Shown: one piece after another, positions 1 through 64,000 of the stretch
Position numbering within the stretch: the stretch's first letter is position 1
How the letters are laid out: every line of letters begins with the position of its first letter
NCBI RefSeq assembly: GCF_020510685.1
Contig: NZ_CP075185.1
Coordinates: 1,674,001 to 1,738,000, forward strand
Direction: 5' to 3'
DNA: 64,000 nt
Origin: Dechloromonas denitrificans
Lineage (GTDB): Bacteria; Pseudomonadota; Gammaproteobacteria; Burkholderiales; Rhodocyclaceae
The notes under the pieces: generated by a model
The model's input: only the letters and a program-made list of their open reading frames with translations
What the model was told of the DNA's origin: nothing
Databases searched by the model: none
Made by a program: the position numbers and the translations under genes

Positions 1-291
1 GACGGCAAGGCGCGGACTCCCGCTGCCGGGGCCGCCAAGCCGGCCCCCGCCGATTTGACGCAATTGTCCAAGAAGAACGGCGGGTATTTTCCGACCGCCC
101 GCGTCTACGAAACCATCGACGGCCGGCTGGCGGTGGCAGCCCATGGCCCGCGCGACATGCCGCTGTGGGGGCAGGTTTACACCAGTCAGGCGGGGCCGGC
201 TACGAATAATCCTTACCCGGCCGAAGCCAAGGTCCGGTCGCGCATCCATGCGCTGATCGACTACATCTACCTGCTTCAGGAGAAGGATTAG
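1..291 (+). CDS. Cytochrome c family protein, C-terminal part (5' end outside window)
   Basis: The reading frame is open from the first base and ends with TAG at 289-291, so the start lies upstream. The last 96 residues carry HGPRDMPLWG, the kind of segment that supplies the distal methionine ligand of a class I cytochrome c, followed by a C-terminal helix ending IDYIYLLQEKD. The CxxCH heme site is not in the window and must lie upstream. A TTG codon at 55 could mimic a start, but the coding signal continues upstream of it in an Ala/Pro-rich linker, so it is unlikely to be one. Expected role is periplasmic electron transfer, inferred from the family only. Confidence 0.6.
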   Translation, partial: DGKARTPAAGAAKPAPADLTQLSKKNGGYFPTARVYETIDGRLAVAAHGPRDMPLWGQVYTSQAGPATNNPYPAEAKVRSRIHALIDYIYLLQEKD

Positions 292-336
292 TCTGAGCCG
301 GGCCGCGCCGGCCGGTGCCGCCCTGCCTGCCGCCGG

Positions 337-1965
337 CTAGATCCTGAATCGGCCGACGATTTCCTGCATGCGCTGCGCGGTCCGGTCCATGCTCTCGGCG
401 GCCTGCGAGGTTTCGTGGGCAATGGCGCTGGCCTCTTCCGACTGGGTCGCGATCTGTTCGATCCGGACCGCGACATCGGTCGATGCCGTCGATTGTTCGC
501 GCAGGCCGTTGTCGACCTCACGCACGACATCGGCGACCTGTTGAGCCATCTGGCGCAATTGCGCAATCGACGCGCCGGCCTGCTGCGCCAGTTCGACGCT
601 GCTGTCGGCCAGCTCGACGCCTTGCGCGACGCCGCTGACGACGTGCCCGGTCGATTGCTGGATGGCATTGACCATGCCGCTGATCTCGCCGGTCGATACC
701 GCCGTCCGTTCCGCCAGCTTGCGCACCTCGTCGGCCACCACGGCAAAACCGCGCCCGGTTTCGCCGGCCCGCGCCGCTTCGATCGCGGCATTCAGGGCGA
801 GCAGGTTGGTCTGGTCGGCAATGTCGCGGATCACCGCGACGATGCTCGATATCTTTTCCGACTCCAGCTTGAGTCCGTGGATCTGTTCCGCTGCGTTGCG
901 GACGACATTGGCCAACTGGTTGATCTGGCCGACCAGCGCGACGATGGCCTGGTTGCCCTGGGCCGCCTGTTCGTCGGACGCATTGGCCAGGCGCGAGGCT
1001 TCGTTGGTGTTGTCCGACACATGATTGATCGAGACGGTCAGTTCCTCGACATTGGCGGCAATCGCCGAAGCGGCGCTGCTCTGGACCGAGGATGACTGGT
1101 CGATCAACTGCACCGCATGGTTGAGCGACTTCGAGGCTTCGAGAATCTGGCCGGCGCTGCTCAGCGTCTCACCCATCGCCGAGCGCAAGGATTGCTGCAT
1201 GTCGCCGACGGCGCCCACCAGCTTGCCCACCTCGTCGCGACTGGTCGGCCCCATCTCGCCGCGCAGGTCGCCACCCGCGATGCGGCGCGCCGCGACCACC
1301 GCGGTATCCAACTGGTGACCCATGCGCTGGGCGATCAGATAGGAAACCAGCAGGGCCAGCGCAATGCCGGCCAGCAGGGCCGAGATGCCGCCAACCAAGG
1401 CCGTCCCGACACGCTTCTCGGCGCTCGCCGAGGCTTGGTCCGCACCGTCCCGGTTCAGCTTGGCCAGTTCGTCGGTCTTGTCGCGCAAGGCATTGGCGGT
1501 CTTGACCCATTCGCTCCGGCGCAATTGCTGGGCCTCGTCTTCCTTGCCGCTGCGGGCCAGGGCGATCGCCTTGTCGACGGCGGCCTGGTAGCCTTCCACC
1601 GCCTTCACGGTGTCCTGGTAGATGGCCCGTTCCTGATCGGAGCTGATCAGCTTTTCGTAGGTTTTCAAGGCGGCCTGGAGTGATTCGTTGAGTTTGCCGA
1701 GACTGCCTTCGATCTTGGCTTTTTCCTCGGCGCTCCCCGGCAGCATGTATTCCAAGCTACGCACGCGGTAGCGCAGGCGAAGCTGGCTGATTTCGCCCAC
1801 GGCCTGGACCGACGGCAGCCAGTTTTTGGCGATCTGCTCGGTGTCCTTGCCGACTGCCTGGATTTGCAGAACGCAGAAGAGCACGGCAACGATCAGCACA
1901 CCGCCGCTGGCGAGAAAGTTGATCAGCAATTTGTAGCGTAGCGACAGGTTATCGAGCCAAGCCAT
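337..1965 (-). CDS. Methyl-accepting chemotaxis protein
   Basis: A 542-residue transmembrane chemoreceptor. Residues about 12-33 form the first membrane helix. Residues about 35-188 form a helical periplasmic four-helix-bundle (4HB_MCP type) sensor. A second membrane helix lies at about 190-212 and is followed by a HAMP domain. The cytoplasmic signalling hairpin contains the conserved tip region [19 protein letters not shown], which binds CheA/CheW in this family. The ligand cannot be read from the sequence. It is a single gene, convergent with the cytochrome fragment upstream in coordinates, and no che genes lie nearby, so it probably works with an array encoded elsewhere. Confidence 0.93.
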
Positions 1966-2063
1966 GACTGTCTCCGATATTGTAAAAATATTAAATGTAG
2001 CTCATATGATAGTCTGCGCTCGGTGTTCTTGCTTGGTTTTTACCGGCCGACATCTCGAAGGTC

Positions 2064-2714
2064 TCAATCGAGCAGCAGCGCTTCTTTCAGCGCAACCGGG
2101 AGCAGCTTCCGGTGCCAAAAATACTCATGGCCGAAATTGTTCTCGACCTGCAGCGCGCATCCCTTATCCAGGGCCAGTTGGGTGGGTTTGCCGCCTTCGC
2201 GTAATTTTGCCGCGTCCATCCGTTTTCCCAGCGCCACGCCGGACAGGCCAAACGGCTTGCCAATCTCCGTGATTTTCATCCACACCGATCGGTCGATGGG
2301 CGTCGCCGCGGCAACCCCGATGGCGCGTTTCGAGAGGGCGTCGGCTTCGGTGTTCTCTTCGCGCGGAATCCAGCAGAGACTGACGTTCGGAATCAGCGCC
2401 TTCAGTTCGACCACGGTCTTGCAGAGCGGGACCAGCCCCCGGGCATTGATCAACCACTCGCCGCTGACCTGCTTGATCACCAGCTGGCTATCGCCATAGA
2501 CGACGAGGTTTTGCACCCCGGCCTCGACGGCCGCATCGAGTACCGCCATCAGCGCACAGTATTCGGCCTCGTTGTTGGTGCCTTCGCCAATCGCCTGGGC
2601 AATCTCCACGATCTGGCCGGCAGGTCCTTTAAGGACTGCCCCGATGCCGCGTATTCCTGGGTTGGTGTCTTTCGTCGCCCCGTCGAACCAGGCGTGCCAG
2701 GTACCGATGTCCAT
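2064..2714 (-). CDS. RNase H-like protein (RNase HI fold)
   Basis: A 216-residue protein whose first 135 residues match the RNase H fold. The four acidic positions expected for a metal-dependent nuclease are visible: Asp in WFDGATK, Glu in NNEAEYCAL, Asp in VYGDSQLV and Asp in NTEADALS. The remaining 80 residues are a C-terminal extension not seen in housekeeping RnhA. The family includes proteins that cleave RNA in RNA-DNA hybrids, but several members have no proven substrate. The ATG start is supported by a GGAGAAAT ribosome site a few bases upstream. It stands alone, divergent from chrA. Confidence 0.75.
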   Translation of the reverse strand: MDIGTWHAWFDGATKDTNPGIRGIGAVLKGPAGQIVEIAQAIGEGTNNEAEYCALMAVLDAAVEAGVQNLVVYGDSQLVIKQVSGEWLINARGLVPLCKTVVELKALIPNVSLCWIPREENTEADALSKRAIGVAAATPIDRSVWMKITEIGKPFGLSGVALGKRMDAAKLREGGKPTQLALDKGCALQVENNFGHEYFWHRKLLPVALKEALLLD

Positions 2715-2789
2715 TCGATAATTTCTCCATTGATTCAGCCGCTATACTGCCCGCCTTAATTTGGCGGATAGAGCCGTCCGGCATGATAA

Positions 2790-2987
2790 GTTGGAATAAC
2801 TGGCAAACCTGCGATCGCTACGGATAAGCGTTGCAGTTTTTCCAGCCCTCTGCCGTCGGAAGCAAGCGGTATCAAGAGCGCCCTGGCTGGCCTGCGCGAC
2901 ACCATCGCCGACGATGACCAGTTGCAGGCGCTGGCCAGCATCATCTTTGACGGACTGCTGGCCTCCATTGAGAAAGGCCCGAAATGA
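2790..2987 (+). pseudogene. Possible 3' remnant of a gene coupled to chrA
   Basis: A 65-codon open frame with stop codons immediately 5' and no ATG or GTG start. Its only TTG is near the 3' end (2922). The last 40 codons look coding (helical, acidic, GC-rich third positions: SGIKSALAGLRDT, then IIFDGLLASIEKG). Its TGA overlaps the chrA ATG as ATGA, the usual arrangement of translationally coupled genes. I read it as the surviving end of a lost upstream partner. It could also be chance coding potential in high-GC DNA. Confidence 0.3.
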
Positions 2988-4348
2988 TCAATCAAGCCTC
3001 GACAGCAACATCCGAAACGCTCGTCGCCGCACCGGCCGAAGTCAGCTTCTGGCAGGCCTTCCGGTTCTGGTTGAAGCTCGGTTTCATCAGTTTTGGCGGC
3101 CCGGCGGGGCAGATTTCCATCATGCATCAGGAGTTGGTCGAGCGCCGCCGCTGGATTTCCGAACGGCGCTTTCTCCACGCCCTCAACTACTGCATGGTGC
3201 TGCCCGGACCGGAAGCCCAGCAACTGGCTACCTACATCGGCTGGCTGATGCACCAGACCTGGGGCGGCATCGTGGCCGGTGGCCTGTTCGTGCTGCCATC
3301 GCTCTTCATCCTGATTGGCCTGTCGTGGATCTATATTGCCTTTGGCGAGATGCCGTTGGTGGCCGGCCTGTTCTACGGCATCAAGCCGGCGGTAACCGCC
3401 ATCGTTGTGCAGGCTGCCCACCGCATCGGCTCGCGGGCCCTGAAGAACAACGTGCTCTGGGCCATTGCCGCCGCCTCTTTCGTCGCCATCTTCGCGCTAA
3501 ACCTGCCATTCCCCGCCATCGTCGCGGCCGCTGCGACGATCGGTTACTTCGGCGGGCGGATAGCCCCGGCCAAGTTCAAAACCGGGGGCGGACACGACCA
3601 GGCGGACCAGTCGTTTGGCCGCGCATTGATTGATGACGACACCCCAACCCCGGCACATGCACTATTCAGCTGGGCTCACCTGCTGCAAGTCGCCGGCGTG
3701 GGCGGCTTGCTCTGGCTGGTGCCGATGGGGATGCTTGCTGCCAGTTATGGCTGGGACCACACCCTGACGCAGATGGGCTGGTTCTTTACCAAAGCGGCTT
3801 TGCTGACCTTCGGCGGTGCTTATGCCGTCCTGCCCTACGTCTATCAGGGTGCCGTCGGGCACTACAACTGGCTGACGCCAACCCAGATGATTGACGGCCT
3901 GGCTCTCGGCGAAACCACGCCGGGGCCACTCATCATGGTGGTCACCTTCGTCGGCTTCATCGGGGGTTACGTCAAGGCCGTGTTTGGTCCGGACAGTCTG
4001 TTTCTGGCCGGCGCAGTCGCCGCCATGCTGGTTACCTGGTTTACCTTCCTGCCGTCCTTCATCTTTATTCTGACCGGCGGGCCGTTCATCGAGACAACCC
4101 ACAACCACCTGAAATTCACCGCTCCGCTGACCGCCATTACGGCTGCGGTGGTCGGCGTCATCCTCAACCTGGCGTTGTTCTTCAGCTATCACGTCCTGTG
4201 GCCGAAGGGCTTTGCCGGGGCGTTCGAATGGGGGGCGGCAGTCATCGCGCTGGGCGCTGCCATTGCCTTGTTCCGCTTCAAGATGAATGTCATCCAGGTC
4301 ATAGGCCTGTGCGCAGTGATCGGGTTCGTGATGAAGACGCTGCTGTAA
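2984..4348 (+). CDS. chrA: Chromate efflux transporter ChrA
   Basis: A 454-residue inner-membrane protein of the CHR family, long form, made of two homologous halves. The N-terminal half has FGGPAGQISIMHQELVE and LPGPEAQQLATYIGW; the C-terminal half repeats the pattern with FGGAYAVLPY and TTPGPLIMVVTFVGF. These are the signatures of chromate:proton antiporters. About ten membrane helices are visible, with a hydrophilic linker around residues 195-225. The family exports chromate and in some members sulfate; which applies here is not shown by sequence. No chrB or PadR-type regulator is adjacent, although a short degenerate frame overlaps its start. Confidence 0.92.
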   Translation: MINQASTATSETLVAAPAEVSFWQAFRFWLKLGFISFGGPAGQISIMHQELVERRRWISERRFLHALNYCMVLPGPEAQQLATYIGWLMHQTWGGIVAGGLFVLPSLFILIGLSWIYIAFGEMPLVAGLFYGIKPAVTAIVVQAAHRIGSRALKNNVLWAIAAASFVAIFALNLPFPAIVAAAATIGYFGGRIAPAKFKTGGGHDQADQSFGRALIDDDTPTPAHALFSWAHLLQVAGVGGLLWLVPMGMLAASYGWDHTLTQMGWFFTKAALLTFGGAYAVLPYVYQGAVGHYNWLTPTQMIDGLALGETTPGPLIMVVTFVGFIGGYVKAVFGPDSLFLAGAVAAMLVTWFTFLPSFIFILTGGPFIETTHNHLKFTAPLTAITAAVVGVILNLALFFSYHVLWPKGFAGAFEWGAAVIALGAAIALFRFKMNVIQVIGLCAVIGFVMKTLL

Positions 4349-4385
4349 TTTCCGATGTGGGCAAGCCGGCCAGTGAGTATTCGAT

Positions 4386-7112
4386 CTACAGCCCCTTGCC
4401 CATGCTCCAGACAATTGAAGCATCGGCCAGGTATTTGCGGAAAGCTTCGGTCACCGCGGCCGCGCCAAGCTGGTCGATCTGCCGGTCGAAGCGCGCCTGC
4501 CATGCGTAGTCGCGACCGCTGTACATGCCCTGGGACAGTTGCCGGACCAAGCCATTTTCCGCCGTCAGCGATTTGCTGCGCTCCTGCTTCCACAGTGATT
4601 TCGCCCGGGCCACCTCGGCTTCGCTGAAACCTTCGGCCAAGGCGCGCGCCAATTCTTCCTTGAGCATTGCCAATGCGTTTTCGGCATTGCTGCTGGCCAC
4701 GCTGGTGCTGATGCCGAGCCGGCTGCGCGGCTCGAAATTGCTTCCGGCCAGCGCTGCGCCGGCGCTGTAGGCGAGGCCCTCGCGTTCGCGCAAACGTGTC
4801 CTGATCCGGCTGTCGGTATCGCCGCCGAGCAGCCTGACGGCGATGCGCAGGGCCGGAAAGTCGGGGTCGTCTTCGGCGATGCGCAGCAGGGCGACGCCCT
4901 GGACATCGGCGTTCGGCCGATCAGGCATGGCGACGCTGACCGGGCGGTCGTCGACGCCTGTCGGTGCGGCGATGTCGCGGATCCGCTCGTAGGGCAGCCG
5001 GGCCGGCGGCAGCTCGGCCAGCCTGGCCCACATCGCCTCGACATCCGTCCGCGAAAAATCGCCGACGACCGCCAGCCGGATCTGCGAGATGCCGGAAAAA
5101 TCGGCGATGCAGCGCCGCAACTCGGCCATGTCGACGGCCTCGACATCGGCCCGGGCCTGGGCCAGCGAACGCGGCCGGAATGGATGGTCGGCCGGGTAAT
5201 TGTTGAATCGGCGGGCGACGGCATTGCTAGCCAGTTGCACCGGATCTTTCAGGGCCGCTTCCAGTCCGGCGAGCCGCGCCGCCTTCAGCCGTTCGAATTC
5301 GCCGACCGGGAGCAGCGGTGTTTTCCAGGTCGCCAGCAGCAGGTCCAGTGCCGCCTCGATATTGGCGCGCGGGGCCTCCAACGAGATGCCGCCGAGGCCG
5401 ATCGACCAGCGCGCCTGCAAGGCCTCCAGGCGACTGGCCAGTGCCTCGCGATCCAGCCCGCCACCGCCGTAAGCCATCAGGCTGCTGGCCAGCGCGCAGG
5501 ACGTTTGGCGAGTGCTCAGCGCCGCGGCGTTGCCGTAGTCGTTGGCGATGCTAACCCAGGCCAGATTGCCCTGGGTCCGGCGGGCGATCAGTTCGGCCCG
5601 GGCGCGCTGGCTGTCGAGCGGGATGGCCACAACCTGCGCCGCCAGTTGGTCGAGCGATGTCGGCAGCGGATCGGCCGAGGCGGCGATGGCCGGCCAGTCC
5701 CGTCCGGCCAGCAGGGCGGCAAGCGGCTCGGCCTTGGGCATGGTCGGCGGGGTAGCACCTTCGGCGTGACGCAACAGGACATCGCTGCGATTGATGCCGA
5801 TCAGCCATTTCTTCAGGGCCTGATTGGCTTCTTCCAGCGTCAGATCGGCGACGATGTCGCGCTGCCGGAAGAAGAGGCGCCAGTCGCCGGCCACTTCCGC
5901 CTGCGACAGGCGGGCGGCGAACGATTCGTGGGCGCTGCCCAGGCGTTCGAAGGCGTTCAGTTCATTGCGCCGGGCGCGCTCCAGTTGCTCGGCCGAAATG
6001 CCGCTTTGGGCGAAGCGCTCGACATGTTCCAACAAGGCGCGCGACAGCGCCTCGGCCTCGGCCGCCTGGCCGGCCGAGGCCGAAGCCAGCAACAGGCTGT
6101 AGTCGGGCTGGGCCTGCACGCCGCAGGAGACGCCGATCGCCAGGCGCTGTTCGAGAACCAGTGCGCGGCGCAGGCTGCCCCAGCTTTCGGCGCATAGGGC
6201 AGCGCTCGCCAGATCGACCGCCAGGGTCTCCCGTTCGTTCATGCCCGGCAACTTCCAGGCGGCGGCGCCGATCACCTTGCCGGCCGCCAGGAACAGTTCG
6301 CTGCGATTGGTCACCGCCCGGGCTTCTTCCCGTGTCCAGGTGGCGGGGCGTGGGGTGGCCGGCAAGCGGGCCGCGGCGAACAGGCGCCCGGCCAGCTTCA
6401 GTACGCGCTGGCTGACGAATTTGCCGGAGACGATCAGCACCGCGTTGTCGGGTCGATAGTGCCGCTGGTGAAAGGCTTGCAGTGCGGCAAACGGCGCTTC
6501 CTCGATATCGCTGCGGGCACCGATGGTCGACCGGCCGTAGCCGTGCCAGAAATAGCTCTGGCGTTGCAGGGCGCGGGTTACCAGGCTGTTCGGATCGTTG
6601 TCCTTACGCTCCAGTTCATTGCGCACCACCGTCATTTCGCTGACCAGATGCGCCCGGGTGAAGGTCGGCCGGATGAAGCGGTCGGCCTCGATACGGATCG
6701 CCTCGTCGATCTTGTCGGGATCGCCGACGACGGTTTCGAAATAGTTGGTCCGCTCGGCCGTCGTCGTGCCATTCCAGGTGGCGCCCAGCGCGGTCAGCTC
6801 GCTCTTCAGGTCGGCGCGCCGGCCGGCGCTCTTGAACAGCATGTGTTCGAGCAGGTGGGCCATGCCGCTTTCGCCATAGCCCTCCTGCTTGCTGCCGACC
6901 TTGACCAGTAGTTCGATCCGGGCGGTGGCGGCGGCCGGAAAGGGGGCGAGGATGATCTTGAAACCGTTGGCCAGCCGATACGACGAAAAGCCGCCGGCCT
7001 GTGCCTCAAGCTGCCATGCGGGCGGTGGCGCGGCCGACCCCGGGCAAGGCAGCAGCATGGCGAGAGCGAGCGGAGCGGCACGGAACAGCCGGGACATAAG
7101 GGGCATCGTCAT
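4386..7112 (-). CDS. Periplasmic M16 family zinc metallopeptidase (two-domain)
   Basis: About 908 residues with an N-terminal signal peptide (hydrophobic stretch followed by PGSAAP). The first M16 domain has the inverted zinc motif HLLEH near residue 85 and a downstream glutamate in YFETVVGD. The second, inactive-type M16 domain occupies roughly residues 490-900, as in bacterial pitrilysin-like enzymes of this size. The predicted location is the periplasm. It is the last gene of an operon behind a TonB receptor and a di-heme peroxidase, with a 16-bp gap. The family degrades peptides; FusC of Pectobacterium is a member that processes an imported iron protein, so a role in cleaving an imported peptide or protein is an inference from context. 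The ATG at 7112 is chosen over the TTG just before it. Confidence 0.88.
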   Translation of the reverse strand: MTMPLMSRLFRAAPLALAMLLPCPGSAAPPPAWQLEAQAGGFSSYRLANGFKIILAPFPAAATARIELLVKVGSKQEGYGESGMAHLLEHMLFKSAGRRADLKSELTALGATWNGTTTAERTNYFETVVGDPDKIDEAIRIEADRFIRPTFTRAHLVSEMTVVRNELERKDNDPNSLVTRALQRQSYFWHGYGRSTIGARSDIEEAPFAALQAFHQRHYRPDNAVLIVSGKFVSQRVLKLAGRLFAAARLPATPRPATWTREEARAVTNRSELFLAAGKVIGAAAWKLPGMNERETLAVDLASAALCAESWGSLRRALVLEQRLAIGVSCGVQAQPDYSLLLASASAGQAAEAEALSRALLEHVERFAQSGISAEQLERARRNELNAFERLGSAHESFAARLSQAEVAGDWRLFFRQRDIVADLTLEEANQALKKWLIGINRSDVLLRHAEGATPPTMPKAEPLAALLAGRDWPAIAASADPLPTSLDQLAAQVVAIPLDSQRARAELIARRTQGNLAWVSIANDYGNAAALSTRQTSCALASSLMAYGGGGLDREALASRLEALQARWSIGLGGISLEAPRANIEAALDLLLATWKTPLLPVGEFERLKAARLAGLEAALKDPVQLASNAVARRFNNYPADHPFRPRSLAQARADVEAVDMAELRRCIADFSGISQIRLAVVGDFSRTDVEAMWARLAELPPARLPYERIRDIAAPTGVDDRPVSVAMPDRPNADVQGVALLRIAEDDPDFPALRIAVRLLGGDTDSRIRTRLREREGLAYSAGAALAGSNFEPRSRLGISTSVASSNAENALAMLKEELARALAEGFSEAEVARAKSLWKQERSKSLTAENGLVRQLSQGMYSGRDYAWQARFDRQIDQLGAAAVTEAFRKYLADASIVWSMGKGL

Positions 7113-7128
7113 CAATCGGAGCGCCGGG

Positions 7129-8229
7129 TCAAAGTACGTTGAGGAATGCTGCGAGGGCCTGCACTTCGGCTTCGCTCATCTCGAGCGGCTTGAGCAATTC
7201 GGAATTGACCGGAAAACGCGGGTCGGCCGCCTGAACCGCGTTGGCCGGCTTGGGCCTGGGCATGCCGGCGTTGTACATGTTGAGGATGCCGCGCAGCGAC
7301 GGGAACAGCCCGTTGTGCATCCACGGCCCGCTCTGCGCCACATTGCGCAGCGTCGGGGTCTTGAACTTGCCGACATCCTGCGGCTCGCCGGTCACCTTGT
7401 GGCGGCCGAGATCCTCGTACTTGCGCCCGAAATAGGTCAGGCCGAGGTTGTGGAACTTGTTGTCGCTGAGCGCCGGCCCGTTGTGACAAGTCATGCAGCC
7501 GGCCTTGGTCCGGAACAGGTGCAGACCGAGCAACTCCTGGTCGTTCAGAGCTTGTGCCTGGCCCTTGAGAAAGTCGTCGAAGCGGGTCGCTGTCGGTACC
7601 AGCGTCCGCTCGTAGGCGGCGAGCGCCGACTGGATGCGCGGCAGCGTCACCGCGTCGTCGCCGTAGGCGCGGCGGAAATCCTCGCGGTAGCCGGCAATGG
7701 CAGCGAGCTTGCCGGGCAGCTTGTCGAGCGCCATCGCCATTTCGGCCGGATCGGCGACCGGGCCGAGTGCCTGGTGTTCCAGCGTCGGCGAGCGGCCGTC
7801 CCAGAACAGGCTGCTCGCGTGGCTGACGCCAACCAGCGCCGGCGCATTGCGCATGCCCTTGCGCCCGGCATGGCCGGGCGTCACCGGCAACGTGTCGGCG
7901 AAAGCATGGTCGGGCCGGTGACAGGAAGCGCAGGCGATTTCCCCTGAGTCGGAGAGCGCCTTGTCGTAGAACAGCCGGATGCCCAGGCGAAGCAGCGCGT
8001 AGGGCACGGTCTTTGGCAAATCGGGCGGGGCGACCGGGGCCATTTCCTGCCACTCGCCGCCCCCCTCGATGCGCGGCGCCGGCCAGGCCTTGAGCGGCAC
8101 GGCGTAGTGCTGGCGCAGGCAGGCGACGTCCCAAGTCGCCTCTTGGCGGCAGGGTTCGGCGGAAAAGGCCGCCGCCGAGCCCAGGCCGGCGGCGAGCATG
8201 GACAACAACTTGATCGATAGACGCATCAT
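7129..8229 (-). CDS. Di-heme cytochrome c peroxidase / MauG-like protein
   Basis: A 366-residue secreted protein with signal peptide (LLSMLAAGLGSAAAFSA). Two CxxCH heme sites are visible: CASCH at about residue 100 and CMTCH at about residue 247, the spacing expected for the bacterial di-heme peroxidase/MauG superfamily. Members either reduce hydrogen peroxide or oxidise a protein or peptide partner; the sequence does not decide which. The start at 8229 follows a GAGGTG ribosome site and lies 4 bp after the TonB receptor stop, so the two are co-translated. The genetic link to a TonB receptor and an M16 protease favours a role in processing an imported ligand, which is inference. Confidence 0.87.
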   Translation of the reverse strand: MMRLSIKLLSMLAAGLGSAAAFSAEPCRQEATWDVACLRQHYAVPLKAWPAPRIEGGGEWQEMAPVAPPDLPKTVPYALLRLGIRLFYDKALSDSGEIACASCHRPDHAFADTLPVTPGHAGRKGMRNAPALVGVSHASSLFWDGRSPTLEHQALGPVADPAEMAMALDKLPGKLAAIAGYREDFRRAYGDDAVTLPRIQSALAAYERTLVPTATRFDDFLKGQAQALNDQELLGLHLFRTKAGCMTCHNGPALSDNKFHNLGLTYFGRKYEDLGRHKVTGEPQDVGKFKTPTLRNVAQSGPWMHNGLFPSLRGILNMYNAGMPRPKPANAVQAADPRFPVNSELLKPLEMSEAEVQALAAFLNVL

Positions 8230-8233
8230 CACC

Positions 8234-11026
8234 TCAAAATTTGATCCCAAGTTCGAGCCAGAACTGACGGCCCTTTTCATAAACCAGATAGGTCCCGGAG
8301 TTTTCGATGGCATTGGTCGCATTCAGGATGTTGTCGATGGTCAGCGAGACATAGGGCTTCTGCTCGGTCGGCGTCGGCACATCCCAGTTGATGCGCATGT
8401 CCCAGGTGAATGCCGGCTTGAACGAACGGCGGTCGTAATTGGTGTACGACACGCCACCGACATCCTGGGTCCCGTTCTGTACGGTCTTCTGATAACCGGC
8501 GCGATAGCGGAAGAAATTGCCGATACTGAGATTGACCCGGGGAATCTCGGTCATCAACAGGACCCGTCCGGTCCATGGCCGGTTGTAATTGTCGGCCGGC
8601 TTGGCGCCGGCACTGATCAGACTGCCGTTGTAGACGACGTAATCGAGGCCCCGGTTGTCGTTGTAATCCTGGTCGCTGGTGTAATAGTCGGCATGCGAAG
8701 TCCGCGACTTGATTTTTTCCGCCCCGGCCATGATCGACGTCATGGTCCCCCACAGCTTGATCGGGCGCTGCGTCTCGATTGTCATCGACAGCGTCTGCGC
8801 CTCGCCGGTGCCGGTGTTCTCGAACCAGCGGTTGTTGATGCTGCGCAACACCTGGACCACCTGGTCGCGGCTTGTCCGGTCTACGTACTTCAGCCCCCAG
8901 GTGGCGCCGCCCCAGCGTTGCTTGATGGCCAGCATGCCTTCGTCGTCGTAAGGCACCTTGAGATCTTCGAAATGATAGCCGGCGGCGGTTGTGCTCATTA
9001 CCAACGGCCCCCAGTCGGTCAGGCTGCTGCGCGTAAATCCGGAACCTGTCGTTGCCGACTGCAGCGACAGGCGGTTGGCCTGCATGTAATAGGCCATGAA
9101 ATTGCGCCCGTAGTAACGGTTGGCGCCGGCTTCCAGCCTGGTGCTGCCGTCGCCGAACAGGTCGTAGAAGAAGGCGCTGCGCGGCGCCAGCGTGGACTCC
9201 GGGGTCAAGGCGCTGTCCTCGTAGCGCGCCCCGACGCGGGCCGTAAAGTTGCCCTTTTTGATCTCATCCTGCAGAAAAATGCTTCGCGTATCGTCCTTGA
9301 CGGTGAACTTGCCGGCCAGATAGACGACGCGGCTTTTCAGATATTGTCCTGCCCAGCCGTTCGAGGTATCGGCCGTCGAGCAATAGGGATCGACTGTTCC
9401 GTCGGCCCGGATGCAGTTGCCGCTGTAGGTCGCCGGGGTGTAGTAGGACTCGTATTGGGTCTTGCGGTGATATGAGGATTCCTTCTGGCTCAATTCAAAG
9501 CCGGCCTGGAAACGGTGCGCCATCGAGAGCAGCGAAACCGGCTCCCAATCGACTTTCGCCAGATACGCCTGGACACTCTGCTTTTGTTCGACGTCGCCAT
9601 AGCCACCCTCAAGACTCAGGGTCGTGGTACCCCAGTTCTTGTCGGCGGCCGAATAGCGCCAGGTCTTGTAAATGCTCGAATCGCCATCGCGCGAGCTTTC
9701 CATTTCCGTGGAAGTCAGCCGTTGGCTCAACACGAAGCTGTCGAAGCGACTGACTATGCCGGTGTTGATCCCCAGGCCACCGGCGGTGTAGTTGAATTGG
9801 CTGTCCTTGATGCTGGCAAGGAAGCGTTTATCGGCAGTCGGCGCGTACTGGATCGAGAAGTCGACGTCATGGTCGACCGTCGGTTTCCAGAAGGCCTTGA
9901 TGAAGAAATTGTCGGTTTGCCGGGTTTCTTCCGGGGTCGAGCCGCCCCCGTTCTTGTAGCCCGAATCGCCGTTCAGCGGGATGGTCGAGGTGTGCCGGAT
10001 GAAACTGCCGATCAGCCCGAGGTTCTCGGTCGGTTTGCCCTGCAGGGAGAGCTTGTAGGTCCATTTTTCAAACTTGCGGGCGTAATCCGAACTGGTCGTG
10101 TTGTCGTAGTCCGACTGCTGTTCCGGGGCGATCTTGTATTCCATCCACGTCGACCGGGTGGTGCCGATCGAGGCCTGGCCGGCAAAGGTCCTGGTCGGCG
10201 CACAGGTATCGGCCGAAACGACGCCGCCGGTAAAGGCCCCGTACTCGACCGGCACGTTGGAATCCCGGACGGTGATCTTGCACAACAGGCTGCTGTCGAT
10301 GGCAAAGCCCTGGCTGGCCGAGCTGACTTCGGTGATCGACGAGGACTTGTCGCCGCTCGCCGGATCGATGTCGTTGTTGAAGGACATGCCGTCCAGCTGG
10401 TAGAGGTTCTGGTAGAACTTGGCACCGTTGATGCTGATGTCGGCCGGCGAAATCTCGCCCTGCCGCCCGGTATGCAACTGGTTGTTATCGAACTGCACAT
10501 TGGGCATGACGCGCAGAATGCTGGTGATGTCGCCATTGCCGGCGGACAGGGAATCGATCACATGGCGATCGACCACCGTGGTTCCCGCCGATTCCCGCTG
10601 ATCGACGACCAGCGTTTCACCCAGTATCGGATCGCCGGCCTCTTCCTTGCGGCTCGTCGGGGCGGCCTTGGGGTGCGCCACCAGCATGTAGCCAGCGGCC
10701 GTCTTGCTGATGCCGTAGCCGGTATTGCGCAGCAAGGCACTGAAACCGGCCTCGACCTCGTAGCGCCCGTGCAGCCCGTCCGTCCGCAGGTCGCGCAGTT
10801 TTTCGGCATCGACCGCGATGGCCACCCCGGCCTGCAAGGCAAATCGGTTGAGCGCCTCGCCCAGCGGGCCGGCCGGGATGTTGTAAGTCGCGGCGACGCC
10901 GCTCGATTGGGCCAGGGCCGGGGTGCTGCCGATGACGGCAAGGGCCAGATGGATGGCGAAGACGACGGGTTTTATGGCGCCGCGGATGCCAGGGTCGGCA
11001 GCGGCTGCTGGGTAGGTGTTGTGCAT
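8234..11026 (-). CDS. TonB-dependent outer-membrane receptor with N-terminal STN domain
   Basis: A 930-residue outer-membrane protein. After a signal peptide ending near ALAQ, residues about 45-100 form an STN domain (GPLGEALNRFALQAGV), the part that signals to a FecR-type anti-sigma factor. A plug domain follows (GDITSILRVMPNVQF, LYQLDGMSFNND) and then a long beta-barrel ending in LGIKF with the C-terminal Phe used by the Bam machinery. The ligand is not recognisable; a dedicated siderophore biosynthesis cluster is absent. It sits downstream of fecI/fecR-like genes and heads a three-gene operon with a di-heme peroxidase and an M16 protease, so it is probably regulated by its own ligand through the sigma/FecR pair. 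Confidence 0.92.
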   Translation of the reverse strand: MHNTYPAAAADPGIRGAIKPVVFAIHLALAVIGSTPALAQSSGVAATYNIPAGPLGEALNRFALQAGVAIAVDAEKLRDLRTDGLHGRYEVEAGFSALLRNTGYGISKTAAGYMLVAHPKAAPTSRKEEAGDPILGETLVVDQRESAGTTVVDRHVIDSLSAGNGDITSILRVMPNVQFDNNQLHTGRQGEISPADISINGAKFYQNLYQLDGMSFNNDIDPASGDKSSSITEVSSASQGFAIDSSLLCKITVRDSNVPVEYGAFTGGVVSADTCAPTRTFAGQASIGTTRSTWMEYKIAPEQQSDYDNTTSSDYARKFEKWTYKLSLQGKPTENLGLIGSFIRHTSTIPLNGDSGYKNGGGSTPEETRQTDNFFIKAFWKPTVDHDVDFSIQYAPTADKRFLASIKDSQFNYTAGGLGINTGIVSRFDSFVLSQRLTSTEMESSRDGDSSIYKTWRYSAADKNWGTTTLSLEGGYGDVEQKQSVQAYLAKVDWEPVSLLSMAHRFQAGFELSQKESSYHRKTQYESYYTPATYSGNCIRADGTVDPYCSTADTSNGWAGQYLKSRVVYLAGKFTVKDDTRSIFLQDEIKKGNFTARVGARYEDSALTPESTLAPRSAFFYDLFGDGSTRLEAGANRYYGRNFMAYYMQANRLSLQSATTGSGFTRSSLTDWGPLVMSTTAAGYHFEDLKVPYDDEGMLAIKQRWGGATWGLKYVDRTSRDQVVQVLRSINNRWFENTGTGEAQTLSMTIETQRPIKLWGTMTSIMAGAEKIKSRTSHADYYTSDQDYNDNRGLDYVVYNGSLISAGAKPADNYNRPWTGRVLLMTEIPRVNLSIGNFFRYRAGYQKTVQNGTQDVGGVSYTNYDRRSFKPAFTWDMRINWDVPTPTEQKPYVSLTIDNILNATNAIENSGTYLVYEKGRQFWLELGIKF

Positions 11027-11188
11027 GATCGGCAGGTTCCTGTTGGCGGTGGACTCTCCCCGGGTGGGGCGAAGGACGCAAAGCGAAACTGGCTAACGCA
11101 CCTGTCCAACAGGAAATGCCTGGCGGCCGATCATGCCCTTCACTTCCATTGACGAACGAAAAACGGAAAGCGGAACCGGAACGCCCGA

Positions 11189-12232
11189 TTATTTTTCCGG
11201 GAAGCCGCTGTGTGCCTGCGGCGCGAGGTCGACGGCGAGCAGATAAGGAGTGACCGTGCGGACCCGCAGCTCGGGGAAATTGTTGACCAGCAATTGCACG
11301 GCACGGTCGCTGTCGTTCAGCGGCAGTACGGCCGAAACCTTGATCCGGGCGAGCGCTTTCCGGTCATAGAAAATGCGCCCCGGACGCTGGCGGTCGAGTT
11401 CGTCGAGGACATCGGGCAACGGCATTTCCTGCGCCACGAACTGGCGTTTGTACCAGGCCTGGCTGACGCTCGGCGCGTCGATCGGTTCGGCCGGGAACAA
11501 ACCATCGGCGCCAATCCGCACCTGCTGCCCGGCGCTGACCAGCAGCGGCGCATCGCTCGTCGCACCGGACCGGCTGGCCGGGCTGACCTCGACGCGCGAC
11601 TCCAGCATCGTGACGATGGTCCATTCGGCTTCGCGCCGCACGGTAAAGCGGGTGCCGAGCGCCTTGATGCGGCCGTGCGCGGTTTCGACGATGAACGGAC
11701 GGGCGGCGTCCTTGGCAACATCGACCAGGATTTCGCCTTGCACCAGTTCGACCGTACGCGCTGCGCGGCCGAAATCGATGTTGACTGCGCTCAGGCTGCC
11801 CAGTGCGATAGTGCTGCCGTCGGCCAATGTGGTTTCCGGCCATTCGCCCTCGCCGGACCGCAGGTCGGTCAGCCAGTAGCTTGGCGTGCGCGCCTGCATG
11901 CCGACCCAGGCGGGGAGAATGCACAGGGCGGCGAGCAGCAGCGCCGAGGCCAGCCGCGTCGCCCGTCCTGTTCGGCGGTTTCCGGCCAGCGCGGCATTCA
12001 GGGCGCGCCGGGCCGGCTGGGCAACGCCGTCGCCGCGGACCTGGTTCAGGTTGCCGACCAGTCGTTCCATGCGCGCCGCCGCCTCGGCGTGGCGCGAGTC
12101 GGCATTTTTCCAGGCGGTGAATCCAGCCTGTGCGGCAGCGCGTTCCGCCGCTTCGTCGGCACTCAGACGGATGATCCATTCGGCCGCTTGACGGGCGAGC
12201 GGATCAGCGCGGGCAGGGGAACGTGTCGGCAT
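11189..12232 (-). CDS. FecR-type transmembrane anti-sigma/sigma regulator
   Basis: A 347-residue protein with the standard FecR layout: a cytoplasmic N-terminal DUF4880-type region (ARQAAEWIIRLS, FTAWKNADSRHAEA), one membrane helix at about residues 95-112, and a periplasmic FecR domain (ATGG-type core, LVQGEILVDVAKD) followed by a C-terminal STN-like region. In the Fec paradigm it relays occupancy of the outer-membrane receptor to the ECF sigma factor. The start at 12232 leaves an 8-bp gap to the sigma stop; an upstream GTG at 12265 would overlap that gene. The receptor it should sense is the next gene downstream. Confidence 0.9.
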   Translation of the reverse strand: MPTRSPARADPLARQAAEWIIRLSADEAAERAAAQAGFTAWKNADSRHAEAAARMERLVGNLNQVRGDGVAQPARRALNAALAGNRRTGRATRLASALLLAALCILPAWVGMQARTPSYWLTDLRSGEGEWPETTLADGSTIALGSLSAVNIDFGRAARTVELVQGEILVDVAKDAARPFIVETAHGRIKALGTRFTVRREAEWTIVTMLESRVEVSPASRSGATSDAPLLVSAGQQVRIGADGLFPAEPIDAPSVSQAWYKRQFVAQEMPLPDVLDELDRQRPGRIFYDRKALARIKVSAVLPLNDSDRAVQLLVNNFPELRVRTVTPYLLAVDLAPQAHSGFPEK

Positions 12233-12240
12233 GGCGCAGA

Positions 12241-12756
12241 TCAGTCGGCGCGAATCCGGTCGCACTGCAACAGGCAGTGCACCAGGTGTTTACGAACCAT
12301 GCGGGTGGAAACGCCGAGTTGGGCGGCGATTTCGGCATGCCCCAAGCCTTCCAGGTAGTGCAACAGGAAAGCCTGGCGGGCCTTGGCAGGAACGCCGGCG
12401 AGGACCGTCGCGATCTGCTCGAGCGCCTCCAGCGTCAGCAGGGTTTGCTCGGGTGACGGGTGGACCGGCAGGTTTTCGAGGGTGATCGCCAGTTCGGCGA
12501 GATAGGTCTTCTCCAGCACTTCCCGGCGCATGCGGTCGACCATCAGACGCTGCGCCGTCGTCGTCAGATAGGCCCGTGGCTCGCGCATCCCGCACAGCGC
12601 GTTGCGCGAGACCAGAATGCGCATGAAAACATCCTGGGCCAGATCGGCGGCGCCGTGGCTACAGCCGATCTTTCGGCGCAACCAGGCGTACAGCCAGGCG
12701 TGATGGTTGGCGTAAAGCTCACCGACAGCAGCGGAGGGAGTGGCTGAAAGGTTCAC
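12241..12756 (-). CDS. ECF RNA polymerase sigma factor, FecI type
   Basis: A 171-residue ECF sigma factor with region 2 (LAQDVFMRILV, PRAYLTTTAQRLMVDRMRRE) and region 4 (LEGLGHAEIAAQLGVSTRMVRKHL) that are typical of the FecI group. It should direct RNA polymerase to the promoter of the TonB-receptor operon. I place the start at GTG 12756 because AGGAAG lies five bases upstream; a TTG at 12774 is the alternative. A near-consensus Fur box sits 40-58 bp upstream, so iron repression of the whole unit is expected. The fecR-like gene follows immediately. Confidence 0.9.
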   Translation of the reverse strand: MNLSATPSAAVGELYANHHAWLYAWLRRKIGCSHGAADLAQDVFMRILVSRNALCGMREPRAYLTTTAQRLMVDRMRREVLEKTYLAELAITLENLPVHPSPEQTLLTLEALEQIATVLAGVPAKARQAFLLHYLEGLGHAEIAAQLGVSTRMVRKHLVHCLLQCDRIRAD

Positions 12757-12795
12757 GTGGGCTTCCTGAGACAATCATCGAAAATGTTTTCAATT

Positions 12796-12814
12796 GCGAA
12801 TGATTATCATTGTC
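12796..12814. promoter_or_regulatory. Fur box upstream of fecI-like gene
   Basis: The 19 bases GCGAATGATTATCATTGTC match the Fur consensus GATAATGATAATCATTATC at most positions, including the central AATGATTATCATT inverted repeat. It lies just upstream of the ECF sigma start. By family knowledge Fur-Fe(II) binding here would repress the sigma/FecR/TonB unit in iron-replete cells. Confidence 0.85.
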
Positions 12815-12937
12815 TCATTTGGCCTAACTGACGTCAAATTCGGTCTTTATTCTTCGGTGGACGTGAAGTCGCCGCGAAAAGCCGGGTTGATCGGCGTGTT
12901 TCGTTCTATGTGGTGGCTTGGGGGCGGGACCTGCCGT

Positions 12938-12978
12938 CCTTCCGGGCTTGCCGGGCGGGCGTCGGCAAGCCCGGAAGG
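12938..12978. repeat. 15-bp perfect inverted repeat, hairpin
   Basis: Perfect complementary arms of 15 bases (12938-12952 and 12964-12978) with an 11-base loop. A short T-rich stretch (CTTCTGTTTT) follows on the plus strand. It lies in the 266-bp gap between the fecI-like promoter and the last gene of the nif operon. It may act as a terminator or processing end for the nif transcript arriving from the right, although there is no clear U-run in that direction. Confidence 0.5.
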
Positions 12979-13040
12979 CTTCTGTTTTCCCGGGGGCTAC
13001 GAGGTGCCGGAACAGCCCGCATTGCAGCGGGCTGTGGTCT

Positions 13041-14009
13041 TCACACGGCGTACGGCCGGTGCAGCCAGCTGCGCACGACGTTGACGTCGCGTTGCGGCAG
13101 GTAGGCGAAGCCGGCCAGCGAGTCTTCGACGACGCTTTGGGCGACCCAGTGCGGCACGGCCTTACTGGTCAGCATGTGGAAGTACCAGGCCATCGGGTAA
13201 CCGCTTTGGCGATCGAAGCGGGACAGCGCTTCGTTCAGCTTGAGGCCGCTGCTCCCCGTCGTTGCCTCGAATTCCGGCGGTTCGCCGGCCAGCGTGGCGA
13301 TCGGCTGGGCACGGAAGACCGGCTGCTGGTAGCGGTCGAGATGCTCGCGGGTGGCGATGACCCAGTGGTTGTAATAGGCACTGGTGCCGGAGGCGCTGCT
13401 CTTCTGCCAGTCGTCGAGCATGCGATGGATGGCCGCCGGCTCGGGTTTCTGGGCCAGCATGCGCTGCAGGAAGGCGCCGATGTGCTGGATGCGGCGAAAA
13501 GTGTAGAAGGGCAGGCCGACCGGGATCGGCATATCGGCACCGCCGCGCGGATCGACGAGTTCTTCCTGCGATGTCGGGTCGTTGACGAATAGTTGATGGA
13601 CGCGCATTTCCTGCAGGTCTTCGATTTCCAGTTGCAGAAAGCCATCGCTGCTGTCATCGGCCGAGGCGACCAGGTAATGCGTCTGGCCGACCAGCCGGGT
13701 GGCGAAGAGGCGCTGATCGGCAAAGTCGTCGATCAGTCGGGCGAAATCGCCGTCGCGTTCGTCCAGGGCGTTCTCGACCCAGGTTTCCAGGCTGTCGGAA
13801 ACACGTTGGCCCTGGAGGTCGAGAATGCCGCCGAGGCGATACCAGCCGCCCCGACTCAGCGCATGGCGAAACTTCCATTCCGGCAGGGCAAGGCTCAAGG
13901 CCTTGACCAGGGCGCCCGGACCGCTGCTGACCGGAACCTTGGCGCAGGTTTCGACGACGGCAGGGGCGAGCGATTTGCAGTATTCCAGCCAGGCCAGGTT
14001 TTGTTTCAT
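13041..14009 (-). CDS. Conserved nif-operon protein of unknown function
   Basis: A 322-residue soluble protein with no signal peptide, no membrane helix and no motif I recognise. Its codon use matches the flanking nif genes, and a strong GAGGAAAA ribosome site precedes the ATG at 14009. It is the last gene of the nifHDKT-ferredoxin-nifY run and lies 16 bp after the LRV protein gene, so it is almost certainly expressed with nitrogenase. The sequence contains several Trp/Tyr-rich helices (LPEWKFRHALSRGGWYRLGG) and four scattered Cys that do not form a cluster motif. Function is unknown; co-expression with nitrogenase is the only support for a nif-related role. Confidence 0.7.
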   Translation of the reverse strand: MKQNLAWLEYCKSLAPAVVETCAKVPVSSGPGALVKALSLALPEWKFRHALSRGGWYRLGGILDLQGQRVSDSLETWVENALDERDGDFARLIDDFADQRLFATRLVGQTHYLVASADDSSDGFLQLEIEDLQEMRVHQLFVNDPTSQEELVDPRGGADMPIPVGLPFYTFRRIQHIGAFLQRMLAQKPEPAAIHRMLDDWQKSSASGTSAYYNHWVIATREHLDRYQQPVFRAQPIATLAGEPPEFEATTGSSGLKLNEALSRFDRQSGYPMAWYFHMLTSKAVPHWVAQSVVEDSLAGFAYLPQRDVNVVRSWLHRPYAV

Positions 14010-14025
14010 CGGATTTTCCTCGTTA

Positions 14026-14772
14026 TCAGGCGGCGGTTTCTTCGGCTAGCCGGGTCCGGACGGCTTCGCGAACTTCGGTTTCGGGATCGTCGGCCAGCGG
14101 TGGCAGAAATTCGAGCGGTGCGTTGCCGACGGCGGCCAGGCGGACCCACCATTCGGCATCGTTGAGCAGCGTGGCGGCCAGGCCGGGCAGGGCGCGCTCG
14201 GCGACGATGGCGCGAACCTCCGGCTCGGGGTCGGCCGCCAGCATGTGCAGGGCGAAGGGCGGCAGGCGGGTGGCGACCACCTTGCGGACTTCGCGCTCCG
14301 GATCCTTGCTCAACTTGGCCAGCTGACCATGCGGCAGGCGCCGGGCGACGGTGGCGCGAATCAGGTAATCGGGGTCGTGGATCAGTTCGATGAGCAGCGG
14401 CTCGGGCAGGCGGGCGGCCACCGACAGCCGGACTTCGCGGTCCGGATCGCGGGCCATCGTGATCAGCTGGTCGACCGGCAGGCGGGTGGCGACGACGCGG
14501 CGGACCACTTCGTCGTGATCCGATTTCAGCCCGAAGATGCTGTCTACCGGCGCATAGCGGGCGGCGATCGCCCGCCGCTCCCAGAAGATGTCGGTCAGAT
14601 AGTTCTGCGCCAGTTCCGGGTTGGTGCGCAGGAAACGGTCGATCTGCCGGCCGCTGTGGGCCCGGATGCAGGCGTCGCCCGGCGTGCACCGCCGACTGTT
14701 CAGGTAGTCCGGATAGTAGGAACAGCCGGAACAGAGCCCAAGCCGGCCAACGCCAGCCTGTTCACTCGTCAT
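14026..14772 (-). CDS. LRV protein: 4Fe-4S domain plus leucine-rich-variant repeats
   Basis: A 248-residue protein. The N-terminus has a four-cysteine cluster motif (CSGC at about residues 14-17, then RRCTPGDAC near 28-36) expected to bind one 4Fe-4S cluster. The rest is a run of about eight 24-residue helical repeats such as LPVDQLITMARDPDREVR and LPEPLLIELIHDPDYLIR, the leucine-rich-variant (HEAT-like) solenoid. The same architecture was first described in the Azotobacter nif region. Its role is unknown; a scaffold or protein-docking function is plausible. The start at 14772 overlaps the upstream small gene by 11 bp. Confidence 0.85.
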   Translation of the reverse strand: MTSEQAGVGRLGLCSGCSYYPDYLNSRRCTPGDACIRAHSGRQIDRFLRTNPELAQNYLTDIFWERRAIAARYAPVDSIFGLKSDHDEVVRRVVATRLPVDQLITMARDPDREVRLSVAARLPEPLLIELIHDPDYLIRATVARRLPHGQLAKLSKDPEREVRKVVATRLPPFALHMLAADPEPEVRAIVAERALPGLAATLLNDAEWWVRLAAVGNAPLEFLPPLADDPETEVREAVRTRLAEETAA

Positions 14773-15025
14773 CGACCTTGGCGGCAACGAGAATGCCGGT
14801 CGCGGTGGTGGCTTCGTTGACCAGTTCCAGGCAGTGACCGGAGGCGCCGCTGATCAGGAAGAGGTCGTAGCCTTCGATGCTGAGTGCCGGTTTGTAGCGC
14901 GGCGAGACGTCGTCTTCGCCGCATTCGGTGAAATGCAGGTCGGGAAAGCGCTGGCGTAATGAGGCGGCGCGGGCGTCGAGCAGGGTGGCTTCAGCGACCT
15001 GGACCAGTTGGGCGGGGGTGATCAT
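14762..15025 (-). CDS. Small nif-associated protein (87 aa), unknown function
   Basis: The 87-codon gene starts at ATG 15025, overlapping the nifY stop as ATGA, and ends inside the start of the LRV gene. The product begins MITPAQLVQVAEATLLD and ends AAKVDDE, and contains two cysteines (FTECGED, GHCLEL) but no cluster motif. The double overlap with nifY and the LRV gene shows strong translational coupling, so a shared role in nitrogenase maturation or stability is likely. I do not recognise a characterised homologue. The longer frame that extends upstream runs out of phase with nifY and is not real. Confidence 0.75.
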   Translation of the reverse strand: MITPAQLVQVAEATLLDARAASLRQRFPDLHFTECGEDDVSPRYKPALSIEGYDLFLISGASGHCLELVNEATTATGILVAAKVDDE

Positions 15026-15753
15026 GCCGACTCCTCGCTGGCCATGTCCTCTTCGAAGCGGGCCAGCGAGGCCGACGGGACGCCCATGATCTGGGCCAAC
15101 CAGGGCGGCGGCGAGGCGAGCCGGCCCTGCAGTTCGACCAGCACTTCGCGGGCCTTGCCGCCGCCCGGCTTCTTGACCGGATGGACACCAGCACGCACCG
15201 CCTTGGCGGCGGCCGGGCCGCCGATCGACTGGATATAGACGATCTGGCAATCGTTGATCAGCGCCGAGCGGGCGGCATTCTTGTCTTCGGCGGTGTCCGC
15301 TTCGACGGTGCTGCGCACGGCAATCAGCTTGATGAGGTCGCGGCCGACCTGGTAAATCAAGAAGCGCTCGCAGGAACCGAAGTGGCCGTCGAGATTTTCG
15401 CCGCGATTGGCCGCCACGGCGACGCGCAGCGAACCGGGCATTTCGCCTTCCTGGTAGGCATCGACCGCCGGAAAATCGCTGTTGGCAACGCCCTGACCCC
15501 AGAGCAGGCGGACCGCCTCCTTGAGGACTTCGCCGTCGACGCCGACATGGCAACCCTGTTCGGCGAAGTCGCCGGCCAGGATCAGGCGCAGGTCTTCAAC
15601 CGTCAGCGCGGCCAGCTTGGCCTCGGTGAGCGGCGATTCCAGTTTCGCGATCAGCGCGCCGACCAGGGCGCGGACATCCAGACCATTCAGGGCGCGGGCG
15701 GCAAGGGCGATGCGCAGGGCAGCTTCGCGGGAAGCAATAGGGGTGTCGGACAT
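15022..15753 (-). CDS. nifY: NifY/NafY-type FeMo-cofactor and apo-dinitrogenase binding protein
   Basis: A 243-residue protein with two parts: a helical N-terminal region (residues 1-95) and a C-terminal NifX/NifB-type cofactor-binding domain (residues about 105-215) containing LRVAVAANRG, LDGHFGSCERFLIYQV and IVYIQSIGGPAAAKAVRAGVHP. Family members hold FeMo-co or its precursor NifB-co and bind apo-NifDK during maturation. The length and two-part form fit NifY/NafY better than the shorter NifX. It is in the nifHDKT operon downstream of a small ferredoxin, consistent with that role. Confidence 0.82.
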   Translation of the reverse strand: MSDTPIASREAALRIALAARALNGLDVRALVGALIAKLESPLTEAKLAALTVEDLRLILAGDFAEQGCHVGVDGEVLKEAVRLLWGQGVANSDFPAVDAYQEGEMPGSLRVAVAANRGENLDGHFGSCERFLIYQVGRDLIKLIAVRSTVEADTAEDKNAARSALINDCQIVYIQSIGGPAAAKAVRAGVHPVKKPGGGKAREVLVELQGRLASPPPWLAQIMGVPSASLARFEEDMASEESA

Positions 15754-15831
15754 GATGGGCTCCAGGGAAAGACTTCAGTGGAACGCCGGCGCAGTTCTAA
15801 TACCGCTCCGGCGCTCGGCTCAAGGCTTTAC

Positions 15832-16023
15832 TCAGGCCGGGCTGATGCAGCCCGACGGGCAGACATCGACACACAACGGGGAGTCGTTGTGGCCGTCGCA
15901 TTCCGTACAGGTGGCAGCATCGATCTTGAAAAAGATCTTGCCGGACGAGATCGACTTGGTCGGACAAACCGGTTTGCAATCGCCACAGGCGGTGCACATG
16001 TCGGGGTCGATTTTCATTGCCAT
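15832..16023 (-). CDS. 2[4Fe-4S] ferredoxin, FdxN-like
   Basis: A 63-residue ferredoxin with two cluster motifs: CTACGDCKPVCP near residues 10-21 and CTECDGHNDSPLCVDVCP near residues 39-56. The longer second motif (C-x2-C-x8-C-x3-C) is typical of nif-linked FdxN-type ferredoxins that deliver electrons toward nitrogenase reductase or NifB. It lies between nifT and nifY in the nif operon. GGAG in AGGAGC lies upstream of the ATG at 16023; a second in-frame ATG is two codons later. Confidence 0.92.
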   Translation of the reverse strand: MAMKIDPDMCTACGDCKPVCPTKSISSGKIFFKIDAATCTECDGHNDSPLCVDVCPSGCISPA

Positions 16024-16124
16024 GATGGTTAGCTCCTAGTTGTTAGGATTGAGTTGCCTAGCGCTTAGGGGTCGATTTTTGCGGTTACTCGATCCTAATA
16101 GCTGAATCCTCGATCCTGCTTCAC

Positions 16125-16352
16125 TCAGTCTTCGGCCGCGCCGAGGCGCTTGGCACGCAGGGAAATAGGCAGGCGGGACGGTTTGGCGATCGGATCAATG
16201 TAATAAAGCCCGCCGTTGTCCAGCTTCAGTTCGCCACCCCATTTTTCCGTGGTGTCGAATTCGATGGACTCGATCGAGGCTTCCAGATCGCGCTTCGGGA
16301 GATAGAACGTCAACCCGCCGCTATCCGCTTTACTGATCATGATGTTGGCCAT
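16125..16352 (-). CDS. nifT: NifT/FixU protein
   Basis: A 75-residue protein beginning MANIMISKADSGG, with the family's beta-rich pattern including LPKRDLEASI and a KWGGELKLDNGG segment. NifT is small, widely conserved next to nifK, and dispensable in tested species; its function is unknown. The start at 16352 is set by the CAGGAGAG ribosome site. It directly follows nifK in the operon. Confidence 0.9.
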   Translation of the reverse strand: MANIMISKADSGGLTFYLPKRDLEASIESIEFDTTEKWGGELKLDNGGLYYIDPIAKPSRLPISLRAKRLGAAED

Positions 16353-16401
16353 GTAACTCTCCTGCAGGACCGGCGGAGCCGAAGCTCCGCCGGCGGTCCG
16401 T

Positions 16402-17970
16402 TTAGCGAACCAGGTCGAAGTTGAAGTCGGTCGTACCCATGCCGATCGTTTCCTTGTCGAGTTGCTCAAGGACGGCGTTGGTCAGTTGGGTGACTACCGA
16501 CATCATGCCTTCGTAGCCCATGGTGGTCTGACGATGCAGGTGATGACGGTCGAACAGCGGGAAGCCGAGGCGGATCAGCGGTACTTCGAACTCTTCACCC
16601 TTGTACTTGGTGTCGCGCTGGATGTACTTGCCGTAGGAGTTGCCGATCAGGAAGTCCGGCTTGTCCGTGAAGCACAGGCTGCGCATGTGCCACAAGTCGT
16701 TGCCGGCATAGACCTTGCCATTGACGCCGAACGGGCTGGAAGCGAGGAGCTTCTCGACCGCCTTGGCCCAACGCTTGTTGCCGTTGTGGGCCAGGATGTG
16801 CGTCGGTTCGGCACCGCACTCGAGCAGGATCTTGACCATGCCGAGGACGAAGTCCGGGTCGCCGTAGAGGGCGAACTTCTTGCCGTGCAGCCAGGCATGG
16901 CTGTCGGCAATCAGGTCCATACAGCGGCCGCGTTCCTTGGCCAGCGATTCGGGAATCGCCTTGCCGGTGAGCTCGGAGACCTTCATCAGGAACTCGTCGG
17001 TCCACTCGACGCCCATCGGGACGCTCAGCTTGGGGATCTCCTGGTTCCAGGTGCTTTCGACGAATTTCTTCGTCTTTTCCAGCTGGGTCGGTTGCAGCAG
17101 AACGGTCGTGATGGCGTTCGGCGCATCCTTCACTTCGTCCATCGTCGTGCCGCCGGAGTACATGCGGAATTCGCCGTCGGCCGGGGTGTCGAAGACTTCG
17201 CTCGGATCGGACAGGAAGGTGTAATCGACAGCCATCTCACCGAGCATGCGCTTGATGACACGGTAGTTGCCAAGGTAGGTCTCGAAGCCCGGAATGATGT
17301 TGATCCGGCCGTTCGAACCGACCTTCTTGCCGTCCATGTAGTTCAGCGTGAAGTAACGGAGGATGCCTTCTTCCATGTTGTCCCAGCCGGTCGTGTGCGA
17401 ACCGACGAAAGACGGGGTGTGGGCGTAGGGGACCGGGTAATCCTGGGGGATGTGGCCGTCCTTCTTGGAGTTGTTGATGAACGCATTCAAGTCGTCACCA
17501 ATAACTTCCGCCATGCAGGTCGTCGACACCGCGATCATGTCCGGCTTGTAGATCGCCTTGGCGTTGGCCAGACCGTCGTGCATGTTCTTCTGACCGCCGA
17601 ACACGGCTGCATCTTCCGTCATCGAGTCGGAAACGCAGGAGCACGGTTCCTTGAAGTGACGGTTGAAGTAGGTGCGGAAGTAGGCGACACAGCCTTGCGA
17701 GCCATGCACGTAGGGCAGGGTCTTGTGAAAGCCGGTGGCACACAGAACGGCGCCGAGCGGCTGGCAGGCCTTGGCCGGATCGACGGTCAGGGCTTCGCGC
17801 TTGAAATTGAGATCCTGATATTCCTGTGTCGTCGTCCACATGAAGGTCTCATAGACCTTCTCGGGGGCGTGACCCTCTTCGAATTTCTCGCGTTTTTCGG
17901 CGAGATTCTTCTTGTAGTCGTCGTCACGGAACAGCGGGTAACAGGGCTTGATCTTGTCTGCGGTTTGCAT
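16402..17970 (-). CDS. nifK: Nitrogenase molybdenum-iron protein beta chain
   Basis: A 522-residue NifK. The P-cluster cysteines are visible in KACQPLGAVL, GSQGCVAYF and STTCMAEVIGDD. The protein pairs with NifD in the alpha2-beta2 dinitrogenase that reduces N2 with electrons from NifH. The start at 17970 (MQTADKIKPC) follows an AGGAGA ribosome site; the open frame extends nine codons further upstream without support. It lies 71 bp after nifD in the operon. No substitution in the P-cluster ligands was seen. Confidence 0.98.
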   Translation of the reverse strand: MQTADKIKPCYPLFRDDDYKKNLAEKREKFEEGHAPEKVYETFMWTTTQEYQDLNFKREALTVDPAKACQPLGAVLCATGFHKTLPYVHGSQGCVAYFRTYFNRHFKEPCSCVSDSMTEDAAVFGGQKNMHDGLANAKAIYKPDMIAVSTTCMAEVIGDDLNAFINNSKKDGHIPQDYPVPYAHTPSFVGSHTTGWDNMEEGILRYFTLNYMDGKKVGSNGRINIIPGFETYLGNYRVIKRMLGEMAVDYTFLSDPSEVFDTPADGEFRMYSGGTTMDEVKDAPNAITTVLLQPTQLEKTKKFVESTWNQEIPKLSVPMGVEWTDEFLMKVSELTGKAIPESLAKERGRCMDLIADSHAWLHGKKFALYGDPDFVLGMVKILLECGAEPTHILAHNGNKRWAKAVEKLLASSPFGVNGKVYAGNDLWHMRSLCFTDKPDFLIGNSYGKYIQRDTKYKGEEFEVPLIRLGFPLFDRHHLHRQTTMGYEGMMSVVTQLTNAVLEQLDKETIGMGTTDFNFDLVR

Positions 17971-18041
17971 TGCTATCTCCTTGCCCGAGCCGCTCATCTG
18001 CGACTACGGGCGCAAGGTAAAAGATTTGCCGTTGAGCTAAC

Positions 18042-19514
18042 TCAGGCGGCCTTCTTCACTTCTTCGGCAACAGCCTTCTTCCAGGGCGGCACGAGGTTGC
18101 CCCAGACCGGACTGGACAGAGCGATGTCCATGTCGCGGGCGAAGATGGCGAAGCCGTCGTAGCCGTGGTAGGGGCCGGAGTAATCCCAGGAGTGCATCTG
18201 GCGCAGCGGAATGCCCATCTTCTGGAAGATGTACTTTTCCTTGATGCCGGAGCCGACGAGGTCGGGCTTCAGCTTCTTGACGAACTCTTCCAGCTCGAAA
18301 CCGGTGACGTCGTCGTAAAGCAGGGTGGCATCGCCCATTTCCTTGATCGTCCGGTCGTAGTCGTCGTTGTGGCCGAATTCGTAGCCGGTGCCGATCACTT
18401 CCATGCCGAGATCTTCGTAGGCGCCGATCACGTGACGCGGGCGGAGGCCGCCGACGTACAGCATGACTTTCTTGCCCTGCAGACGCGGTTTGAACTTGTT
18501 GATGATCTCGTCCATCATCGGCTGATAACGGGCGATGACCAGTTCGGTCTTTTCCTTGATCGAGTCGTCGAAGAAGGCGGCGATCTTGCGCAGCGATTCG
18601 ATGATCTTGGTCGGACCGAAGAAGTTGTACTCAAGCCATGGAATACCGTACTTCTCTTCCATGTGGCGGCTGATGTAGTTCATCGAACGGTAGCAGTGCA
18701 GCAGGTTCAGCTTGACCTTCGGCGTGTTCATCATTTCCGCCAGGGTGCCGTCGCCGGACCATTGAGCGACCACGCGCAGACCCATTTCCTCGAGCAGGAT
18801 GCGGGTTGCCCAGGCGTCGCCGCCGATGTTGTAGTCGCCGATGATGGCCACGTCGTACGGCGTGCCTTCATAAGGCTGGCCGTCGCGCTTGTCGATGACC
18901 CAGTCGCGGATCGCGTCGTTGGCGATGTGGTGACCCAGGGACTGGGAAACACCGCGGAAGCCTTCGCAGCGGACCGGAACGATGGGCTTGCCGATGGCAG
19001 CGGAACCCTTCTTGGAGACCGACTCGATGTCGTCGCCGATCAGGCCGATCGGGCATTCCGACTGAACGGAGATGCCGCGGTGCAGCGGGAACAGTTGTTC
19101 GACTTCTTCGATCAGCTTGGCGAGCTTCTTGTCGCCGCCGAAGACGATGTCCTTTTCCTGGAAATCGGAAGTGAAGTTCATCGTGCCGAAGGAATCGACG
19201 CCGGTCGTGCCGACGTAGTAGTTACGGCGACCGGCGCGGGAATACTGACCGCAGCCGACCGGGCCGTGCGAGATGTGGATCATGTCCTTGATCGGACCCC
19301 AGACCACGCCCTTGGAACCGGCGTAGGCACAACCACGGATGGTCATCACGCCGGGCAGCGACTTGCGGTTGGAAGTGATGCACTTCTTGGATTGTTCAAC
19401 AGTTTGATCGTTGGCCGTAAGGTGCTTTTGGCGGTCCTTCTTGGCCTTTTCCGGATAAACCTCGAGCACCTCGGCGATGAGGGCTTCGGTTTCTTCGCGA
19501 GACAGAGTCGTCAT
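18042..19514 (-). CDS. nifD: Nitrogenase molybdenum-iron protein alpha chain
   Basis: A 490-residue NifD of the molybdenum type. P-cluster ligands are Cys62 (RGCAYAG), Cys88 (GPVGCGQ) and the Cys in [11 protein letters not shown] near 155. FeMo-cofactor ligands are the Cys in LLHCYRSM near residue 274 and the His in QMHSWDYSG near 440. All expected metal ligands are present, so the enzyme should be active. The start follows AGGAGGAAAAC. It is co-transcribed with nifH across an 87-bp gap that contains a stable hairpin. Confidence 0.98.
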
Positions 19515-19567
19515 GTTTTCCTCCTGACGTCGCCACCAATCTGTGGCCGACGTGCTGGTTGAAAGTA

Positions 19568-19590
19568 CCCCCTCCCGTCCGGGGAGAGGG
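19568..19590 (-). repeat. nifH-nifD intergenic hairpin
   Basis: An imperfect inverted repeat (CCCCCTCCC against GGGAGAGGG, one mismatch) 12 bases after the nifH stop on the transcribed strand. There is no U-run after it, so it looks like an mRNA-stabilising or attenuating structure, and not a full terminator. Such a structure would help give more NifH than NifDK. Confidence 0.55.
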
Positions 19591-19601
19591 CGGGGTCTTG
19601 C

Positions 19602-20504
<903 letters not shown>

Positions 20505-20558
20505 TTAATCTGTCAGTCGATTTGCGAAGGAATCATTGAGAGTCGCACCTCACCTTCT

Positions 20559-20573
20559 GCACGTTGCGTGCCA
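20559..20573 (-). promoter_or_regulatory. Sigma-54 (-24/-12) promoter of nifH
   Basis: On the minus strand TGGCACGCAACGTGC fits the consensus TGGCACG-N4-TTGC, with GG and GC ten bases apart; the only deviation is GTGC for TTGC. It leaves an mRNA leader of about 55 bases before the nifH ATG. It marks RpoN-dependent, NifA-activated transcription of the nif operon. Confidence 0.88.
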
Positions 20574-20671
20574 GGTCGATTGACAGACGGCAAGTGATTG
20601 AATCCAAAATGAAAATAGAAAAATGCCCGACACCGGGCAGGGCGGATGGATGCGACAATTCCCCCACGCTT

Positions 20672-20687
20672 TGTAGGGGTGACGACA
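20672..20687. promoter_or_regulatory. NifA upstream activator sequence for nifH
   Basis: TGTAGGGGTGACGACA is an exact TGT-N10-ACA NifA site about 105 bp upstream of the -24 element, a normal enhancer distance. It abuts the first unit of the tandem repeat that precedes draT. Confidence 0.82.
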
Positions 20688-20890
20688 ACGCGTCGAGCAC
20701 CAGCGAGACAAAACCGGACTCAGGAGGCGCCAGCCTCCACTCTGATTCGTTGCGAGGCAGCGACGGGCTTCTGCCCGGAGCAACTCACAACGCGTCGAGC
20801 ACCAGCGAGACAAAACCGCACCCAGGCGACGCCAGTCTCCTCGTTGATTCGTTGCCGAGCAGCCACGAGCTTCAGGCTGTGGCAACTCAC
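20687..20890. repeat. Two tandem 102-bp structured repeat units
   Basis: Units at 20687-20788 and 20789-20890 share their first 30 bases exactly and about 80% overall. Each has two internal palindromes: around GGAGGCGCCAGCCTCC in the first unit (partly preserved by paired changes in the second) and a larger one bounded by GTTGC...GCAAC. The unit length is a multiple of three, so the frame upstream of draT stays open across it. It lies between the nifH enhancer and draT. Confidence 0.8.
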
Positions 20891-21697
20891 AAAGCATCAC
20901 TGCCCCGCGATGCCCGGCTGCCGATCAATCGCTGCAACCTGCCGGCCGTCGTGCTGGGCAGCCTGACTTTTCAGCGCTATCCGACCCCGTTGTTGCTCGA
21001 CGGTGTCGCCGAACTGCATCGCGACCTGTTCCGGCGGCTGGCCGATGCTGCCCCGGGCGAGCGGGGCAATGTCTTTCGCGATTACGTGACGGTCCTTTTT
21101 CAGCTCGAATGGCCGGAAGAAATGGGCCTGACCGGCAAGCAGAAGGGGCGGGCCAAGGCCAATTACGTGCGGATGATCCGCGGCTGGAGTTTCGATTCCG
21201 ACAGCCGCGAGGGAGCGGTGCTCAAGGGCTGGGTCGAATCGCGCTTCGGCCTGATGCCGCGCTGGCATGGCCAGCCCTTGCTCGATCCGGCCGGCGAGGC
21301 CTACAGCCGCTACATGGAGATGCGCTGCCAGGGCCTGTACGGCACCAGTGCGCTGGAGGCCCAGTTCGATCTGGTGTACACCTATTGTCAGTACGAGCTG
21401 GCCGAGCGTCACTCGGGGGCCAGCCATGTCACGCTCTATCGCGGGGTCAACCGTGTCGCCGATCATGAGATCCTGCGGCGCGGCGAGGGGGGGCACTACA
21501 CCATCCTGCTCAACAACCTCAACTCATTCACCTGCAGTCGCGAGCGGGCCTGCGAATTCGGCGACTACATTCTTGCGGTGGATATTCCGCTGAGCAAGAT
21601 TTTCTTCTACTGCGGCCTGCTACCCGGCGTGCTGCAGGGCGAGGACGAGTTTCTGGTGGTCGGCGGTGTGGTCGATGTAACTTTGTCGACAACCTGA
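20879..21697 (+). CDS. draT: NAD(+)-dinitrogen-reductase ADP-ribosyltransferase DraT
   Basis: DraT transfers ADP-ribose from NAD+ to an arginine of NifH and so switches nitrogenase off in response to ammonium or darkness/energy loss in known systems. The 272 residues from GTG 20879 match the family length and open with LPINRCNLPAVVLGSL, followed by FRDYVTVLFQLEW, VTLYRGVNR and NNLNSFTCSRERACEFGDYI. The frame stays open upstream to a TTG at 20564 with an ATG at 20609. That would add 90-105 residues encoded by the nifH promoter region and the tandem repeat, which I judge non-coding. No strong ribosome site precedes the GTG, so the start is uncertain. It is divergent from nifH; its partner draG lies 9 kb away. 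Confidence 0.9.
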   Translation: MATHKASLPRDARLPINRCNLPAVVLGSLTFQRYPTPLLLDGVAELHRDLFRRLADAAPGERGNVFRDYVTVLFQLEWPEEMGLTGKQKGRAKANYVRMIRGWSFDSDSREGAVLKGWVESRFGLMPRWHGQPLLDPAGEAYSRYMEMRCQGLYGTSALEAQFDLVYTYCQYELAERHSGASHVTLYRGVNRVADHEILRRGEGGHYTILLNNLNSFTCSRERACEFGDYILAVDIPLSKIFFYCGLLPGVLQGEDEFLVVGGVVDVTLSTT

Positions 21698-21723
21698 AGG
21701 GGCGCGGGGCGCGCCGCCGTCGA

Positions 21724-24700
21724 TCAGGACGGTTTATCGGCCAGCCACTTGACCAGCGCCCGGAAGAGCGTATCGGGATCGACCGGTTTGGCGATGAAGT
21801 CGTTCATCCCCGCTTCGAGGCAACGGCGGCGGTCTTCGGCAAAGGCATTGGCGGTCATCGCCAGGATCGGCGTGGTCCGGTAGGCGGGCAGGGCGCGCAG
21901 GGCGCTGGTGGCTTCCAGACCATCCATTATCGGCATCTGGATATCCATCAGGATCAGGTCGTAGTGCGTCTGCATGGATTTTTCGAGAGCTTCGGCGCCA
22001 TCGTTGGCGACATCGATCTGGAGACCGAGCATGTCGTGCAGCAATTCCTTGCCGACATCCTGATTCACCTGGTCGTCTTCGGCGAGCAGGATTCGTTTTT
22101 CCCGATATTGACTGCGCAGCAGCGCTTCGGCCTCCGCCCCAGAGGTGGTCGTGGTCGGCGTCTGATTCGCCATCCGCTCGGCCTTGTCGAGCTGGAGCGA
22201 GAACTTGAAGGTGCTGCCCTGGCCGACGGTACTGCTGGCTTCGATGTTGCCGCCCATCAGGCGAACGATGCGCTGGCTGATCGCCAGCCCCAGGCCGGTT
22301 CCGCCATGCTGGCGGGTGGTCGAGCTGTCGGCCTGCTCGAAGGGGGCGAAGATGCGCTGCAGTGCATCTTCGGGAATCCCGATGCCGGTATCGGTGATGG
22401 CTATTTGCAGCCGGATATCGGTCGGGGTTTCGTGCTCGATCGAGGCCCCGATGTTGATCCCGCCCTGCTCGGTGAATTTGATCGAATTGCTCACCAGATT
22501 GAGCAGGATCTGTTGCAGGCGGAGCGGGTCGCCGATCACGTCCATTTCCAGCAGACGCTTCGCAATGTCATTCTGCAGGCGCAGGTGTTTGGCATCCAGC
22601 TTGTCGCTGACCAGGCTCTCGACATTGGCAATGATGCTGCCGATCCGGAACGGTATTTTTTCCAGGGTCAGTCGTTCGGCATCGATCTTGGCCAGGTCGA
22701 GAATGTCGTTGAGCAGACGCAGCAGATGGTTGGCGGCATTGGTGATCTTGCCGAGCTTGTCGCGTTGCACCGGGTCCTCGCTGTGGCGCCAGAGTATTCC
22801 GGCCAGGCCGATGATGGCGTTCATCGGCGTCCGCAGCTCGTGGCTCATATTGGCCAGGAAGCTGCTTTTTGCCCGGTTGGCCGCTTCCGCCGCTTCCTTG
22901 GCGATCGACAGGTCGGCGGTGCGCACCCTGACCAGTTCTTCCAGATGGTGGCGGTGCTGCTCGAGTTCCGCTTCGGCCTGCCGGCGCTCGGTGACATCGA
23001 CGATGACGCCGATCACCGCCGGCTTGCCTTCGTAGTCCATGGTGCGGCCATAGACTTCGACATTCAACCGGCTGCCATCCTTGCGCAGGCCGACGAACGC
23101 ATAGTTGAGGGACTGCGCTTCGCCGCGCATGCGGCGCTGCAAATTGCCGGCGACCAGCTCCTGATCCTCGGGGGCGACCAGGCTGCTGACCGGGAGCCGG
23201 TTGATGATTTCATCCGGCCCGGCATAGCCGAACATTTCGGCGCAGCGCGGATTGGCATAGGCAAAATAGCCGTCCTGAACGATATAGACGCCGACCAGCG
23301 ATTGCTCGATCAGGCCGCGGAATTTGCGCTCGGCATTGAGCAAGTCCTGTTCGGCCTGCTTGCGTTCGGCAAGGTCGCGGCAGGAGCCCAGGATATTGCC
23401 GTTCGGCAGGCGAACGGAACTCAGTTCAACGAGGGCGGTGGTGCCATCTTTCCGGCGCAGCTGGAGCTCGGTAAAAATGTATCCTTCGCTGAGCACCTGG
23501 GCAAAAATCCGCTGATGTTCTTGGTCCTGTCCTTCTGGCGTCAGCGCGCCGAGCGTCATCGCCAGCAACTCCTCGGTACTGTAGCCAAGCAGCTTCGAGG
23601 CTTTCGGATTGACGTATTCGTAGTGGCTGTCGCTACGGGCAATGAAGACTGCATCCGGCGTGTTGTCGAGGATGCTGCGCAACGAGTTTTCACTCTCCGC
23701 CAAGCGGGCGGCGCTCGCTTCGATGCGGCGCTGGTGCCGGGCATTGTTGAACAGCACGATGAAGATCATCCCGCCCAGCAGCAGTATGCTAAGCGCCACG
23801 CTGCCGGGCAGGTGGCTGTTGGTGATGGCATCGAATTCGGGGCGGCTCTGAAAGCGGGCGATCCAGCGATGGCTGTCGAGATCGATTGGCAGGCTTACCG
23901 AATAACGGCCGCCGGCTGTTGCGGTCCGGCCCTGCCGCGAATCGAAGAGCAGGTTGCCGGGTATGGCTTCTTCGTCGAACAACTCAGTCTCGACGTCCCT
24001 GATATTCTTGCCGACAATGCTGTGAAACAGATCGCCGGCGCGGAAGGCGCTATAAACATAGCCGATCAGGGCACTGCGGCGAGCCGCGATACCGTCGCGC
24101 GACATGGTCGGGCGATAGACCGGGAAGTAAATGAGAAAGCCCGGCTGTACTCTCTTCCCTTCGTCCTGGACGAGAATGATCTTGCCGCTCAGTGCCGGCC
24201 GCCCGGTATCCCGTGCCCGCTCCATCGCTTCGCGGCGAACCGGTTCCGAGTACATGTCGTAGCCAATGACCGGCCGGTTGATATCGTCGAGTGGTTCGAC
24301 GTAGGCGATGGCGCCGTATTGTTCCCGTTCGCCGGGCGGGCGTATCTTGTAAGCAGGGAAACCTTCGGCCCGCATGGCGCGTTCATGGGCAGCCTTGTCG
24401 CGTGAGGCGATCATCAGGCCCAGGCCAAGCGCTTGAACGCCGGGCAGCGTTTTACCCAGTTCAAGGCGTTCGACATAGCCTTGCCATTCGTCTCGGGAGA
24501 TGTACTGGCTCGATTCGACAAAAGCTGCTACCCCGCGCAGCACCTGTTCGTAGGCCTGCAGGCGGGCGACAATGTTGTCGCGCTCTCGTTCGGCGCGGTA
24601 GATAAAGCGGTCGTTGACCCGATTGGTGACCATTTCCCGGGTGACATACCAAGCACTCAGCGTGAGCAGGAGTGTCAGTGCCAGTGCCAGCCAGGCCAGC

Positions 24701-24813
24701 AATTCGGGGGTGAGCAATCCCCTTGGTCGAATATCCAGCGAATCGAGGTGTGGCGGATCAGGTTTTTTGTCTTCCAAGACCGCTCCGTTTTTTTTGGATA
24801 CTGCATCAACCAT
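21724..24813 (-). CDS. Hybrid sensor histidine kinase (CHASE-PAS-PAS-HisKA-HATPase-REC)
   Basis: A 1029-residue membrane kinase. A membrane helix at about 38-58 is followed by a periplasmic CHASE domain ([31 protein letters not shown]), a second helix near 345-365, then two PAS domains ([33 protein letters not shown]). The dimerisation helix has the phosphoacceptor His in [15 protein letters not shown] near residue 655. The ATPase has the G boxes ([21 protein letters not shown]). A C-terminal receiver has its Asp in LILMDIQMP near 956. The ligand is unknown and no dedicated response regulator is adjacent. It lies between draT and the SIR2-like operon, but nothing in the sequence links it to nitrogen control. 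Confidence 0.93.
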
Positions 24814-24982
24814 AGCATTTTAATTGCTGTCGGTGGCTGGCGATTTGATCCCGATTGGGTAATCCGGGCGGCTTCTTGCGATGATCGTGTACCGCACAAG
24901 CGGTCGTCCGTTGTTCCGTCGCAAACCCGACAATCGGCTAGGGCTACGGCCGTAAATCCTTGCTGTCAGGGACCTGGAGTGC

Positions 24983-24997
24983 GGGCGTGGAATTTGC
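24983..24997 (+). promoter_or_regulatory. Putative sigma-54 promoter of the SIR2-like/hemerythrin operon
   Basis: GGGCGTGGAATTTGC matches TGGCACG-N4-TTGC at the invariant GG and GC with correct 10-base spacing and an exact TTGC. It ends 38 bp before the ATG of the SIR2-like gene, giving a short leader. An exact TGT-N10-ACA was not found upstream; TGTTCCGTCGCAAACC misses by one base. Confidence 0.55.
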
Positions 24998-25034
24998 GTC
25001 TAGCTGGATACACCCCACCTCCAGAGAACAAAAC

Positions 25035-25871
25035 ATGACTCCTGAACTGCGCGAAAAACTGCTGGCCGGCCTCAAGGATGGCAGCATAGTTCCTTATCTT
25101 GGTCCCGGTGTCCTGGCCGACGTCAAGAACGTCGCCAGCGGTGCGCCGATTCCGGCCGACAGCAATTCCCTGATCTACGCGATGAACGACGGCAAGCCGA
25201 TGGCCCCCAAACTGATGTACGAGTTCCCGCGCGCCGCGATGAACGTCGAGCTGAAGCGTGGGCGCAGCGCGGTGACCAAATTCCTCACCCGTACCTACGG
25301 CGAAACCGCGTGGACGCGAGGCGCGGTGCACGACTGGCTGAAGGGCATTGCGCCGCATTACGTGATCGACATCAACCGCGATACGCAGTTGCAGGATTCC
25401 TACGCCGCGGTGCCGCATAACCTGATTGTCGGCATCGCCCGCCTAGGCGGCACCGATTTTCGCTACAAATTGTATTTCTGGGACGGCAACGTCTATCAGA
25501 AAAGTACCGCCGTCAATCCGGCCATTCCCATCCTGTTCAAGCCGATGGGCACGCCGAAGCCGGAGCCGACCTACATCGCCTCCGATGCCGATTACGTCGA
25601 CTTCATTACCGAACTGATGGGCGGCTTTTCGATCCCGCCGGAAGTCAAGGAACTGCGCAAGGGCAAGCAATACCTGCTGATGGGCCTGCGCCTGAACCGC
25701 GATACCGAGCGCATGGTGATGTCCGACTTCATCTACAGCGCCGCCGAGCCGGCCGGCTGGGTGTTGATCGCCGAGCCGACCGACAAGGAAAAGCGCTTCT
25801 GCAAGAAGATGGGCCTGCAAATCGTCAATGCCGACGTTTTCGAGTTCATCGGTGCCGCCGTTCCCGCTTGA
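25035..25871 (+). CDS. SIR2-like protein of nif neighbourhoods, function unknown
   Basis: A 278-residue soluble protein. The N-terminal segment GSIVPYLGPGVL and the later PHYVIDINRDTQLQDS resemble the nucleotide-binding fold of SIR2-like proteins, but the catalytic pattern of true sirtuins is not evident. The C-terminal part has a repeat of the fold (YLLMGLRLNRDTERMV). Homologues of this kind are often annotated near nif genes. It starts an operon with an unknown protein and a bacteriohemerythrin, 27 bp and 1-bp overlap apart, and has a sigma-54-like promoter, so nitrogenase-linked expression is likely. A role in NAD(+)-related regulation alongside DraT is speculation. Confidence 0.65.
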   Translation: MTPELREKLLAGLKDGSIVPYLGPGVLADVKNVASGAPIPADSNSLIYAMNDGKPMAPKLMYEFPRAAMNVELKRGRSAVTKFLTRTYGETAWTRGAVHDWLKGIAPHYVIDINRDTQLQDSYAAVPHNLIVGIARLGGTDFRYKLYFWDGNVYQKSTAVNPAIPILFKPMGTPKPEPTYIASDADYVDFITELMGGFSIPPEVKELRKGKQYLLMGLRLNRDTERMVMSDFIYSAAEPAGWVLIAEPTDKEKRFCKKMGLQIVNADVFEFIGAAVPA

Positions 25872-25898
25872 AATATCACTACTCTCAAAGGAAGAAAC

Positions 25899-26456
25899 AT
25901 GCTGCTTGATCGCTACGAACCGCTCTTTTTCAACGCCAATTTCAAGGAAGCGGCCGGCGCGCCGGGTTTTGTCGCCTACCGCGGCGAGTTCATCCTGAAG
26001 GAAGGCGAAGTCGCCGATGCCCAGGGGCGCCGCAAGCCGCCGACGGAAGTTCTCAAGCAGGCCGTGCTGCTGGCGGAAGGCGATGAACTGAAACTGATTG
26101 CCGGCTCGCTCGACGAACTGCAACAGTTCGCGTTTTTGCTGGAAGTTATCGGCGACGATCTGAAAAGCGGGACGATTGCGGTGCTGTTTACGGTCAACAT
26201 CCCGAAACCTTTCGTTGCCGCGGTCAACGGTGCGCTGGTCATCTTCATTCCGCTGGTCCAGGGCATGGTGTGGACCGAACTGAGCGACCTGGTCGCCCTC
26301 GACAAGGGCGATTTCAAGGGGCAGGGTGCCGCCGACAAGGTGTTGACGGTCTATAACGCGCTCAAAGGCAGCAAGTTCAAGTATCCGGAAATGAGTCTTG
26401 AACAGGCGTTGGCGACGACCAACGATGCCAAACGCATCACGCACGGCGCGATCTGA
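25899..26456 (+). CDS. Conserved hypothetical protein in nif-linked operon
   Basis: A 185-residue protein, no signal peptide, no recognised domain. It contains a mildly hydrophobic beta-rich core (GTIAVLFTVNIPKPFVAAVNGALVIFIPLVQG) that is too short and polar at its edges to call a membrane anchor with confidence. AAAGGAAG precedes the ATG. Its stop overlaps the hemerythrin start (TGATG), so the two are translated together. Function unknown; the operon context suggests an oxygen- or nitrogenase-related role. Confidence 0.7.
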   Translation: MLLDRYEPLFFNANFKEAAGAPGFVAYRGEFILKEGEVADAQGRRKPPTEVLKQAVLLAEGDELKLIAGSLDELQQFAFLLEVIGDDLKSGTIAVLFTVNIPKPFVAAVNGALVIFIPLVQGMVWTELSDLVALDKGDFKGQGAADKVLTVYNALKGSKFKYPEMSLEQALATTNDAKRITHGAI

Positions 26457-26833
26457 TGCCGTGGGATGAGCGCTATACGCTCGGGGTGGCGGAGATGGAT
26501 GCCACCCACCGGGATTTCGTCGAGCTGGCCGATGCCTTGCTGGTGGCCGGCGACGACGAATTCCCGGCCCTCTTCGCCGAATTGCACGAACATACCCGGC
26601 GGCATTTCGACAACGAGGGCAAGCTGATGAAGTCCTGTCGCTTCCCGGCCATTGGCGAACACCACAGCGAACATCTGCGGGTACTCGGCGAACTGGCGCA
26701 TTTTTCCCGTGGCGTCGCCGCGGGTCGCCTCGGCATGGCGCGCAACTACGTTAAGGGCCTGCCGGAGTGGTTCGCCACCCATCTGGCGACGATGGATTCG
26801 GCGCTGTCGGCCTGCCTGAAACGAACGAACTGA
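26456..26833 (+). CDS. Bacteriohemerythrin
   Basis: A 125-residue single-domain hemerythrin. The di-iron ligands are visible: His in DATHRDFVEL, His and Glu in HTRRHFDNE, two His in HHSEHLRVL, and His/Asp in ATHLATMDSAL. Such proteins reversibly bind O2 and can store it, deliver it or scavenge it. Its start overlaps the upstream unknown gene by one base. Placement in a sigma-54-like operon beside nif and dra genes supports a role in supplying O2 to respiration while shielding nitrogenase, an inference. Confidence 0.9.
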   Translation: MPWDERYTLGVAEMDATHRDFVELADALLVAGDDEFPALFAELHEHTRRHFDNEGKLMKSCRFPAIGEHHSEHLRVLGELAHFSRGVAAGRLGMARNYVKGLPEWFATHLATMDSALSACLKRTN

Positions 26834-26859
26834 CGTTCCTTGCCTGGCCGGGCTTCACT

Positions 26860-27735
26860 TCAGCCGGCCTCCGGCCGGTCGAGCCGTTCGTACTCGGCAA
26901 TCACTTCGGCGCCAAGCAGGAGCAGTGTCGCCGATATTTCAAGGCTGAACAGGATGACCACCGTGCTGGTCAGCGAGCCATAGACCACGCTGGCCTGTGA
27001 CAGGCTGGTGAAATACCAGACCAGCAGATGGCGAATGATTTCCCACAGCAAGGCGGCGGTAAAGCCGCCGATCAGCGCATAACGCACGGCAATCCGGCCG
27101 ACCGGCAGGAAATGGTAGATGGCGGCGAGGATCAGGGTTTCGGCGGCCAGCCCGAGCAGGTAGAGTAGGCTGCCGGAAATTCCGTGCAGGTACCACGGGC
27201 GGCCGAACAGGAAAATGCTTTCGGGCATCATCGTCTGAACCCCGACTGAAATCAGCGTGACGGCAACCAGACCGACGCCGAGCAGCCCGACAAAGGCGTA
27301 GGGCAGCAACAGCGAGAGCAGCGATGAGCGCTGTTCGGCCATGCAGCGCCGGGCGAAGATGACGGCCATCGCCTGATTGAGACCGGAAAAGGTCAGCGAG
27401 CTGAAGAAAATCATCGTGGCGAGCAGCACGCTGCCGATGGCCACCCGTTGCTCGAGAAAGCGCGACAATTCCTCGAGTACGGCGGAGGACTGGCTGGGCA
27501 CCAGCCATTCGAGGTAGCGCCCGAGATTGCTCAGCAATTCGGCCGGCGGCATCAGATGGGCGAGGACGATGGCGCACAGGACGAATAGCGGAACCAGCGA
27601 GAGCAGCGCGTAATAGGCGATGGCGCCGGCCATCAGCAGGCCCTGGTTGGCGCGGAAGTTCTTCAGGACCGTCAAGGCGAAGCCGAGCGGGTGGGTAAGA
27701 ACCTGCCGGGCGGGGGAGTTCGCGTGGTTCGCCAT
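26860..27735 (-). CDS. YihY/UPF0761 family inner-membrane protein
   Basis: A 291-residue integral membrane protein with six predicted helices and the family motifs FRANQGLLMAGAIAYYALLSLVPLF and LWEIIRHLLVWYF. The family is often mislabelled ribonuclease BN; its real function is not settled. It is a single gene, convergent with the hemerythrin operon. Its C-terminal tail is short and acidic. Confidence 0.9.
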   Translation of the reverse strand: MANHANSPARQVLTHPLGFALTVLKNFRANQGLLMAGAIAYYALLSLVPLFVLCAIVLAHLMPPAELLSNLGRYLEWLVPSQSSAVLEELSRFLEQRVAIGSVLLATMIFFSSLTFSGLNQAMAVIFARRCMAEQRSSLLSLLLPYAFVGLLGVGLVAVTLISVGVQTMMPESIFLFGRPWYLHGISGSLLYLLGLAAETLILAAIYHFLPVGRIAVRYALIGGFTAALLWEIIRHLLVWYFTSLSQASVVYGSLTSTVVILFSLEISATLLLLGAEVIAEYERLDRPEAG

Positions 27736-27942
27736 TTCCTCGGTTGATCCGGAGCAAATGAAAGATCATGCCAGCATCCTGCTCAAACACCAACGGCAAG
27801 GCTGTCGCTATTGGCCAGAGTAAAAACATATCCAGTTGAAATGGCGAAGAATGGCTTGTTGCCGCGCCTTTCGATCGGAAAGCCGAAATTCTGCTGTGCT
27901 AAACTTCTTGCATAAATAATCAAATGGATTGCGGGGGGGTAC

Positions 27943-30933
27943 TTGGCGGCGAAATGGTCTTTGCGTTTCGGTGCGTTGGCGGTCGTCGTGCTGTGCCTCG
28001 GCCTGTTTGGCTGGGTCGGGCTCGATCTGCATCAATCGCGCGAAAGGGAATTGCAGGCCGCCGAGCATGCTGGCGGCACCCTGGCCAAATTGCTGGAAGG
28101 TCATTTACAGGGTGCGGCGCGCCAGATCGATCAACACCTCTCCGATTTCGTCCTGCGCTTTCAGTTTGCCGTCGCCGACCGGACCCCGCGGGCTGTCCTC
28201 GAACCTGAATTGCAGCGTTACCTGAGCCGTTTTTCCGAGGTGCACAGTTTTCGCGTTGCCGATGCCGAAGGGCGCTATCTCTACGATGCCAGCGGCGTGC
28301 TGGCCGACGTGAATATTGCCGATCGGCAGTATTTCATCGAGTTGCGCGACAACCCCGGTGCTGAACTGGTGATTTCCCCGCCCATCGTTTCCCGCGTCAC
28401 CAACACCATGGTGATCGTTTTTGCCCGTCGCCTGCAGGACCGGGCCGGCAATTTCATCGGGATCGTGCTGGGGACCTTGCGGGCGGACTATTTCGAACGC
28501 TATTACCGTGCGCTGGATGTTGGTCCGCACGGTGTCATTGCCTTGTGGAGCCGCGATTTCGAGCTGTTTGCCCGGTGGCCGCAATTGCCGGCCGGGCAAG
28601 GCAAGACCGTCGACGACAGCCCGATCCCGGCGCGTCTGCAGGCCGGTCAAACGGCTGGCACCTTCCGGCGGGCCGCCGGGCTGGATGGCGAAAAGCGCGT
28701 TTTCTCCTACCGCGCCGTCGACGGCTTTCCCTTCATCTTCTCGGTTGGTCTGGCCGAACGCGACGTGCTGGCCGAGTGGCAACGCCGGGCGCTGACCTAC
28801 GGCGTGCTCGGAGTGGTCCTGCTGATCGCCTTGATCGCCCTGATCCGGGCCTGGGGGCGGGGGTACCGGCAGGCCGAGGAGCTGGCGGAAAAAATGACCC
28901 GGGCCTATGCCGAAAAAGCCCGCGAGGGCCGGGCCTTGCTCGACTCGATTCCCGATCCGGCCTGGTTGCTCGACAACGACGGTCGTTTTCTGGCGGTCAA
29001 CGAAGCCTACTGTCGTTCCAAGGGAATGCCGATGGACGACATCCTCGGGCGAACGGTCGAACAGATTTTCCCGGCCGAGGAAGCAAAGCGTTTGCGCGAG
29101 GGGCAACTGGAGGTCTATCGCAAGGGCGAACCGGTTCGCCAATTGGTCTGGCTGCAACTGGGCGGGCAGAGCCGTCCCTTCGAATTCCTGCGCGTTCCTG
29201 TCTATGGCGATCAGGGCGAGGTGACCGGGCTGGCTGGCGTCGCCTGGGACGTCACCGAGCGTTATCAGGCCGAAGAGCGGCAGCGCCTGATCACGCACTT
29301 TTTCGATCATGTCAGCGATGCGGTGTTGATTCTCGATGCCGAGCGCCGGGTGCTGACGTTGAATCCGGCGGTCACGGCGATCAGTGGCTACGATCTGGCC
29401 GATCTCAAAGGCAAGCCGCCGCGTTCGATTATCGGAGCAAGCGTCGAGCCGGAGCTGCTCGATGCCATTTCCCTCGGCCTGGAAGAACATGGCGTGTGGC
29501 GTGGCGAACTGGATACGACCCGCAAGGATGGCAGCCCGTTGCCGATCTACTGCAATATCAGCGCCATTCGCGATGACGACGGCAAGATCGTCAACTGGTC
29601 GGTATTCGTGACCGATCTCAGTGAGCGCAAGGCGGCCGAGGCGCGCATCGAGTCCTTGACGCATGTCGACCAGCTGACCGAACTGCCGAATCGCCAGGGA
29701 TTTTCCCGGATGCTGGAAGAGTGGCTGGCGGCCGGCAAGCCGGGGGTGCTGATCGTCATCGACCTCGATCAGCTGAGCCGCATCAATGATGCCTTCGGCC
29801 ATTCGGCCGGCGACACGATGCTGCGCCGGGTCAGCTCGCGGTTGCGCAAGATGCTGCGCGATGGCGACGTGCTGGGCCGCCTGGGCGGCGACCAGTTCGG
29901 CTTGTTGATCAGTCTGGCCGGGCGTTCGCAGACTGCCGAGGTGGTCGCCCGCAATGTCCTCGACAACATGGCGCGCCCGGTGACGATCGAGGGGAGCGAA
30001 GTCGTCTCCACGGTCTGTGCCGGCATCTGCCTGCTCGGCGCCGATGGCAACGAGGTCGCGACGCTGTTGCGCAATGCCGATGCCGCGCTGCACCATGCCA
30101 AGACTTCCGGCCAGAATATATTCCGGTTCTTTTCGGCCGACATGAACGTCCGGATGGCCGAGCGCCTGCGCCTCGAAAGCGATCTGCGCGGCGCATTGGG
30201 CCGCGGTGAGCTGGCGCTGCATTATCAGCCGCAGGTCGATCTGAAATCGGGCGAAATTGTCGGTTTCGAAAGCCTGTTGCGCTGGCAGCATCCGGAATTG
30301 GGCATGGTTTCGCCGGTCGAATTCATTCCGGTGGCGGAAGAAAGCCGGCTGATCCTGCCGATCGGCGCCTGGGTGCTGGAAGAAGCCTGCCGCCAGAATA
30401 AGGCCTGGCAGGATGCCGGCATGGTCCCCAGGGTGGTCGCCGTCAATCTGTCGGCCGTCCAGTTCCACAGCCTGGATGTCGTCTCGGCGGTCTCCAAGGT
30501 GCTTGCCGTGACGGGCCTGGAAGCCCGCTTCCTCGAGCTGGAAATTACCGAAAGCGTCATCGTCGAAGATCCGGAGCGCGTTGTCCGCATCATGGACGAA
30601 CTCAAGGCGCTGGGCGTCGGGCTATCGATCGACGATTTCGGTACCGGTTATTCCAGCCTAGCCTACCTGAAACGCTTTCCGATCGACAAGATCAAGATCG
30701 ACCGTTCCTTTGTCCGCGACCTCGAACGCAATGCCAACGATGCGGCGATCATCCGCATGGTCATCGGGATCGCCGCCGAGCTGGAGCGCAAGGTGATCGC
30801 CGAAGGCGTCGAAACGATCGAGCAGCTGGAGTTCCTGCGGCGCCACAATTGCGACGAATATCAGGGTTACTACTGCAGCCGGCCGGTTTCGGCCGATGCC
30901 ATCCCGGCCCTGGTCGCCCGGCATCGGGCCTGA
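27943..30933 (+). CDS. Membrane Cache-PAS-PAS-GGDEF-EAL c-di-GMP protein
   Basis: A 996-residue protein. Membrane helices at about 9-27 and 285-303 flank a periplasmic double-Cache sensor (YDASGVLADVNIADRQYF, VISPPIVSR). Two PAS domains follow, then a GGDEF domain with the degenerate signature RLGGDQFGLL near residue 646, and an EAL domain in which EAL is ESL (GFESLLRW near 773). Other EAL residues are intact: EITES, DDFGTGYSS, KIDRSF, EGVETIEQ. The likely activity is c-di-GMP hydrolysis with the GGDEF part acting as a regulatory site. The start is TTG 27943 behind a G-rich ribosome site; no in-frame ATG is nearby. Its stop is one base from the convergent draG stop. Confidence 0.9.
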   Translation: MAAKWSLRFGALAVVVLCLGLFGWVGLDLHQSRERELQAAEHAGGTLAKLLEGHLQGAARQIDQHLSDFVLRFQFAVADRTPRAVLEPELQRYLSRFSEVHSFRVADAEGRYLYDASGVLADVNIADRQYFIELRDNPGAELVISPPIVSRVTNTMVIVFARRLQDRAGNFIGIVLGTLRADYFERYYRALDVGPHGVIALWSRDFELFARWPQLPAGQGKTVDDSPIPARLQAGQTAGTFRRAAGLDGEKRVFSYRAVDGFPFIFSVGLAERDVLAEWQRRALTYGVLGVVLLIALIALIRAWGRGYRQAEELAEKMTRAYAEKAREGRALLDSIPDPAWLLDNDGRFLAVNEAYCRSKGMPMDDILGRTVEQIFPAEEAKRLREGQLEVYRKGEPVRQLVWLQLGGQSRPFEFLRVPVYGDQGEVTGLAGVAWDVTERYQAEERQRLITHFFDHVSDAVLILDAERRVLTLNPAVTAISGYDLADLKGKPPRSIIGASVEPELLDAISLGLEEHGVWRGELDTTRKDGSPLPIYCNISAIRDDDGKIVNWSVFVTDLSERKAAEARIESLTHVDQLTELPNRQGFSRMLEEWLAAGKPGVLIVIDLDQLSRINDAFGHSAGDTMLRRVSSRLRKMLRDGDVLGRLGGDQFGLLISLAGRSQTAEVVARNVLDNMARPVTIEGSEVVSTVCAGICLLGADGNEVATLLRNADAALHHAKTSGQNIFRFFSADMNVRMAERLRLESDLRGALGRGELALHYQPQVDLKSGEIVGFESLLRWQHPELGMVSPVEFIPVAEESRLILPIGAWVLEEACRQNKAWQDAGMVPRVVAVNLSAVQFHSLDVVSAVSKVLAVTGLEARFLELEITESVIVEDPERVVRIMDELKALGVGLSIDDFGTGYSSLAYLKRFPIDKIKIDRSFVRDLERNANDAAIIRMVIGIAAELERKVIAEGVETIEQLEFLRRHNCDEYQGYYCSRPVSADAIPALVARHRA

Positions 30934-30934
30934 T

Positions 30935-31918
30935 TCACCCGCCCGGCGGCGAAAGCTCGGCTGATTGCTGGTCGGCCAGTTTGAGCAGGGCGACGGCCTG
31001 CCGTTCGCAATCGCGTTGCGTCGTCTCGTCGAGCGCTTTCAGCCAGCGCCGGGGGATCGCTTCCCGGCCGTAGCGGGCGCCGGCCAGCATGCCGGCGATG
31101 GCGCCGGTGGTGTCGGCATCGCCGCCGCGATTGACGACGTCGACCAGGCAGGCCTCGAACGAAGTCGTTGAAAACAGCGCCTGAAAGACCGCCTGGATGG
31201 TGTCGACGACATAGCCGCTGGGGTTTTCGCAGCGTTTTTTGTGGTAGGCGAAAACGGGATGGCGGCGGACCAGCTCATCGGTCCGTTCATGCTGCACGGC
31301 AGCGGGGTCGCGGCCGGCAAGAAAATCCTGGACCATGAAGATCAGTGTTTCGCAGGCAGCATCGGACAACGCGTTGTGGTGCGTGACATGGGCCTGCGCC
31401 CGGCTGGCCAGGACGCTGTGTTCCGGCGGCTGACCGTAACAGGCCAGCGCGACGGGCAGAACGCGCATCGCTGCGCCGTTGCCGGCATCGTGTTCGGAGG
31501 GCGGCGCTTCCGGGTTGCCGGTCTTGCGGAAGGCGATCAGGTTGCGGCGTACGGTGTTGCCGATATCGACCGGCTTGGCGCGCATCCAGGCATTGAAGGC
31601 GTCGGCCGCGGCCCTGGCGTCAACTGCCCCGGTGGACAGGATCGATTCGCCGAGGGCCAGCGCCATCGTCGTGTCGTCGGTGACCCGCCCGGCCTTCAGG
31701 TGGAGCCAGCCGCCGCCGGTAATCTCGCGGTGCTCGCCATGCTGGTGGCGGATTTCGTTGGGCGTCAGGAATTCGACGGTGGCCCCCAGCGCGTCACCGA
31801 TGGCGAGGCCGAGATAGGCTGCGATGCCACGCCCGAGATGCGGCGCTTCCCACGGCGGGGGCGAGGCCCGACGGCGGATCGGCGCGTTGCGGGCGATCAG
31901 TTCTCCGGACCAAAACAT
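30935..31918 (-). CDS. draG: ADP-ribosyl-[dinitrogen reductase] glycohydrolase DraG
   Basis: DraG removes ADP-ribose from NifH and restores nitrogenase activity. The 327-residue product has the family's di-manganese motifs: GLAIGDALGATVEF near residue 35, VTDDTTMALAL, and the C-terminal VNRGGDADTTGAIAG. The start at 31918 (MFWSGELIARN) overlaps nifQ by 22 bp; the open frame extends upstream within nifQ but is not supported. It is the last gene of the nifB-to-nifQ operon, so unlike the classical draTG pair it is separated from draT and should be made together with cofactor-assembly genes. Confidence 0.95.
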   Translation of the reverse strand: MFWSGELIARNAPIRRRASPPPWEAPHLGRGIAAYLGLAIGDALGATVEFLTPNEIRHQHGEHREITGGGWLHLKAGRVTDDTTMALALGESILSTGAVDARAAADAFNAWMRAKPVDIGNTVRRNLIAFRKTGNPEAPPSEHDAGNGAAMRVLPVALACYGQPPEHSVLASRAQAHVTHHNALSDAACETLIFMVQDFLAGRDPAAVQHERTDELVRRHPVFAYHKKRCENPSGYVVDTIQAVFQALFSTTSFEACLVDVVNRGGDADTTGAIAGMLAGARYGREAIPRRWLKALDETTQRDCERQAVALLKLADQQSAELSPPGG

Positions 31919-32469
31919 TTGCTGAAATCCGTACAGACGCCGCAGGACGGCGCGGGACAAACATAGATGCCTTCCCGCGAACAAACCTGGCGGTAAAGGA
32001 ATTTCTTCCACTTCATGTCGTTGCTATTGGCGCGGGCCAGGCTGGGGAAGTTGATCCACATCAGCTTGCTCAACTCGTCGCGGTTGGCCAGCCCGAGATC
32101 CTGCCAGAGATGATCGCTGCCGGCGCAGGCGGTGGCGACGATGCTGGCGATCCACAGTTCGGAATCGTGCTGCCCGGCGCGTTCGGCGGTCAGCAGCTTG
32201 ACCAGGTCTTCATGTTCGGGAATGCCGGCGAGGCAACGCTGGCGGGCGGCGATTGTTTCATTCGGGAAATAGCGGGCGGCCAGGTGGCCGAAGGCCTCGG
32301 CGCCGAGGCCGAGATGCGCCGGCAGGCAGCCGAAACCGGCAGCCTGTCCGGCGATCATGGCGGCGAAGATGATACGGTTCGGATCGCTGGCCAGCCCGTT
32401 TTTCGCCGGACTGGCGAGCAGCTCAAGCTGCAGCACTTGTCGATAAGGGATGCGATCCGGACCGTTCAT
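31897..32469 (-). CDS. nifQ: NifQ, molybdenum delivery protein
   Basis: A 190-residue protein with the C-terminal NifQ signature C-x4-C-x2-C-x5-C (CPAPSCGVCTDFSKC), which holds a Mo-Fe-S cluster that donates molybdenum to FeMo-cofactor synthesis. An IIFAAMIAGQAAGFGCLPAHLGL region and DLGLANRDELSKLM are family-like. The start at 32469 is chosen because GGAGG lies five bases upstream; another ATG precedes it directly. It lies between the FeSII-like gene and draG. Confidence 0.93.
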   Translation of the reverse strand: MNGPDRIPYRQVLQLELLASPAKNGLASDPNRIIFAAMIAGQAAGFGCLPAHLGLGAEAFGHLAARYFPNETIAARQRCLAGIPEHEDLVKLLTAERAGQHDSELWIASIVATACAGSDHLWQDLGLANRDELSKLMWINFPSLARANSNDMKWKKFLYRQVCSREGIYVCPAPSCGVCTDFSKCFGPEN

Positions 32470-32488
32470 CATGGCCTCCGTCGTGGCG

Positions 32489-32851
32489 TCATTTGCTCGG
32501 GTATTCGACCAGGATGTCTTCGTCGCGGACGACCATCTGGCAAGCCAGGCGCCATTGGGTCGGCGGGATGTCGTCAACGTACATCTGCTCGACTTCCGCC
32601 TTGGTGATGTGGCCGAGTTCGGTCAGCGCGGCGACTTCGCGGACATTGAGCGGGCCGCCCATCGGCCGGCGCTTGCCGTCGACCGAGGAGACCTTGACCA
32701 GACAGGTGCCGCAGTTGCCTTCCTGGCAGCCGAAGTCGATCGGGATGTGATGTTCCTTGGCCAGGTCGAGGATGGTCTGGGTGTGACTGCCGGCGACGGC
32801 ATAGACCGTCTTGTCCTTGTGCAGCGGACTGCTGAAAGTGATGAGAGCCAT
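32489..32851 (-). CDS. Shethna FeSII-like 2Fe-2S protein (nitrogenase oxygen protection)
   Basis: A 120-residue plant-type ferredoxin fold with ligands Cys42, Cys47, Cys50 (CQEGNCGTC) and Cys104 (WRLACQMVV). It matches the Azotobacter FeSII protein across its length: the start with SSPL, the AVAG segment, GNCG-CLVK, an insertion of charged helix before DIPP, and the end DEDILVEY. FeSII forms an inactive, oxygen-stable complex with NifH and NifDK under O2 stress. Presence between nifQ and another ferredoxin in a nif operon supports the same role here. The ligand set is complete. Confidence 0.85.
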   Translation of the reverse strand: MALITFSSPLHKDKTVYAVAGSHTQTILDLAKEHHIPIDFGCQEGNCGTCLVKVSSVDGKRRPMGGPLNVREVAALTELGHITKAEVEQMYVDDIPPTQWRLACQMVVRDEDILVEYPSK

Positions 32852-32918
32852 TTGTTACGTTCTCCTGATGAGCGGGTTGATTTGGATTTCTCTATTGGGG
32901 TTGGGCGTGCTTTTAGTC

Positions 32919-33206
32919 TTATGCGGGCTTGACGACGATTTCGCCGCCGATGATCTGGGCCTGGCAGGCCAGCCGGTGGCCGCGCGGCGCCATGTTGTCC
33001 TTGAGCACCTGGTCTTCCAGGATGCTCGGCGCGGCGAGGTTTTCGCCGCCGGAGACGACCTTGGTCAGGCAGGTGCAGCATTCGCCTTCGCGACAGCCGT
33101 AGGTGATGCCGGCGCCGACTTTCTCGGAAACTTCGATGAGGCGGGTGCCGGCCGGCACGGTGACGGTGACGCCGATATCCTGAAAGGTGACTTTGGCTTT
33201 AGGCAT
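32919..33206 (-). CDS. 2Fe-2S ferredoxin, nif-linked
   Basis: A 95-residue plant-type ferredoxin with ligands Cys38, Cys43, Cys46 (CREGECCTC) and the Cys in HRLACQAQ near residue 81. An extra Cys44 sits within the loop. It is shorter than the FeSII-like protein and lacks its insertion, so it is more likely an electron carrier. A strong AGGGAG-type site precedes the start. It lies 15 bp after the flavodiiron gene, suggesting it or a partner reduces that enzyme, or that it feeds nitrogenase. Confidence 0.9.
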   Translation of the reverse strand: MPKAKVTFQDIGVTVTVPAGTRLIEVSEKVGAGITYGCREGECCTCLTKVVSGGENLAAPSILEDQVLKDNMAPRGHRLACQAQIIGGEIVVKPA

Positions 33207-33221
33207 TTTTTTCTCCCTGGG

Positions 33222-34493
33222 TTATGCGAGTGTGGCCATGTCGATCTCGCGGTGTTCGACCCGGCCGGTCAGGTGACGGGCCAGGTTTTCGCCGAGCGCG
33301 CGGCATTCGTCGAGTTCGCTGGCATCCGGCACCAGCTTGATGCGCAGGCCGTCGACCGGGACGCGCAGCTTCAGGCCGCGCAGGCGGTCTTCGATCAGCC
33401 GTACCGCTTCGCCGCTCCAGCCGTAGGAGCCGAAGGCGGCGCCGAGCTTGCCCTTGATGTTGACGGTGGTCAGCGAGGAGAGCAGGTCCCAGATCGGCTT
33501 GACCGCGTCGGCGTTGATCGTCGGGCTGCCGAAGGCTAGGCCGTCGGCCTCTTCGACCAGATCGGTGAAGATGTCGGCTTCGCCGCCTTCGAGGTCGTAC
33601 AGCGAAACGCGCACGCCACCGACACTTTCCGCCCCGGTGGCGAGCGCTTCGGCCATCCGCCGGGTATTGCCGTAGGCCGAAAGGTAGAAGACGACCAGCG
33701 TCTTCTCGCTACGTGCTTCGTTGAATAGCCGGGGCGTCGCCAGTTCGCGGTAGCGATGTACATAATCGCGCGGCTGGTGGCGCAGGATCGGGCCGTGCGC
33801 CGGGGCAATCAACTTGATGGCTAGCGGCTCGATCAGCGCCACCGCGTCGAGCACGTACTCGCGGAAAGGCCGCATGATGTGGGCGTAGTAATACTCGAAC
33901 GAGAAGCGGAAATCGCCGACCGTGTCATTGAACAGCCGGTTGTCGCAGAAGTGGCAGCCGAAGATGTCGCCGGTAAACAGCAGACCGTCCTCTTCGAGAT
34001 AGGTGCATTGGGTATCAGGCCAATGCAGGTAGGGCGTGTGCAGGAAGCGCAGCGTCCGGCCGCCGAGATCGACGGTATCGTCGGTGGTCACCGGGATGTA
34101 CTCGGGTGGTTTGCCGCCGGACGGCTTCAGCAGCGCCTTGAGCATCATCTGGGCCCGGCTCGACAGGTAAACGCGGGCTTGCGGGGCGCGTCGGAGCAAC
34201 TCGGGCAGGGCGCCGCTGTGGTCCGGTTCGAGATGGTTGAGGACGATGGTGGTGATTTCGTCGTATGCCGCGACCGATTCCAGCCGGCGGAAGAAATCAT
34301 CGGAAAAGTTCTCCTTCACCGTGTCGATCACCGCCACGCCATTCTTGCCGCGCACGACATACGAGTTGTAGCTCGTGCCGTTGGCGGTTTTCAGGATGAT
34401 GTCGAAGCTCCGCAGATGCGGGTCGAGGGCGCCCACCCAGTGGACGCCCGGCGCGATTTCTACGGCGTGGTCAGTGATTGCCGCAGCGACCAT
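33222..34493 (-). CDS. Flavodiiron protein (FprA family, O2/NO reductase)
   Basis: A 423-residue A-type flavoprotein. The N-terminal beta-lactamase-like domain has the di-iron motif HLEPDH near residue 83, TGDIFGCHF and PAHGPI. The C-terminal flavodoxin domain has the FMN loop LSAYGNTRRMA and the SPTINADAVKP segment. Such enzymes reduce O2 to water or NO to N2O in the cytoplasm. A GAGGAAAG site supports ATG 34493, which overlaps the upstream gene by 23 bp; the frame extends further without support. Location in the nif operon argues for O2 scavenging during nitrogen fixation. Confidence 0.92.
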   Translation of the reverse strand: MVAAAITDHAVEIAPGVHWVGALDPHLRSFDIILKTANGTSYNSYVVRGKNGVAVIDTVKENFSDDFFRRLESVAAYDEITTIVLNHLEPDHSGALPELLRRAPQARVYLSSRAQMMLKALLKPSGGKPPEYIPVTTDDTVDLGGRTLRFLHTPYLHWPDTQCTYLEEDGLLFTGDIFGCHFCDNRLFNDTVGDFRFSFEYYYAHIMRPFREYVLDAVALIEPLAIKLIAPAHGPILRHQPRDYVHRYRELATPRLFNEARSEKTLVVFYLSAYGNTRRMAEALATGAESVGGVRVSLYDLEGGEADIFTDLVEEADGLAFGSPTINADAVKPIWDLLSSLTTVNIKGKLGAAFGSYGWSGEAVRLIEDRLRGLKLRVPVDGLRIKLVPDASELDECRALGENLARHLTGRVEHREIDMATLA

Positions 34494-34950
34494 GGCTGCT
34501 TTCCTCGGCCTCGTGATCATGGGCGTGGCTGCCACAACTGCCGTGGCCTTCCGGTCCATGCACGCAGGCTTCGATGTTGCCTTCCGGCAGCACGACGTTG
34601 TTTAGACCGATCCACGCGTCCACCGCGGCAATGTCGAAACCGACCAGCCGTTCCTCGCCGATTTCCATCAACGGGCGGCGAATGAGCAGCGGGTTTTCCA
34701 GCAGCAGGTGCAGGGCATGCTCGAAACTGACGTTCTCCGGCACGATTTCGCCGGACTTGATGGCCGGTGCCGCCGGGTTGAACCAGGCGCTGACCGGCAG
34801 CTTGCCCAGGAAAGCGAGCAGCCGGTCGGCCGTCCAGGCTTCGGCCTTGAGGCTTTTTGCCTGGACGGTGTGGCCAGCGGCGGCGAGCAGGGTCTTCTGG
34901 CGAAGATTGCCTTTGCAGCCGGGTTTTTCGTAGAAGGTGATGGTGGCCAT
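34471..34950 (-). CDS. Nitrogenase-associated ArsC/Spx-like protein with His-rich tail
   Basis: A 159-residue thioredoxin-fold protein of the ArsC/Spx family (MATITFYEKPGCKGN at the start, KSGEIVPENVSFEHAL and NPLLIRRPLMEIGEERLVGFD in the middle), the type annotated as nitrogenase-associated protein or NifO. One active-site-like Cys (PGCKGN) is present. The last 30 residues are unusual: about seven His, two Cys and several acidic residues (HGPEGHGSC, GSHAHDHEAEE), like nickel- or zinc-binding tails. Function in nitrogen fixation is poorly known, possibly molybdenum allocation. It is preceded by a 531-bp palindromic element, so it may need its own promoter. Confidence 0.85.
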   Translation of the reverse strand: MATITFYEKPGCKGNLRQKTLLAAAGHTVQAKSLKAEAWTADRLLAFLGKLPVSAWFNPAAPAIKSGEIVPENVSFEHALHLLLENPLLIRRPLMEIGEERLVGFDIAAVDAWIGLNNVVLPEGNIEACVHGPEGHGSCGSHAHDHEAEESSHGRCGNH

Positions 34951-35031
34951 GGGCTTACGGTTTTTCTGGAGAGTTGTTCTGGAGCACGGGGTTTGATTTG
35001 CGGTGGGTTCCGCGTTTGCGGCTTCGATTGA

Positions 35032-35562
35032 CTTGGGGGTCCGCCTTGCTGGCGGGCGTACTTTCTTTTGTGTGGCCAAAAGAAAGTAGCCAAAGAAAAG
35101 GCCACCCCTGGGTCGGTGCCCGGCGTTGCCGGGTTCCCTGCGCTACTCGAAACGCCGGGCACCCCAAGAGTACTTCTTCGTGCTGCTTCGCATCACTCAG
35201 GGCGCGGCTGGCTAAACTCGCCTGCGGCTCAGACAACGCCAGCCGAAAGCCCCCGGCATTTCTGCGTTGCTCGGCACCTCTCAAGGGGCCCGGTAAATCC
35301 CCAATAATTTCAGCATTTGCTGGTTGAGCCGCGACGCCTTTCGGGTCCCCCTGAAAGGCGCTGAGCAACGCAGGTTGGCCGGGGGCAGTCGGCGAGGACT
35401 GTTTGAGGCCCGCAGGGCCGAGTTCCGCAGCCGCCCGGCTTGCCGAGTAGCGCAAGGGCCCCCCGAAGGGGGCGCCGACCCGGGGGGCGCCTTCTTCTTT
35501 GGCTACTTTCTTCTTGGCGAAGCAAGAAGAAAGTACACCCGCCATCAAGGCGGAACCCCAAG
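35032..35562. mobile_element. 531-bp palindromic non-coding element with terminal inverted repeats
   Basis: The two ends are near-identical inverted repeats: CCGCCTTG-TGGCGGG-GTACTTTCTT occurs at 35041-35067 and, reversed, at 35527-35553, with two mismatches in 27 bases, and similarity extends inward through AAGAAAGTAGCCAAAGAA and outward by nine more bases. The inner arms are also complementary (GCGTTGCTCGGC.. near 35263 against its partner near 35365), so the whole piece is one large imperfect palindrome centred near 35305. No coding frame in it looks real. It interrupts the nif operon between the ferredoxin and ArsC-like genes and resembles a non-autonomous or REP/MITE-like repeat. Confidence 0.75.
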
Positions 35563-35604
35563 GCTGAGAAAAGGCAACCCCCGGTTCAGGCACGGAAAAC
35601 AGCC

Positions 35605-35883
35605 TCACGCCGCCTCCCGCCACAACCCGAACTCCTTCAACTTCTCGATCGGAATTCCGGTCAGCGACCCCGGCGGGTTCAGGAACTCGCCCAGCTCATC
35701 GACGATGGCCATTTCGATCGGACAGATCGCGGCGCATTGTGGCACGCCGTGATCGCCCAGACACTCGGTGCATTTGCCGTCGTCGATCAGGAAGTGCGGC
35801 GTGTCCTGGTAGATCGCCTCGTTCGGGCAAACATCGACGCAGGCCCAGCAGTTCACACAGGATTGGGTTATTTGCAGGGCCAT
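35605..35883 (-). CDS. 4Fe-4S ferredoxin downstream of nifB
   Basis: A 92-residue ferredoxin with CVNCWACVDVCP near residues 9-20 and the extended second motif CTECLGDHGVPQCAAICP near 38-55, so two 4Fe-4S clusters. A C-terminal tail of about 35 residues ends GLWREAA. This is the FdxN-type ferredoxin commonly paired with nifB, thought to feed electrons to NifB's clusters or nitrogenase. Its ATG lies two bases after the nifB stop, showing tight coupling. Confidence 0.93.
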   Translation of the reverse strand: MALQITQSCVNCWACVDVCPNEAIYQDTPHFLIDDGKCTECLGDHGVPQCAAICPIEMAIVDELGEFLNPPGSLTGIPIEKLKEFGLWREAA

Positions 35884-35885
35884 GA

Positions 35886-37394
35886 TTACGCCGCCTTCTT
35901 GTCTGCGGCCGACGGGCTCAACTTGCCGGTCGCCGCGATTTCCTTGTACACCGCCATCACCGCTTCCTCGATCGGCTCCATCGCATGTTCGCCGTTCGGC
36001 GCGATGCCGGCGGCTTCCAGCTTGGCCCAGGGTTCGTAGCCGACCTTGGAGCAGAGCACCACTTCACAACCTTCGAGAATCCGGATGTTGCGGTCGAGCA
36101 GCGATTCCGTGGCGCCGGCATCGACCACATCGCCGTCGCCGCAGGAGTCCATGCCGCCGCAGTACAGTTCGGTCTTGCGGTGGCTGATGAAGCGCACGCC
36201 AGCCGGCGAAGCTTCGTAGATCAGGAATTCCTTGGCATGGCCGAAGTGTTCGGCGACGACGCCGTTCTTGCCGGCCACCGCCATCAGCACGGCGCGGGCA
36301 TCGGCCGGGATGCCGAGTTCTTCGGCCTTCGGCTTGACGATGCCGCGCTTGGCGTCGAGCTTTTCGATGATCTCGTCGTGGACGACCTTGCGGCGGACCA
36401 TGGCGGCTTCGTAATCGACCTCCATCACGTCGATCTTGTCCATGGTGAATTCGTCGCCCCGGTCTTCGCCGAGCAGGCCGACCGCATCGGCACGGCACTG
36501 GCGGCAATGGCGCATCATCGCCATGTCGCCGGCACAGGCGTCCTGCAGGTCCTGGAGCATTTCCGGTGTCGGTTCCGGCTGTTCCATGATGCCGTAGTAG
36601 GTGCCGTGTTCGGGCTCGGCGATCAGCGGCATGACGTTGTGCAGGAAAGCGCCCTTGGCCTTGACGATCTTCGAGACTTCCTTGAGATGCTCGTCGTTGA
36701 CGCCGGGGATCAGCACCGAGTTGACCTTCACCAGGATGCCGCGCTCGGTCAGCATCTGCAGACCCTTCTGCTGCTGTTCGATCAGGATGCGCGCGCCTTC
36801 GACGCCGAAAATGCGCTTGTTCTCCCAGAAAATCCATGGGTAGATCTTGGCGCCGACTTCCGGATCGACACAATTGATGGTGATCGTCACGTGGTCGATG
36901 TTGTGCTGGGCGATCCGGTCGACATACATCGGCAGGTTGAGGCCGTTGGTCGACACGCAGAGTTTGATGTCCGGGGCGCGCGCCGAGAGCTCTTCGAAGG
37001 TCTCGAAGGTGCGGGCCGGGTTGGCCAGAGGGTCGCCAGGTCCGGCGATGCCGAGTACCGTCATCTGCGGGATTTCGGCGGCGACGGCAAGGACCTTGTT
37101 AATCGCCTGTTTCGGCGTCAGGACTTCGGAGACGACGCCCGGACGGGATTCGTTGGAGCAGTCGTACTTGCGGTTGCAGTAGTTGCACTGGATGTTGCAG
37201 GCCGGGGCGACGGCCACGTGCATGCGGGCGAAGTAATGGTGCGCTTCTTCCGAATAGCAGGGGTGGTCCTGCACCTTGGCGCGGATATGGTCGGGCAGGT
37301 GGCCCAGGGCATCCGGGGCCGTGCCGCAGCCGCTGGATGAACAGCCGCCGCCTTCCGATTCCGGCGGGGTGTTGCTGATGACTGGAAGTTCCAC
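35886..37394 (-). CDS. nifB: NifB, FeMo-cofactor biosynthesis radical SAM protein
   Basis: A 502-residue NifB that builds NifB-co, the Fe8S9C core of FeMo-co. The SAM cluster motif is Cys66-x3-Cys70-x2-Cys73 (CNIQCNYC), followed by the additional CSNESRPG segment. GIAGPGDPLANP is the SAM-binding GGE-equivalent. Residues about 350-480 form a fused NifX-like carrier domain (AEHFGHAKEFLIYE). The start MELPVISNT is supported by AGGAG upstream. A perfect sigma-54 promoter and a NifA site lie upstream. It heads an operon that runs through ferredoxin and, beyond a palindromic element, to draG. Confidence 0.98.
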   Translation of the reverse strand: MELPVISNTPPESEGGGCSSSGCGTAPDALGHLPDHIRAKVQDHPCYSEEAHHYFARMHVAVAPACNIQCNYCNRKYDCSNESRPGVVSEVLTPKQAINKVLAVAAEIPQMTVLGIAGPGDPLANPARTFETFEELSARAPDIKLCVSTNGLNLPMYVDRIAQHNIDHVTITINCVDPEVGAKIYPWIFWENKRIFGVEGARILIEQQQKGLQMLTERGILVKVNSVLIPGVNDEHLKEVSKIVKAKGAFLHNVMPLIAEPEHGTYYGIMEQPEPTPEMLQDLQDACAGDMAMMRHCRQCRADAVGLLGEDRGDEFTMDKIDVMEVDYEAAMVRRKVVHDEIIEKLDAKRGIVKPKAEELGIPADARAVLMAVAGKNGVVAEHFGHAKEFLIYEASPAGVRFISHRKTELYCGGMDSCGDGDVVDAGATESLLDRNIRILEGCEVVLCSKVGYEPWAKLEAAGIAPNGEHAMEPIEEAVMAVYKEIAATGKLSPSAADKKAA

Positions 37395-37431
37395 GATGAA
37401 GGCTCCTCGTTAGCTGTGCGCAGCCTTTTCA

Positions 37432-37446
37432 GCAATCGCTGTGCCA
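37432..37446 (-). promoter_or_regulatory. Sigma-54 promoter of nifB
   Basis: On the minus strand TGGCACAGCGATTGC has exact TGGCAC and TTGC elements with GG and GC ten bases apart. It lies 38 bp upstream of the nifB ATG. Confidence 0.9.
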
Positions 37447-37509
37447 GAAACGATAAGTCTTTAAAATCAGGTGGATGCGGGTTCGTGCGCCGGTCCTTGT
37501 CGGGTCCGT

Positions 37510-37525
37510 TGTTGCAAACGCGACA
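37510..37525. promoter_or_regulatory. NifA upstream activator sequence for nifB
   Basis: TGTTGCAAACGCGACA is an exact TGT-N10-ACA site, 64 bp beyond the -24 element of the nifB promoter. Spacing is within the normal range for NifA enhancers. Confidence 0.82.
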
Positions 37526-37631
37526 GGGGCAGAATGAAGGCCGGCGGCTCAGTCGGCGGCGGCCAGGCAGGGCCTTATGTGGCAAGCCGGCGAAAGCAGA
37601 TCGCTCGGCGTCTTCTCCGTCGACGGGGCAA

Positions 37632-39008
37632 TCAAGCGCTGCCGGCCGGCAGCCAGAGGCGGGCCCGCAGGCCGCCGAGCGGCGAGTCGAGCAATTCCAG
37701 CCGGCCGCCGTAGAGGCGGGCCAGATCATCGACGATGGCCAGCCCGAGGCCCGAGCCGGGGACCTGTTCGTCGCCGCGCACGCCGCGCTGCAAGACCCGT
37801 TGCTGCTGATCGGCGGCGATGCCGGGGCCGTCGTCGTCGATGTCGATGCGCAGTTCGTTGCCGACCTGGCCGACACCGACCGCGACCTGTGCCCGCGCCC
37901 ATTTGCAGGCATTGTCGAGCAAGTTGCCGAGCATTTCCTGGGCATCCTGCGCTTCGCCGCGGAACACCAGCTGCTCGGGACAGTTGGCCAGTTCGATCTG
38001 CAGGCCACGCTCGACGTGCAGCCGGTTCATCACCCGCAACAGGCTTTCGATGGCCGGCCGCAGCAGGCAGCTTTGTCCCGGCAGCTGGGCGGCCGCGGCA
38101 GCGCGGGCGCTGGCCAGGTGGTAATCGACCTGCTGCCGGGCCAGCGCGATCTGGGCGGCGACCACCTCGGCCAGCGGGCCGGGTTCGGCGTCGGCCGCGT
38201 TGGCCATCACCGCCAGCGGCGTCTTGATCGCATGGGCGAGGTTGCCGGCCTGGCTGCGGGCCCGCTCGACGAAGGCGAGGTTGCGGGCCAGCACGGTATT
38301 CAGTTCATCGACCAGTGGTTGCACTTCCGACGGGAAGTCGCCCGGCAAGGTCGCTTGCCGGCCGTCGCGCAGGTCGGCCAGTTGGTCGCGCAGGCGATTC
38401 AGCGGGCGCAGGCCGACCACCACCTGGACGATCGCGGCCATCGCCAGGCCGGCGGCAAGCAGGCCGAGCGCCAGCAGCAGCGGGCCGGTGAAGCGGGCGA
38501 TCGGCTCGCTCAGCAGCTTGTCGTCGGCCGCGACGATCAGGCGGACCGCCTGTTCCGGCTGATCGTCCGGCCGCAGCACCTGTTCGATCATGCGCAGCTC
38601 GGTGCCGTTCGGGCCGCTCAGCCGGTGTTCGTGAATTTCGCCGTCGAGCGGGGTGTCGGGCGGCACGTGCAGCACGAAATCCCACAGCGAGCGCGAGCGG
38701 AGCAGGCCGAGGGGCGCGGTCTGGCCGCTGACCGGCAGCGGGTCGACCTGCCAGTAGAGACCGGAATAGGGGCGGGCCAGACGCGGGTCGCTAAGCGCCG
38801 CGTCGAGCCCCGGCCGGCCGGCTTCGTCGAAGCTCAGATGGGCGGCCAGCTGATTCAGGTGCATGCGCAGTTCGGCATGGAACTGGCGGGACAAATGATC
38901 GCGGAACAGCGTGCTCAGGCCCCAGCCGGCCACTCCAACGGTGACCACGATCCAGGCCAGCGTGCCGAGCAGCAGGCGCAGGCGCAGCGAACCCCGCCAG
39001 CCCTTCAA
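37632..39008 (-). CDS. Sensor histidine kinase of OmpR-type system
   Basis: A 458-residue kinase. Membrane helices at about 12-32 and 165-187 flank a periplasmic sensor of about 130 residues. HAMP-like linker, then the phosphoacceptor His in NLAHAIKTPLAVM, and an ATPase with N box LLDNACKWA, DDGPGIA and GSGLGLAIVDDL. The layout resembles PhoQ/QseC-type kinases. Its start overlaps the response regulator stop by 4 bp. With the PepSY protein upstream and the divergent cytochrome operon, it probably senses a periplasmic redox or metal signal, which is inference. Confidence 0.92.
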   Translation of the reverse strand: MKGWRGSLRLRLLLGTLAWIVVTVGVAGWGLSTLFRDHLSRQFHAELRMHLNQLAAHLSFDEAGRPGLDAALSDPRLARPYSGLYWQVDPLPVSGQTAPLGLLRSRSLWDFVLHVPPDTPLDGEIHEHRLSGPNGTELRMIEQVLRPDDQPEQAVRLIVAADDKLLSEPIARFTGPLLLALGLLAAGLAMAAIVQVVVGLRPLNRLRDQLADLRDGRQATLPGDFPSEVQPLVDELNTVLARNLAFVERARSQAGNLAHAIKTPLAVMANAADAEPGPLAEVVAAQIALARQQVDYHLASARAAAAAQLPGQSCLLRPAIESLLRVMNRLHVERGLQIELANCPEQLVFRGEAQDAQEMLGNLLDNACKWARAQVAVGVGQVGNELRIDIDDDGPGIAADQQQRVLQRGVRGDEQVPGSGLGLAIVDDLARLYGGRLELLDSPLGGLRARLWLPAGSA

Positions 39009-39670
39009 GATGTCGGCCCGTTCAGGCGGTAGCCGAGGCCGCGGACGGTTTCGATCAGATCGGCCGGCAGCTTCTTGCGCAGACGGCCGATGAAGACTTC
39101 GATGGTGTTCGAATCGCGGTCGCTGTCGAGGGCATACAGTTGATCGACCAGCTCGCTGCGCGACACGACCTGCCCGGGCCGGTGCATCAGGTAGGCCAGC
39201 AGCTTGAACTCGTGGCTGGTCAGGGTGACCGGCTGGCCGTCGAGATGCACGCGCGCGCTGCGCGTATCGAGGACCAGCGGGCCGCAGACGATTTCGTTGC
39301 TGCTCTTGCCATGGGCCCGGCGGATCAGGGCGCGCACCCGGGCGAGCAGTTCTTCCATGTGGAAAGGTTTGGTCAGGTAATCGTCGGCCCCGGCGTCAAT
39401 GCCGGCGACCCGCTCGTGCCAGTCGCCGCGCGCCGTCAGAATCAGTACCGGCATATCGCGGCCGGCCGAACGCCAGCGCCTCAACACGCTGATGCCATCG
39501 AGTAGCGGCAGGCCGAGGTCGAGCACCACGGCGTCGAAATTTTCCTCGGCGCCCAGGAAGTGCCCATCCTGACCATCGACCGCCACATCGACGACATAGC
39601 CGGCTTCGGCCAGGGCGGTGCGCAACTGGCTGGCCAGCGTCAGTTCATCTTCGACGACCAGTATCCGCAT
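39005..39670 (-). CDS. OmpR-family response regulator
   Basis: A 221-residue regulator: receiver domain with acidic pocket near the N-terminus (VVEDELTLA), phosphoacceptor Asp in DAVVLDLGLPLLDG, and Lys in DYLTKPFHMEEL; then a winged-helix DNA-binding domain (LTSHEFKLLAYLMHRPGQVVSRSEL). It forms one operon with the histidine kinase (4-bp overlap) and a PepSY protein (1-bp overlap). The divergent SHP-cytochrome operon is the likely target. The pair most resembles QseB/PmrA/PhoP-type systems. Confidence 0.94.
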   Translation of the reverse strand: MRILVVEDELTLASQLRTALAEAGYVVDVAVDGQDGHFLGAEENFDAVVLDLGLPLLDGISVLRRWRSAGRDMPVLILTARGDWHERVAGIDAGADDYLTKPFHMEELLARVRALIRRAHGKSSNEIVCGPLVLDTRSARVHLDGQPVTLTSHEFKLLAYLMHRPGQVVSRSELVDQLYALDSDRDSNTIEVFIGRLRKKLPADLIETVRGLGYRLNGPTS

Positions 39671-40017
39671 CAGCGCAGCTCCCCGTGCGGCCGGCCTGGC
39701 TTGAATCCCCGGTCGCGAATTTCGAGCAGCGAGGCATCCCGCGCGTCGAGTTTAAGTTTTGCCATGCCGCCGCCTTTGCGAATCATCTTGATCTCGTAAA
39801 TCCATTGTCCATCCTTGCGTTCCAGCTCGACCTCGAGAATCTGGCCGGGATAATCGCGTTCGACGCGCGCCATCACCGTGCTGAGCGGCAGTATCTCACC
39901 GGCTTCCAGCGCCTGGCGGGCGAGGTCGTGATCGCGGGGCGGGTCGGCCGCCAGCGGGCCGGCCAACAGCCCCAGAAGCAAGGCCACCGGGGCGAGCCGG
40001 GAAAATCGAGAGGGCAT
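39670..40017 (-). CDS. Secreted PepSY-domain protein
   Basis: A 115-residue exported protein with a signal peptide ending near GPLAADP and one PepSY domain (EILPLSTVMARVERDYPGQILEVELERKDG). PepSY proteins are periplasmic and often modulate adjacent sensor kinases or peptidases. Its stop overlaps the response-regulator start by one base, so it is the lead protein of the two-component operon. A second PepSY protein lies in the divergent operon. Confidence 0.85.
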   Translation of the reverse strand: MPSRFSRLAPVALLLGLLAGPLAADPPRDHDLARQALEAGEILPLSTVMARVERDYPGQILEVELERKDGQWIYEIKMIRKGGGMAKLKLDARDASLLEIRDRGFKPGRPHGELR

Positions 40018-40035
40018 TGCCGGGGCCTTCCGTGC

Positions 40036-40422
40036 TTACTGGCGATTCATGCCCGAGCCACAACCGGGGCCCATGCCCTGACCGCCGCCCATGCATCCGC
40101 CCTGGCCTGGCCCCATACCGCCACCACCCGGACCCATGCCGCGACCGGCGCCCGGACCCCGTTGCGGCGGCTCGGCCGGCAGCGTCACCCCCTGCTCGGC
40201 AGCCCGCTTCTGCATTTTTTCGTGATGCTCGGCGCGAATCTGCTCGCGCTCCGCGGCGGTTTTTGCCGATTGCATGCGGGTGCGCTGTTCGACCCGCTCC
40301 TGCTGGGTCATCAGCTGACTGCCGAAGATCGGTTCGCTGGCATTGCTGGCGGCCAGCAGGCTGCCGCTACCGAGCATGAAGCCGGCGGCGACGAGCGAAC
40401 GTAAAAGAATGCGGTTCGACAT
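40036..40422 (-). CDS. Small secreted Gly/Met-rich protein
   Basis: A 128-residue protein with a signal peptide (MSNRILLRSLVAAGFMLGSGSLLAA), a charged helical middle (AEREQIRAEHHEKMQKRAAEQG) and a low-complexity Gly/Met tail with repeated MGPG and two Cys. The Met-, His- and Cys-rich composition suggests copper or other metal binding, but no family was recognised. The start at 40422 follows GGAGAG. It precedes the PepSY/two-component genes by 18 bp and so is probably in that operon. Confidence 0.65.
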   Translation of the reverse strand: MSNRILLRSLVAAGFMLGSGSLLAASNASEPIFGSQLMTQQERVEQRTRMQSAKTAAEREQIRAEHHEKMQKRAAEQGVTLPAEPPQRGPGAGRGMGPGGGGMGPGQGGCMGGGQGMGPGCGSGMNRQ

Positions 40423-40594
40423 GATTCTCTCCTTCATGGTTGAAATGATGTCACGACATCGAGGGAGCCACCCCTTTTCCTGCCGCTCATTTGTAGCGTA
40501 GTCCAGATGAACGGAATGTGAACGGCCGGTTCAGTTTCCGTTCAGGCACGGCCGGGCATAGTGGCCACATCGACCACCCACAGAGGATTCCGTG

Positions 40595-41011
40595 ATGAAA
40601 AAACTGCCTGTTGCCCGCTTCCTGTTCCTCGCCTTGCTGTTGCCGCTGAGCGCCGCGGCCGGCCCGCTCGAGGCTCAGCTGAGCGCCTATGCCAGGGCCG
40701 CCAAGGCGGCGAACCCGAGCTTTACCGGCTTTTCGGCGGCCCGCGGCAAGACGCTGCACACGCAGTCCTTTACCGGCGGCAAGGCCGATACGCCGTCCTG
40801 CACCAGTTGTCATGGCAAGGATCCGCAGGCCGCCGGCCAGACGCTGACCGGCAAGGCAATCAAGCCGGTGGCCCTGTCGGCGACGCCATCCCGCTATGCC
40901 GATCCGGCCAAGGTCGAGAAATGGTTCAAGCGCAATTGCAACGAAGTGCTCGGCCGCGAATGTACCCCGCAGGAAAAGGGCGACTGGCTGACCTACGTGC
41001 AGGCTCAGTAA
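40595..41011 (+). CDS. SHP-type (DUF1924) monoheme cytochrome c
   Basis: A 138-residue secreted cytochrome with a signal peptide and one heme site (CTSCHG near residue 69). The C-terminal part (KWFKRNCNEVLGRECTP) matches the sphaeroides heme protein (SHP) group, in which an Asn is a labile sixth ligand and a nearby Cys pair forms a disulfide, giving a heme that can bind O2 or NO. The Asn and both Cys are present. It heads an operon with a di-heme cytochrome, the known SHP partner in other bacteria. AGAGGA precedes the ATG at 40595. Confidence 0.85.
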   Translation: MKKLPVARFLFLALLLPLSAAAGPLEAQLSAYARAAKAANPSFTGFSAARGKTLHTQSFTGGKADTPSCTSCHGKDPQAAGQTLTGKAIKPVALSATPSRYADPAKVEKWFKRNCNEVLGRECTPQEKGDWLTYVQAQ

Positions 41012-41036
41012 GCCCGCTACCGACAAGGAGATTCCG

Positions 41037-41528
41037 ATGAAATTCCCGACCCGCCAGCTGTTTCTGACCCTGACCGTCGTGGCTTTTTCCGTCTTGCTGC
41101 TCAACCGGGTGCAAGCCGGCGGCAGCCATTATTTTCCGCCGGTTGCCGACCCCGTGGTCAAGGAAGAGTGCGGCAGCTGCCACCTGGCCTTTGCCCCGTC
41201 GATGCTGCCGGCCAGTTCATGGCAACGGATGATGGCCAACCTGAAAGACCATTTCGGCGACGACGCGACGGTGGACGACGCCCTGAAGGCGAAGATCACC
41301 GACTACCTGGTCAAGAACGCCGCCGACACCGGCGGCCAGCGCTACGGCGACAAGCTGCTGCGCGGCGTCTCGCCGAGCAACGCACCGCTGCGCATTACCG
41401 AATTGCCGAAATGGCTGCGCGAACACCGCAAGGTGCCGGACTGGGAATGGCGCCACAAGGATGTGCGTACCCGTGCCAACTGCGTGGCCTGCCATGGCGA
41501 GGCCGAGCACGGTTACTACGAAGACTGA
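41037..41528 (+). CDS. Di-heme cytochrome c (DHC type)
   Basis: A 163-residue periplasmic cytochrome with signal peptide and two heme sites, CGSCH near residue 45 and CVACH near residue 149, plus conserved HYFPPVADPVV and the C-terminal acidic tail. It matches the DHC family, the electron donor to SHP in Rhodobacter and Shewanella. It lies 25 bp after the SHP-type gene with a GGAG site. Confidence 0.9.
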   Translation: MKFPTRQLFLTLTVVAFSVLLLNRVQAGGSHYFPPVADPVVKEECGSCHLAFAPSMLPASSWQRMMANLKDHFGDDATVDDALKAKITDYLVKNAADTGGQRYGDKLLRGVSPSNAPLRITELPKWLREHRKVPDWEWRHKDVRTRANCVACHGEAEHGYYED

Positions 41529-41591
41529 GTGCCGCCCGTTGTCGGCAAGACACCGGCCGCCGGCCATCATCAAACTCTGGAGGATTGCATC

Positions 41592-42020
41592 ATGCGTAAA
41601 TCAAAGATTGTCCTGTCTCTCGCCCTCGTCGCCGCGCTGACGGCCGGCGGCGTGGCGCTGGTTCCCTCGCTGGCCACTGAGCGCGGTGCAGCGAGCGGCG
41701 ACGGTCCGGCGGCCTGGCTGTCGATCGGCCAGGTCGTCGGCAAGCTGGAAGCCGCCGGCTACCGCAATGTCGAGAAAATCGAGCGCGAGCATGGCGGTTA
41801 TGAAGCCCGGGCAACCGACCGCAGCGGGGCGCGCGTCAAGCTCGACATCAATCCGCGTACCGGCGAAGTGATCGAGCAGCGCCAGGACGGCCGCCGGCAC
41901 GCCAGAGGCGATGACGAAGCACGCGGCGGCAAGGATGGCGCGTCGGCCGACTGCAACAAGCGGCGTTGCCGCGATGATCTGCCGGTGCGTCCGGCCGGCA
42001 CGCCGGCTGCCACCCGATGA
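41592..42020 (+). CDS. Secreted PepSY-domain protein
   Basis: A 142-residue exported protein with a signal peptide (LVAALTAGGVALVPSLA) and a PepSY domain (LSIGQVVGKLEAAGYRNVEKIEREHGGYEA). The C-terminal 45 residues are Arg/Asp-rich and disordered with a Cys pair. It sits between the di-heme cytochrome and the flavocytochrome genes, mirroring the PepSY gene of the divergent two-component operon, so it may be the periplasmic link between the cytochromes and the sensor. Confidence 0.83.
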   Translation: MRKSKIVLSLALVAALTAGGVALVPSLATERGAASGDGPAAWLSIGQVVGKLEAAGYRNVEKIEREHGGYEARATDRSGARVKLDINPRTGEVIEQRQDGRRHARGDDEARGGKDGASADCNKRRCRDDLPVRPAGTPAATR

Positions 42021-42054
42021 GTCGGGTTAACCGTTTTATTCTGGATTGACTGTG

Positions 42055-43377
42055 ATGAAAACGCTTCTTGCAGCACTGATTGCCGTCATTTCGCTGGCCT
42101 GGGCCAGCGAAGCCCTCGATGCCGTCAGCCCGGCCGGCACGCATCCGCTGTGGCTGGCCCGGCAGGAAGGGCTCTACCTGAGCGGCCTGCTATCGATCGG
42201 CTTGATGTCGCTGACCATGCTGCTGGCGACCCGCCCGGCCTGGCTGGAAACGCCGCTCGGCGGTATGGATCGGGTCTATCGCACGCACAAATGGGCCGGC
42301 ATCCTGGCCGTTGTCTTTGCCGCCGTGCACTGGCTGATCGAGATGTCGGACGACATCCTGAAAGGGATGATCGGCCGCGAAGGCCGTTTGCCGAAGGAGA
42401 AATTCGCCGGCCTGCTCGACGTCATGCGCGACCTCGCCGAAGACATGGGCGAGTGGGCGATCTACGCCGTGCTCGCCATGCTGGCCATCACGCTGTGGAA
42501 AAAATTCCCCTATCGCCCCTGGCGTTTCCTGCATCGCGCCATGCCGGTGCTCTACCTGATGCTGGTCTTCCACGCCGCACTGCTCGCACCGCAGGCCTAT
42601 TGGCTGCGCCCGACCGGCTGGCTGCTCGGCGCGCTGCTGCTGGCCGGCAGCTATGGCGCGCTGCGTTCGCTGTTCGGCACCATCGGCCAAGCCCGCCAGG
42701 CGCGCGGCCAAATCATCGCCGTCGAGCAACCGGTATCCGGCATCACCAGCGTCCGCTGCCAGCTTGGCGACGGCTGGCGCGGTCACCGGCCCGGCCAGTT
42801 CGCGCTGGTCACCTTCGAGGCGGGCGAGGGCGCCCATCCCTTCACCATCGCCAGTGCCGATCGCGGCGATGGCAGCATCACCTTCCAGATCAAGGCGCTC
42901 GGCGACTATACCGGGCGGCTGGCGACGGCGCTGCGCGTCGGGCAGCCGGTGCGGGTCGAAGGGCCGTACGGCCGTTTCGCGCTCGACCGCCTGAATCGCC
43001 AGGCCCAGCAGATCTGGATCGCCGGCGGCATCGGCGTAACGCCTTTCCTGGCCTGGCTGGAGGCGCTGCAGGGCGGGGTGCCGGATGCCGTTTCGGCCGA
43101 CCTGCACTATTGCATCCGGCAGCGTGCCGACGATCCTTTCGTCGAACGTCTCGAAGCGCTCTGCGCCGGCTTGCCGGGCGTCAGGCTGCATGTCCATGCG
43201 GCCGATCAGGGCCAGCGGCTCGACGCTACCGGCCTGATGCAGGGCAAGGACCCGGCGCAGCGCAGCGAAGTCTGGTTCTGTGGCCCGGCCGGGCTGGCCG
43301 ATGGCTTGAAGGCGGCGCTGCGTCGCTTGTGGTCGGGCCGCCTGGCCTTCCATCAAGAGGCTTTCGTGATGCGCTGA
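42055..43377 (+). CDS. Ferric-reductase-like transmembrane flavocytochrome
   Basis: A 440-residue inner-membrane protein. The N-terminal half has about six helices with paired histidines for two b hemes (THKWAGILAVVFAAVHWL, FLHRAMPVLYLMLVFHA). The C-terminal half has an FAD-binding fold (HRPGQFALV, HPFTIAS) and an NADPH-binding part (IAGGIGVTPFLAW). It is the ferric reductase/NADPH-oxidase superfamily, moving electrons from cytoplasmic NAD(P)H to the periplasm. In this operon it probably takes the place of the cytochrome b561 that reduces DHC and SHP elsewhere. Confidence 0.9.
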   Translation: MKTLLAALIAVISLAWASEALDAVSPAGTHPLWLARQEGLYLSGLLSIGLMSLTMLLATRPAWLETPLGGMDRVYRTHKWAGILAVVFAAVHWLIEMSDDILKGMIGREGRLPKEKFAGLLDVMRDLAEDMGEWAIYAVLAMLAITLWKKFPYRPWRFLHRAMPVLYLMLVFHAALLAPQAYWLRPTGWLLGALLLAGSYGALRSLFGTIGQARQARGQIIAVEQPVSGITSVRCQLGDGWRGHRPGQFALVTFEAGEGAHPFTIASADRGDGSITFQIKALGDYTGRLATALRVGQPVRVEGPYGRFALDRLNRQAQQIWIAGGIGVTPFLAWLEALQGGVPDAVSADLHYCIRQRADDPFVERLEALCAGLPGVRLHVHAADQGQRLDATGLMQGKDPAQRSEVWFCGPAGLADGLKAALRRLWSGRLAFHQEAFVMR

Positions 43378-43501
43378 CCGGCGCTTATGCAGCAAAAGCG
43401 CCGAGCAAGCCGGCAATGTCGTGATTGCGACAGCGCCAGGATTTCTATCTGTTTGATCGATAGGCAAAAAATCCTGGTGCCGGTCTTGCTTGGCAAATGG
43501 C

Positions 43502-44842
43502 ATGAAAACTCATCTCGACTGGTCGGCTTACGACACCTACGGCGTTGGCGACGCTTATGCCGGCATTCCGGCGACCGGCGGCAATTACGCCAAGGCGGTC
43601 GCCGTGTGCATGAACAACCACCAGTGCCAGCGCGACGGCAAGGGCGTGATGTGCCCGAGCTACCGCATCACCGGCGATCCGGCCCATTCCACCGGGGCCC
43701 GGGTCAAGGCCTTCAAGGCGGCGCTGAATGGCGAACTGGGCGAGCAGCCATTCGTGCATCCCGATCTGGCGGCGGCGATGGATCTCTGCGTGTCGTGCAA
43801 GGGCTGCAAGAAGGAATGCCCGAGTGCCGTCGACATGACACTGATCAAGACCGAATACCTCGCCCAGCGCAACGAGCAGCTGGGTCTGTCGCGCCGCGCC
43901 CGGCTGTTCGGCGGCCTGCCGGACTGGCTGCATCGCTATCGCCGGCCGCTGGCGGTGCTGGTCGGCTGGCGCAATGCTTGGCCCGGGCTGGCGCGGCTGG
44001 CCGAAGGCTGGCTCGGCATCGCCGCCGCCCGGCCGATTCCGCTGCCGGCCGCGCGGCCGCTCGCCGCCCCGGTTGTGGCGAGCAGCGGCGAGCGGGGAAA
44101 GGTGATCCTGTTCGTCGACACCTTCACCCACTACTACGCGCCGGAAGTAGCCGTGGCGGCCAGCGCGGTGCTGGCGGCCGGCGGCTACACGGTGGAAATC
44201 CTGCGGCCGGCTGCCGACGATGGCGAAGTCGAGCGTCCGTTGTGCTGCGGCCGGACCTATCTGTCGCAAGGCATGGTCGACGCGGCCAAGCGCGAAGGGC
44301 AACGCATGATGGCCGCGCTCGCCCCGGCGCTGGCTGAAGGCACGCCGATCGTCGGCCTCGAACCGTCCTGCCTGCTCGCCCTGCGCGACGAGTTCTACAG
44401 CCTGTCGCTCGGCCCGGACGTGGCGCAACTCGGCAAGCAGGCCTTCCTGTTCGAGGAATTCCTGATGCGAGAGGGCAACAAAGGGCTGAAGCTGAAGTTG
44501 AAGCCGCTCCCCGGCGGCAAGGCCGTGGTCCATGGCCATTGCCACCAGAAGGCCTTCGGGGCGATGAAGTCGGTCAGGAAAGTCCTCGGCTGGATACCGG
44601 AATTCGAATTCGACATCGTCGACGCCAGTTGCTGCGGCATGTCCGGCAGCTTCGGCCTGGAAGCCGAGCATTACGCCGCCTCGGTCAAGATGGGCGAACT
44701 GGCCCTGCTGCCCGCCGTGCGGGCCGCCGCCGATGATGCGTTGATCGTCGCCGACGGCTTTTCCTGCCGGCACCAGATCGCCGATGGCAGCGGCCGGCAG
44801 GCCATCCATGTCGCCGTACTGTTGCAGCGGGCGCTGGCCTAG
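43502..44842 (+). CDS. 4Fe-4S and CCG-domain protein (GlpC/FAD-oxidase partner type)
   Basis: A 446-residue protein. The first third has cysteine clusters (MNNHQCQ, GVMCPSYR, LCVSCKGCKKECP) for Fe-S binding. The rest has two CCG motifs (LCCGRTYLSQG and SCCGMSGSFG) typical of heterodisulfide-reductase-like subunits. It corresponds to the C-terminal Fe-S half of fused FAD-linked oxidases such as YdiJ, but here it stands alone with no FAD subunit adjacent. Its partner might be the FAD oxidase at 56.3 kb or one outside the window. It follows the flavocytochrome operon by 124 bp. Confidence 0.83.
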   Translation: MKTHLDWSAYDTYGVGDAYAGIPATGGNYAKAVAVCMNNHQCQRDGKGVMCPSYRITGDPAHSTGARVKAFKAALNGELGEQPFVHPDLAAAMDLCVSCKGCKKECPSAVDMTLIKTEYLAQRNEQLGLSRRARLFGGLPDWLHRYRRPLAVLVGWRNAWPGLARLAEGWLGIAAARPIPLPAARPLAAPVVASSGERGKVILFVDTFTHYYAPEVAVAASAVLAAGGYTVEILRPAADDGEVERPLCCGRTYLSQGMVDAAKREGQRMMAALAPALAEGTPIVGLEPSCLLALRDEFYSLSLGPDVAQLGKQAFLFEEFLMREGNKGLKLKLKPLPGGKAVVHGHCHQKAFGAMKSVRKVLGWIPEFEFDIVDASCCGMSGSFGLEAEHYAASVKMGELALLPAVRAAADDALIVADGFSCRHQIADGSGRQAIHVAVLLQRALA

Positions 44843-44860
44843 CGGGGCTGGTGCGGCGCT

Positions 44861-45880
44861 TCAATCCATGGTCAGCACGGCCGCCCCTTGCAATGCGCCG
44901 CTGCGCAAGCGGCTGAGGGCTTCGTTCGCCTGTTCCAGAGGGAAGGGCGTGACGGTGGTCCGGATCGGGATTTTCGGTGCCAGGTCGAGGAATCCGAGGC
45001 CATCTTCGCGGGTAAGGTTGGCTACCGAGCGAATCATCCGCTCACCCCACAGGTCGGCGTAGCTGAACCCGGGAATGTCGCTCATGTGAATGCCGGCGCA
45101 CACCACGCAACCGCCTTTTTCCGTATGGCGCAGGGCCTCGGGTACCAGCGGGCCGGCGGGGGCGAAGATCAGGGCTGCGTCGAGCGCCTGCGGTGGCCTC
45201 TGCTCGGCGCTGCCGGCCCAGGCTGCACCCAGGCTGCGCGCGAAATCCTGGCTTTCGGTGTCGCCGGGACGGGTGAATGCATAGAAGCTGCGCCCCTGAT
45301 GTTGGAGCACCTGGGCGATGATGTGTGCCGCCGCGCCGAAGCCGTAGATGCCGACTGTTTGCGCCTCGCCGGCCAGGCGCAGCGCCCGGTAACCGATCAG
45401 GCCGGCGCACAGCAGCGGTGCCAGTTCAATCGCCGGCGCGCTGTCCGGGGTGTCCGGCAGCGCGAAACAATAGCGTTCGTCAGCCACGGTGTATTCGGCG
45501 AAGCCACCATCGATCTGGTAACCGGTGAAGCGCGCCGAGTCGCACAGATTCTCCCGCCCGCTCAGGCAGAAACGGCAATTGCCGCAGGTCCAGCCCAGCC
45601 AGGGAACGCCGACTCGCTGGCCGATGCGGAATCCACTGACGCCTTCGCCAAGGGCGGTGATGCGGCCAACGATCTCGTGGCCGGGAATGATGGGCAGCGC
45701 CGGGTTCGGCAGTTCGCCGTCGATCAGGTGCAGGTCGGTACGGCACACGCCGCAGGCTTCGACCCGCAGCTGGAGCTGGCCCGGCCCGGCGACCGGAACC
45801 GGCAGCTGTTCAAGGCGCAGCCCTTGGCCGGGACGGTGAAGACGCATGGCGCGCATGCTGGCAGGGGTGAAAGCGTGCAT
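44861..45880 (-). CDS. Zinc-dependent alcohol dehydrogenase family protein
   Basis: A 339-residue medium-chain dehydrogenase. The catalytic zinc site is formed by Cys in CGVCRTDLH, GHEIVG and the later Cys; the structural zinc site is CGNCRFCLSGRENLC. A Rossmann fold follows (VGIYGFGAAAHI), with GFGAAA where many members have GxGGxG. The substrate is not predictable; the family oxidises primary alcohols or aldehydes with NAD(P). AGGAGA precedes the ATG. It is a single gene, convergent with the Fe-S protein. Confidence 0.93.
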   Translation of the reverse strand: MHAFTPASMRAMRLHRPGQGLRLEQLPVPVAGPGQLQLRVEACGVCRTDLHLIDGELPNPALPIIPGHEIVGRITALGEGVSGFRIGQRVGVPWLGWTCGNCRFCLSGRENLCDSARFTGYQIDGGFAEYTVADERYCFALPDTPDSAPAIELAPLLCAGLIGYRALRLAGEAQTVGIYGFGAAAHIIAQVLQHQGRSFYAFTRPGDTESQDFARSLGAAWAGSAEQRPPQALDAALIFAPAGPLVPEALRHTEKGGCVVCAGIHMSDIPGFSYADLWGERMIRSVANLTREDGLGFLDLAPKIPIRTTVTPFPLEQANEALSRLRSGALQGAAVLTMD

Positions 45881-46152
45881 CGAGATTCTCCTCTTGCCCG
45901 TCGCGCCGACTGGCGGCGGGCGAAGTGCTTACACGGTCTTATTCCCGGGCGACCGTCCTGACCGCTCACGGCAACCAAAACAGCCGCGCATCGACCGGCA
46001 ATGGTCCGGTTGCCAACGGCTGCTTGCTTTTGGATTGTAGGACGAAGTGATGCCAGCTAGAAAAATCGAGTCAGTATTTAGCGTGGCCGAAAGCCTTCGG
46101 CGCGATGAGCTCAGTCAGCGAAAGCACCATGCTGGCGAAGAAGTTTTGCTGC

Positions 46153-47106
46153 TCACCTGGCCGCCTCATCAATCCGGTCACCTGCCGGTTCGGGCCTTTC
46201 CCAGGGGGGCACGGGATCGAACTCGCTTGCCAGTTCGGCGAGAAAGGCCCTGACCTTGGGCACCCGGCTCCGGCTGGGCGTGTAGCAGGCGTAGAGAAAC
46301 TGGCCGAGGCGGGTGATCGGCTGGTAATCGTCGAGAATGGTTTGCAGCCGGCCTTGGGCCAGTTCCGGCCGGCAGACGTAGGTCGGCAGGATGGCCAGGC
46401 CATGGCCGCCGAGCACCGCGTCGTGCACGCAATCGACACTGTTGAAGTGGAACTTGCTGCTGACCGGGACGCTGATTTCCTCGCCGTTGCGATCCTGCAG
46501 GCGCCAGATCCGGCCGTCGGCGGTCGGCAGGTAGCTGAAGCACTGGTGTTCGGCCAGCTGCTGCGGCGTTGCCGGTTCGCCGTGGCTGGCCAGATAGGCC
46601 GGCGTGCCGACGATCACCCGTTGCAGGCTGACCAGCTTGCGCGCGACCGCGTCTTCCGGCGGCGCCTTGGTCATGCGCAGCGCCAGATCGATGTTGTCGT
46701 CCACCAGATCGACCAGTTGGTCGGTGAGGACCAGTTCGCAACTGAGTTCCGGATAGCGGGCGACGATGCGCGGAAAGAGCGGGGCGATGTACATCCGGCC
46801 GAAGGTGATCGAGGCGCTGATGCGCAGCAGGCCGCGCGGCGCGTCGCCCTGGTTCTTGACGGCAATTTCGGTGCTCTGGATGGCCTCCAGCGCTCGTAGC
46901 GCGTGTTGATGGAAGATTTCGCCCGAGGGCGTCAGGCTGAGCCGGCGGGTCGAGCGCTCGAACAGGCGGACGCCGAAGGCGCGTTCGAGTTCGCCGATCT
47001 GCTTGCTGATCTGCGCCCGGGTGCAGTCGAGACGCCGCGCCGCGGCGGCCATGCTGCCGGCCTCGACGACCTTCACAAAACTTTCCCAACTACTTAACCA
47101 GGCCAT
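46153..47106 (-). CDS. LysR-family transcriptional regulator
   Basis: A 317-residue regulator with an N-terminal winged helix (FVKVVEAGSMAAAARRLDCTRAQISKQI) and a periplasmic-binding-protein-like effector domain. It is divergent from the MFS transporter gene with a 112-bp AT-richer gap, so that transporter and the thioesterase behind it are the probable targets. The start at 47106 (MAWLSSWESF) is chosen over an upstream ATG ten codons earlier. The effector is unknown. Confidence 0.9.
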   Translation of the reverse strand: MAWLSSWESFVKVVEAGSMAAAARRLDCTRAQISKQIGELERAFGVRLFERSTRRLSLTPSGEIFHQHALRALEAIQSTEIAVKNQGDAPRGLLRISASITFGRMYIAPLFPRIVARYPELSCELVLTDQLVDLVDDNIDLALRMTKAPPEDAVARKLVSLQRVIVGTPAYLASHGEPATPQQLAEHQCFSYLPTADGRIWRLQDRNGEEISVPVSSKFHFNSVDCVHDAVLGGHGLAILPTYVCRPELAQGRLQTILDDYQPITRLGQFLYACYTPSRSRVPKVRAFLAELASEFDPVPPWERPEPAGDRIDEAAR

Positions 47107-47218
47107 TTTGTCAATAATCCGTTGACGGTATGACAAGAATTATGGGCTATTTGACAATGGATTTAACAACTATAGTTCGTCGAAATCGTCGATACCTTTC
47201 ATCTCTGGAAAACAAGCC

Positions 47219-48436
47219 ATGCTGCGTACATTAAGCCGCCCCGATGTGATGCTCACCACCCTGGCCGCGGCCGGCATTCTGATGGTCACCATGGGCGCGC
47301 GCCAGTCGCTTGGCCTGTTCATCAGCCCGCTCGATGCGACGACCGGCCTGGGTATTGCGACGATCAGCTTGGCGCTGGCTGTCGGGCAATTCGCCTGGGG
47401 CGCCATCCAGCCGGTGGCCGGGGCCGTGGCCGACCGTTTCGGGGCGCGTGCCGTGCTGATCGGCGGCCTGCTGGTGCTGGCCGTGGGCAGCGCGATCACA
47501 CCGTTCATGAGCACCGGTTTCGGCCTGATCATCTCGCTCGGCCTGCTCTCGGCGATGGGCTCGGGGGCCGGCAGTTTTTCCGTGCTGATCGGCGCGGCGG
47601 CGCAGCGTCTGCCGATCGAGGCGCGCGGAGCGGCCTCCGGCGTGATCAATGCCGGCGGCTCGTTCGGCCAGTTCGTTTTTGCCCCGATCATGCAGAAGCT
47701 GATCCAGTCGATCGGCTGGATGGGTGCGCTGTGGGCGATGGCGATGATGGTGCTGGCCGCGCTGCCGCTGGTCGGCAAGCTGACCGGGCCGACGGCGGTG
47801 GCGCCGGCCAAGCACACGCATGAAGATAACGGCCTGCGCCATGCCATCGTCACGGCGATGCAGGACCGCAGCTACCTGCTGCTGCATGCCGGCTTCTTCA
47901 CCTGCGGCTTCCATATCGCCTTCCTCGTCACGCACCTGCCGGGCGAGGTCAATCTGTGCGGGCTGCCGCCGGCGGTAGCCAGCTGGTCGCTGGCGATCAT
48001 CGGGCTGGCCAATATCTTCGGCAGTCTCTATGCCGGTCACTGCATTTCGAAATATCGCAGCAAGTACGTGCTGGCCGCGATGTACGCCTCGCGCGTCCTG
48101 CTGGTCGGCCTGTATCTGCTGATGCCGCGCACCGAACTGACCTTCTACCTGTTCGCCGCCGGCCTCGGCTTCACCTGGCTGGCCACCGTGCCGCCGACCG
48201 CCAACATCGTCGGCAAGCTGTTCGGCGTCCGCTATCTCGGCACCCTGTTCGGCCTGACCTTGCTGTCGCACCAGATCGGTGGCTTCCTCGGCGCCTATCT
48301 CGGCGGCCTGGCCATCGTCCAGTTCGGCGACTTCGGCTGGATGTGGTACGCCGACATGGTGCTCGCCGGGCTGGCGGCCATCGCCAATCTACCCATCCGC
48401 GAGGCACCGGTGCAGCCTGCGCTGGCCCCGGCCTGA
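47219..48436 (+). CDS. MFS transporter
   Basis: A 405-residue major-facilitator protein with twelve hydrophobic helices. The conserved loop between helices 2 and 3 reads GAVADRFGARAVLIGG, the MFS signature. It resembles the oxalate/formate antiporter and monocarboxylate groups (MGARQSLGLFISPLD at the N-terminus). The substrate is unknown. It is followed by a hotdog thioesterase at 17 bp, suggesting transport of an organic acid later handled as a CoA thioester. Confidence 0.9.
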   Translation: MLRTLSRPDVMLTTLAAAGILMVTMGARQSLGLFISPLDATTGLGIATISLALAVGQFAWGAIQPVAGAVADRFGARAVLIGGLLVLAVGSAITPFMSTGFGLIISLGLLSAMGSGAGSFSVLIGAAAQRLPIEARGAASGVINAGGSFGQFVFAPIMQKLIQSIGWMGALWAMAMMVLAALPLVGKLTGPTAVAPAKHTHEDNGLRHAIVTAMQDRSYLLLHAGFFTCGFHIAFLVTHLPGEVNLCGLPPAVASWSLAIIGLANIFGSLYAGHCISKYRSKYVLAAMYASRVLLVGLYLLMPRTELTFYLFAAGLGFTWLATVPPTANIVGKLFGVRYLGTLFGLTLLSHQIGGFLGAYLGGLAIVQFGDFGWMWYADMVLAGLAAIANLPIREAPVQPALAPA

Positions 48437-48453
48437 ACTGAGGAGCATGCGAC

Positions 48454-48900
48454 ATGAGCGATTTTCGTCTGGACATTTCGGTGGATGCATTGAACGAGCG
48501 GGGCGGCGAATACCTGCCCGGTTACCTCGGCATCGAGTTGGTCGAATTGCAGCCCAATTCATTGCGTAGCCGGATGCCGGTCAAGAAGCTGCATTTCGCG
48601 CCGAACAATTTCCTGCACGCCGCCAGCATCGTCGCGCTAGCCGACACCACCTGCGGCTACGCGACGATTGTCCATCTGCCGGAAGGGGCCGAGTCCTTCA
48701 CCACCATCGAGCTGAAGAGCAACCACCTGGGCACGGTCACCGAGGGCAGCATCGCCTGCGTCGCCACCGCCCAGCACCTCGGGCGCAATACCCAGGTCTG
48801 GGATGCCGTGGTGACCGACGAGGCGAGCGGCCGGAAACTGGCGCTGTTCCGCTGCACGCAGATGATTCTCTGGCCGCGCAGCCCGAAAGCCGCGGCGTAG
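48454..48900 (+). CDS. PaaI-like hotdog-fold thioesterase
   Basis: A 148-residue hotdog protein. The core contains FLHAASIVALADTTCGYAT and the second strand block FTTIELKSNHLGTV, the PaaI/YbgC-type pattern with an Asp in place of the catalytic acid (LADTTCG). It likely hydrolyses an acyl-CoA. It is co-transcribed with the MFS transporter and convergent with the transcarboxylase operon. Confidence 0.85.
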   Translation: MSDFRLDISVDALNERGGEYLPGYLGIELVELQPNSLRSRMPVKKLHFAPNNFLHAASIVALADTTCGYATIVHLPEGAESFTTIELKSNHLGTVTEGSIACVATAQHLGRNTQVWDAVVTDEASGRKLALFRCTQMILWPRSPKAAA

Positions 48901-48943
48901 GGCGAGCGTCAGCGCGCTCGGGCGCTGGTCGCCGCCGGCAATT

Positions 48944-49327
48944 TCACTCGAATTCGACCAGCACGTCGCCGGTCTGGACATGCTGGCCGGCCTTGACGTT
49001 GACCGCCGCGATCACGCCGGCCAGCGGGGCGGTGATGTTGGTTTCCATCTTCATCGCTTCGAGCAGCAGCAGTGGGTCGCCAGCCTGGATGCGGCTGCCG
49101 GCGTCGGCGAAAATCTTGACTACGGTGCCGGAAACCGGGCTGCGGCAGACCTTGTTCTCATTGGCCAGCGGCGCCGGCGAGCCATGGACCGCCAGTTCGG
49201 GCGGGGCGCTGCCGGCCAGTCTGGCCGAGCCGACCGGATAGGCCGGCGGCAGGCTGGCGTGGTCGGCTTCGGCGACTTCGACATCGACCTCGTAGGTCTT
49301 TTCATCGATGGTGATTCGTAGTTTCAC
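48944..49327 (-). CDS. Biotin carboxyl carrier subunit (transcarboxylase 1.3S-like)
   Basis: A 127-residue biotinyl protein. The biotin Lys is in EAMKMETN near residue 93, inside a biotinyl domain starting at about residue 55, with a Pro/Ala linker before it and an N-terminal region (LRITIDEKTYEVDVEV) like that of 1.3S and oxaloacetate decarboxylase subunits. I use GTG 49327 because GGAAG lies upstream; a TTG four codons earlier is possible. It carries CO2 between the 5S-like and 12S-like subunits in this operon. Confidence 0.88.
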   Translation of the reverse strand: MKLRITIDEKTYEVDVEVAEADHASLPPAYPVGSARLAGSAPPELAVHGSPAPLANENKVCRSPVSGTVVKIFADAGSRIQAGDPLLLLEAMKMETNITAPLAGVIAAVNVKAGQHVQTGDVLVEFE

Positions 49328-49339
49328 GGTTGCTTCCAA

Positions 49340-49624
49340 TCAATGAAGGCGGTGCGAGGCATGCACCCCGATGCGGCCGACCTGGCCCCAGGCGCTGGAG
49401 TGCACCAACCGGACCTGGCGAATATGGGCGTGCACGCCGAGAAAGGCGGCGACCGCCGCCGAAATGGCCAGCAAGGTTTCTTCGCTGGGGGCCGAATCGG
49501 CTGCCGCCACGCCTTCGCTCATCCGCTGTTCGAGTTCGTTGACCCGGCGATTGAGGGCGCCGATCTCGGCGCGCATCTGCGCGATCAGGGACAACAGTTC
49601 GTCTTCCGTTTGCTTGCTGGTCAT
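49340..49624 (-). CDS. Small subunit-like protein of the carboxyltransferase operon
   Basis: A 94-residue protein with a heptad-patterned N-terminal helix (LLSLIAQMRAEIGALNRRVNELE) and a C-terminal segment LAISAAVAAFLGVHAHIRQVRLV ending in basic residues. No membrane helix of the OadG type is present. Similar small proteins sit between the 12S and biotin genes of decarboxylase/transcarboxylase operons and may help assembly. Gaps to its neighbours are about 10 bp, so it is clearly part of the operon. Confidence 0.75.
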   Translation of the reverse strand: MTSKQTEDELLSLIAQMRAEIGALNRRVNELEQRMSEGVAAADSAPSEETLLAISAAVAAFLGVHAHIRQVRLVHSSAWGQVGRIGVHASHRLH

Positions 49625-49634
49625 GGTGGCAATC

Positions 49635-51182
49635 CTAGAGCGGTATCAAACCGTGCTTCTTATGCGGCCGGGGCACGCGCTTGATGCGCAGGTACTCAAG
49701 CGCCTGGGCGATATGCTGGCGGGTCAGGGCGGGTTCGATGACGGCATCGACCAGCCGCTGTTCGGCGGCGACATAGGGGTTGGAGAAAGTGTCGCGATAA
49801 CTGGCGATCAGCTCGGCCCGCCGTTCCTCCGGATTGGCCGCCTCGCCGATCTCCTTGCGGAAGACGATCTCGGCTGCGCCTTCGGCACCCATCACGGCGA
49901 TTTCGGCGGTCGGCCAGGCGAACACCCGGTCGGCATCGAGATCCTTGCCGCACATCGCGAGGTAGGCACCGCCGTAGCTCTTGCGCAGGATGATCGTGAT
50001 CTTCGGCACGGTCGCCGACGAATAGGCGAAGAGCAGCTTGGCGCCATGGCGGATGATGCCGCCGTACTCCTGCTCGACGCCCGGCATGAAGCCCGGCACA
50101 TCGACGAAGGTGACGAGCGGAATGTTGAACGCGTTGCAGAAACGGATGAAGCGCGCCGCCTTGGTCGACGCATCGATGTCGAGCACGCCGGCCTTGACCG
50201 ACGGCTGGTTGGCGACGATGCCGACCGAGGCGCCGCACACCCGGGCAAAGCCGACGACGATGTTCATCGCATGGCCGGCCTGGACTTCGAGGAAATCGGC
50301 CTCATCGACGATCGCCGCGATCACCGTCCGGACGTCGTAACCCTGCTTGCTTTCCTCGGGCAACAGCGTTTCGAGCAGCGGATTGGCTTCGATCAGGTAA
50401 TCGCCCTCGACCAGCGGCGGATCTTCGAGATTATTGGCCGGCAGGAAGGCGAGCAGTTTGCGACAGAGCGCGATGGCGTGCTGATCGTCGTCGGCGATGA
50501 AGTGGATGACCCCGGAGTGCACCATGTGCGCATCCGGCCCGCCGAGTTCCTCGGCGGTGACGCTCTCGCCGGTGACCTGCTTGATGACCTGCGGCCCGGT
50601 GATGAACATCTGCGCCTGGCGGGTCTGGATGATGAAGTCGGTCAGTGCCGGGCTATAGGCCGCGCCGCCGGCGCACGGCCCGCAGATCAGCGAGATCTGC
50701 GGCACCGCGCCGGAGAGCAGCACGTTGGCGTGAAACACCTTGCCGTAACCGGACAGCGAAGCGATCCCTTCCTGTACCCGGGCGCCGCCGGAATCGTTGA
50801 TGAAGACGAAGGGCGAGCCGGTCTTCAGCGACGATTGCATGATCTCGGCGACCTTGATCGAATGCGTCTCGCCGGCCGAACCGCCGGCCACCGTGAAATC
50901 CTGGCTGGCCAGATGGACCAGCCGGCCGCCGACCGAGGCCGCGCCGGTGATCACGCCATCGGCGGCAAAGACCTTGTCGGCCATGCCGAACAGCGTCGCG
51001 CGATGCGTGGCGAACTGGCCGACTTCCTCGAAGCTGTCGGCATCGACCAGCGCGGCGACCCGTTCGCGGGCGGTCAGCCGGCCGGACTGGCGATGCTTCT
51101 CCTGCTTCTCGGCGCCGCCGCCGAGGGCATTCACCGCGCGGCGGCGGCGCAGTTCGGCAATCTTCTCTTGCATGGTGCTCAT
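49635..51182 (-). CDS. Acyl-CoA carboxyltransferase subunit (methylmalonyl-CoA transcarboxylase 12S-like)
   Basis: A 515-residue carboxyltransferase of the crotonase-fold family. It has the two acyl-CoA/biotin oxyanion regions (GGARVQEGIASLSGYG with CGPCAGGAAYSPALTD; and FVDVPGFMPGVEQEYGGIIRHGAKLL with SYGGAYLAM). Length and motifs match 12S and the alpha subunit of methylmalonyl-CoA decarboxylase and PccB. Substrate could be methylmalonyl-CoA or propionyl-CoA. With the 5S-like gene upstream the best reading is a transcarboxylase moving a carboxyl group between methylmalonyl-CoA and oxaloacetate. Confidence 0.9.
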   Translation of the reverse strand: MSTMQEKIAELRRRRAVNALGGGAEKQEKHRQSGRLTARERVAALVDADSFEEVGQFATHRATLFGMADKVFAADGVITGAASVGGRLVHLASQDFTVAGGSAGETHSIKVAEIMQSSLKTGSPFVFINDSGGARVQEGIASLSGYGKVFHANVLLSGAVPQISLICGPCAGGAAYSPALTDFIIQTRQAQMFITGPQVIKQVTGESVTAEELGGPDAHMVHSGVIHFIADDDQHAIALCRKLLAFLPANNLEDPPLVEGDYLIEANPLLETLLPEESKQGYDVRTVIAAIVDEADFLEVQAGHAMNIVVGFARVCGASVGIVANQPSVKAGVLDIDASTKAARFIRFCNAFNIPLVTFVDVPGFMPGVEQEYGGIIRHGAKLLFAYSSATVPKITIILRKSYGGAYLAMCGKDLDADRVFAWPTAEIAVMGAEGAAEIVFRKEIGEAANPEERRAELIASYRDTFSNPYVAAEQRLVDAVIEPALTRQHIAQALEYLRIKRVPRPHKKHGLIPL

Positions 51183-51194
51183 GGTTCGTCCTGT

Positions 51195-52697
51195 CTATTC
51201 GCTGACCGGCGTCACCGAGACCCGGTGCGAGCGGCCGTTCAGTTTGACGTCGTAGGTGATCGGGCTGCGCAGCGGGGCCGCCTCGCCGGCCGGGCTGCCG
51301 GCCGGAGCGGCGGGCGGCGCCGGGTCGACGCCGAGGTTCTTCGGGCCAAGGGCGCGGCTGGCGAAGAAACCGGGGGCGACCTGCGGGAACATCGCGTAGG
51401 TCAGGACGTCTTCTTCGCTGCCGTCGCAACCCGGCAACGCTGTCGCCGCAGCCTGCAGGGCGCCCCACTCGGGTTGCAGCAGATCGGCCGGGCGCTGTTC
51501 GATGGGCGGCTTGTGGGCGTGCTGTTCGGCCAGGGCGAGGACCGCCGGGTCGCGCTCGCCCGGTGCCTGGCCGTAATAGCCGAGCATCAGGTCGGCGAAT
51601 TCGCTGGACATCACTTTGTAGCGGCCCATCAGCACATTGAACACGGCCTGCGTCCCGACGATCTGGCTGGATGGCGTGACCAGCGGCGGAAAGCCGGCAT
51701 CCTCGCGGACCCGTGGCACTTCGACCAGAACCTCATCGAGGCGGTCTTCCGCCTTCTGCTGCTTGAGCTGGCTTTCCATGTTGGAAATCATGCCGCCCGG
51801 GATCTGGCTGTCGAAGATGTCGGTCTCGACGCCGTGGATGTTCGACATGAAGGCCTGGTAGCGCGGCCGCAGGGCGGCGAAGTGATCCTTGATGCGATGC
51901 AGGCAGGCCTTGTTCAGGCGGGCTTCGTAGCCGGTGCCGTCGAGCATGGCGACCAGGCTCTCGGTCGGGTTGTGGCCGGGGCCGAGGCTGAGCGAGCTGA
52001 TCGCCGTATCGACGCAGTCGGCGCCGGCTTCGATGGCTTTCATCAGGGAAACCAGCGTGACGCCGGTCGTCGCATGGGTATGGACATGAATGCGCACGCC
52101 CTCACCGCAGCGCGTCTTGATGCCCTTGACGATGTCGTAGGCCGGCTGCGGCTTGAGCAAGGCGGCCATGTCCTTCAGGCAGATCGAATCGCAGCCGAGG
52201 TCGACCAGCTGTTCGGCCATTGCGACGAAGGTTTCGGTGGTGTGTAGCGGACTGACCGTGTAGCAGATCGTCCCCTGGGCATGTTTGCCGTTGCGGCGTA
52301 CCGCCTGGACCGAATGGCGGATGTTGCGGATGTCGTTGAGGGCATCGAAGACGCGGAAGACATCCATGCCATTCTCGGCTGCCTTGTCGACGAAGCGGTC
52401 GACCACGCCGTCCTCGTAATGCCGGTAGCCGAGCAGGTTCTGGCCGCGCAGCAGCATCTGCAGCCGCGAATTGGGCAGCAACTTGCGAAAGACGCGCAGC
52501 CGTTCCCACGGGTCTTCGTTGAGGAAGCGGATGCAGGCGTCGAAGGTCGCGCCGCCCCAGCATTCGACCGACCAGTAGCCGGCCTGGTCGATGTCGGCGC
52601 AGGCCGGCACCATGTCGGCCAGCGCCATCCGGGTCGCCAGCAGACTCTGGTGCGCGTCGCGCAGGCACAGCTCGGTGATGTCGATTGTTTTGGTCAT
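51195..52697 (-). CDS. Oxaloacetate/pyruvate carboxyltransferase (transcarboxylase 5S-like)
   Basis: A 500-residue HMGL-like carboxyltransferase. The metal site is seen in RDAHQSL and HVHTHATTG, and the carbamylated Lys in CLKDMAALL. Other conserved stretches are FDALNDIRN and HIPGG-type DSQIPGGM. The length matches 5S (about 505 aa), and the C-terminal biotin domain of OadA is absent; instead a separate biotin protein is encoded downstream. It should convert oxaloacetate plus biotin to pyruvate plus carboxybiotin or the reverse. It starts the operon. Confidence 0.9.
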   Translation of the reverse strand: MTKTIDITELCLRDAHQSLLATRMALADMVPACADIDQAGYWSVECWGGATFDACIRFLNEDPWERLRVFRKLLPNSRLQMLLRGQNLLGYRHYEDGVVDRFVDKAAENGMDVFRVFDALNDIRNIRHSVQAVRRNGKHAQGTICYTVSPLHTTETFVAMAEQLVDLGCDSICLKDMAALLKPQPAYDIVKGIKTRCGEGVRIHVHTHATTGVTLVSLMKAIEAGADCVDTAISSLSLGPGHNPTESLVAMLDGTGYEARLNKACLHRIKDHFAALRPRYQAFMSNIHGVETDIFDSQIPGGMISNMESQLKQQKAEDRLDEVLVEVPRVREDAGFPPLVTPSSQIVGTQAVFNVLMGRYKVMSSEFADLMLGYYGQAPGERDPAVLALAEQHAHKPPIEQRPADLLQPEWGALQAAATALPGCDGSEEDVLTYAMFPQVAPGFFASRALGPKNLGVDPAPPAAPAGSPAGEAAPLRSPITYDVKLNGRSHRVSVTPVSE

Positions 52698-52959
52698 ATG
52701 CAGCTCAATTCCTCAACGGGCACAGCCAATGGAGCGTTCTGGCGCTAGATGGGCCAGTATGCACCGCGGATCGGCAAGATGCCAACGGCCCGCTTTCCCG
52801 GGCGGCGAGCCCGGATTGCTCGGCGGATAAGCTTTCCGGGATAAGGCTAGGGCCGGCCAGATTGCGAAAAGTTCTTTTTATCGGTTCGTCGGGAATTGAT
52901 TCATGATTGCGCGGTCAGACGCGCTCTGCTTTCACCATCAACCATCCAAGGAGTTCTCG

Positions 52960-53463
52960 ATGTCCCAATCCGTAACGCTGGGCGGCAATCCGATCGAAGT
53001 GGCCGGAGTCTTGCCGGCGAAGGGCGCCACGGCGCCCGATTTTTCGCTGGTCGGCAAGGATCTGGCCGATGTCACGCTGGCCAGCCTGGCCGGCAAGCGC
53101 AAGGTTCTGAACATTTTTCCGAGCATCGATACGCCGACCTGCGCCACCTCGGTCCGCAAGTTCAACCAGTCGGCCAACGAACTGACCAATACCGTCGTGC
53201 TGTGCATTTCGGCCGACTTGCCGTTCGCCCAGAACCGTTTCTGCGGCGCCGAAGGCCTGGCCAATGTGCAGACGCTATCCACCATGCGCGGCCGTGAATT
53301 CCTCGACGCCTACGGTGTCGCCATCAAGAGCGGGCCGCTGGCCGGTGTTGCGGCGCGTGCCGTGGTGGTGCTCGACGAAAACAACAAGGTGTTGCATAGC
53401 GAGCTGGTGTCCGAGATCAAGAACGAACCGGACTACGCCCCGGCCCTTGCTGCCCTGGCCTGA
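52960..53463 (+). CDS. tpx: Thiol peroxidase Tpx
   Basis: A 167-residue atypical 2-Cys peroxiredoxin. The peroxidatic Cys lies in TPTCATSV near residue 60 and the resolving Cys in NRFCGAEG near 94. The conserved Thr/Ser and Arg around them are present. It reduces lipid and organic hydroperoxides with thioredoxin. AAGGAG precedes the ATG. A strong hairpin follows the stop codon. Confidence 0.96.
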
Positions 53464-53476
53464 TCGCCTCCGCCCG

Positions 53477-53521
53477 GCGCCAAATCACCTTTGCCGGGCA
53501 ACCGGCCAGGTGATTTGGCGC
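53477..53521. terminator. Hairpin after tpx
   Basis: Perfect 14-base arms (GCGCCAAATCACCT at 53477-53490 and its complement at 53508-53521) separated by 17 bases, 14 bp after the tpx stop and just before the HD-GYP start. There is no clear U-run, so termination may be Rho-assisted or the structure may protect mRNA ends. Confidence 0.55.
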
Positions 53522-53535
53522 TAATCTCTCGCTCA

Positions 53536-54909
53536 ATGAGCAAGCTCTCTTCCCCCGCCGCGCTTTCGCCGGTCATGTCGGGCCTCAAGCTGTCCGAACT
53601 GATTTCGGCTCTCAGTCATGCGCTGGATATCACCGAAGGCCAGCCGGAAGGGCATTGCGTGCGCTGCTGCTGGATCGGCATGCATATCGGCCGGACCATC
53701 GGGCTTGATGAAGATGCCCTGTGGGGTCTCTATTACACGCTGCTGCTCAAGGATCTCGGCTGCAGCAGCAATGCCGCGCGTATCTGCGAGTTGTATCTGA
53801 CCGACGACCTTGCCTTCAAGCGCGATTTCAAGACGGTCGGCGACAGCCTGCCGCAGGTGCTCAATTTCGTGCTCAAGCACACCGGCCTGAAAGCCGGCCT
53901 GGCCGAGCGCTTTCGTAGTGTCATGACGATCATGCGCGACGGCAGCGAGATCGCCCGGGAACTGATCGCCACGCGCTGCCAGCGCGGGGCCGAAATCGCC
54001 CGCCTGCTGCGCTTTCCGGAAACGGTGGCGGCCGGCATCTACAGCCTGGATGAGCATTTCAACGGCCAAGGCAAACCGGCAGGGCTTTCCGGCGAGGCGA
54101 TTCCATTGTTTTCGCGGATCGCGCTGCTCGCTCAGGTCATCGATGTTTTCCACACGGCCGGCGGGCCGCAGGCGGCGCTCGATGAAATCGGCCGGCGTTC
54201 CGGCCGCTGGTTCGATCCCCATCTGGTTGCGGCATTCGGCACGGTTGCGGAAAGCGACGCCTTCTGGGCGACGCTGGCGTCGCCGGAAGTCACCGCCGCC
54301 ATCCTCGAACTGGAGCCGGCTTCCCACGTCGCCGAACTGGACGACGACTATCTCGACGACATCGCCGCTGCCTTCGGCCAGGTGGTCGACTCGAAAAGTC
54401 CCTACACCAGCGGCCACAGTGCGCGCGTCGCCCTCTACGCCGACATGATCGCCGAGACGCTTGGTCTGGCGCCCGAACGCCGGCGCTGGCTGCAACGCGG
54501 CGCCTTGTTGCACGACGTCGGCAAGCTCGGTGTCAGCAACAGCGTGCTCGACAAGCCGGGCAAGCTCGACGCCGACGAGTGGGCGGCGGTGCAGGCGCAC
54601 GCCATGTACACCGAGACCATCCTGGCGCGCATCGAATGTTTCGCCGAGTTGGCCAGGGTCTCGGCGGCGCATCACGAGAGGCTCGACGGCAAGGGCTATC
54701 CGCGCGGTTTGCCGGCCGCCGAGATCTGCCTGGAAACCCGCATCATCACGACCGCCGATATCTTCGACGCGATCACCGCCGAGCGTCCCTATCGCGGAGC
54801 CGTACCGATCCCGAAGACGCTCGAGATGATGGCCGAGAACGTCGGTACGGCTATCGACGAACGTTGTTTCGCAGCTCTCAAGCAGGCGCTCGACCGCCAG
54901 CCGGGCTGA
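53536..54909 (+). CDS. HD-GYP domain c-di-GMP phosphodiesterase with degenerate N-terminal HD repeat
   Basis: A 457-residue cytoplasmic protein. The C-terminal half (from about residue 290) is an HD-GYP domain with HDVGKLGV, HHERLDGKGYPRGL and ITTADIFDAITAERPYR, all catalytic elements present, so it should hydrolyse c-di-GMP. The N-terminal half (residues 15-230) looks like a second HD-type repeat with GHCVRCCWIGMHIG, LLKDLGCSS and DEHFNGQGKPAGL, where the key residues are altered. Such tandem layouts act as sensor plus catalytic units. The ATG at 53536 lies 14 bp past the hairpin. Confidence 0.88.
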   Translation: MSKLSSPAALSPVMSGLKLSELISALSHALDITEGQPEGHCVRCCWIGMHIGRTIGLDEDALWGLYYTLLLKDLGCSSNAARICELYLTDDLAFKRDFKTVGDSLPQVLNFVLKHTGLKAGLAERFRSVMTIMRDGSEIARELIATRCQRGAEIARLLRFPETVAAGIYSLDEHFNGQGKPAGLSGEAIPLFSRIALLAQVIDVFHTAGGPQAALDEIGRRSGRWFDPHLVAAFGTVAESDAFWATLASPEVTAAILELEPASHVAELDDDYLDDIAAAFGQVVDSKSPYTSGHSARVALYADMIAETLGLAPERRRWLQRGALLHDVGKLGVSNSVLDKPGKLDADEWAAVQAHAMYTETILARIECFAELARVSAAHHERLDGKGYPRGLPAAEICLETRIITTADIFDAITAERPYRGAVPIPKTLEMMAENVGTAIDERCFAALKQALDRQPG

Positions 54910-54968
54910 TTCCCCCGTAAAATACGGTTTTTCTGAATTCCGGCCCGTCCGGACAAGGTCTCTACTGC

Positions 54969-56291
54969 ATGAATACCATTGAAAAAGTGCCGACTGTCGG
55001 CTTCGTCAGCCTGGGTTGCCCGAAAGCCGGCAGCGACGCCGAGCGTATCCTGACCAAGCTGCGCGCCGAAGGCTACGAAATCTCCCCGAGCTACGAGAAT
55101 TCCGACCTCGTCATCGTCAATACCTGCGGCTTCATCGATGCCGCCGTCGAGGAATCGCTCGACGCCATCGGCGAGGCGCTCAACGAAAACGGCAAGGTCA
55201 TCGTCACCGGCTGCCTGGGCGCCAAGGGCGATATCGTCAAGACGACGCACCCGTCGGTGCTCGCCGTCACCGGCCCGCATGCCGCCGACGAGGTGATGGG
55301 CTATGTCCATCAGCACCTGCCCAAGCTGCACGATCCGTACAGCGATCTGGTGCCGCCGCAGGGCGTCCGCCTGACGCCGGACCACTTTGCCTACCTGAAG
55401 ATTTCCGAAGGCTGCAACCACAGCTGCACCTTCTGCATCATCCCGTCGCTGCGCGGCCCGCTGGTCTCGCGGCCGGTCGGCGACGTGCTGGCCGAAGCGG
55501 AAAACCTGGCGCGCGCCGGGGTCAAGGAAATCCTGGTCATTTCGCAGGACACCTCGGCCTACGGCGTCGATCTGAAATACCGCACCGCCTTCTGGGGCGG
55601 CAAGCCGGTCAAATCGCGCCTGAAGGAACTGTGCGAGGCGCTGGCCAGCTTCGGCATCTGGGTCCGTTTGCACTACGTCTATCCGTATCCGTCGGTCGAC
55701 GACGTGATTCCGCTGATGGCCGAAGGCAAGATCCTGCCTTACCTCGACGTGCCGTTCCAGCACGCCAGCCCGAAGATTCTCAAGGCGATGAAGCGTCCGG
55801 CCTCGGCCGAGAACACGCTGGAACGCATCGCCAAGTGGCGCTCGATCTGCCCGGAAATCGTCATCCGTTCGACCTTCATTACCGGCTTCCCCGGCGAAAC
55901 CGAAGAGGATTTCGACCAATTGATCCAGTTCCTCGAAGACGCCAAGCTCGATCGCGTCGGCGCCTTCGCCTACTCGCCGGTCGACGGTGCCAAGGCCAAT
56001 GAGCTCGAAGGCCTGCCGCCGGAAGAGGTGCGCGAAGACCGCCGGCGCTGGCTGATGCAGGTCCAGGAAGATATCAGCGCGGCCAAGCTGGAAGCCAAGA
56101 TCGATACGGTCATCGAAGTGCTGGTCGATGCGGTCGATGAAGAAGGCGTCGTCGCCCGTTCCAAGGCCGATGCCCCGGAAATCGACGGTCTGGTCTATAT
56201 CGACGGCTTCTTCGACGCCGAACCGGGCGACTTCCTGCAGGTGCGCGTCACCGATGCCGATCACCATGACCTCTACGCCGAGCCTGTCTGA
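54969..56291 (+). CDS. rimO: Ribosomal protein S12 methylthiotransferase RimO
   Basis: A 440-residue radical SAM enzyme that adds a methylthio group to Asp89 of ribosomal protein S12. The N-terminal UPF0004 domain supplies three cluster Cys ([26 protein letters not shown]), the SAM cluster motif is [10 protein letters not shown], and the C-terminal TRAM domain ends [12 protein letters not shown]. The [17 protein letters not shown] segment separates RimO from MiaB. All ligands are intact. The next gene overlaps its 3' end by 26 bp. Confidence 0.95.
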
Positions 56292-57663
56292 ACAATTGGT
56301 TGGGATCGTCGGGGCGGCTTACGTCCTGACCGATCCGGCCGAGCTCGCGCCTTTCCTGACCGACTGGCGCGGCCGCTATCACGGTCGCGCCCAATGCGTG
56401 GTCCGCCCGGCCGATGCCGGCGAAGTCGCCGCCGTGGTCAAGGCCTGTGCCGCGGCCGGCGCGCCGATCGTCGCGCAGGGCGGCAATACCAGCCATTGCG
56501 GCGCGGCAACGCCGGACGAGGCGGGGCAGGCGGTGCTGCTCAGTCTGTCCCGGCTGAACCGCATTACCGCGGTCGACCCGCAAAACAACACGATTTCGGT
56601 CGAAGCCGGCTGCACGCTGGCCGCCGTGCACGAGGCGGCGCGCGCCGTCGACCGGCTGTTTCCGCTGGCTCTGGCTTCCGAAGGCAGTTGCCAGATCGGC
56701 GGCAACCTGTCGACCAATGCCGGCGGCGTTCAGGTGCTGCGCTACGGCAACACCCGCGAACTGACGCTCGGCATCGAAGTGGTGTTGGCCAGCGGTGAAC
56801 TCTGGAACGGCCTACGCGGCCTGCGCAAGGACAACACCGGCTACGACCTGAAGCAGCTGTTCATCGGCGCCGAAGGCACGCTCGGCATCATCACCGCCGC
56901 GGTCCTGAAGTTGTTTCCGCTGCCCAAGCGGCAGACGACTTGCTGGCTTAACGTGCCGTCGCCCAGCGCGGCGGTCGATCTGCTCAATTCGGCGAAGGCG
57001 GTTTTCGATGCCCAGCTGACCGCTTTCGAGCTGATTTCCGACGTCTCGCTCGGGCTGGTGTTGAAGAACATTCCCGAATCCACCCGGCCGACGGAAAAAA
57101 GCCCGTGGTACATCCTGGCCGAGTTTTCCGAGGCCGATCCGGCCGCCGTCGAAAACTGGCTGGCGGCGCGACTGGAGCGGAATGAGGTCGGCGACGCCGT
57201 GCTCGCCCAGTCCGACAGCCAGGCGAAAAAGCTGTGGGCCCTGCGCGAGAACATTTCGGAAGCGCAGAAGATCGAGGGCATCAGCATCAAGCACGACGTT
57301 GCGGTGCCGGTATCGCGCATTCCCGAGTTCCTGGCCTGGGCTGATGCGGCGCTCAACGCGGCCTTCCCGGGCATCCGCGTCGTTGCCTTCGGGCACGTCG
57401 GCGACGGCAACCTGCACTACAACCTGTCGAAGCCAGATGCGCTCGACAACACCGCCTTCATCGCCTGCCAGCCCGCCGTCAATCGCCTGGTGCATGACAC
57501 CGTGCATGCGCTGAACGGCTCGATTTCGGCCGAACACGGCATCGGCCAACTGAAGCGCGAGGAACTGCTGCGTTACAAAAGCCCGGTCGAAATGGCCATG
57601 ATGCGTACCGTCAAGCAGGCGCTCGATCCGCAGGGCCTGATGAATCCCGGCAAGATTCTCTGA
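56266..57663 (+). CDS. FAD-linked oxidase (D-2-hydroxyacid dehydrogenase/GlcD type)
   Basis: A 465-residue flavoprotein of the VAO family. The FAD-binding part contains [32 protein letters not shown] and [10 protein letters not shown]; the cap domain has [11 protein letters not shown] and the C-terminal [12 protein letters not shown]. This matches D-2-hydroxyglutarate, D-lactate and glycolate dehydrogenases. The substrate is not resolved. The start at ATG 56266 overlaps rimO; upstream frame in rimO is not real. It is the last ordinary gene before the integron cassette array. Confidence 0.9.
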
Positions 57664-57869
57664 ATATCGGGCAATTCAAGGAAAACGGAGTCCGGAGGGC
57701 AACTGGCTGAGTTCGTCGCGACACCATGAAACCATGGCGAAGTTATCCCCAAGGCGGTGTTTCGTATTGACACGCAGAATTGACCGCAGGTTGGGCGTCA
57801 ACTTCTATGGCGGGTTGGTGCCCTTTGCGGACGTAGCTAAATTTGAAAAGCAGTCATTCAGGAACGTAG

Positions 57870-57946
57870 AGCTAACCGGCGCTGCGCGGCTTTATCGCGC
57901 AGCGTCCAGCAACCGAAGGGGAGCACGGTTGAGCGCCATGTTATGG
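57870..57946 (-). other. attC site 1 (end of cassette A)
   Basis: On the minus strand the site opens with CCATAAC and closes with GTTAGCT (plus-strand AGCTAAC at 57870). It contains a strong inner hairpin (GCTGCGCGG against CGCGCAGC). Its first box is complementary to the beginning of cassette A. Confidence 0.72.
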
Positions 57947-57947
57947 C

Positions 57948-58439
57948 TCATTTTGGTTTCGTACTGCTTTCTTCTTGAGCGGTGATTAGCCCATCCTGAA
58001 CAGTAAAGACCAAGTATTGCTCAAACTCCGACTCATAGCCCATGTGCACATATCGCAGACGCTTGCCACGAGGAACAACAAGTTTTCCCGTGTACCACTC
58101 CGCGTGGACAGGCCCGGTGGCACCGGGAAAGAAGATAGAGAGTGGAATCTGCTCCGGCGATTCTCTGCATGGGTTCGCTGCGAGAGACCTTAGATAGAGT
58201 TTCTTATCTAGAATAAACCATCGACCTTGATACCTTCGCCATGACCCAGTACATACGTCTTGTGCAAATTTCTCCAGTTTGGAAATTTCACTCTGGTTGT
58301 TAACCAAATAAATTGTGAACGGCTCGGAAAAGAGACTTTGCTCCACGCCATCCAATTCGATCAATTCCGGTATTTGGGCTGTGGCATAGGAGCAGCGGGT
58401 TACAAGTAGCAAGAGAGCGAAGAGAAAGGCGCGTGTCAT
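57948..58439 (-). CDS. Cassette A: exported protein of unknown function
   Basis: A 163-residue protein with a clear signal peptide (MTRAFLFALLLLVTRCSYATA). The mature part is about 140 residues with two further Cys and aromatic-rich segments (YLVNNQSEISKLEKF, RYQGRWFILDKKLYL, GYESEFEQYLVF). No family recognised. The start codon lies one turn after the attC joint (GTTATGGCTCAGGAATG) and the TGA abuts the next attC, so the gene exactly fills its cassette. Base composition is clearly lower in GC than the flanking chromosome. Confidence 0.8.
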   Translation of the reverse strand: MTRAFLFALLLLVTRCSYATAQIPELIELDGVEQSLFSEPFTIYLVNNQSEISKLEKFAQDVCTGSWRRYQGRWFILDKKLYLRSLAANPCRESPEQIPLSIFFPGATGPVHAEWYTGKLVVPRGKRLRYVHMGYESEFEQYLVFTVQDGLITAQEESSTKPK

Positions 58440-58446
58440 TCCTGAG

Positions 58447-58518
58447 CCATAACGTTGAAAATCACCGGACGGCAAAAAGCGCAGGTTTTTGACGAACAGG
58501 TGGATTGTGGTGTTGGGC
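58447..58518 (-). other. attC site between cassettes A and B
   Basis: Plus-strand CCATAAC at 58447-58453 and GTTGGGC at 58512-58518 bound a 72-bp site with complementary inner arms (ATCACCGGACGG... facing ...CAGGTGGATTG). Confidence 0.85.
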
Positions 58519-58525
58519 GTAGATG

Positions 58526-58867
58526 TCATGGAGATAGCCAATGGGCAGTATGAATGACTTGGTTTTTGTCGTTGAACTCAACCGACCATGCCTGAATGCC
58601 CTTGAGCACAGGATGCTCCCACCACGCTCTGAATACACATGGTGTATTACAGGCTTGGGATGGCATGGCATAGCGTAGAAATGGTTGAGTAGGACGCTCA
58701 ATGACACTTGGCTTGCCGAAGCGCTCGACTACAAGAGAGTACGGGTCTCCATTGGCGGTAGCCTCGAAGGCTTGCTCGTACCGAGACACGATGTATGAGC
58801 AAGCCGCCACTCCCGCAATAGATATTGCCAATAGCGATAACGCAATAAGTTTCGCGGGGGTTTTCAT
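58526..58867 (-). CDS. Cassette B: putative lipoprotein
   Basis: A 113-residue protein starting MKTPAKLIALSLLAISIAG with a lipobox VAAC, so a predicted lipoprotein. The mature part begins SYIVSRYEQAFE and contains GDPYSLVVERFGKPSVIERP, a pattern similar to the SmpA/BamE-like fold, and a Cys pair (QACNTPC). The function is unknown. The ATG is 3 bases past the GTTGGGC box and the stop lies 7 bases before the next site. Confidence 0.78.
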   Translation of the reverse strand: MKTPAKLIALSLLAISIAGVAACSYIVSRYEQAFEATANGDPYSLVVERFGKPSVIERPTQPFLRYAMPSQACNTPCVFRAWWEHPVLKGIQAWSVEFNDKNQVIHTAHWLSP

Positions 58868-58870
58868 GAT

Positions 58871-58937
58871 GCCCAACGTTGTAAATCACCGGCCTGCGCA
58901 GCTTTTTGCGCAGGTCGCCTCGAACGCAGGGTTAGAC
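58871..58937 (-). other. attC site between cassettes B and C
   Basis: GCCCAAC at 58871-58877 and GTTAGAC at 58931-58937 with an inner hairpin CCTGCGCAGCTTTTTGCGCAGG. Length 67 bp. Confidence 0.87.
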
Positions 58938-58966
58938 CTATTGTGCATAAGCGGAAGCCCTCAATT

Positions 58967-59269
58967 CTAGAGGTTGGCGATGATCTTTTTCACTGTTGGC
59001 TCCCCCCATTGTTTTGGGTGCTTGATTTGTACCCGACCACCATTGCCAATTTTTTCTGCCAACTCGGCAAGGCTCTTTGCGTGACGTTCTGACCAAGAGT
59101 TGGCAATTGCCAAGGAATAGACATCTTCGTAGGACAATGGCACGCTATGACCATGCAATGCCTTGAATAGCTCTTTCGCACGCGACTCGTCTAATGGGTG
59201 AGCGAGCCCGGTTGATGTATTTACTACCACCGAGAGAGTTTCAACTGCTTTCGTGAGGATTGGATTCAT
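58967..59269 (-). CDS. Cassette C: hypothetical cytosolic protein
   Basis: A 100-residue soluble protein (MNPILTKAVETLSVVVN at the start), largely helical, ending VKKIIANL. The middle (SYEDVYSLAIANSWSERHAKSLAELAEKIGNG) resembles a DNA-binding helix-turn-helix region only loosely. No family assigned. It occupies most of its cassette. Confidence 0.72.
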   Translation of the reverse strand: MNPILTKAVETLSVVVNTSTGLAHPLDESRAKELFKALHGHSVPLSYEDVYSLAIANSWSERHAKSLAELAEKIGNGGRVQIKHPKQWGEPTVKKIIANL

Positions 59270-59291
59270 GGCTGGGCGAGAGGATGAATAG

Positions 59292-59364
59292 GGTTAACCG
59301 TTGAAGCTCACCGGACGGCGGACAGCGAAGCTGGCCGACGGTCCGGTGGAGCGGATTGTTGGGC
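59292..59364 (-). other. attC site between cassettes C and D
   Basis: GGTTAAC at 59292-59298 and GTTGGGC at 59358-59364. The inner arms CTCACCGGACGG and CGGTCCGGTGGAG pair almost perfectly. Length 73 bp; the clearest site of the set. Confidence 0.9.
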
Positions 59365-59377
59365 GTAAAAGCTGGTG

Positions 59378-59722
59378 CTATTGGCACAAATGGCCTCTTT
59401 TTCGCGAGTGAAATGGGGGCTGGACATGAAGCCAGCGGTTTACCTCGGGCGACGAAAGAGCAAAAGGGCTGCGCTTTATTGGGCGCTGGGTCAGCAACTG
59501 TGGAACCGGCCCAAAAGTGCGCTCGCAAAAGGCTGCTGCGCGCAATGACACCTGGCTCCAAAAGAAGTAGCTGCCGCTACCAGATAACTTTGCGGCTTTG
59601 GCTTTGTGAGCCGCCTTGCTGACAGCGAATTTCGCCCAGTACTCGTGCTGTGACCAAAAATAGCGATGCCACCAGTTTTTCTGGCTTCCTCGCCGATTGT
59701 GTTTAATGACCTCGAATCTCAT
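59378..59722 (-). CDS. Cassette D: hypothetical protein, odd composition
   Basis: The 114-codon frame starts at an ATG three bases after the GTTGGGC box and stops 13 bases before the next site, so placement supports a real cassette gene. The product is basic and aromatic (GSQKNWWHRYFWSQHEYW) and the second half looks less protein-like (RPIKRSPFALSSPEVN), so a frameshift in the 3' half is possible. Function unknown. Confidence 0.5.
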   Translation of the reverse strand: MRFEVIKHNRRGSQKNWWHRYFWSQHEYWAKFAVSKAAHKAKAAKLSGSGSYFFWSQVSLRAAAFCERTFGPVPQLLTQRPIKRSPFALSSPEVNRWLHVQPPFHSRKRGHLCQ

Positions 59723-59725
59723 GAC

Positions 59726-59791
59726 GCCCAACGTAGAAGTGAGCGGCCTGCGCGCCTTTTAGCGCAGGTCCGCTCGACTGCCGGGTTGGGC
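59726..59791 (-). other. attC site between cassettes D and E
   Basis: GCCCAAC at 59726-59732 and GTTGGGC at 59785-59791 with inner hairpin GCCTGCGCGCC-TTTTA-GCGCAGGTC. Length 66 bp. Confidence 0.88.
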
Positions 59792-59806
59792 GTAACCACG
59801 GTTGTG

Positions 59807-60286
59807 TTACGCAAAGTACTTCTTGATGCACTCATACTCTGCGTTGCCTGAAACGATTAGGGATTCCTCGAATGATTCTGCGAGTATCTCGTGGAAGACA
59901 TCATGGTTGGAAACAACAAAATGCCGACCTCTAGGCTTAAGCGGTGAGTTGGCATATGTGTAGGCGTTGTGAGCTTCAATGGGCCATTTTGAATCGGTCA
60001 GTTCGACGAGAAAGCTATCTCCCGGGTTGCTTGGGTATATCCCTATCGCAGGACTGCAATCAGTACTGGCGCTGCGAACACTTCTTGCGCCTTCAAACTT
60101 TAGCTTGACGAATGAAGGCGTCGTTTGCTCACCTTCGGCAAGCAGAAAAACTGAACATTCCTGGCTTGAGTAGATAAGAACAGCGTCTTCGATATGGTCA
60201 TGCTGATATTGCAGAGCAATTGCGATTCCAGATTTCATCTGTCGTTCCGCCCCGTTGTAAAGATGAATCTGCTCAACCAGCGGCAC
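59807..60286 (-). CDS. Cassette E: hypothetical protein
   Basis: A 159-residue protein from GTG 60286, about 15 bases after the GTTGGGC box; an ATG at 60238 (MKSGIAIALQYQ) is an alternative start that gives 143 residues. No signal peptide. Segments such as AVLIYSSQECSVFLLAEGE and DSFLVELTDSKWPIEAHNAY suggest a beta-rich fold. No family recognised. The stop lies 15 bases before the next attC. Confidence 0.7.
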   Translation of the reverse strand: MPLVEQIHLYNGAERQMKSGIAIALQYQHDHIEDAVLIYSSQECSVFLLAEGEQTTPSFVKLKFEGARSVRSASTDCSPAIGIYPSNPGDSFLVELTDSKWPIEAHNAYTYANSPLKPRGRHFVVSNHDVFHEILAESFEESLIVSGNAEYECIKKYFA

Positions 60287-60300
60287 GTTCCACGATTGAC

Positions 60301-60348
60301 GCCCAACAGTTATTCAACGGACCCACCGGTCCGCATATTGATAATCAC
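60301..60348 (-). other. Degenerate attC- or attI-like site at array head
   Basis: GCCCAAC at 60301-60307 is followed by an inner palindrome CGGACC-CACC-GGTCCG and partly matching outer arms (GTTATTCAA facing TTGATAAT). The far box is decayed (no GTTRRRY). It could be the truncated attC of a lost cassette or a remnant of the array's attI. Confidence 0.5.
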
Positions 60349-60787
60349 AAAACATCGAAATTCCAAGTAACTGATTGATTCATTTTGGGGCGACTCCGGC
60401 AAACTGTCCGCATATGCAATGATAGTACGGAGCGGCGAAAAGTCGGTATGCCGACGACAAGAAGGTTCTGGCGAATGGCAGCTATTGACCAGTTTCTTGA
60501 AGGACAGCTCCTGGCCGGGAGCACCGGTTCGCGCAAGCGATCAATAAATGCATAAATACGACCGCGATCATGAACGACGTTGACCGACATCAAGCCTGCG
60601 ATTTGACATTCCAGTAGTGTTCCCACTGGCAAACTCGACTGAAAAGCGGGGACGCAAAGCTACCGGTCCTCTGACGGCATCAGGTCAAAGACAGCGGGGC
60701 TGCCAAGTACCTCTTGTGCTTGAACGTTCTCCATCCGTCAGTTGCGAACCTGCCTCTTACGAGCAACACCAACTGAGCAGATGTCCC
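60349..60787. other. Non-coding stretch upstream of cassette array
   Basis: About 440 bp of lower-GC DNA with no convincing gene, no integrase fragment and no tRNA. A 95-codon minus frame crosses it but lacks a ribosome site and coding bias. It separates the array from the HD-GYP-like gene on the plus strand. Confidence 0.5.
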
Positions 60788-62074
60788 ATGAGTGCATTCA
60801 ATAGCGTAAACAACCACTGCCTCGGCAAGATCATGGCGTTGACCGAGACGACCGATGTGGTTGCATCGGACGATATCTACGACAGCCAGGGGGTGAAGTT
60901 GTGGGCCAAAGGTGGGAAGATTTCCGCCTGCCTGCAGGAGCGACTAGCCAGTCGCAAGTTGCGGACGCCGCTCGAACTCACCCTGGAGGTTGAGAACGGC
61001 ATTACCACCGGTGACGTGGCTGACGATTGCCAGAAGCTCATTCTGGCCAACCCGATCCTGTGCCATCTCTCCAGTAACAAGGCGGCCCTGGCGGCCCTCT
61101 CACATCTGCGCCTGGTTCGTTTGCCAAGCGCCCTGAAGCTGCTGCTGGCCGCGGCCTACGACAACCGTGGCACCCATGAGTACAAACATGAGTTGCACAC
61201 CATCGCGCTGTGCGCCGGTTTTGCGGCGTATGCCCAGCTCTCGTCCCTGGATACCGAACTGTTGCTGAGTGCGGCATTGCTGCATGACCTGGGAGTCCTC
61301 TACGTCAACCCTGATTTGCTCCACTCATCCCGGCAGTTGACGGCCAAGGAGTGGGCCTCGGTGGCGGTTCATCCGAAGGTCAGTCACATGGTTGCGCTGG
61401 AAATCGGCAAACTGCGCGATGAGGTGGGCCAGGCGATTGGCCAGCATCACGAGCGGCTCGATGGCAGTGGTTATCCCTTCATGCTGACCAAGGAGAGGAT
61501 TTCTCCGATCGGTTCGATCCTGGCGGCCGCCGATGCCATGGCTGCAATCATAGAGCGCGGCGGGGAAGGGGCGGCCAATAAGGCGACGCTGGCGATCCGG
61601 CTCATTCCGGAAGAATTCGACCCGGTACTCAAGACATACATCTGCACGTCGCTGCGGGACTTGGCTGCACCGTTCGGCCACGGCGACCAACCTTGCTATG
61701 AGCAGACCCGTGACGTCGTGTGCAAACTCGATCAGGTTGAGGCGAAAGTGGGAGAACTCCTGCAGAGCGCTGCGGGCAAGGTGCATGATCTTCTGAAGAT
61801 GGCCGGCAATGTCTGCCACAACGTGCGCAAGGCGCTGCGAGCCACCGGGGTGGATTTCCTGCTGCAAAGCTATACCCCTGGCGGCGAGGGTGCATTTTGC
61901 GGCGAGGTCTATCACATCGTCCATGAGACCGGCTGGCGCCTGCGCAATATCTCCCGTACGCTGCAGTTGCGGGCGGATGCCCTGGCATTGGATGAACAGG
62001 CATTCCTGGCGCCGTTGATCTCCATCCTGGAGTGGACTCCGGACACTCCGCAAGAAACCTTAGTGGCTCCTTGA
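60788..62074 (+). CDS. HD-GYP-like protein with altered HD motif
   Basis: A 428-residue cytoplasmic protein. The HD motif reads LLHDLGVLYV, where active HD-GYP enzymes have HDxGK, so the Lys is missing; HHERLDGSGYP is intact. An N-terminal region (residues 1-110) and a helical C-terminal region (residues 270-428) flank it. It may be a weak phosphodiesterase or a c-di-GMP/other-signal receptor. The start at ATG 60788 gives the coding part; the upstream frame is not supported. It lies right beside the cassette array. Confidence 0.75.
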   Translation: MSAFNSVNNHCLGKIMALTETTDVVASDDIYDSQGVKLWAKGGKISACLQERLASRKLRTPLELTLEVENGITTGDVADDCQKLILANPILCHLSSNKAALAALSHLRLVRLPSALKLLLAAAYDNRGTHEYKHELHTIALCAGFAAYAQLSSLDTELLLSAALLHDLGVLYVNPDLLHSSRQLTAKEWASVAVHPKVSHMVALEIGKLRDEVGQAIGQHHERLDGSGYPFMLTKERISPIGSILAAADAMAAIIERGGEGAANKATLAIRLIPEEFDPVLKTYICTSLRDLAAPFGHGDQPCYEQTRDVVCKLDQVEAKVGELLQSAAGKVHDLLKMAGNVCHNVRKALRATGVDFLLQSYTPGGEGAFCGEVYHIVHETGWRLRNISRTLQLRADALALDEQAFLAPLISILEWTPDTPQETLVAP

Positions 62075-62126
62075 TGCTGCTTGGGTTGTTGTCGTGATAA
62101 ATCCCGGCAAGATACCCTGAGGCGCT

Positions 62127-62606
62127 TCAGAACTTGCCGCTATCCAGGGTGGCGGTGATCTCCGGCGTGACCCGGTCGAAAGCCAGGATCCGCTTGCCCT
62201 TGTGATCCTTCAGGAAGTCGTCGGCATCCGCCTGGCTGGCGAGCGGCACGAGTTCATGGCCCATCGGTCCGAGCACATCGGAACCGATGACATACAGCGC
62301 CTTGCGCGCATCCATCCGTTCCAGATTGTAGAAATCGGTGACGTGGATGCCGGCTATGTCTTCCTTGCGATGATTCGGCGCGTACTTGGGCAGATCGTGC
62401 AGGAATTTGAACATGTCTTTGGAACCGTCGAAGAAGTGGGCGTGCCCATCCTTCCATACGACGATGGCAATCCAGTTCGGATACTTCGAAACGATCATGC
62501 CGCAAACCGGGCAGAGGTCTTTCGGACCCGGTTTGGGTGCGGTCTGGGCAAAGGCCGGCGCGACGCAGAAGGCGAGGCCGGCGATGACGAAATGACGCCG
62601 CTGCAT
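62127..62606 (-). CDS. NosL-family protein
   Basis: A 159-residue exported protein with a Tat-like start (MQRRHFVIAGLAFCVAPAFA) and the NosL metal-binding signature CPVCGMIV after the signal peptide. NosL-type proteins bind Cu(I) and help nitrous-oxide reductase or other copper sites. Its ATG overlaps the stop of the upstream NosL-like gene by one base, so they are translated as a pair. No nos genes are in the window. Confidence 0.85.
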   Translation of the reverse strand: MQRRHFVIAGLAFCVAPAFAQTAPKPGPKDLCPVCGMIVSKYPNWIAIVVWKDGHAHFFDGSKDMFKFLHDLPKYAPNHRKEDIAGIHVTDFYNLERMDARKALYVIGSDVLGPMGHELVPLASQADADDFLKDHKGKRILAFDRVTPEITATLDSGKF

Positions 62607-63208
62607 CAGCCCTGCTTCTGCTGCATGGCGCGCTTGCGGCGCTCTTCGCGATTCTTGCGGATCATGCTGGCATCGCTGGCCATGTCGAGATAGGACTCGC
62701 GCAGCGCGTCGTCGAATTTGGCCAGCGTGCCGCCATGTTTCGCCTGGAATTCCTTGGCGATGTCAGCCGAGGCAAAGGAGTGCTTGCTGCGCTTGGTCAT
62801 TGCGTGCTTGAGATCGGCACCGATCAGGTAGAGCAGTTGATCGACCGGCAGCAGCGGGCGCGGCTCGATGTTTGAGCCGTAATCCGGTCCCCAGATGGTC
62901 TTCGGTTCGCGGTCGATGTTCAGGCTGAGGCTGAGCGACAGGCAGTGAATCGAGCAGGTGCCGTCGACCAGATCGTCGGAATACTGGACCAGCATGCGGG
63001 TACGGTGATGTTCCTTGCGGTCCATGCCGCAGTAGGGGCATTTCGGATATTTGGCGAGTTCGTTGTCCAGCGGCTTGCTATCGGCGGCTGTTTTCGGAAT
63101 GAACTGGTTCGGCGTGCCATCGGTGGTGCAGGCATTGGCGCTGACCTGTGTCGAGGTGGCGGCGAAGCCGGCGAGTGCGGAGATTTTGAGAAGATCGCGG
63201 CGTTTCAT
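62606..63208 (-). CDS. NosL-like exported protein, larger partner
   Basis: A 200-residue exported protein starting MKRRDLLKISALAGFAAT (Tat-like, RR) with a NosL-type motif CPYCGMDR and a Cys/His pair in TCSIHCLSLS. The C-terminal third is charged and helical. It is longer than standard NosL. The start at 63208 follows AGGAAGAG. Likely a copper-binding partner of the smaller NosL protein. Upstream frame extends into a decayed gene and is not part of it. Confidence 0.8.
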   Translation of the reverse strand: MKRRDLLKISALAGFAATSTQVSANACTTDGTPNQFIPKTAADSKPLDNELAKYPKCPYCGMDRKEHHRTRMLVQYSDDLVDGTCSIHCLSLSLSLNIDREPKTIWGPDYGSNIEPRPLLPVDQLLYLIGADLKHAMTKRSKHSFASADIAKEFQAKHGGTLAKFDDALRESYLDMASDASMIRKNREERRKRAMQQKQG

Positions 63209-63288
63209 TTTTCTCTTCCTGTGGCTGTTTGGTAGCTTCCAAATATTAGCGCTCGATGATGTGTCGGCGCTGCGGCAAAGTGTCGCAG

Positions 63289-63560
63289 TCAGCCCCGCAG
63301 CCTCGGCGCGATCTTGCCGAACCGCACGAAGGCCGACAGCATCGAGGGCAGCATGCCGGCACCGAAGGCCAGCATCAGTAGGCCGCCCTCCAAGAACGAG
63401 GGCTCCTTGGTCGCTTTGACGGCCTGCGCCATGGTCATCGCCAAACCGTACGAAGAAGGCGGAAAACAGCCCGCCGCACATACCGAGGCAATGGCCGCTG
63501 CCGAGCGGTTCGGTCATGAAGGCGAGCCAATAGGAAACTCGGCGATGGCTTGGTGGTGAC
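63289..63560 (-). pseudogene. Decayed TauE/SafE-type membrane transporter gene
   Basis: On the minus strand the segment begins with the family's N-terminal signature GSGHCLGMCGGLFSAFF and later shows the C-terminal-type text LLMLAFGAGMLP in a different frame, ending at TGA 63289. About 75 codons remain of a family that is normally 220-260 residues, so there has been an internal deletion plus a frameshift. It once encoded a TauE/SafE (DsbD-like) membrane protein, the type found next to copper/cytochrome biogenesis genes. Confidence 0.7.
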
Positions 63561-63753
63561 TGTGGTCAATAACGACGAGACTGCCAGACAAGCGGCTGCT
63601 TGATCACGCGGACTAGGCAAATTCGGCGAAATCGCCCGATGACAATTGCCTGACCGACCGGCTGTGCGTCAATTAGCCGCACGACCAAGGTGGTAATTGC
63701 TTCTAGAATCGCCGCCTTAAAAACAACCCTGTCCAGGTTGCCGTCAGCATTTC

Positions 63754-64000
63754 ATGGCCAGCGCAATTACCTGTCTTTATATCGAACACATCGGTGAAAT
63801 CCGGCGTTTTCTGGCGCGCCGGATTTGCTGTGTCGAGGCCGCTGCCGAACTGGCGCACGAGGTCTTCATCCGCTACATGGTTGCCGCGCCAGCCTCGCCG
63901 ATCGAGAACCCGCGTGCCTTTCTGTTCCGGATCGCCGGTCATCTGGCGACCGACCATTTTCGGGCCAATCCGGTCAAGGCGGGGCAGTGGGTCGATATTG
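63754..64000 (+). CDS. ECF sigma factor, FecI type (3' end outside window)
   Basis: The frame from ATG 63754 is open to the window end (82 codons). It contains sigma region 2: FLARRICCVEAAAELAHEVFIRYM and PRAFLFRIAGHLATDHFR. It is closest to the FecI-like sigma factors. No Fur box as clear as the one at 12.8 kb was found upstream. A FecR/TonB receptor pair is expected downstream, outside the window. Confidence 0.8.
   Translation, partial: MASAITCLYIEHIGEIRRFLARRICCVEAAAELAHEVFIRYMVAAPASPIENPRAFLFRIAGHLATDHFRANPVKAGQWVDI

Follow-up and report, generated by a model that had tools for sequence, protein, structure and literature searches.

The window analysed here is a stretch of 64,000 nucleotides (64 kb) from Dechloromonas denitrificans. 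It contains five compact minus-strand genes separated by attC sites with R and L boxes, the arrangement of an integron gene-cassette array. The array is preceded by a conserved leader and a 5' module, and is followed by a tail. The initial annotation placed the array at 57870-60348 and thus missed the outer parts of the unit, which extends over 57817-60517. The features, all on the minus strand, are as follows; slashes mark the predicted crossover.

57817..60517, minus: whole unit (5' module, attI leader, five cassettes, tail), delimited by comparison with a two-copy unit
60436..60517, minus: 5' module, starting with CGGCCA (seed copy)
60300..60435, minus: attI-like leader core (model R2), with hairpin GCGGACCGGTGGGTCCG and ending in ..GAATAACTG/TTGGGCG (seed copy)
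59732..60306, minus: cassette C1, 575 bp; ORF 59807-60286, 159 aa, without family match
59724..59793, minus: attC of C1, 71.9 bits (seed)
59298..59731, minus: cassette C2, 434 bp; ORF 59378-59731, at most 117 aa, without family match
59290..59366, minus: attC of C2, 67.9 bits (seed)
58877..59297, minus: cassette C3, 421 bp; ORF 58967-59269, 100 aa, DUF1889
58869..58939, minus: attC of C3, 53.1 bits (seed)
58453..58876, minus: cassette C4, 424 bp; ORF 58526-58876, at most 116 aa, with a lipoprotein-like N-terminus (by eye)
58445..58520, minus: attC of C4, 72.2 bits (seed)
57865..58452, minus: cassette C5, 588 bp; ORF 57948-58436, 162 aa, with a signal-peptide-like start (by eye), without family match
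57860..57948, minus: attC of C5, the last site, 43.5 bits (seed)
57817..57864, minus: tail directly past the last attC, TTCCTGAATGACTGC..GTCCGCAAAGGGCACC (seed)

The cassette array

The attC model, applied to the 64-kb window with filters off, yielded five minus-strand sites and no further ones at E<=1. No site fell below threshold (43.5-72.2 bits), but these scores are not independent, as all five sites were among the 13 seeds of the model. In the alignment of these 13 sites, five of the seven predicted pairs of the inner helix are altered on both sides with pairing retained. The model and this covariation bear out the earlier reading of five minus-strand genes between attC-like sites, and the gene starts and stops do lie near the sites, as had been proposed. 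The predicted complementarity of the cassette starts to their own R'' boxes likewise holds in all five cassettes: 8-10 of 10 bases agree with the complement of the box (10 of 10 in C5), and none of the other four boxes agrees better. Ties between boxes are due to GTTGGGCGTA, common to three of them. When the five attC sites are read uncorrected, as they stand, the matches drop to 9, 6, 6, 5 and 4 of 10, in line with R' being part of the following cassette. Copies similar to the attC of C5 occur in many genomes of the genus (72-100% over 45-106 bp among the matches listed).

All five genes had been described as unknown. This stands for C1, C2 and C5, which have no family match. The C3 protein belongs to DUF1889 (PF08986, E 2.3e-15) and resembles PDB entries 2ES9/2JN8, so that it is not wholly unknown. 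The C4 protein has a sub-threshold match to TUL4 lipoproteins (E 0.01), and no cassette protein scored above the cut-offs of NCBIfam and PADLOC.

Two of the cassettes recur together in a complete integron of another species (genome G052, locus L306). There C4 (positions 1-424 of 424 bp, 88%) is followed by abutting C2 (1-433 of 434 bp, 95%), both as whole cassettes and in an order different from that in the window; exact units in another order are a mark of integron gene-cassette arrays. This stretch contains 18 attC sites, and its IntI shares 68% identity with that of D. denitrificans and 50-53% with IntI-B, the integrase of the second lineage described below. C4 is also present in genome G008 (78%). 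Comparison with relatives, suggested as a check of the initial annotation, revealed no unrearranged conservation of the array in 76 genomes of the genus, single cassettes recurring in other settings.

The absence of intI near the array was confirmed: only one intI of this genome passes the family cut-off, and it lies with its own array at a distance of 314 kb. The locus therefore has at least two attC sites and no neighbouring intI, and is a CALIN by definition, as initially annotated, not a complete integron with intI adjoining attI.

The leader

Approximately 210 bp ahead of cassette 1 form a conserved leader ending in ..AATAACTG/TTRGG; in the window copy, the crossover is predicted between 60307 (G) and 60306 (T). 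The leader was found in 34 of 76 genomes of the genus and 40 of 297 genomes of the family. The surroundings of 100 leaders, up to 5 kb away, hold 110 attC sites, of which 106 are downstream on the strand of the leader; the opposite strand has none downstream (the overlap of L128 and L145 makes two sites count double). The distance to the first attC is 207-1887 bp. The crossover is where leader conservation ends. An AAC..GTT anchor fits 59 of 100 copies and forces its own letters; the remaining columns of these copies have an information content of 0.6-1.6 bits at -8, -6 and +3 to +6, falling to about zero from +11. Neither attC nor tail is in reach of 28 of the 100 leaders, some of them at contig ends.

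In two genomes the leader adjoins the gene of an integrase of a second lineage, IntI-B, approximately 50% identical to the IntI of D. denitrificans, at a distance of 89 bp (G147) and 83 bp (G193). Thus the same sequence family adjoins intI and ends at G/TTRRRY, and on this sequence evidence the leader family is the predicted attI of IntI-B integrons. The leader core AATAACTGTTRGG resembles AAACAAAGTTRRRY of attI1 and AATAAAATGTTRRRY of attI2 as they are given for class 1 and class 2 integrons in PMC12901181, and adjacency to intI in G147 and G193 is a further likeness. On the other hand, unlike these sites, the leader occurs in several copies per genome, nearly all without intI. Indeed, in the DNA examined, 96 of the 100 copies have no IntI-B gene or trace beside them. 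A decayed IntI-B remnant adjoins one leader (L134 in G020), and hence plain loss of intI also occurs. No intI at E<=1e-60 was found in 12 of the 34 leader-bearing genomes of the genus, 5 of these 12 being less than 90% complete.

Other identities of the leader were considered and rejected. It does not belong to the neighbouring HD gene, since it recurs in other contexts, nor is it the attI that goes with the integrase of this genome, where the corresponding region is dissimilar by eye and has no R2 match. It is not a known RNA: an Rfam search of positions 50000-64000 at E<=1 produced a c-di-GMP-I riboswitch only. A consensus scan detected no promoter in the leader, and therefore expression of C1 from it is not claimed. 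There was no match on plasmids or viral contigs, either by blastn of the leader or by exact-pattern search. An early palindrome idea, a reversed copy of the whole leader downstream of the arrays, was also rejected for lack of matches, and shorter end profiles were used instead.

The unit and its mobility

The edges of the unit were set by a sister unit present in two copies in the same genome, from CGGCCA to GGGCACA; several leader copies in other genomes also lose similarity at the position corresponding to 60517. The 5' module has a fixed place in 70 of the 100 leader copies at the lenient level of E<=1 (26 of them seeds): 70 of the 96 orphan copies versus none of the four with an intI gene or remnant beside them. 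The tail was found downstream of 55 of the 100 leaders at 20 bits or more, or 32 of 77 when the seed loci are set aside, with four placements elsewhere. It is missing in the intI-linked leaders, which is informative in two of the four, as the arrays of L180 and L196 reach near the end of the stretch. Neither an integrase nor a transposase is encoded in the unit. Among 42 right flanks of unit ends, position +12 is G in 34 and position +14 is C in 35, the bases between being variable.

The two copies of the sister unit are 1.76 Mb apart and 99.6% identical over 1788 bp (seven differences). The identity stops at the module and the tail, and the contexts are unrelated. It is therefore these copies, and not the window copy itself, that place the same unit at unrelated sites. 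No target duplication was seen at either copy, and no empty site was found for this unit.

Some other units have long outer ends. Duplications of 5-6 bp were observed at the ends of those with leaders L154, L164, L148 and L107; in a comparison of eight long-ended units, these four among them, a duplication was also present in L250 and L256, was one base off in L251, and was not seen in L252. None was seen in two further long-ended units, L106 and L111. Thus one mechanism may not cover all units. The empty site of L164 exists in its own genome and in G009, G018, G003 and G027. The two long outer ends match each other when one of them is inverted (E 6e-8 in L156, weaker in L264, L148, L164 and L107), and the inner ends are only weakly alike in this orientation, 434 of 5000 shuffles scoring as high. 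The window copy has no long outer ends and thus is probably an older copy.

A DDE transposase pair (DUF772/DDE_Tnp_1) adjoins one long left end (L257), with the same DNA in L254 and L258; no matching right end was found at L257. Elements with the same outer ends hold other passengers, and no complete autonomous element with these ends was found among 18 of 20 regions whose ORFs were inspected by eye, with ten proteins searched against profiles.

A clean empty counterpart of the window site was not found. The HD-gene region is common to G056 from 60546 and to G023 from 60627, the other flank not being common. In G062 the two outer genes are joined without a 4.46-kb stretch; since this stretch also includes the HD gene, the comparison does not isolate the array.

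Discussion

For the segment in the window we consider the following likely: an orphan attI serves as the dock of an integron cassette array, and the whole moves as a unit that is loaded in trans. The 5' module, attI, cassettes and tail would move as one piece; cassettes would enter and leave at the attI of the unit by means of an integrase encoded elsewhere in the cell, here 314 kb away; and spread of the unit would depend on a recombinase or transposase that works at its ends. A point against this reading is that no transposase is known to act on these ends. The chances seem about even that this extends to a general class, mobile integrons having neither integrase nor transposase, in which attI units with conserved ends serve across Rhodocyclaceae as dispersed docking sites loaded in trans. 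Several such sites in one cell might then be loaded by one and the same integrase, which could even belong to another lineage.

The origins of CALINs given in PMC8618304 are off-target insertion, loss of intI, and rearrangement. Ordinary loss, in which each orphan leader would derive from a complete IntI-B integron by local deletion of intI, is an unlikely source of the window array. The assignment of the leader to IntI-B integrons and the decayed gene at L134 agree with it, but it does not account for the lack of any IntI-B trace at 96 of 100 leaders, for a 5' module that is fixed in most orphans and absent from the intI-linked copies (E<=1), or for two near-identical units in unrelated contexts of one genome. 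The initial suggestion of a decayed chromosomal integron covers the array in part; it leaves aside the conserved attI at which the array starts, the module and tail common to many other orphan copies, and the two-copy sister unit.

Off-target insertion of the attG type, an accepted route according to PMC12901181, is less probable still. Here a dispersed repeat of the chromosome would have received cassettes from an integrase encoded elsewhere, simply by offering a usable G/TT, and an intI over the cut-off is indeed present 314 kb away. The target, however, is not an arbitrary or non-classical one: it belongs to the family that adjoins intI in G147 and G193 as the predicted attI, and its crossover is a consistent one. 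A chance meeting of attC-like hairpins with a REP-like repeat can practically be dismissed; the inner ends do hold short AGCGG-type motifs like those of dispersed repeats (by eye), but 106 of 110 attC matches would not gather on one side and strand by accident, nor would exact cassette units and boundaries be common to the window and a true integron in G052.

A mobile docking unit, the reading preferred here, shares features with several known systems. A CALIN is a cluster of at least two attC sites lacking an integron integrase, with no intI nearby (PMC9024848), and the window array has the same composition; unlike a CALIN, it begins at a conserved attI and has a common 5' module and tail. 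Integron mobilization units are described as non-autonomous ends carrying integron material (PMC13367494). The unit resembles them, as well as the integrons flanked by MITEs (Tn3-derived miniature elements), in combining such ends with such material. In both systems an integron or cassettes lie between two miniature elements, whereas the present case is a single unit on Rhodocyclaceae chromosomes, its two end regions enclosing attI and cassettes. The term "mobile insertion cassettes" denotes passenger genes between ends with no transposase inside. The unit likewise has passengers between its ends and no transposase seen inside, and other passengers occur with the same outer ends; the difference is that its passenger slot is an integron docking site. 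No description of such an attI-bearing mobile unit was found in the open-licence PMC literature.

The source of integrase-less arrays is not settled, and the present data suggest one more possibility, namely that a mobile unit arrives with an attI of its own. Moreover, a predicted attI family is gained for a second integrase lineage, which is of use since, according to PMC9024848, few good descriptions exist of attI sites other than those of class 1. If the proposed mechanism is true, the integron of a cell would be spread over several sites, attI would be separable from intI, and cassettes could sit in genomes without an integrase.

Cassette array and attC sites

This genome is a single contig of 4.62 Mb, of which the window covers bases 1,674,001-1,738,000. 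The five cassettes, C1 (next to the leader) to C5 (next to the tail), lie as follows:

60306 down to 57865, minus strand, five cassettes of 421-588 bp each

The attC covariance model was built from 13 seed sites taken from the window and from elsewhere in this genome. In the 64 kb of the window it matches the five array sites and no others (E<=1); as these five are model seeds, their recovery is not counted as a test. In the predicted inner helix of attC, five of seven pairs vary on both sides with pairing kept. At every cassette start, 8-10 of 10 bases fit the cassette's own R'' box; no other box fits better, although ties occur.

Support beyond the model comes from two window cassettes found again as exact units elsewhere. 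In comparison genome G052, C2 (433/434 bp, 95%) comes directly after C4 (424/424 bp, 88%), whereas in the window C2 precedes C4 and C3 lies in between. Their home in G052 is a long array with 18 attC matches in 11 kb and an integrase gene at C7:106806-107747. Scoring of three candidates in each genome adds matches to C4 in G008 (78%) and to part of C3 in G004 (69%). The reshuffling of C4 and C2 and their recurrence are typical of cassettes rather than of a conserved gene block.

C3 encodes a DUF1889 protein, whose solved structural relative is named merely "putative cytoplasmic protein". The products of C1, C2, C4 and C5 (the last taken in its longer 197-aa reading for Pfam) have no Pfam matches at E<=1 and nothing over the cut-off in NCBIfam, and no cassette protein of the window matches PADLOC at E<=0.1.

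Just outside the array are two features:

60618-60707, plus strand, c-di-GMP-I riboswitch (Rfam, 60.2 bits)
60788-62074, plus strand, HD_5-domain gene downstream of the riboswitch

Close relatives of the HD_5 gene (88-89%) are present in G023 and G056 only, among 76 genomes. A segment of 4.46 kb (57664-62126), comprising the array and the riboswitch with its HD gene, separates a FAD-oxidase gene from a NosL gene; in G062 these two genes adjoin directly.

The leader as a family of attI sites

Conservation of the sequence ahead of cassette 1 reaches far beyond the window unit. A 91-bp leader query has strong copies in other genomes, most of which end at the crossover and continue into differing first genes; loci L057 and L061 have the left part of the query alone in common. 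A leader core model (12 seeds, E<=0.01) detects copies in 34 of 76 genus genomes and in 40 of 297 sampled family genomes, representing 18 of 68 genera. The exact leader pattern occurs in 15 stretches of GTDB contigs, from records labelled as Rhodocyclaceae, Rhodocyclales, Dechloromonas, Zoogloea, Azospira and Gallionella(ceae) or as unresolved Beta-, Gamma- and Proteobacteria. The crossover profile rests on the 59 of 100 leader copies that fit the anchor, which itself forces the letters AAC..GTT.

In 100 of the 104 copies, taken with flanks of at most 5 kb, the attC model has 110 matches (57 + 33 + 20; E<=0.1), two sites being entered twice due to the overlap of L128 and L145. Downstream on the leader's strand lie 106 of them; two are upstream on the same strand, two upstream on the other strand, and none downstream on the other strand. 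At least one downstream attC accompanies 55 of the 100 leaders. One upstream match belongs to the array neighbouring L145 and two to the divergent second array of L182 (G179), where two leader-headed arrays stand back to back, facing apart. The sole exception without an explanation is L198 2155-2344 (G229), where an attC precedes a partial leader by 61 bp, both on one strand.

In G147 a divergent intI (391 bits) starts 89 bp from the leader core, and in G193 another one (374 bits) lies 83 bp from it. Judged by sequence, the leader is an attI. The two integrases are ~72% identical to each other and each ~49-50% identical to the IntI of this genome, and because of this divergence they are named IntI-B; the best plasmid relative is 54.8% identical and class 1 IntI1 49.2%. 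The G052 integrase shares 68% identity with this genome's IntI and 50-53% with IntI-B.

An IntI-B gene or remnant adjoins four of the 100 leaders: L184, L196, L180 (contig edge) and L134 (decayed). The other 96 have no trace of it in the flanking DNA examined, which is short for some copies. G147 has five leaders, with the IntI-B gene at one. No intI was found at E<=1e-60 in 12 of the 34 leader-bearing genus genomes; five of the 12 are <90% complete, and two others, G014 and G022, are single-contig and rated complete. L134 gives at least one case of intI lost in place.

A single intI of this genome exceeds the family cut-off (465.5 bits, 1,416,922-1,417,860); it has an attI and an array and lies 314 kb from the window array. 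With 150 of 3608 first-look candidates scored, at least 28 attC matches were found in this genome. The main array accounts for 12, along with one reading on the reverse strand, and the window for five; the other 10 are spread over six loci, of which the closest to intI is ~21 kb away. The leader model (E<=0.01) finds five copies here but misses a two-cassette pair whose leaders were recognised by eye; thus this genome has at least seven leaders. Its second leader-headed array is at L008 17920-19160, and the first two cassettes there look HEPN-type- and PIN-type-like by eye.

Ends of the units

Orphan leaders, those without an adjoining intI, have a common 5' module at a fixed distance; it is matched in 70 of the 100 leader copies (lenient E<=1; 26 are seeds), and 40 copies have a clean module start TCGGCCA..AGCGG. 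A tail scoring >=20 bits directly follows the last attC in 55 of 100 leaders, against four placements elsewhere; with the 23 seed loci set aside the count is 32 of 77. An attC or a tail is present at 72 leaders and neither at 28. Module and tail are absent from all four intI-linked leaders, but the arrays of L180 and L196 run near the stretch end, so that the absent tail is informative in L184 and L134 only. Compared in inverted orientation, the inner ends are only weakly alike: 434 of 5000 shuffles score as well.

Above 25 bits, the tail profile matches control DNA (344 kb) at three places. Two are units already known, one in this genome and one in G056; the third is the far end of the main array of this genome, at L010 9182-9252 (genome 1389182-1389252; 29 bits).

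Evidence for movement of the units

One two-cassette unit is present twice in this genome, in opposite orientations:

1,219,439-1,221,226, copy 1
2,983,386-2,985,173, copy 2

The copies have 7 differences in 1788 bp (99.6%), the identity spanning from CGGCCA of the module to GGGCACA of the tail, with no flanking duplication.

A subgroup of units has ~90-110 bp more at each end, beginning TGCGGAATATC. Eight with both ends were compared. Duplications of 5-6 bp flank L154, L164, L148 and L107, which have a leader, and L250 and L256, which do not; that of L251 is one base off, and L252 has none. No duplication was seen at the long-ended units L106 and L111. The L164 unit (2031 bp) lies between a gene end and the start of a LysR-like gene. 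Its empty site was found in this genome, G009, G018, G003 and G027, where both genes are adjacent with ~13 bases unaligned.

Elsewhere the long ends enclose other genes: a two-partner secretion pair, sensor kinases, an AAA ATPase, a TIR-domain protein and a DNA methylase. The long-ended elements with other passengers and no leader match are:

L250 4025-9779
L251 3486-8516
L252 3834-4919
L256 2439-4792
L261 15491-16885
L267 10618-14055

One long left end has a DDE transposase pair next to it, split into two reading pieces (DUF772, DDE_Tnp_1; L257 15747-17219). Its surroundings (7.4-7.8 kb) are 99.97% identical in three genomes, the same DNA being present in L254 and L258. The two-cassette pair and the outer-end group may have been moved by different means.

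In the flanks of unit ends (L314, L315 and the right flanks of 42 units) alternate bases tend to be conserved, on the right A+8, C+10, G+12 and C+14, also where the two 99.6% copies differ in between. This pattern could be a target preference.

Proposed mode of action

The observed elements are a cassette array, a family of attI sites, common ends, two near-identical copies and the empty site of one related unit. In the open-licence PMC literature no account was found of a unit that bears an attI and lacks both integrase and transposase. Long outer ends are absent from the window unit, which is probably an old one. Cassettes would be inserted at the leader by an integrase encoded at another locus, a reading supported by cassettes found also in an array of the IntI-A type (the type of this genome's own IntI) and by attC sites of the same types. 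The unit itself would be moved in trans by a recombinase or transposase.
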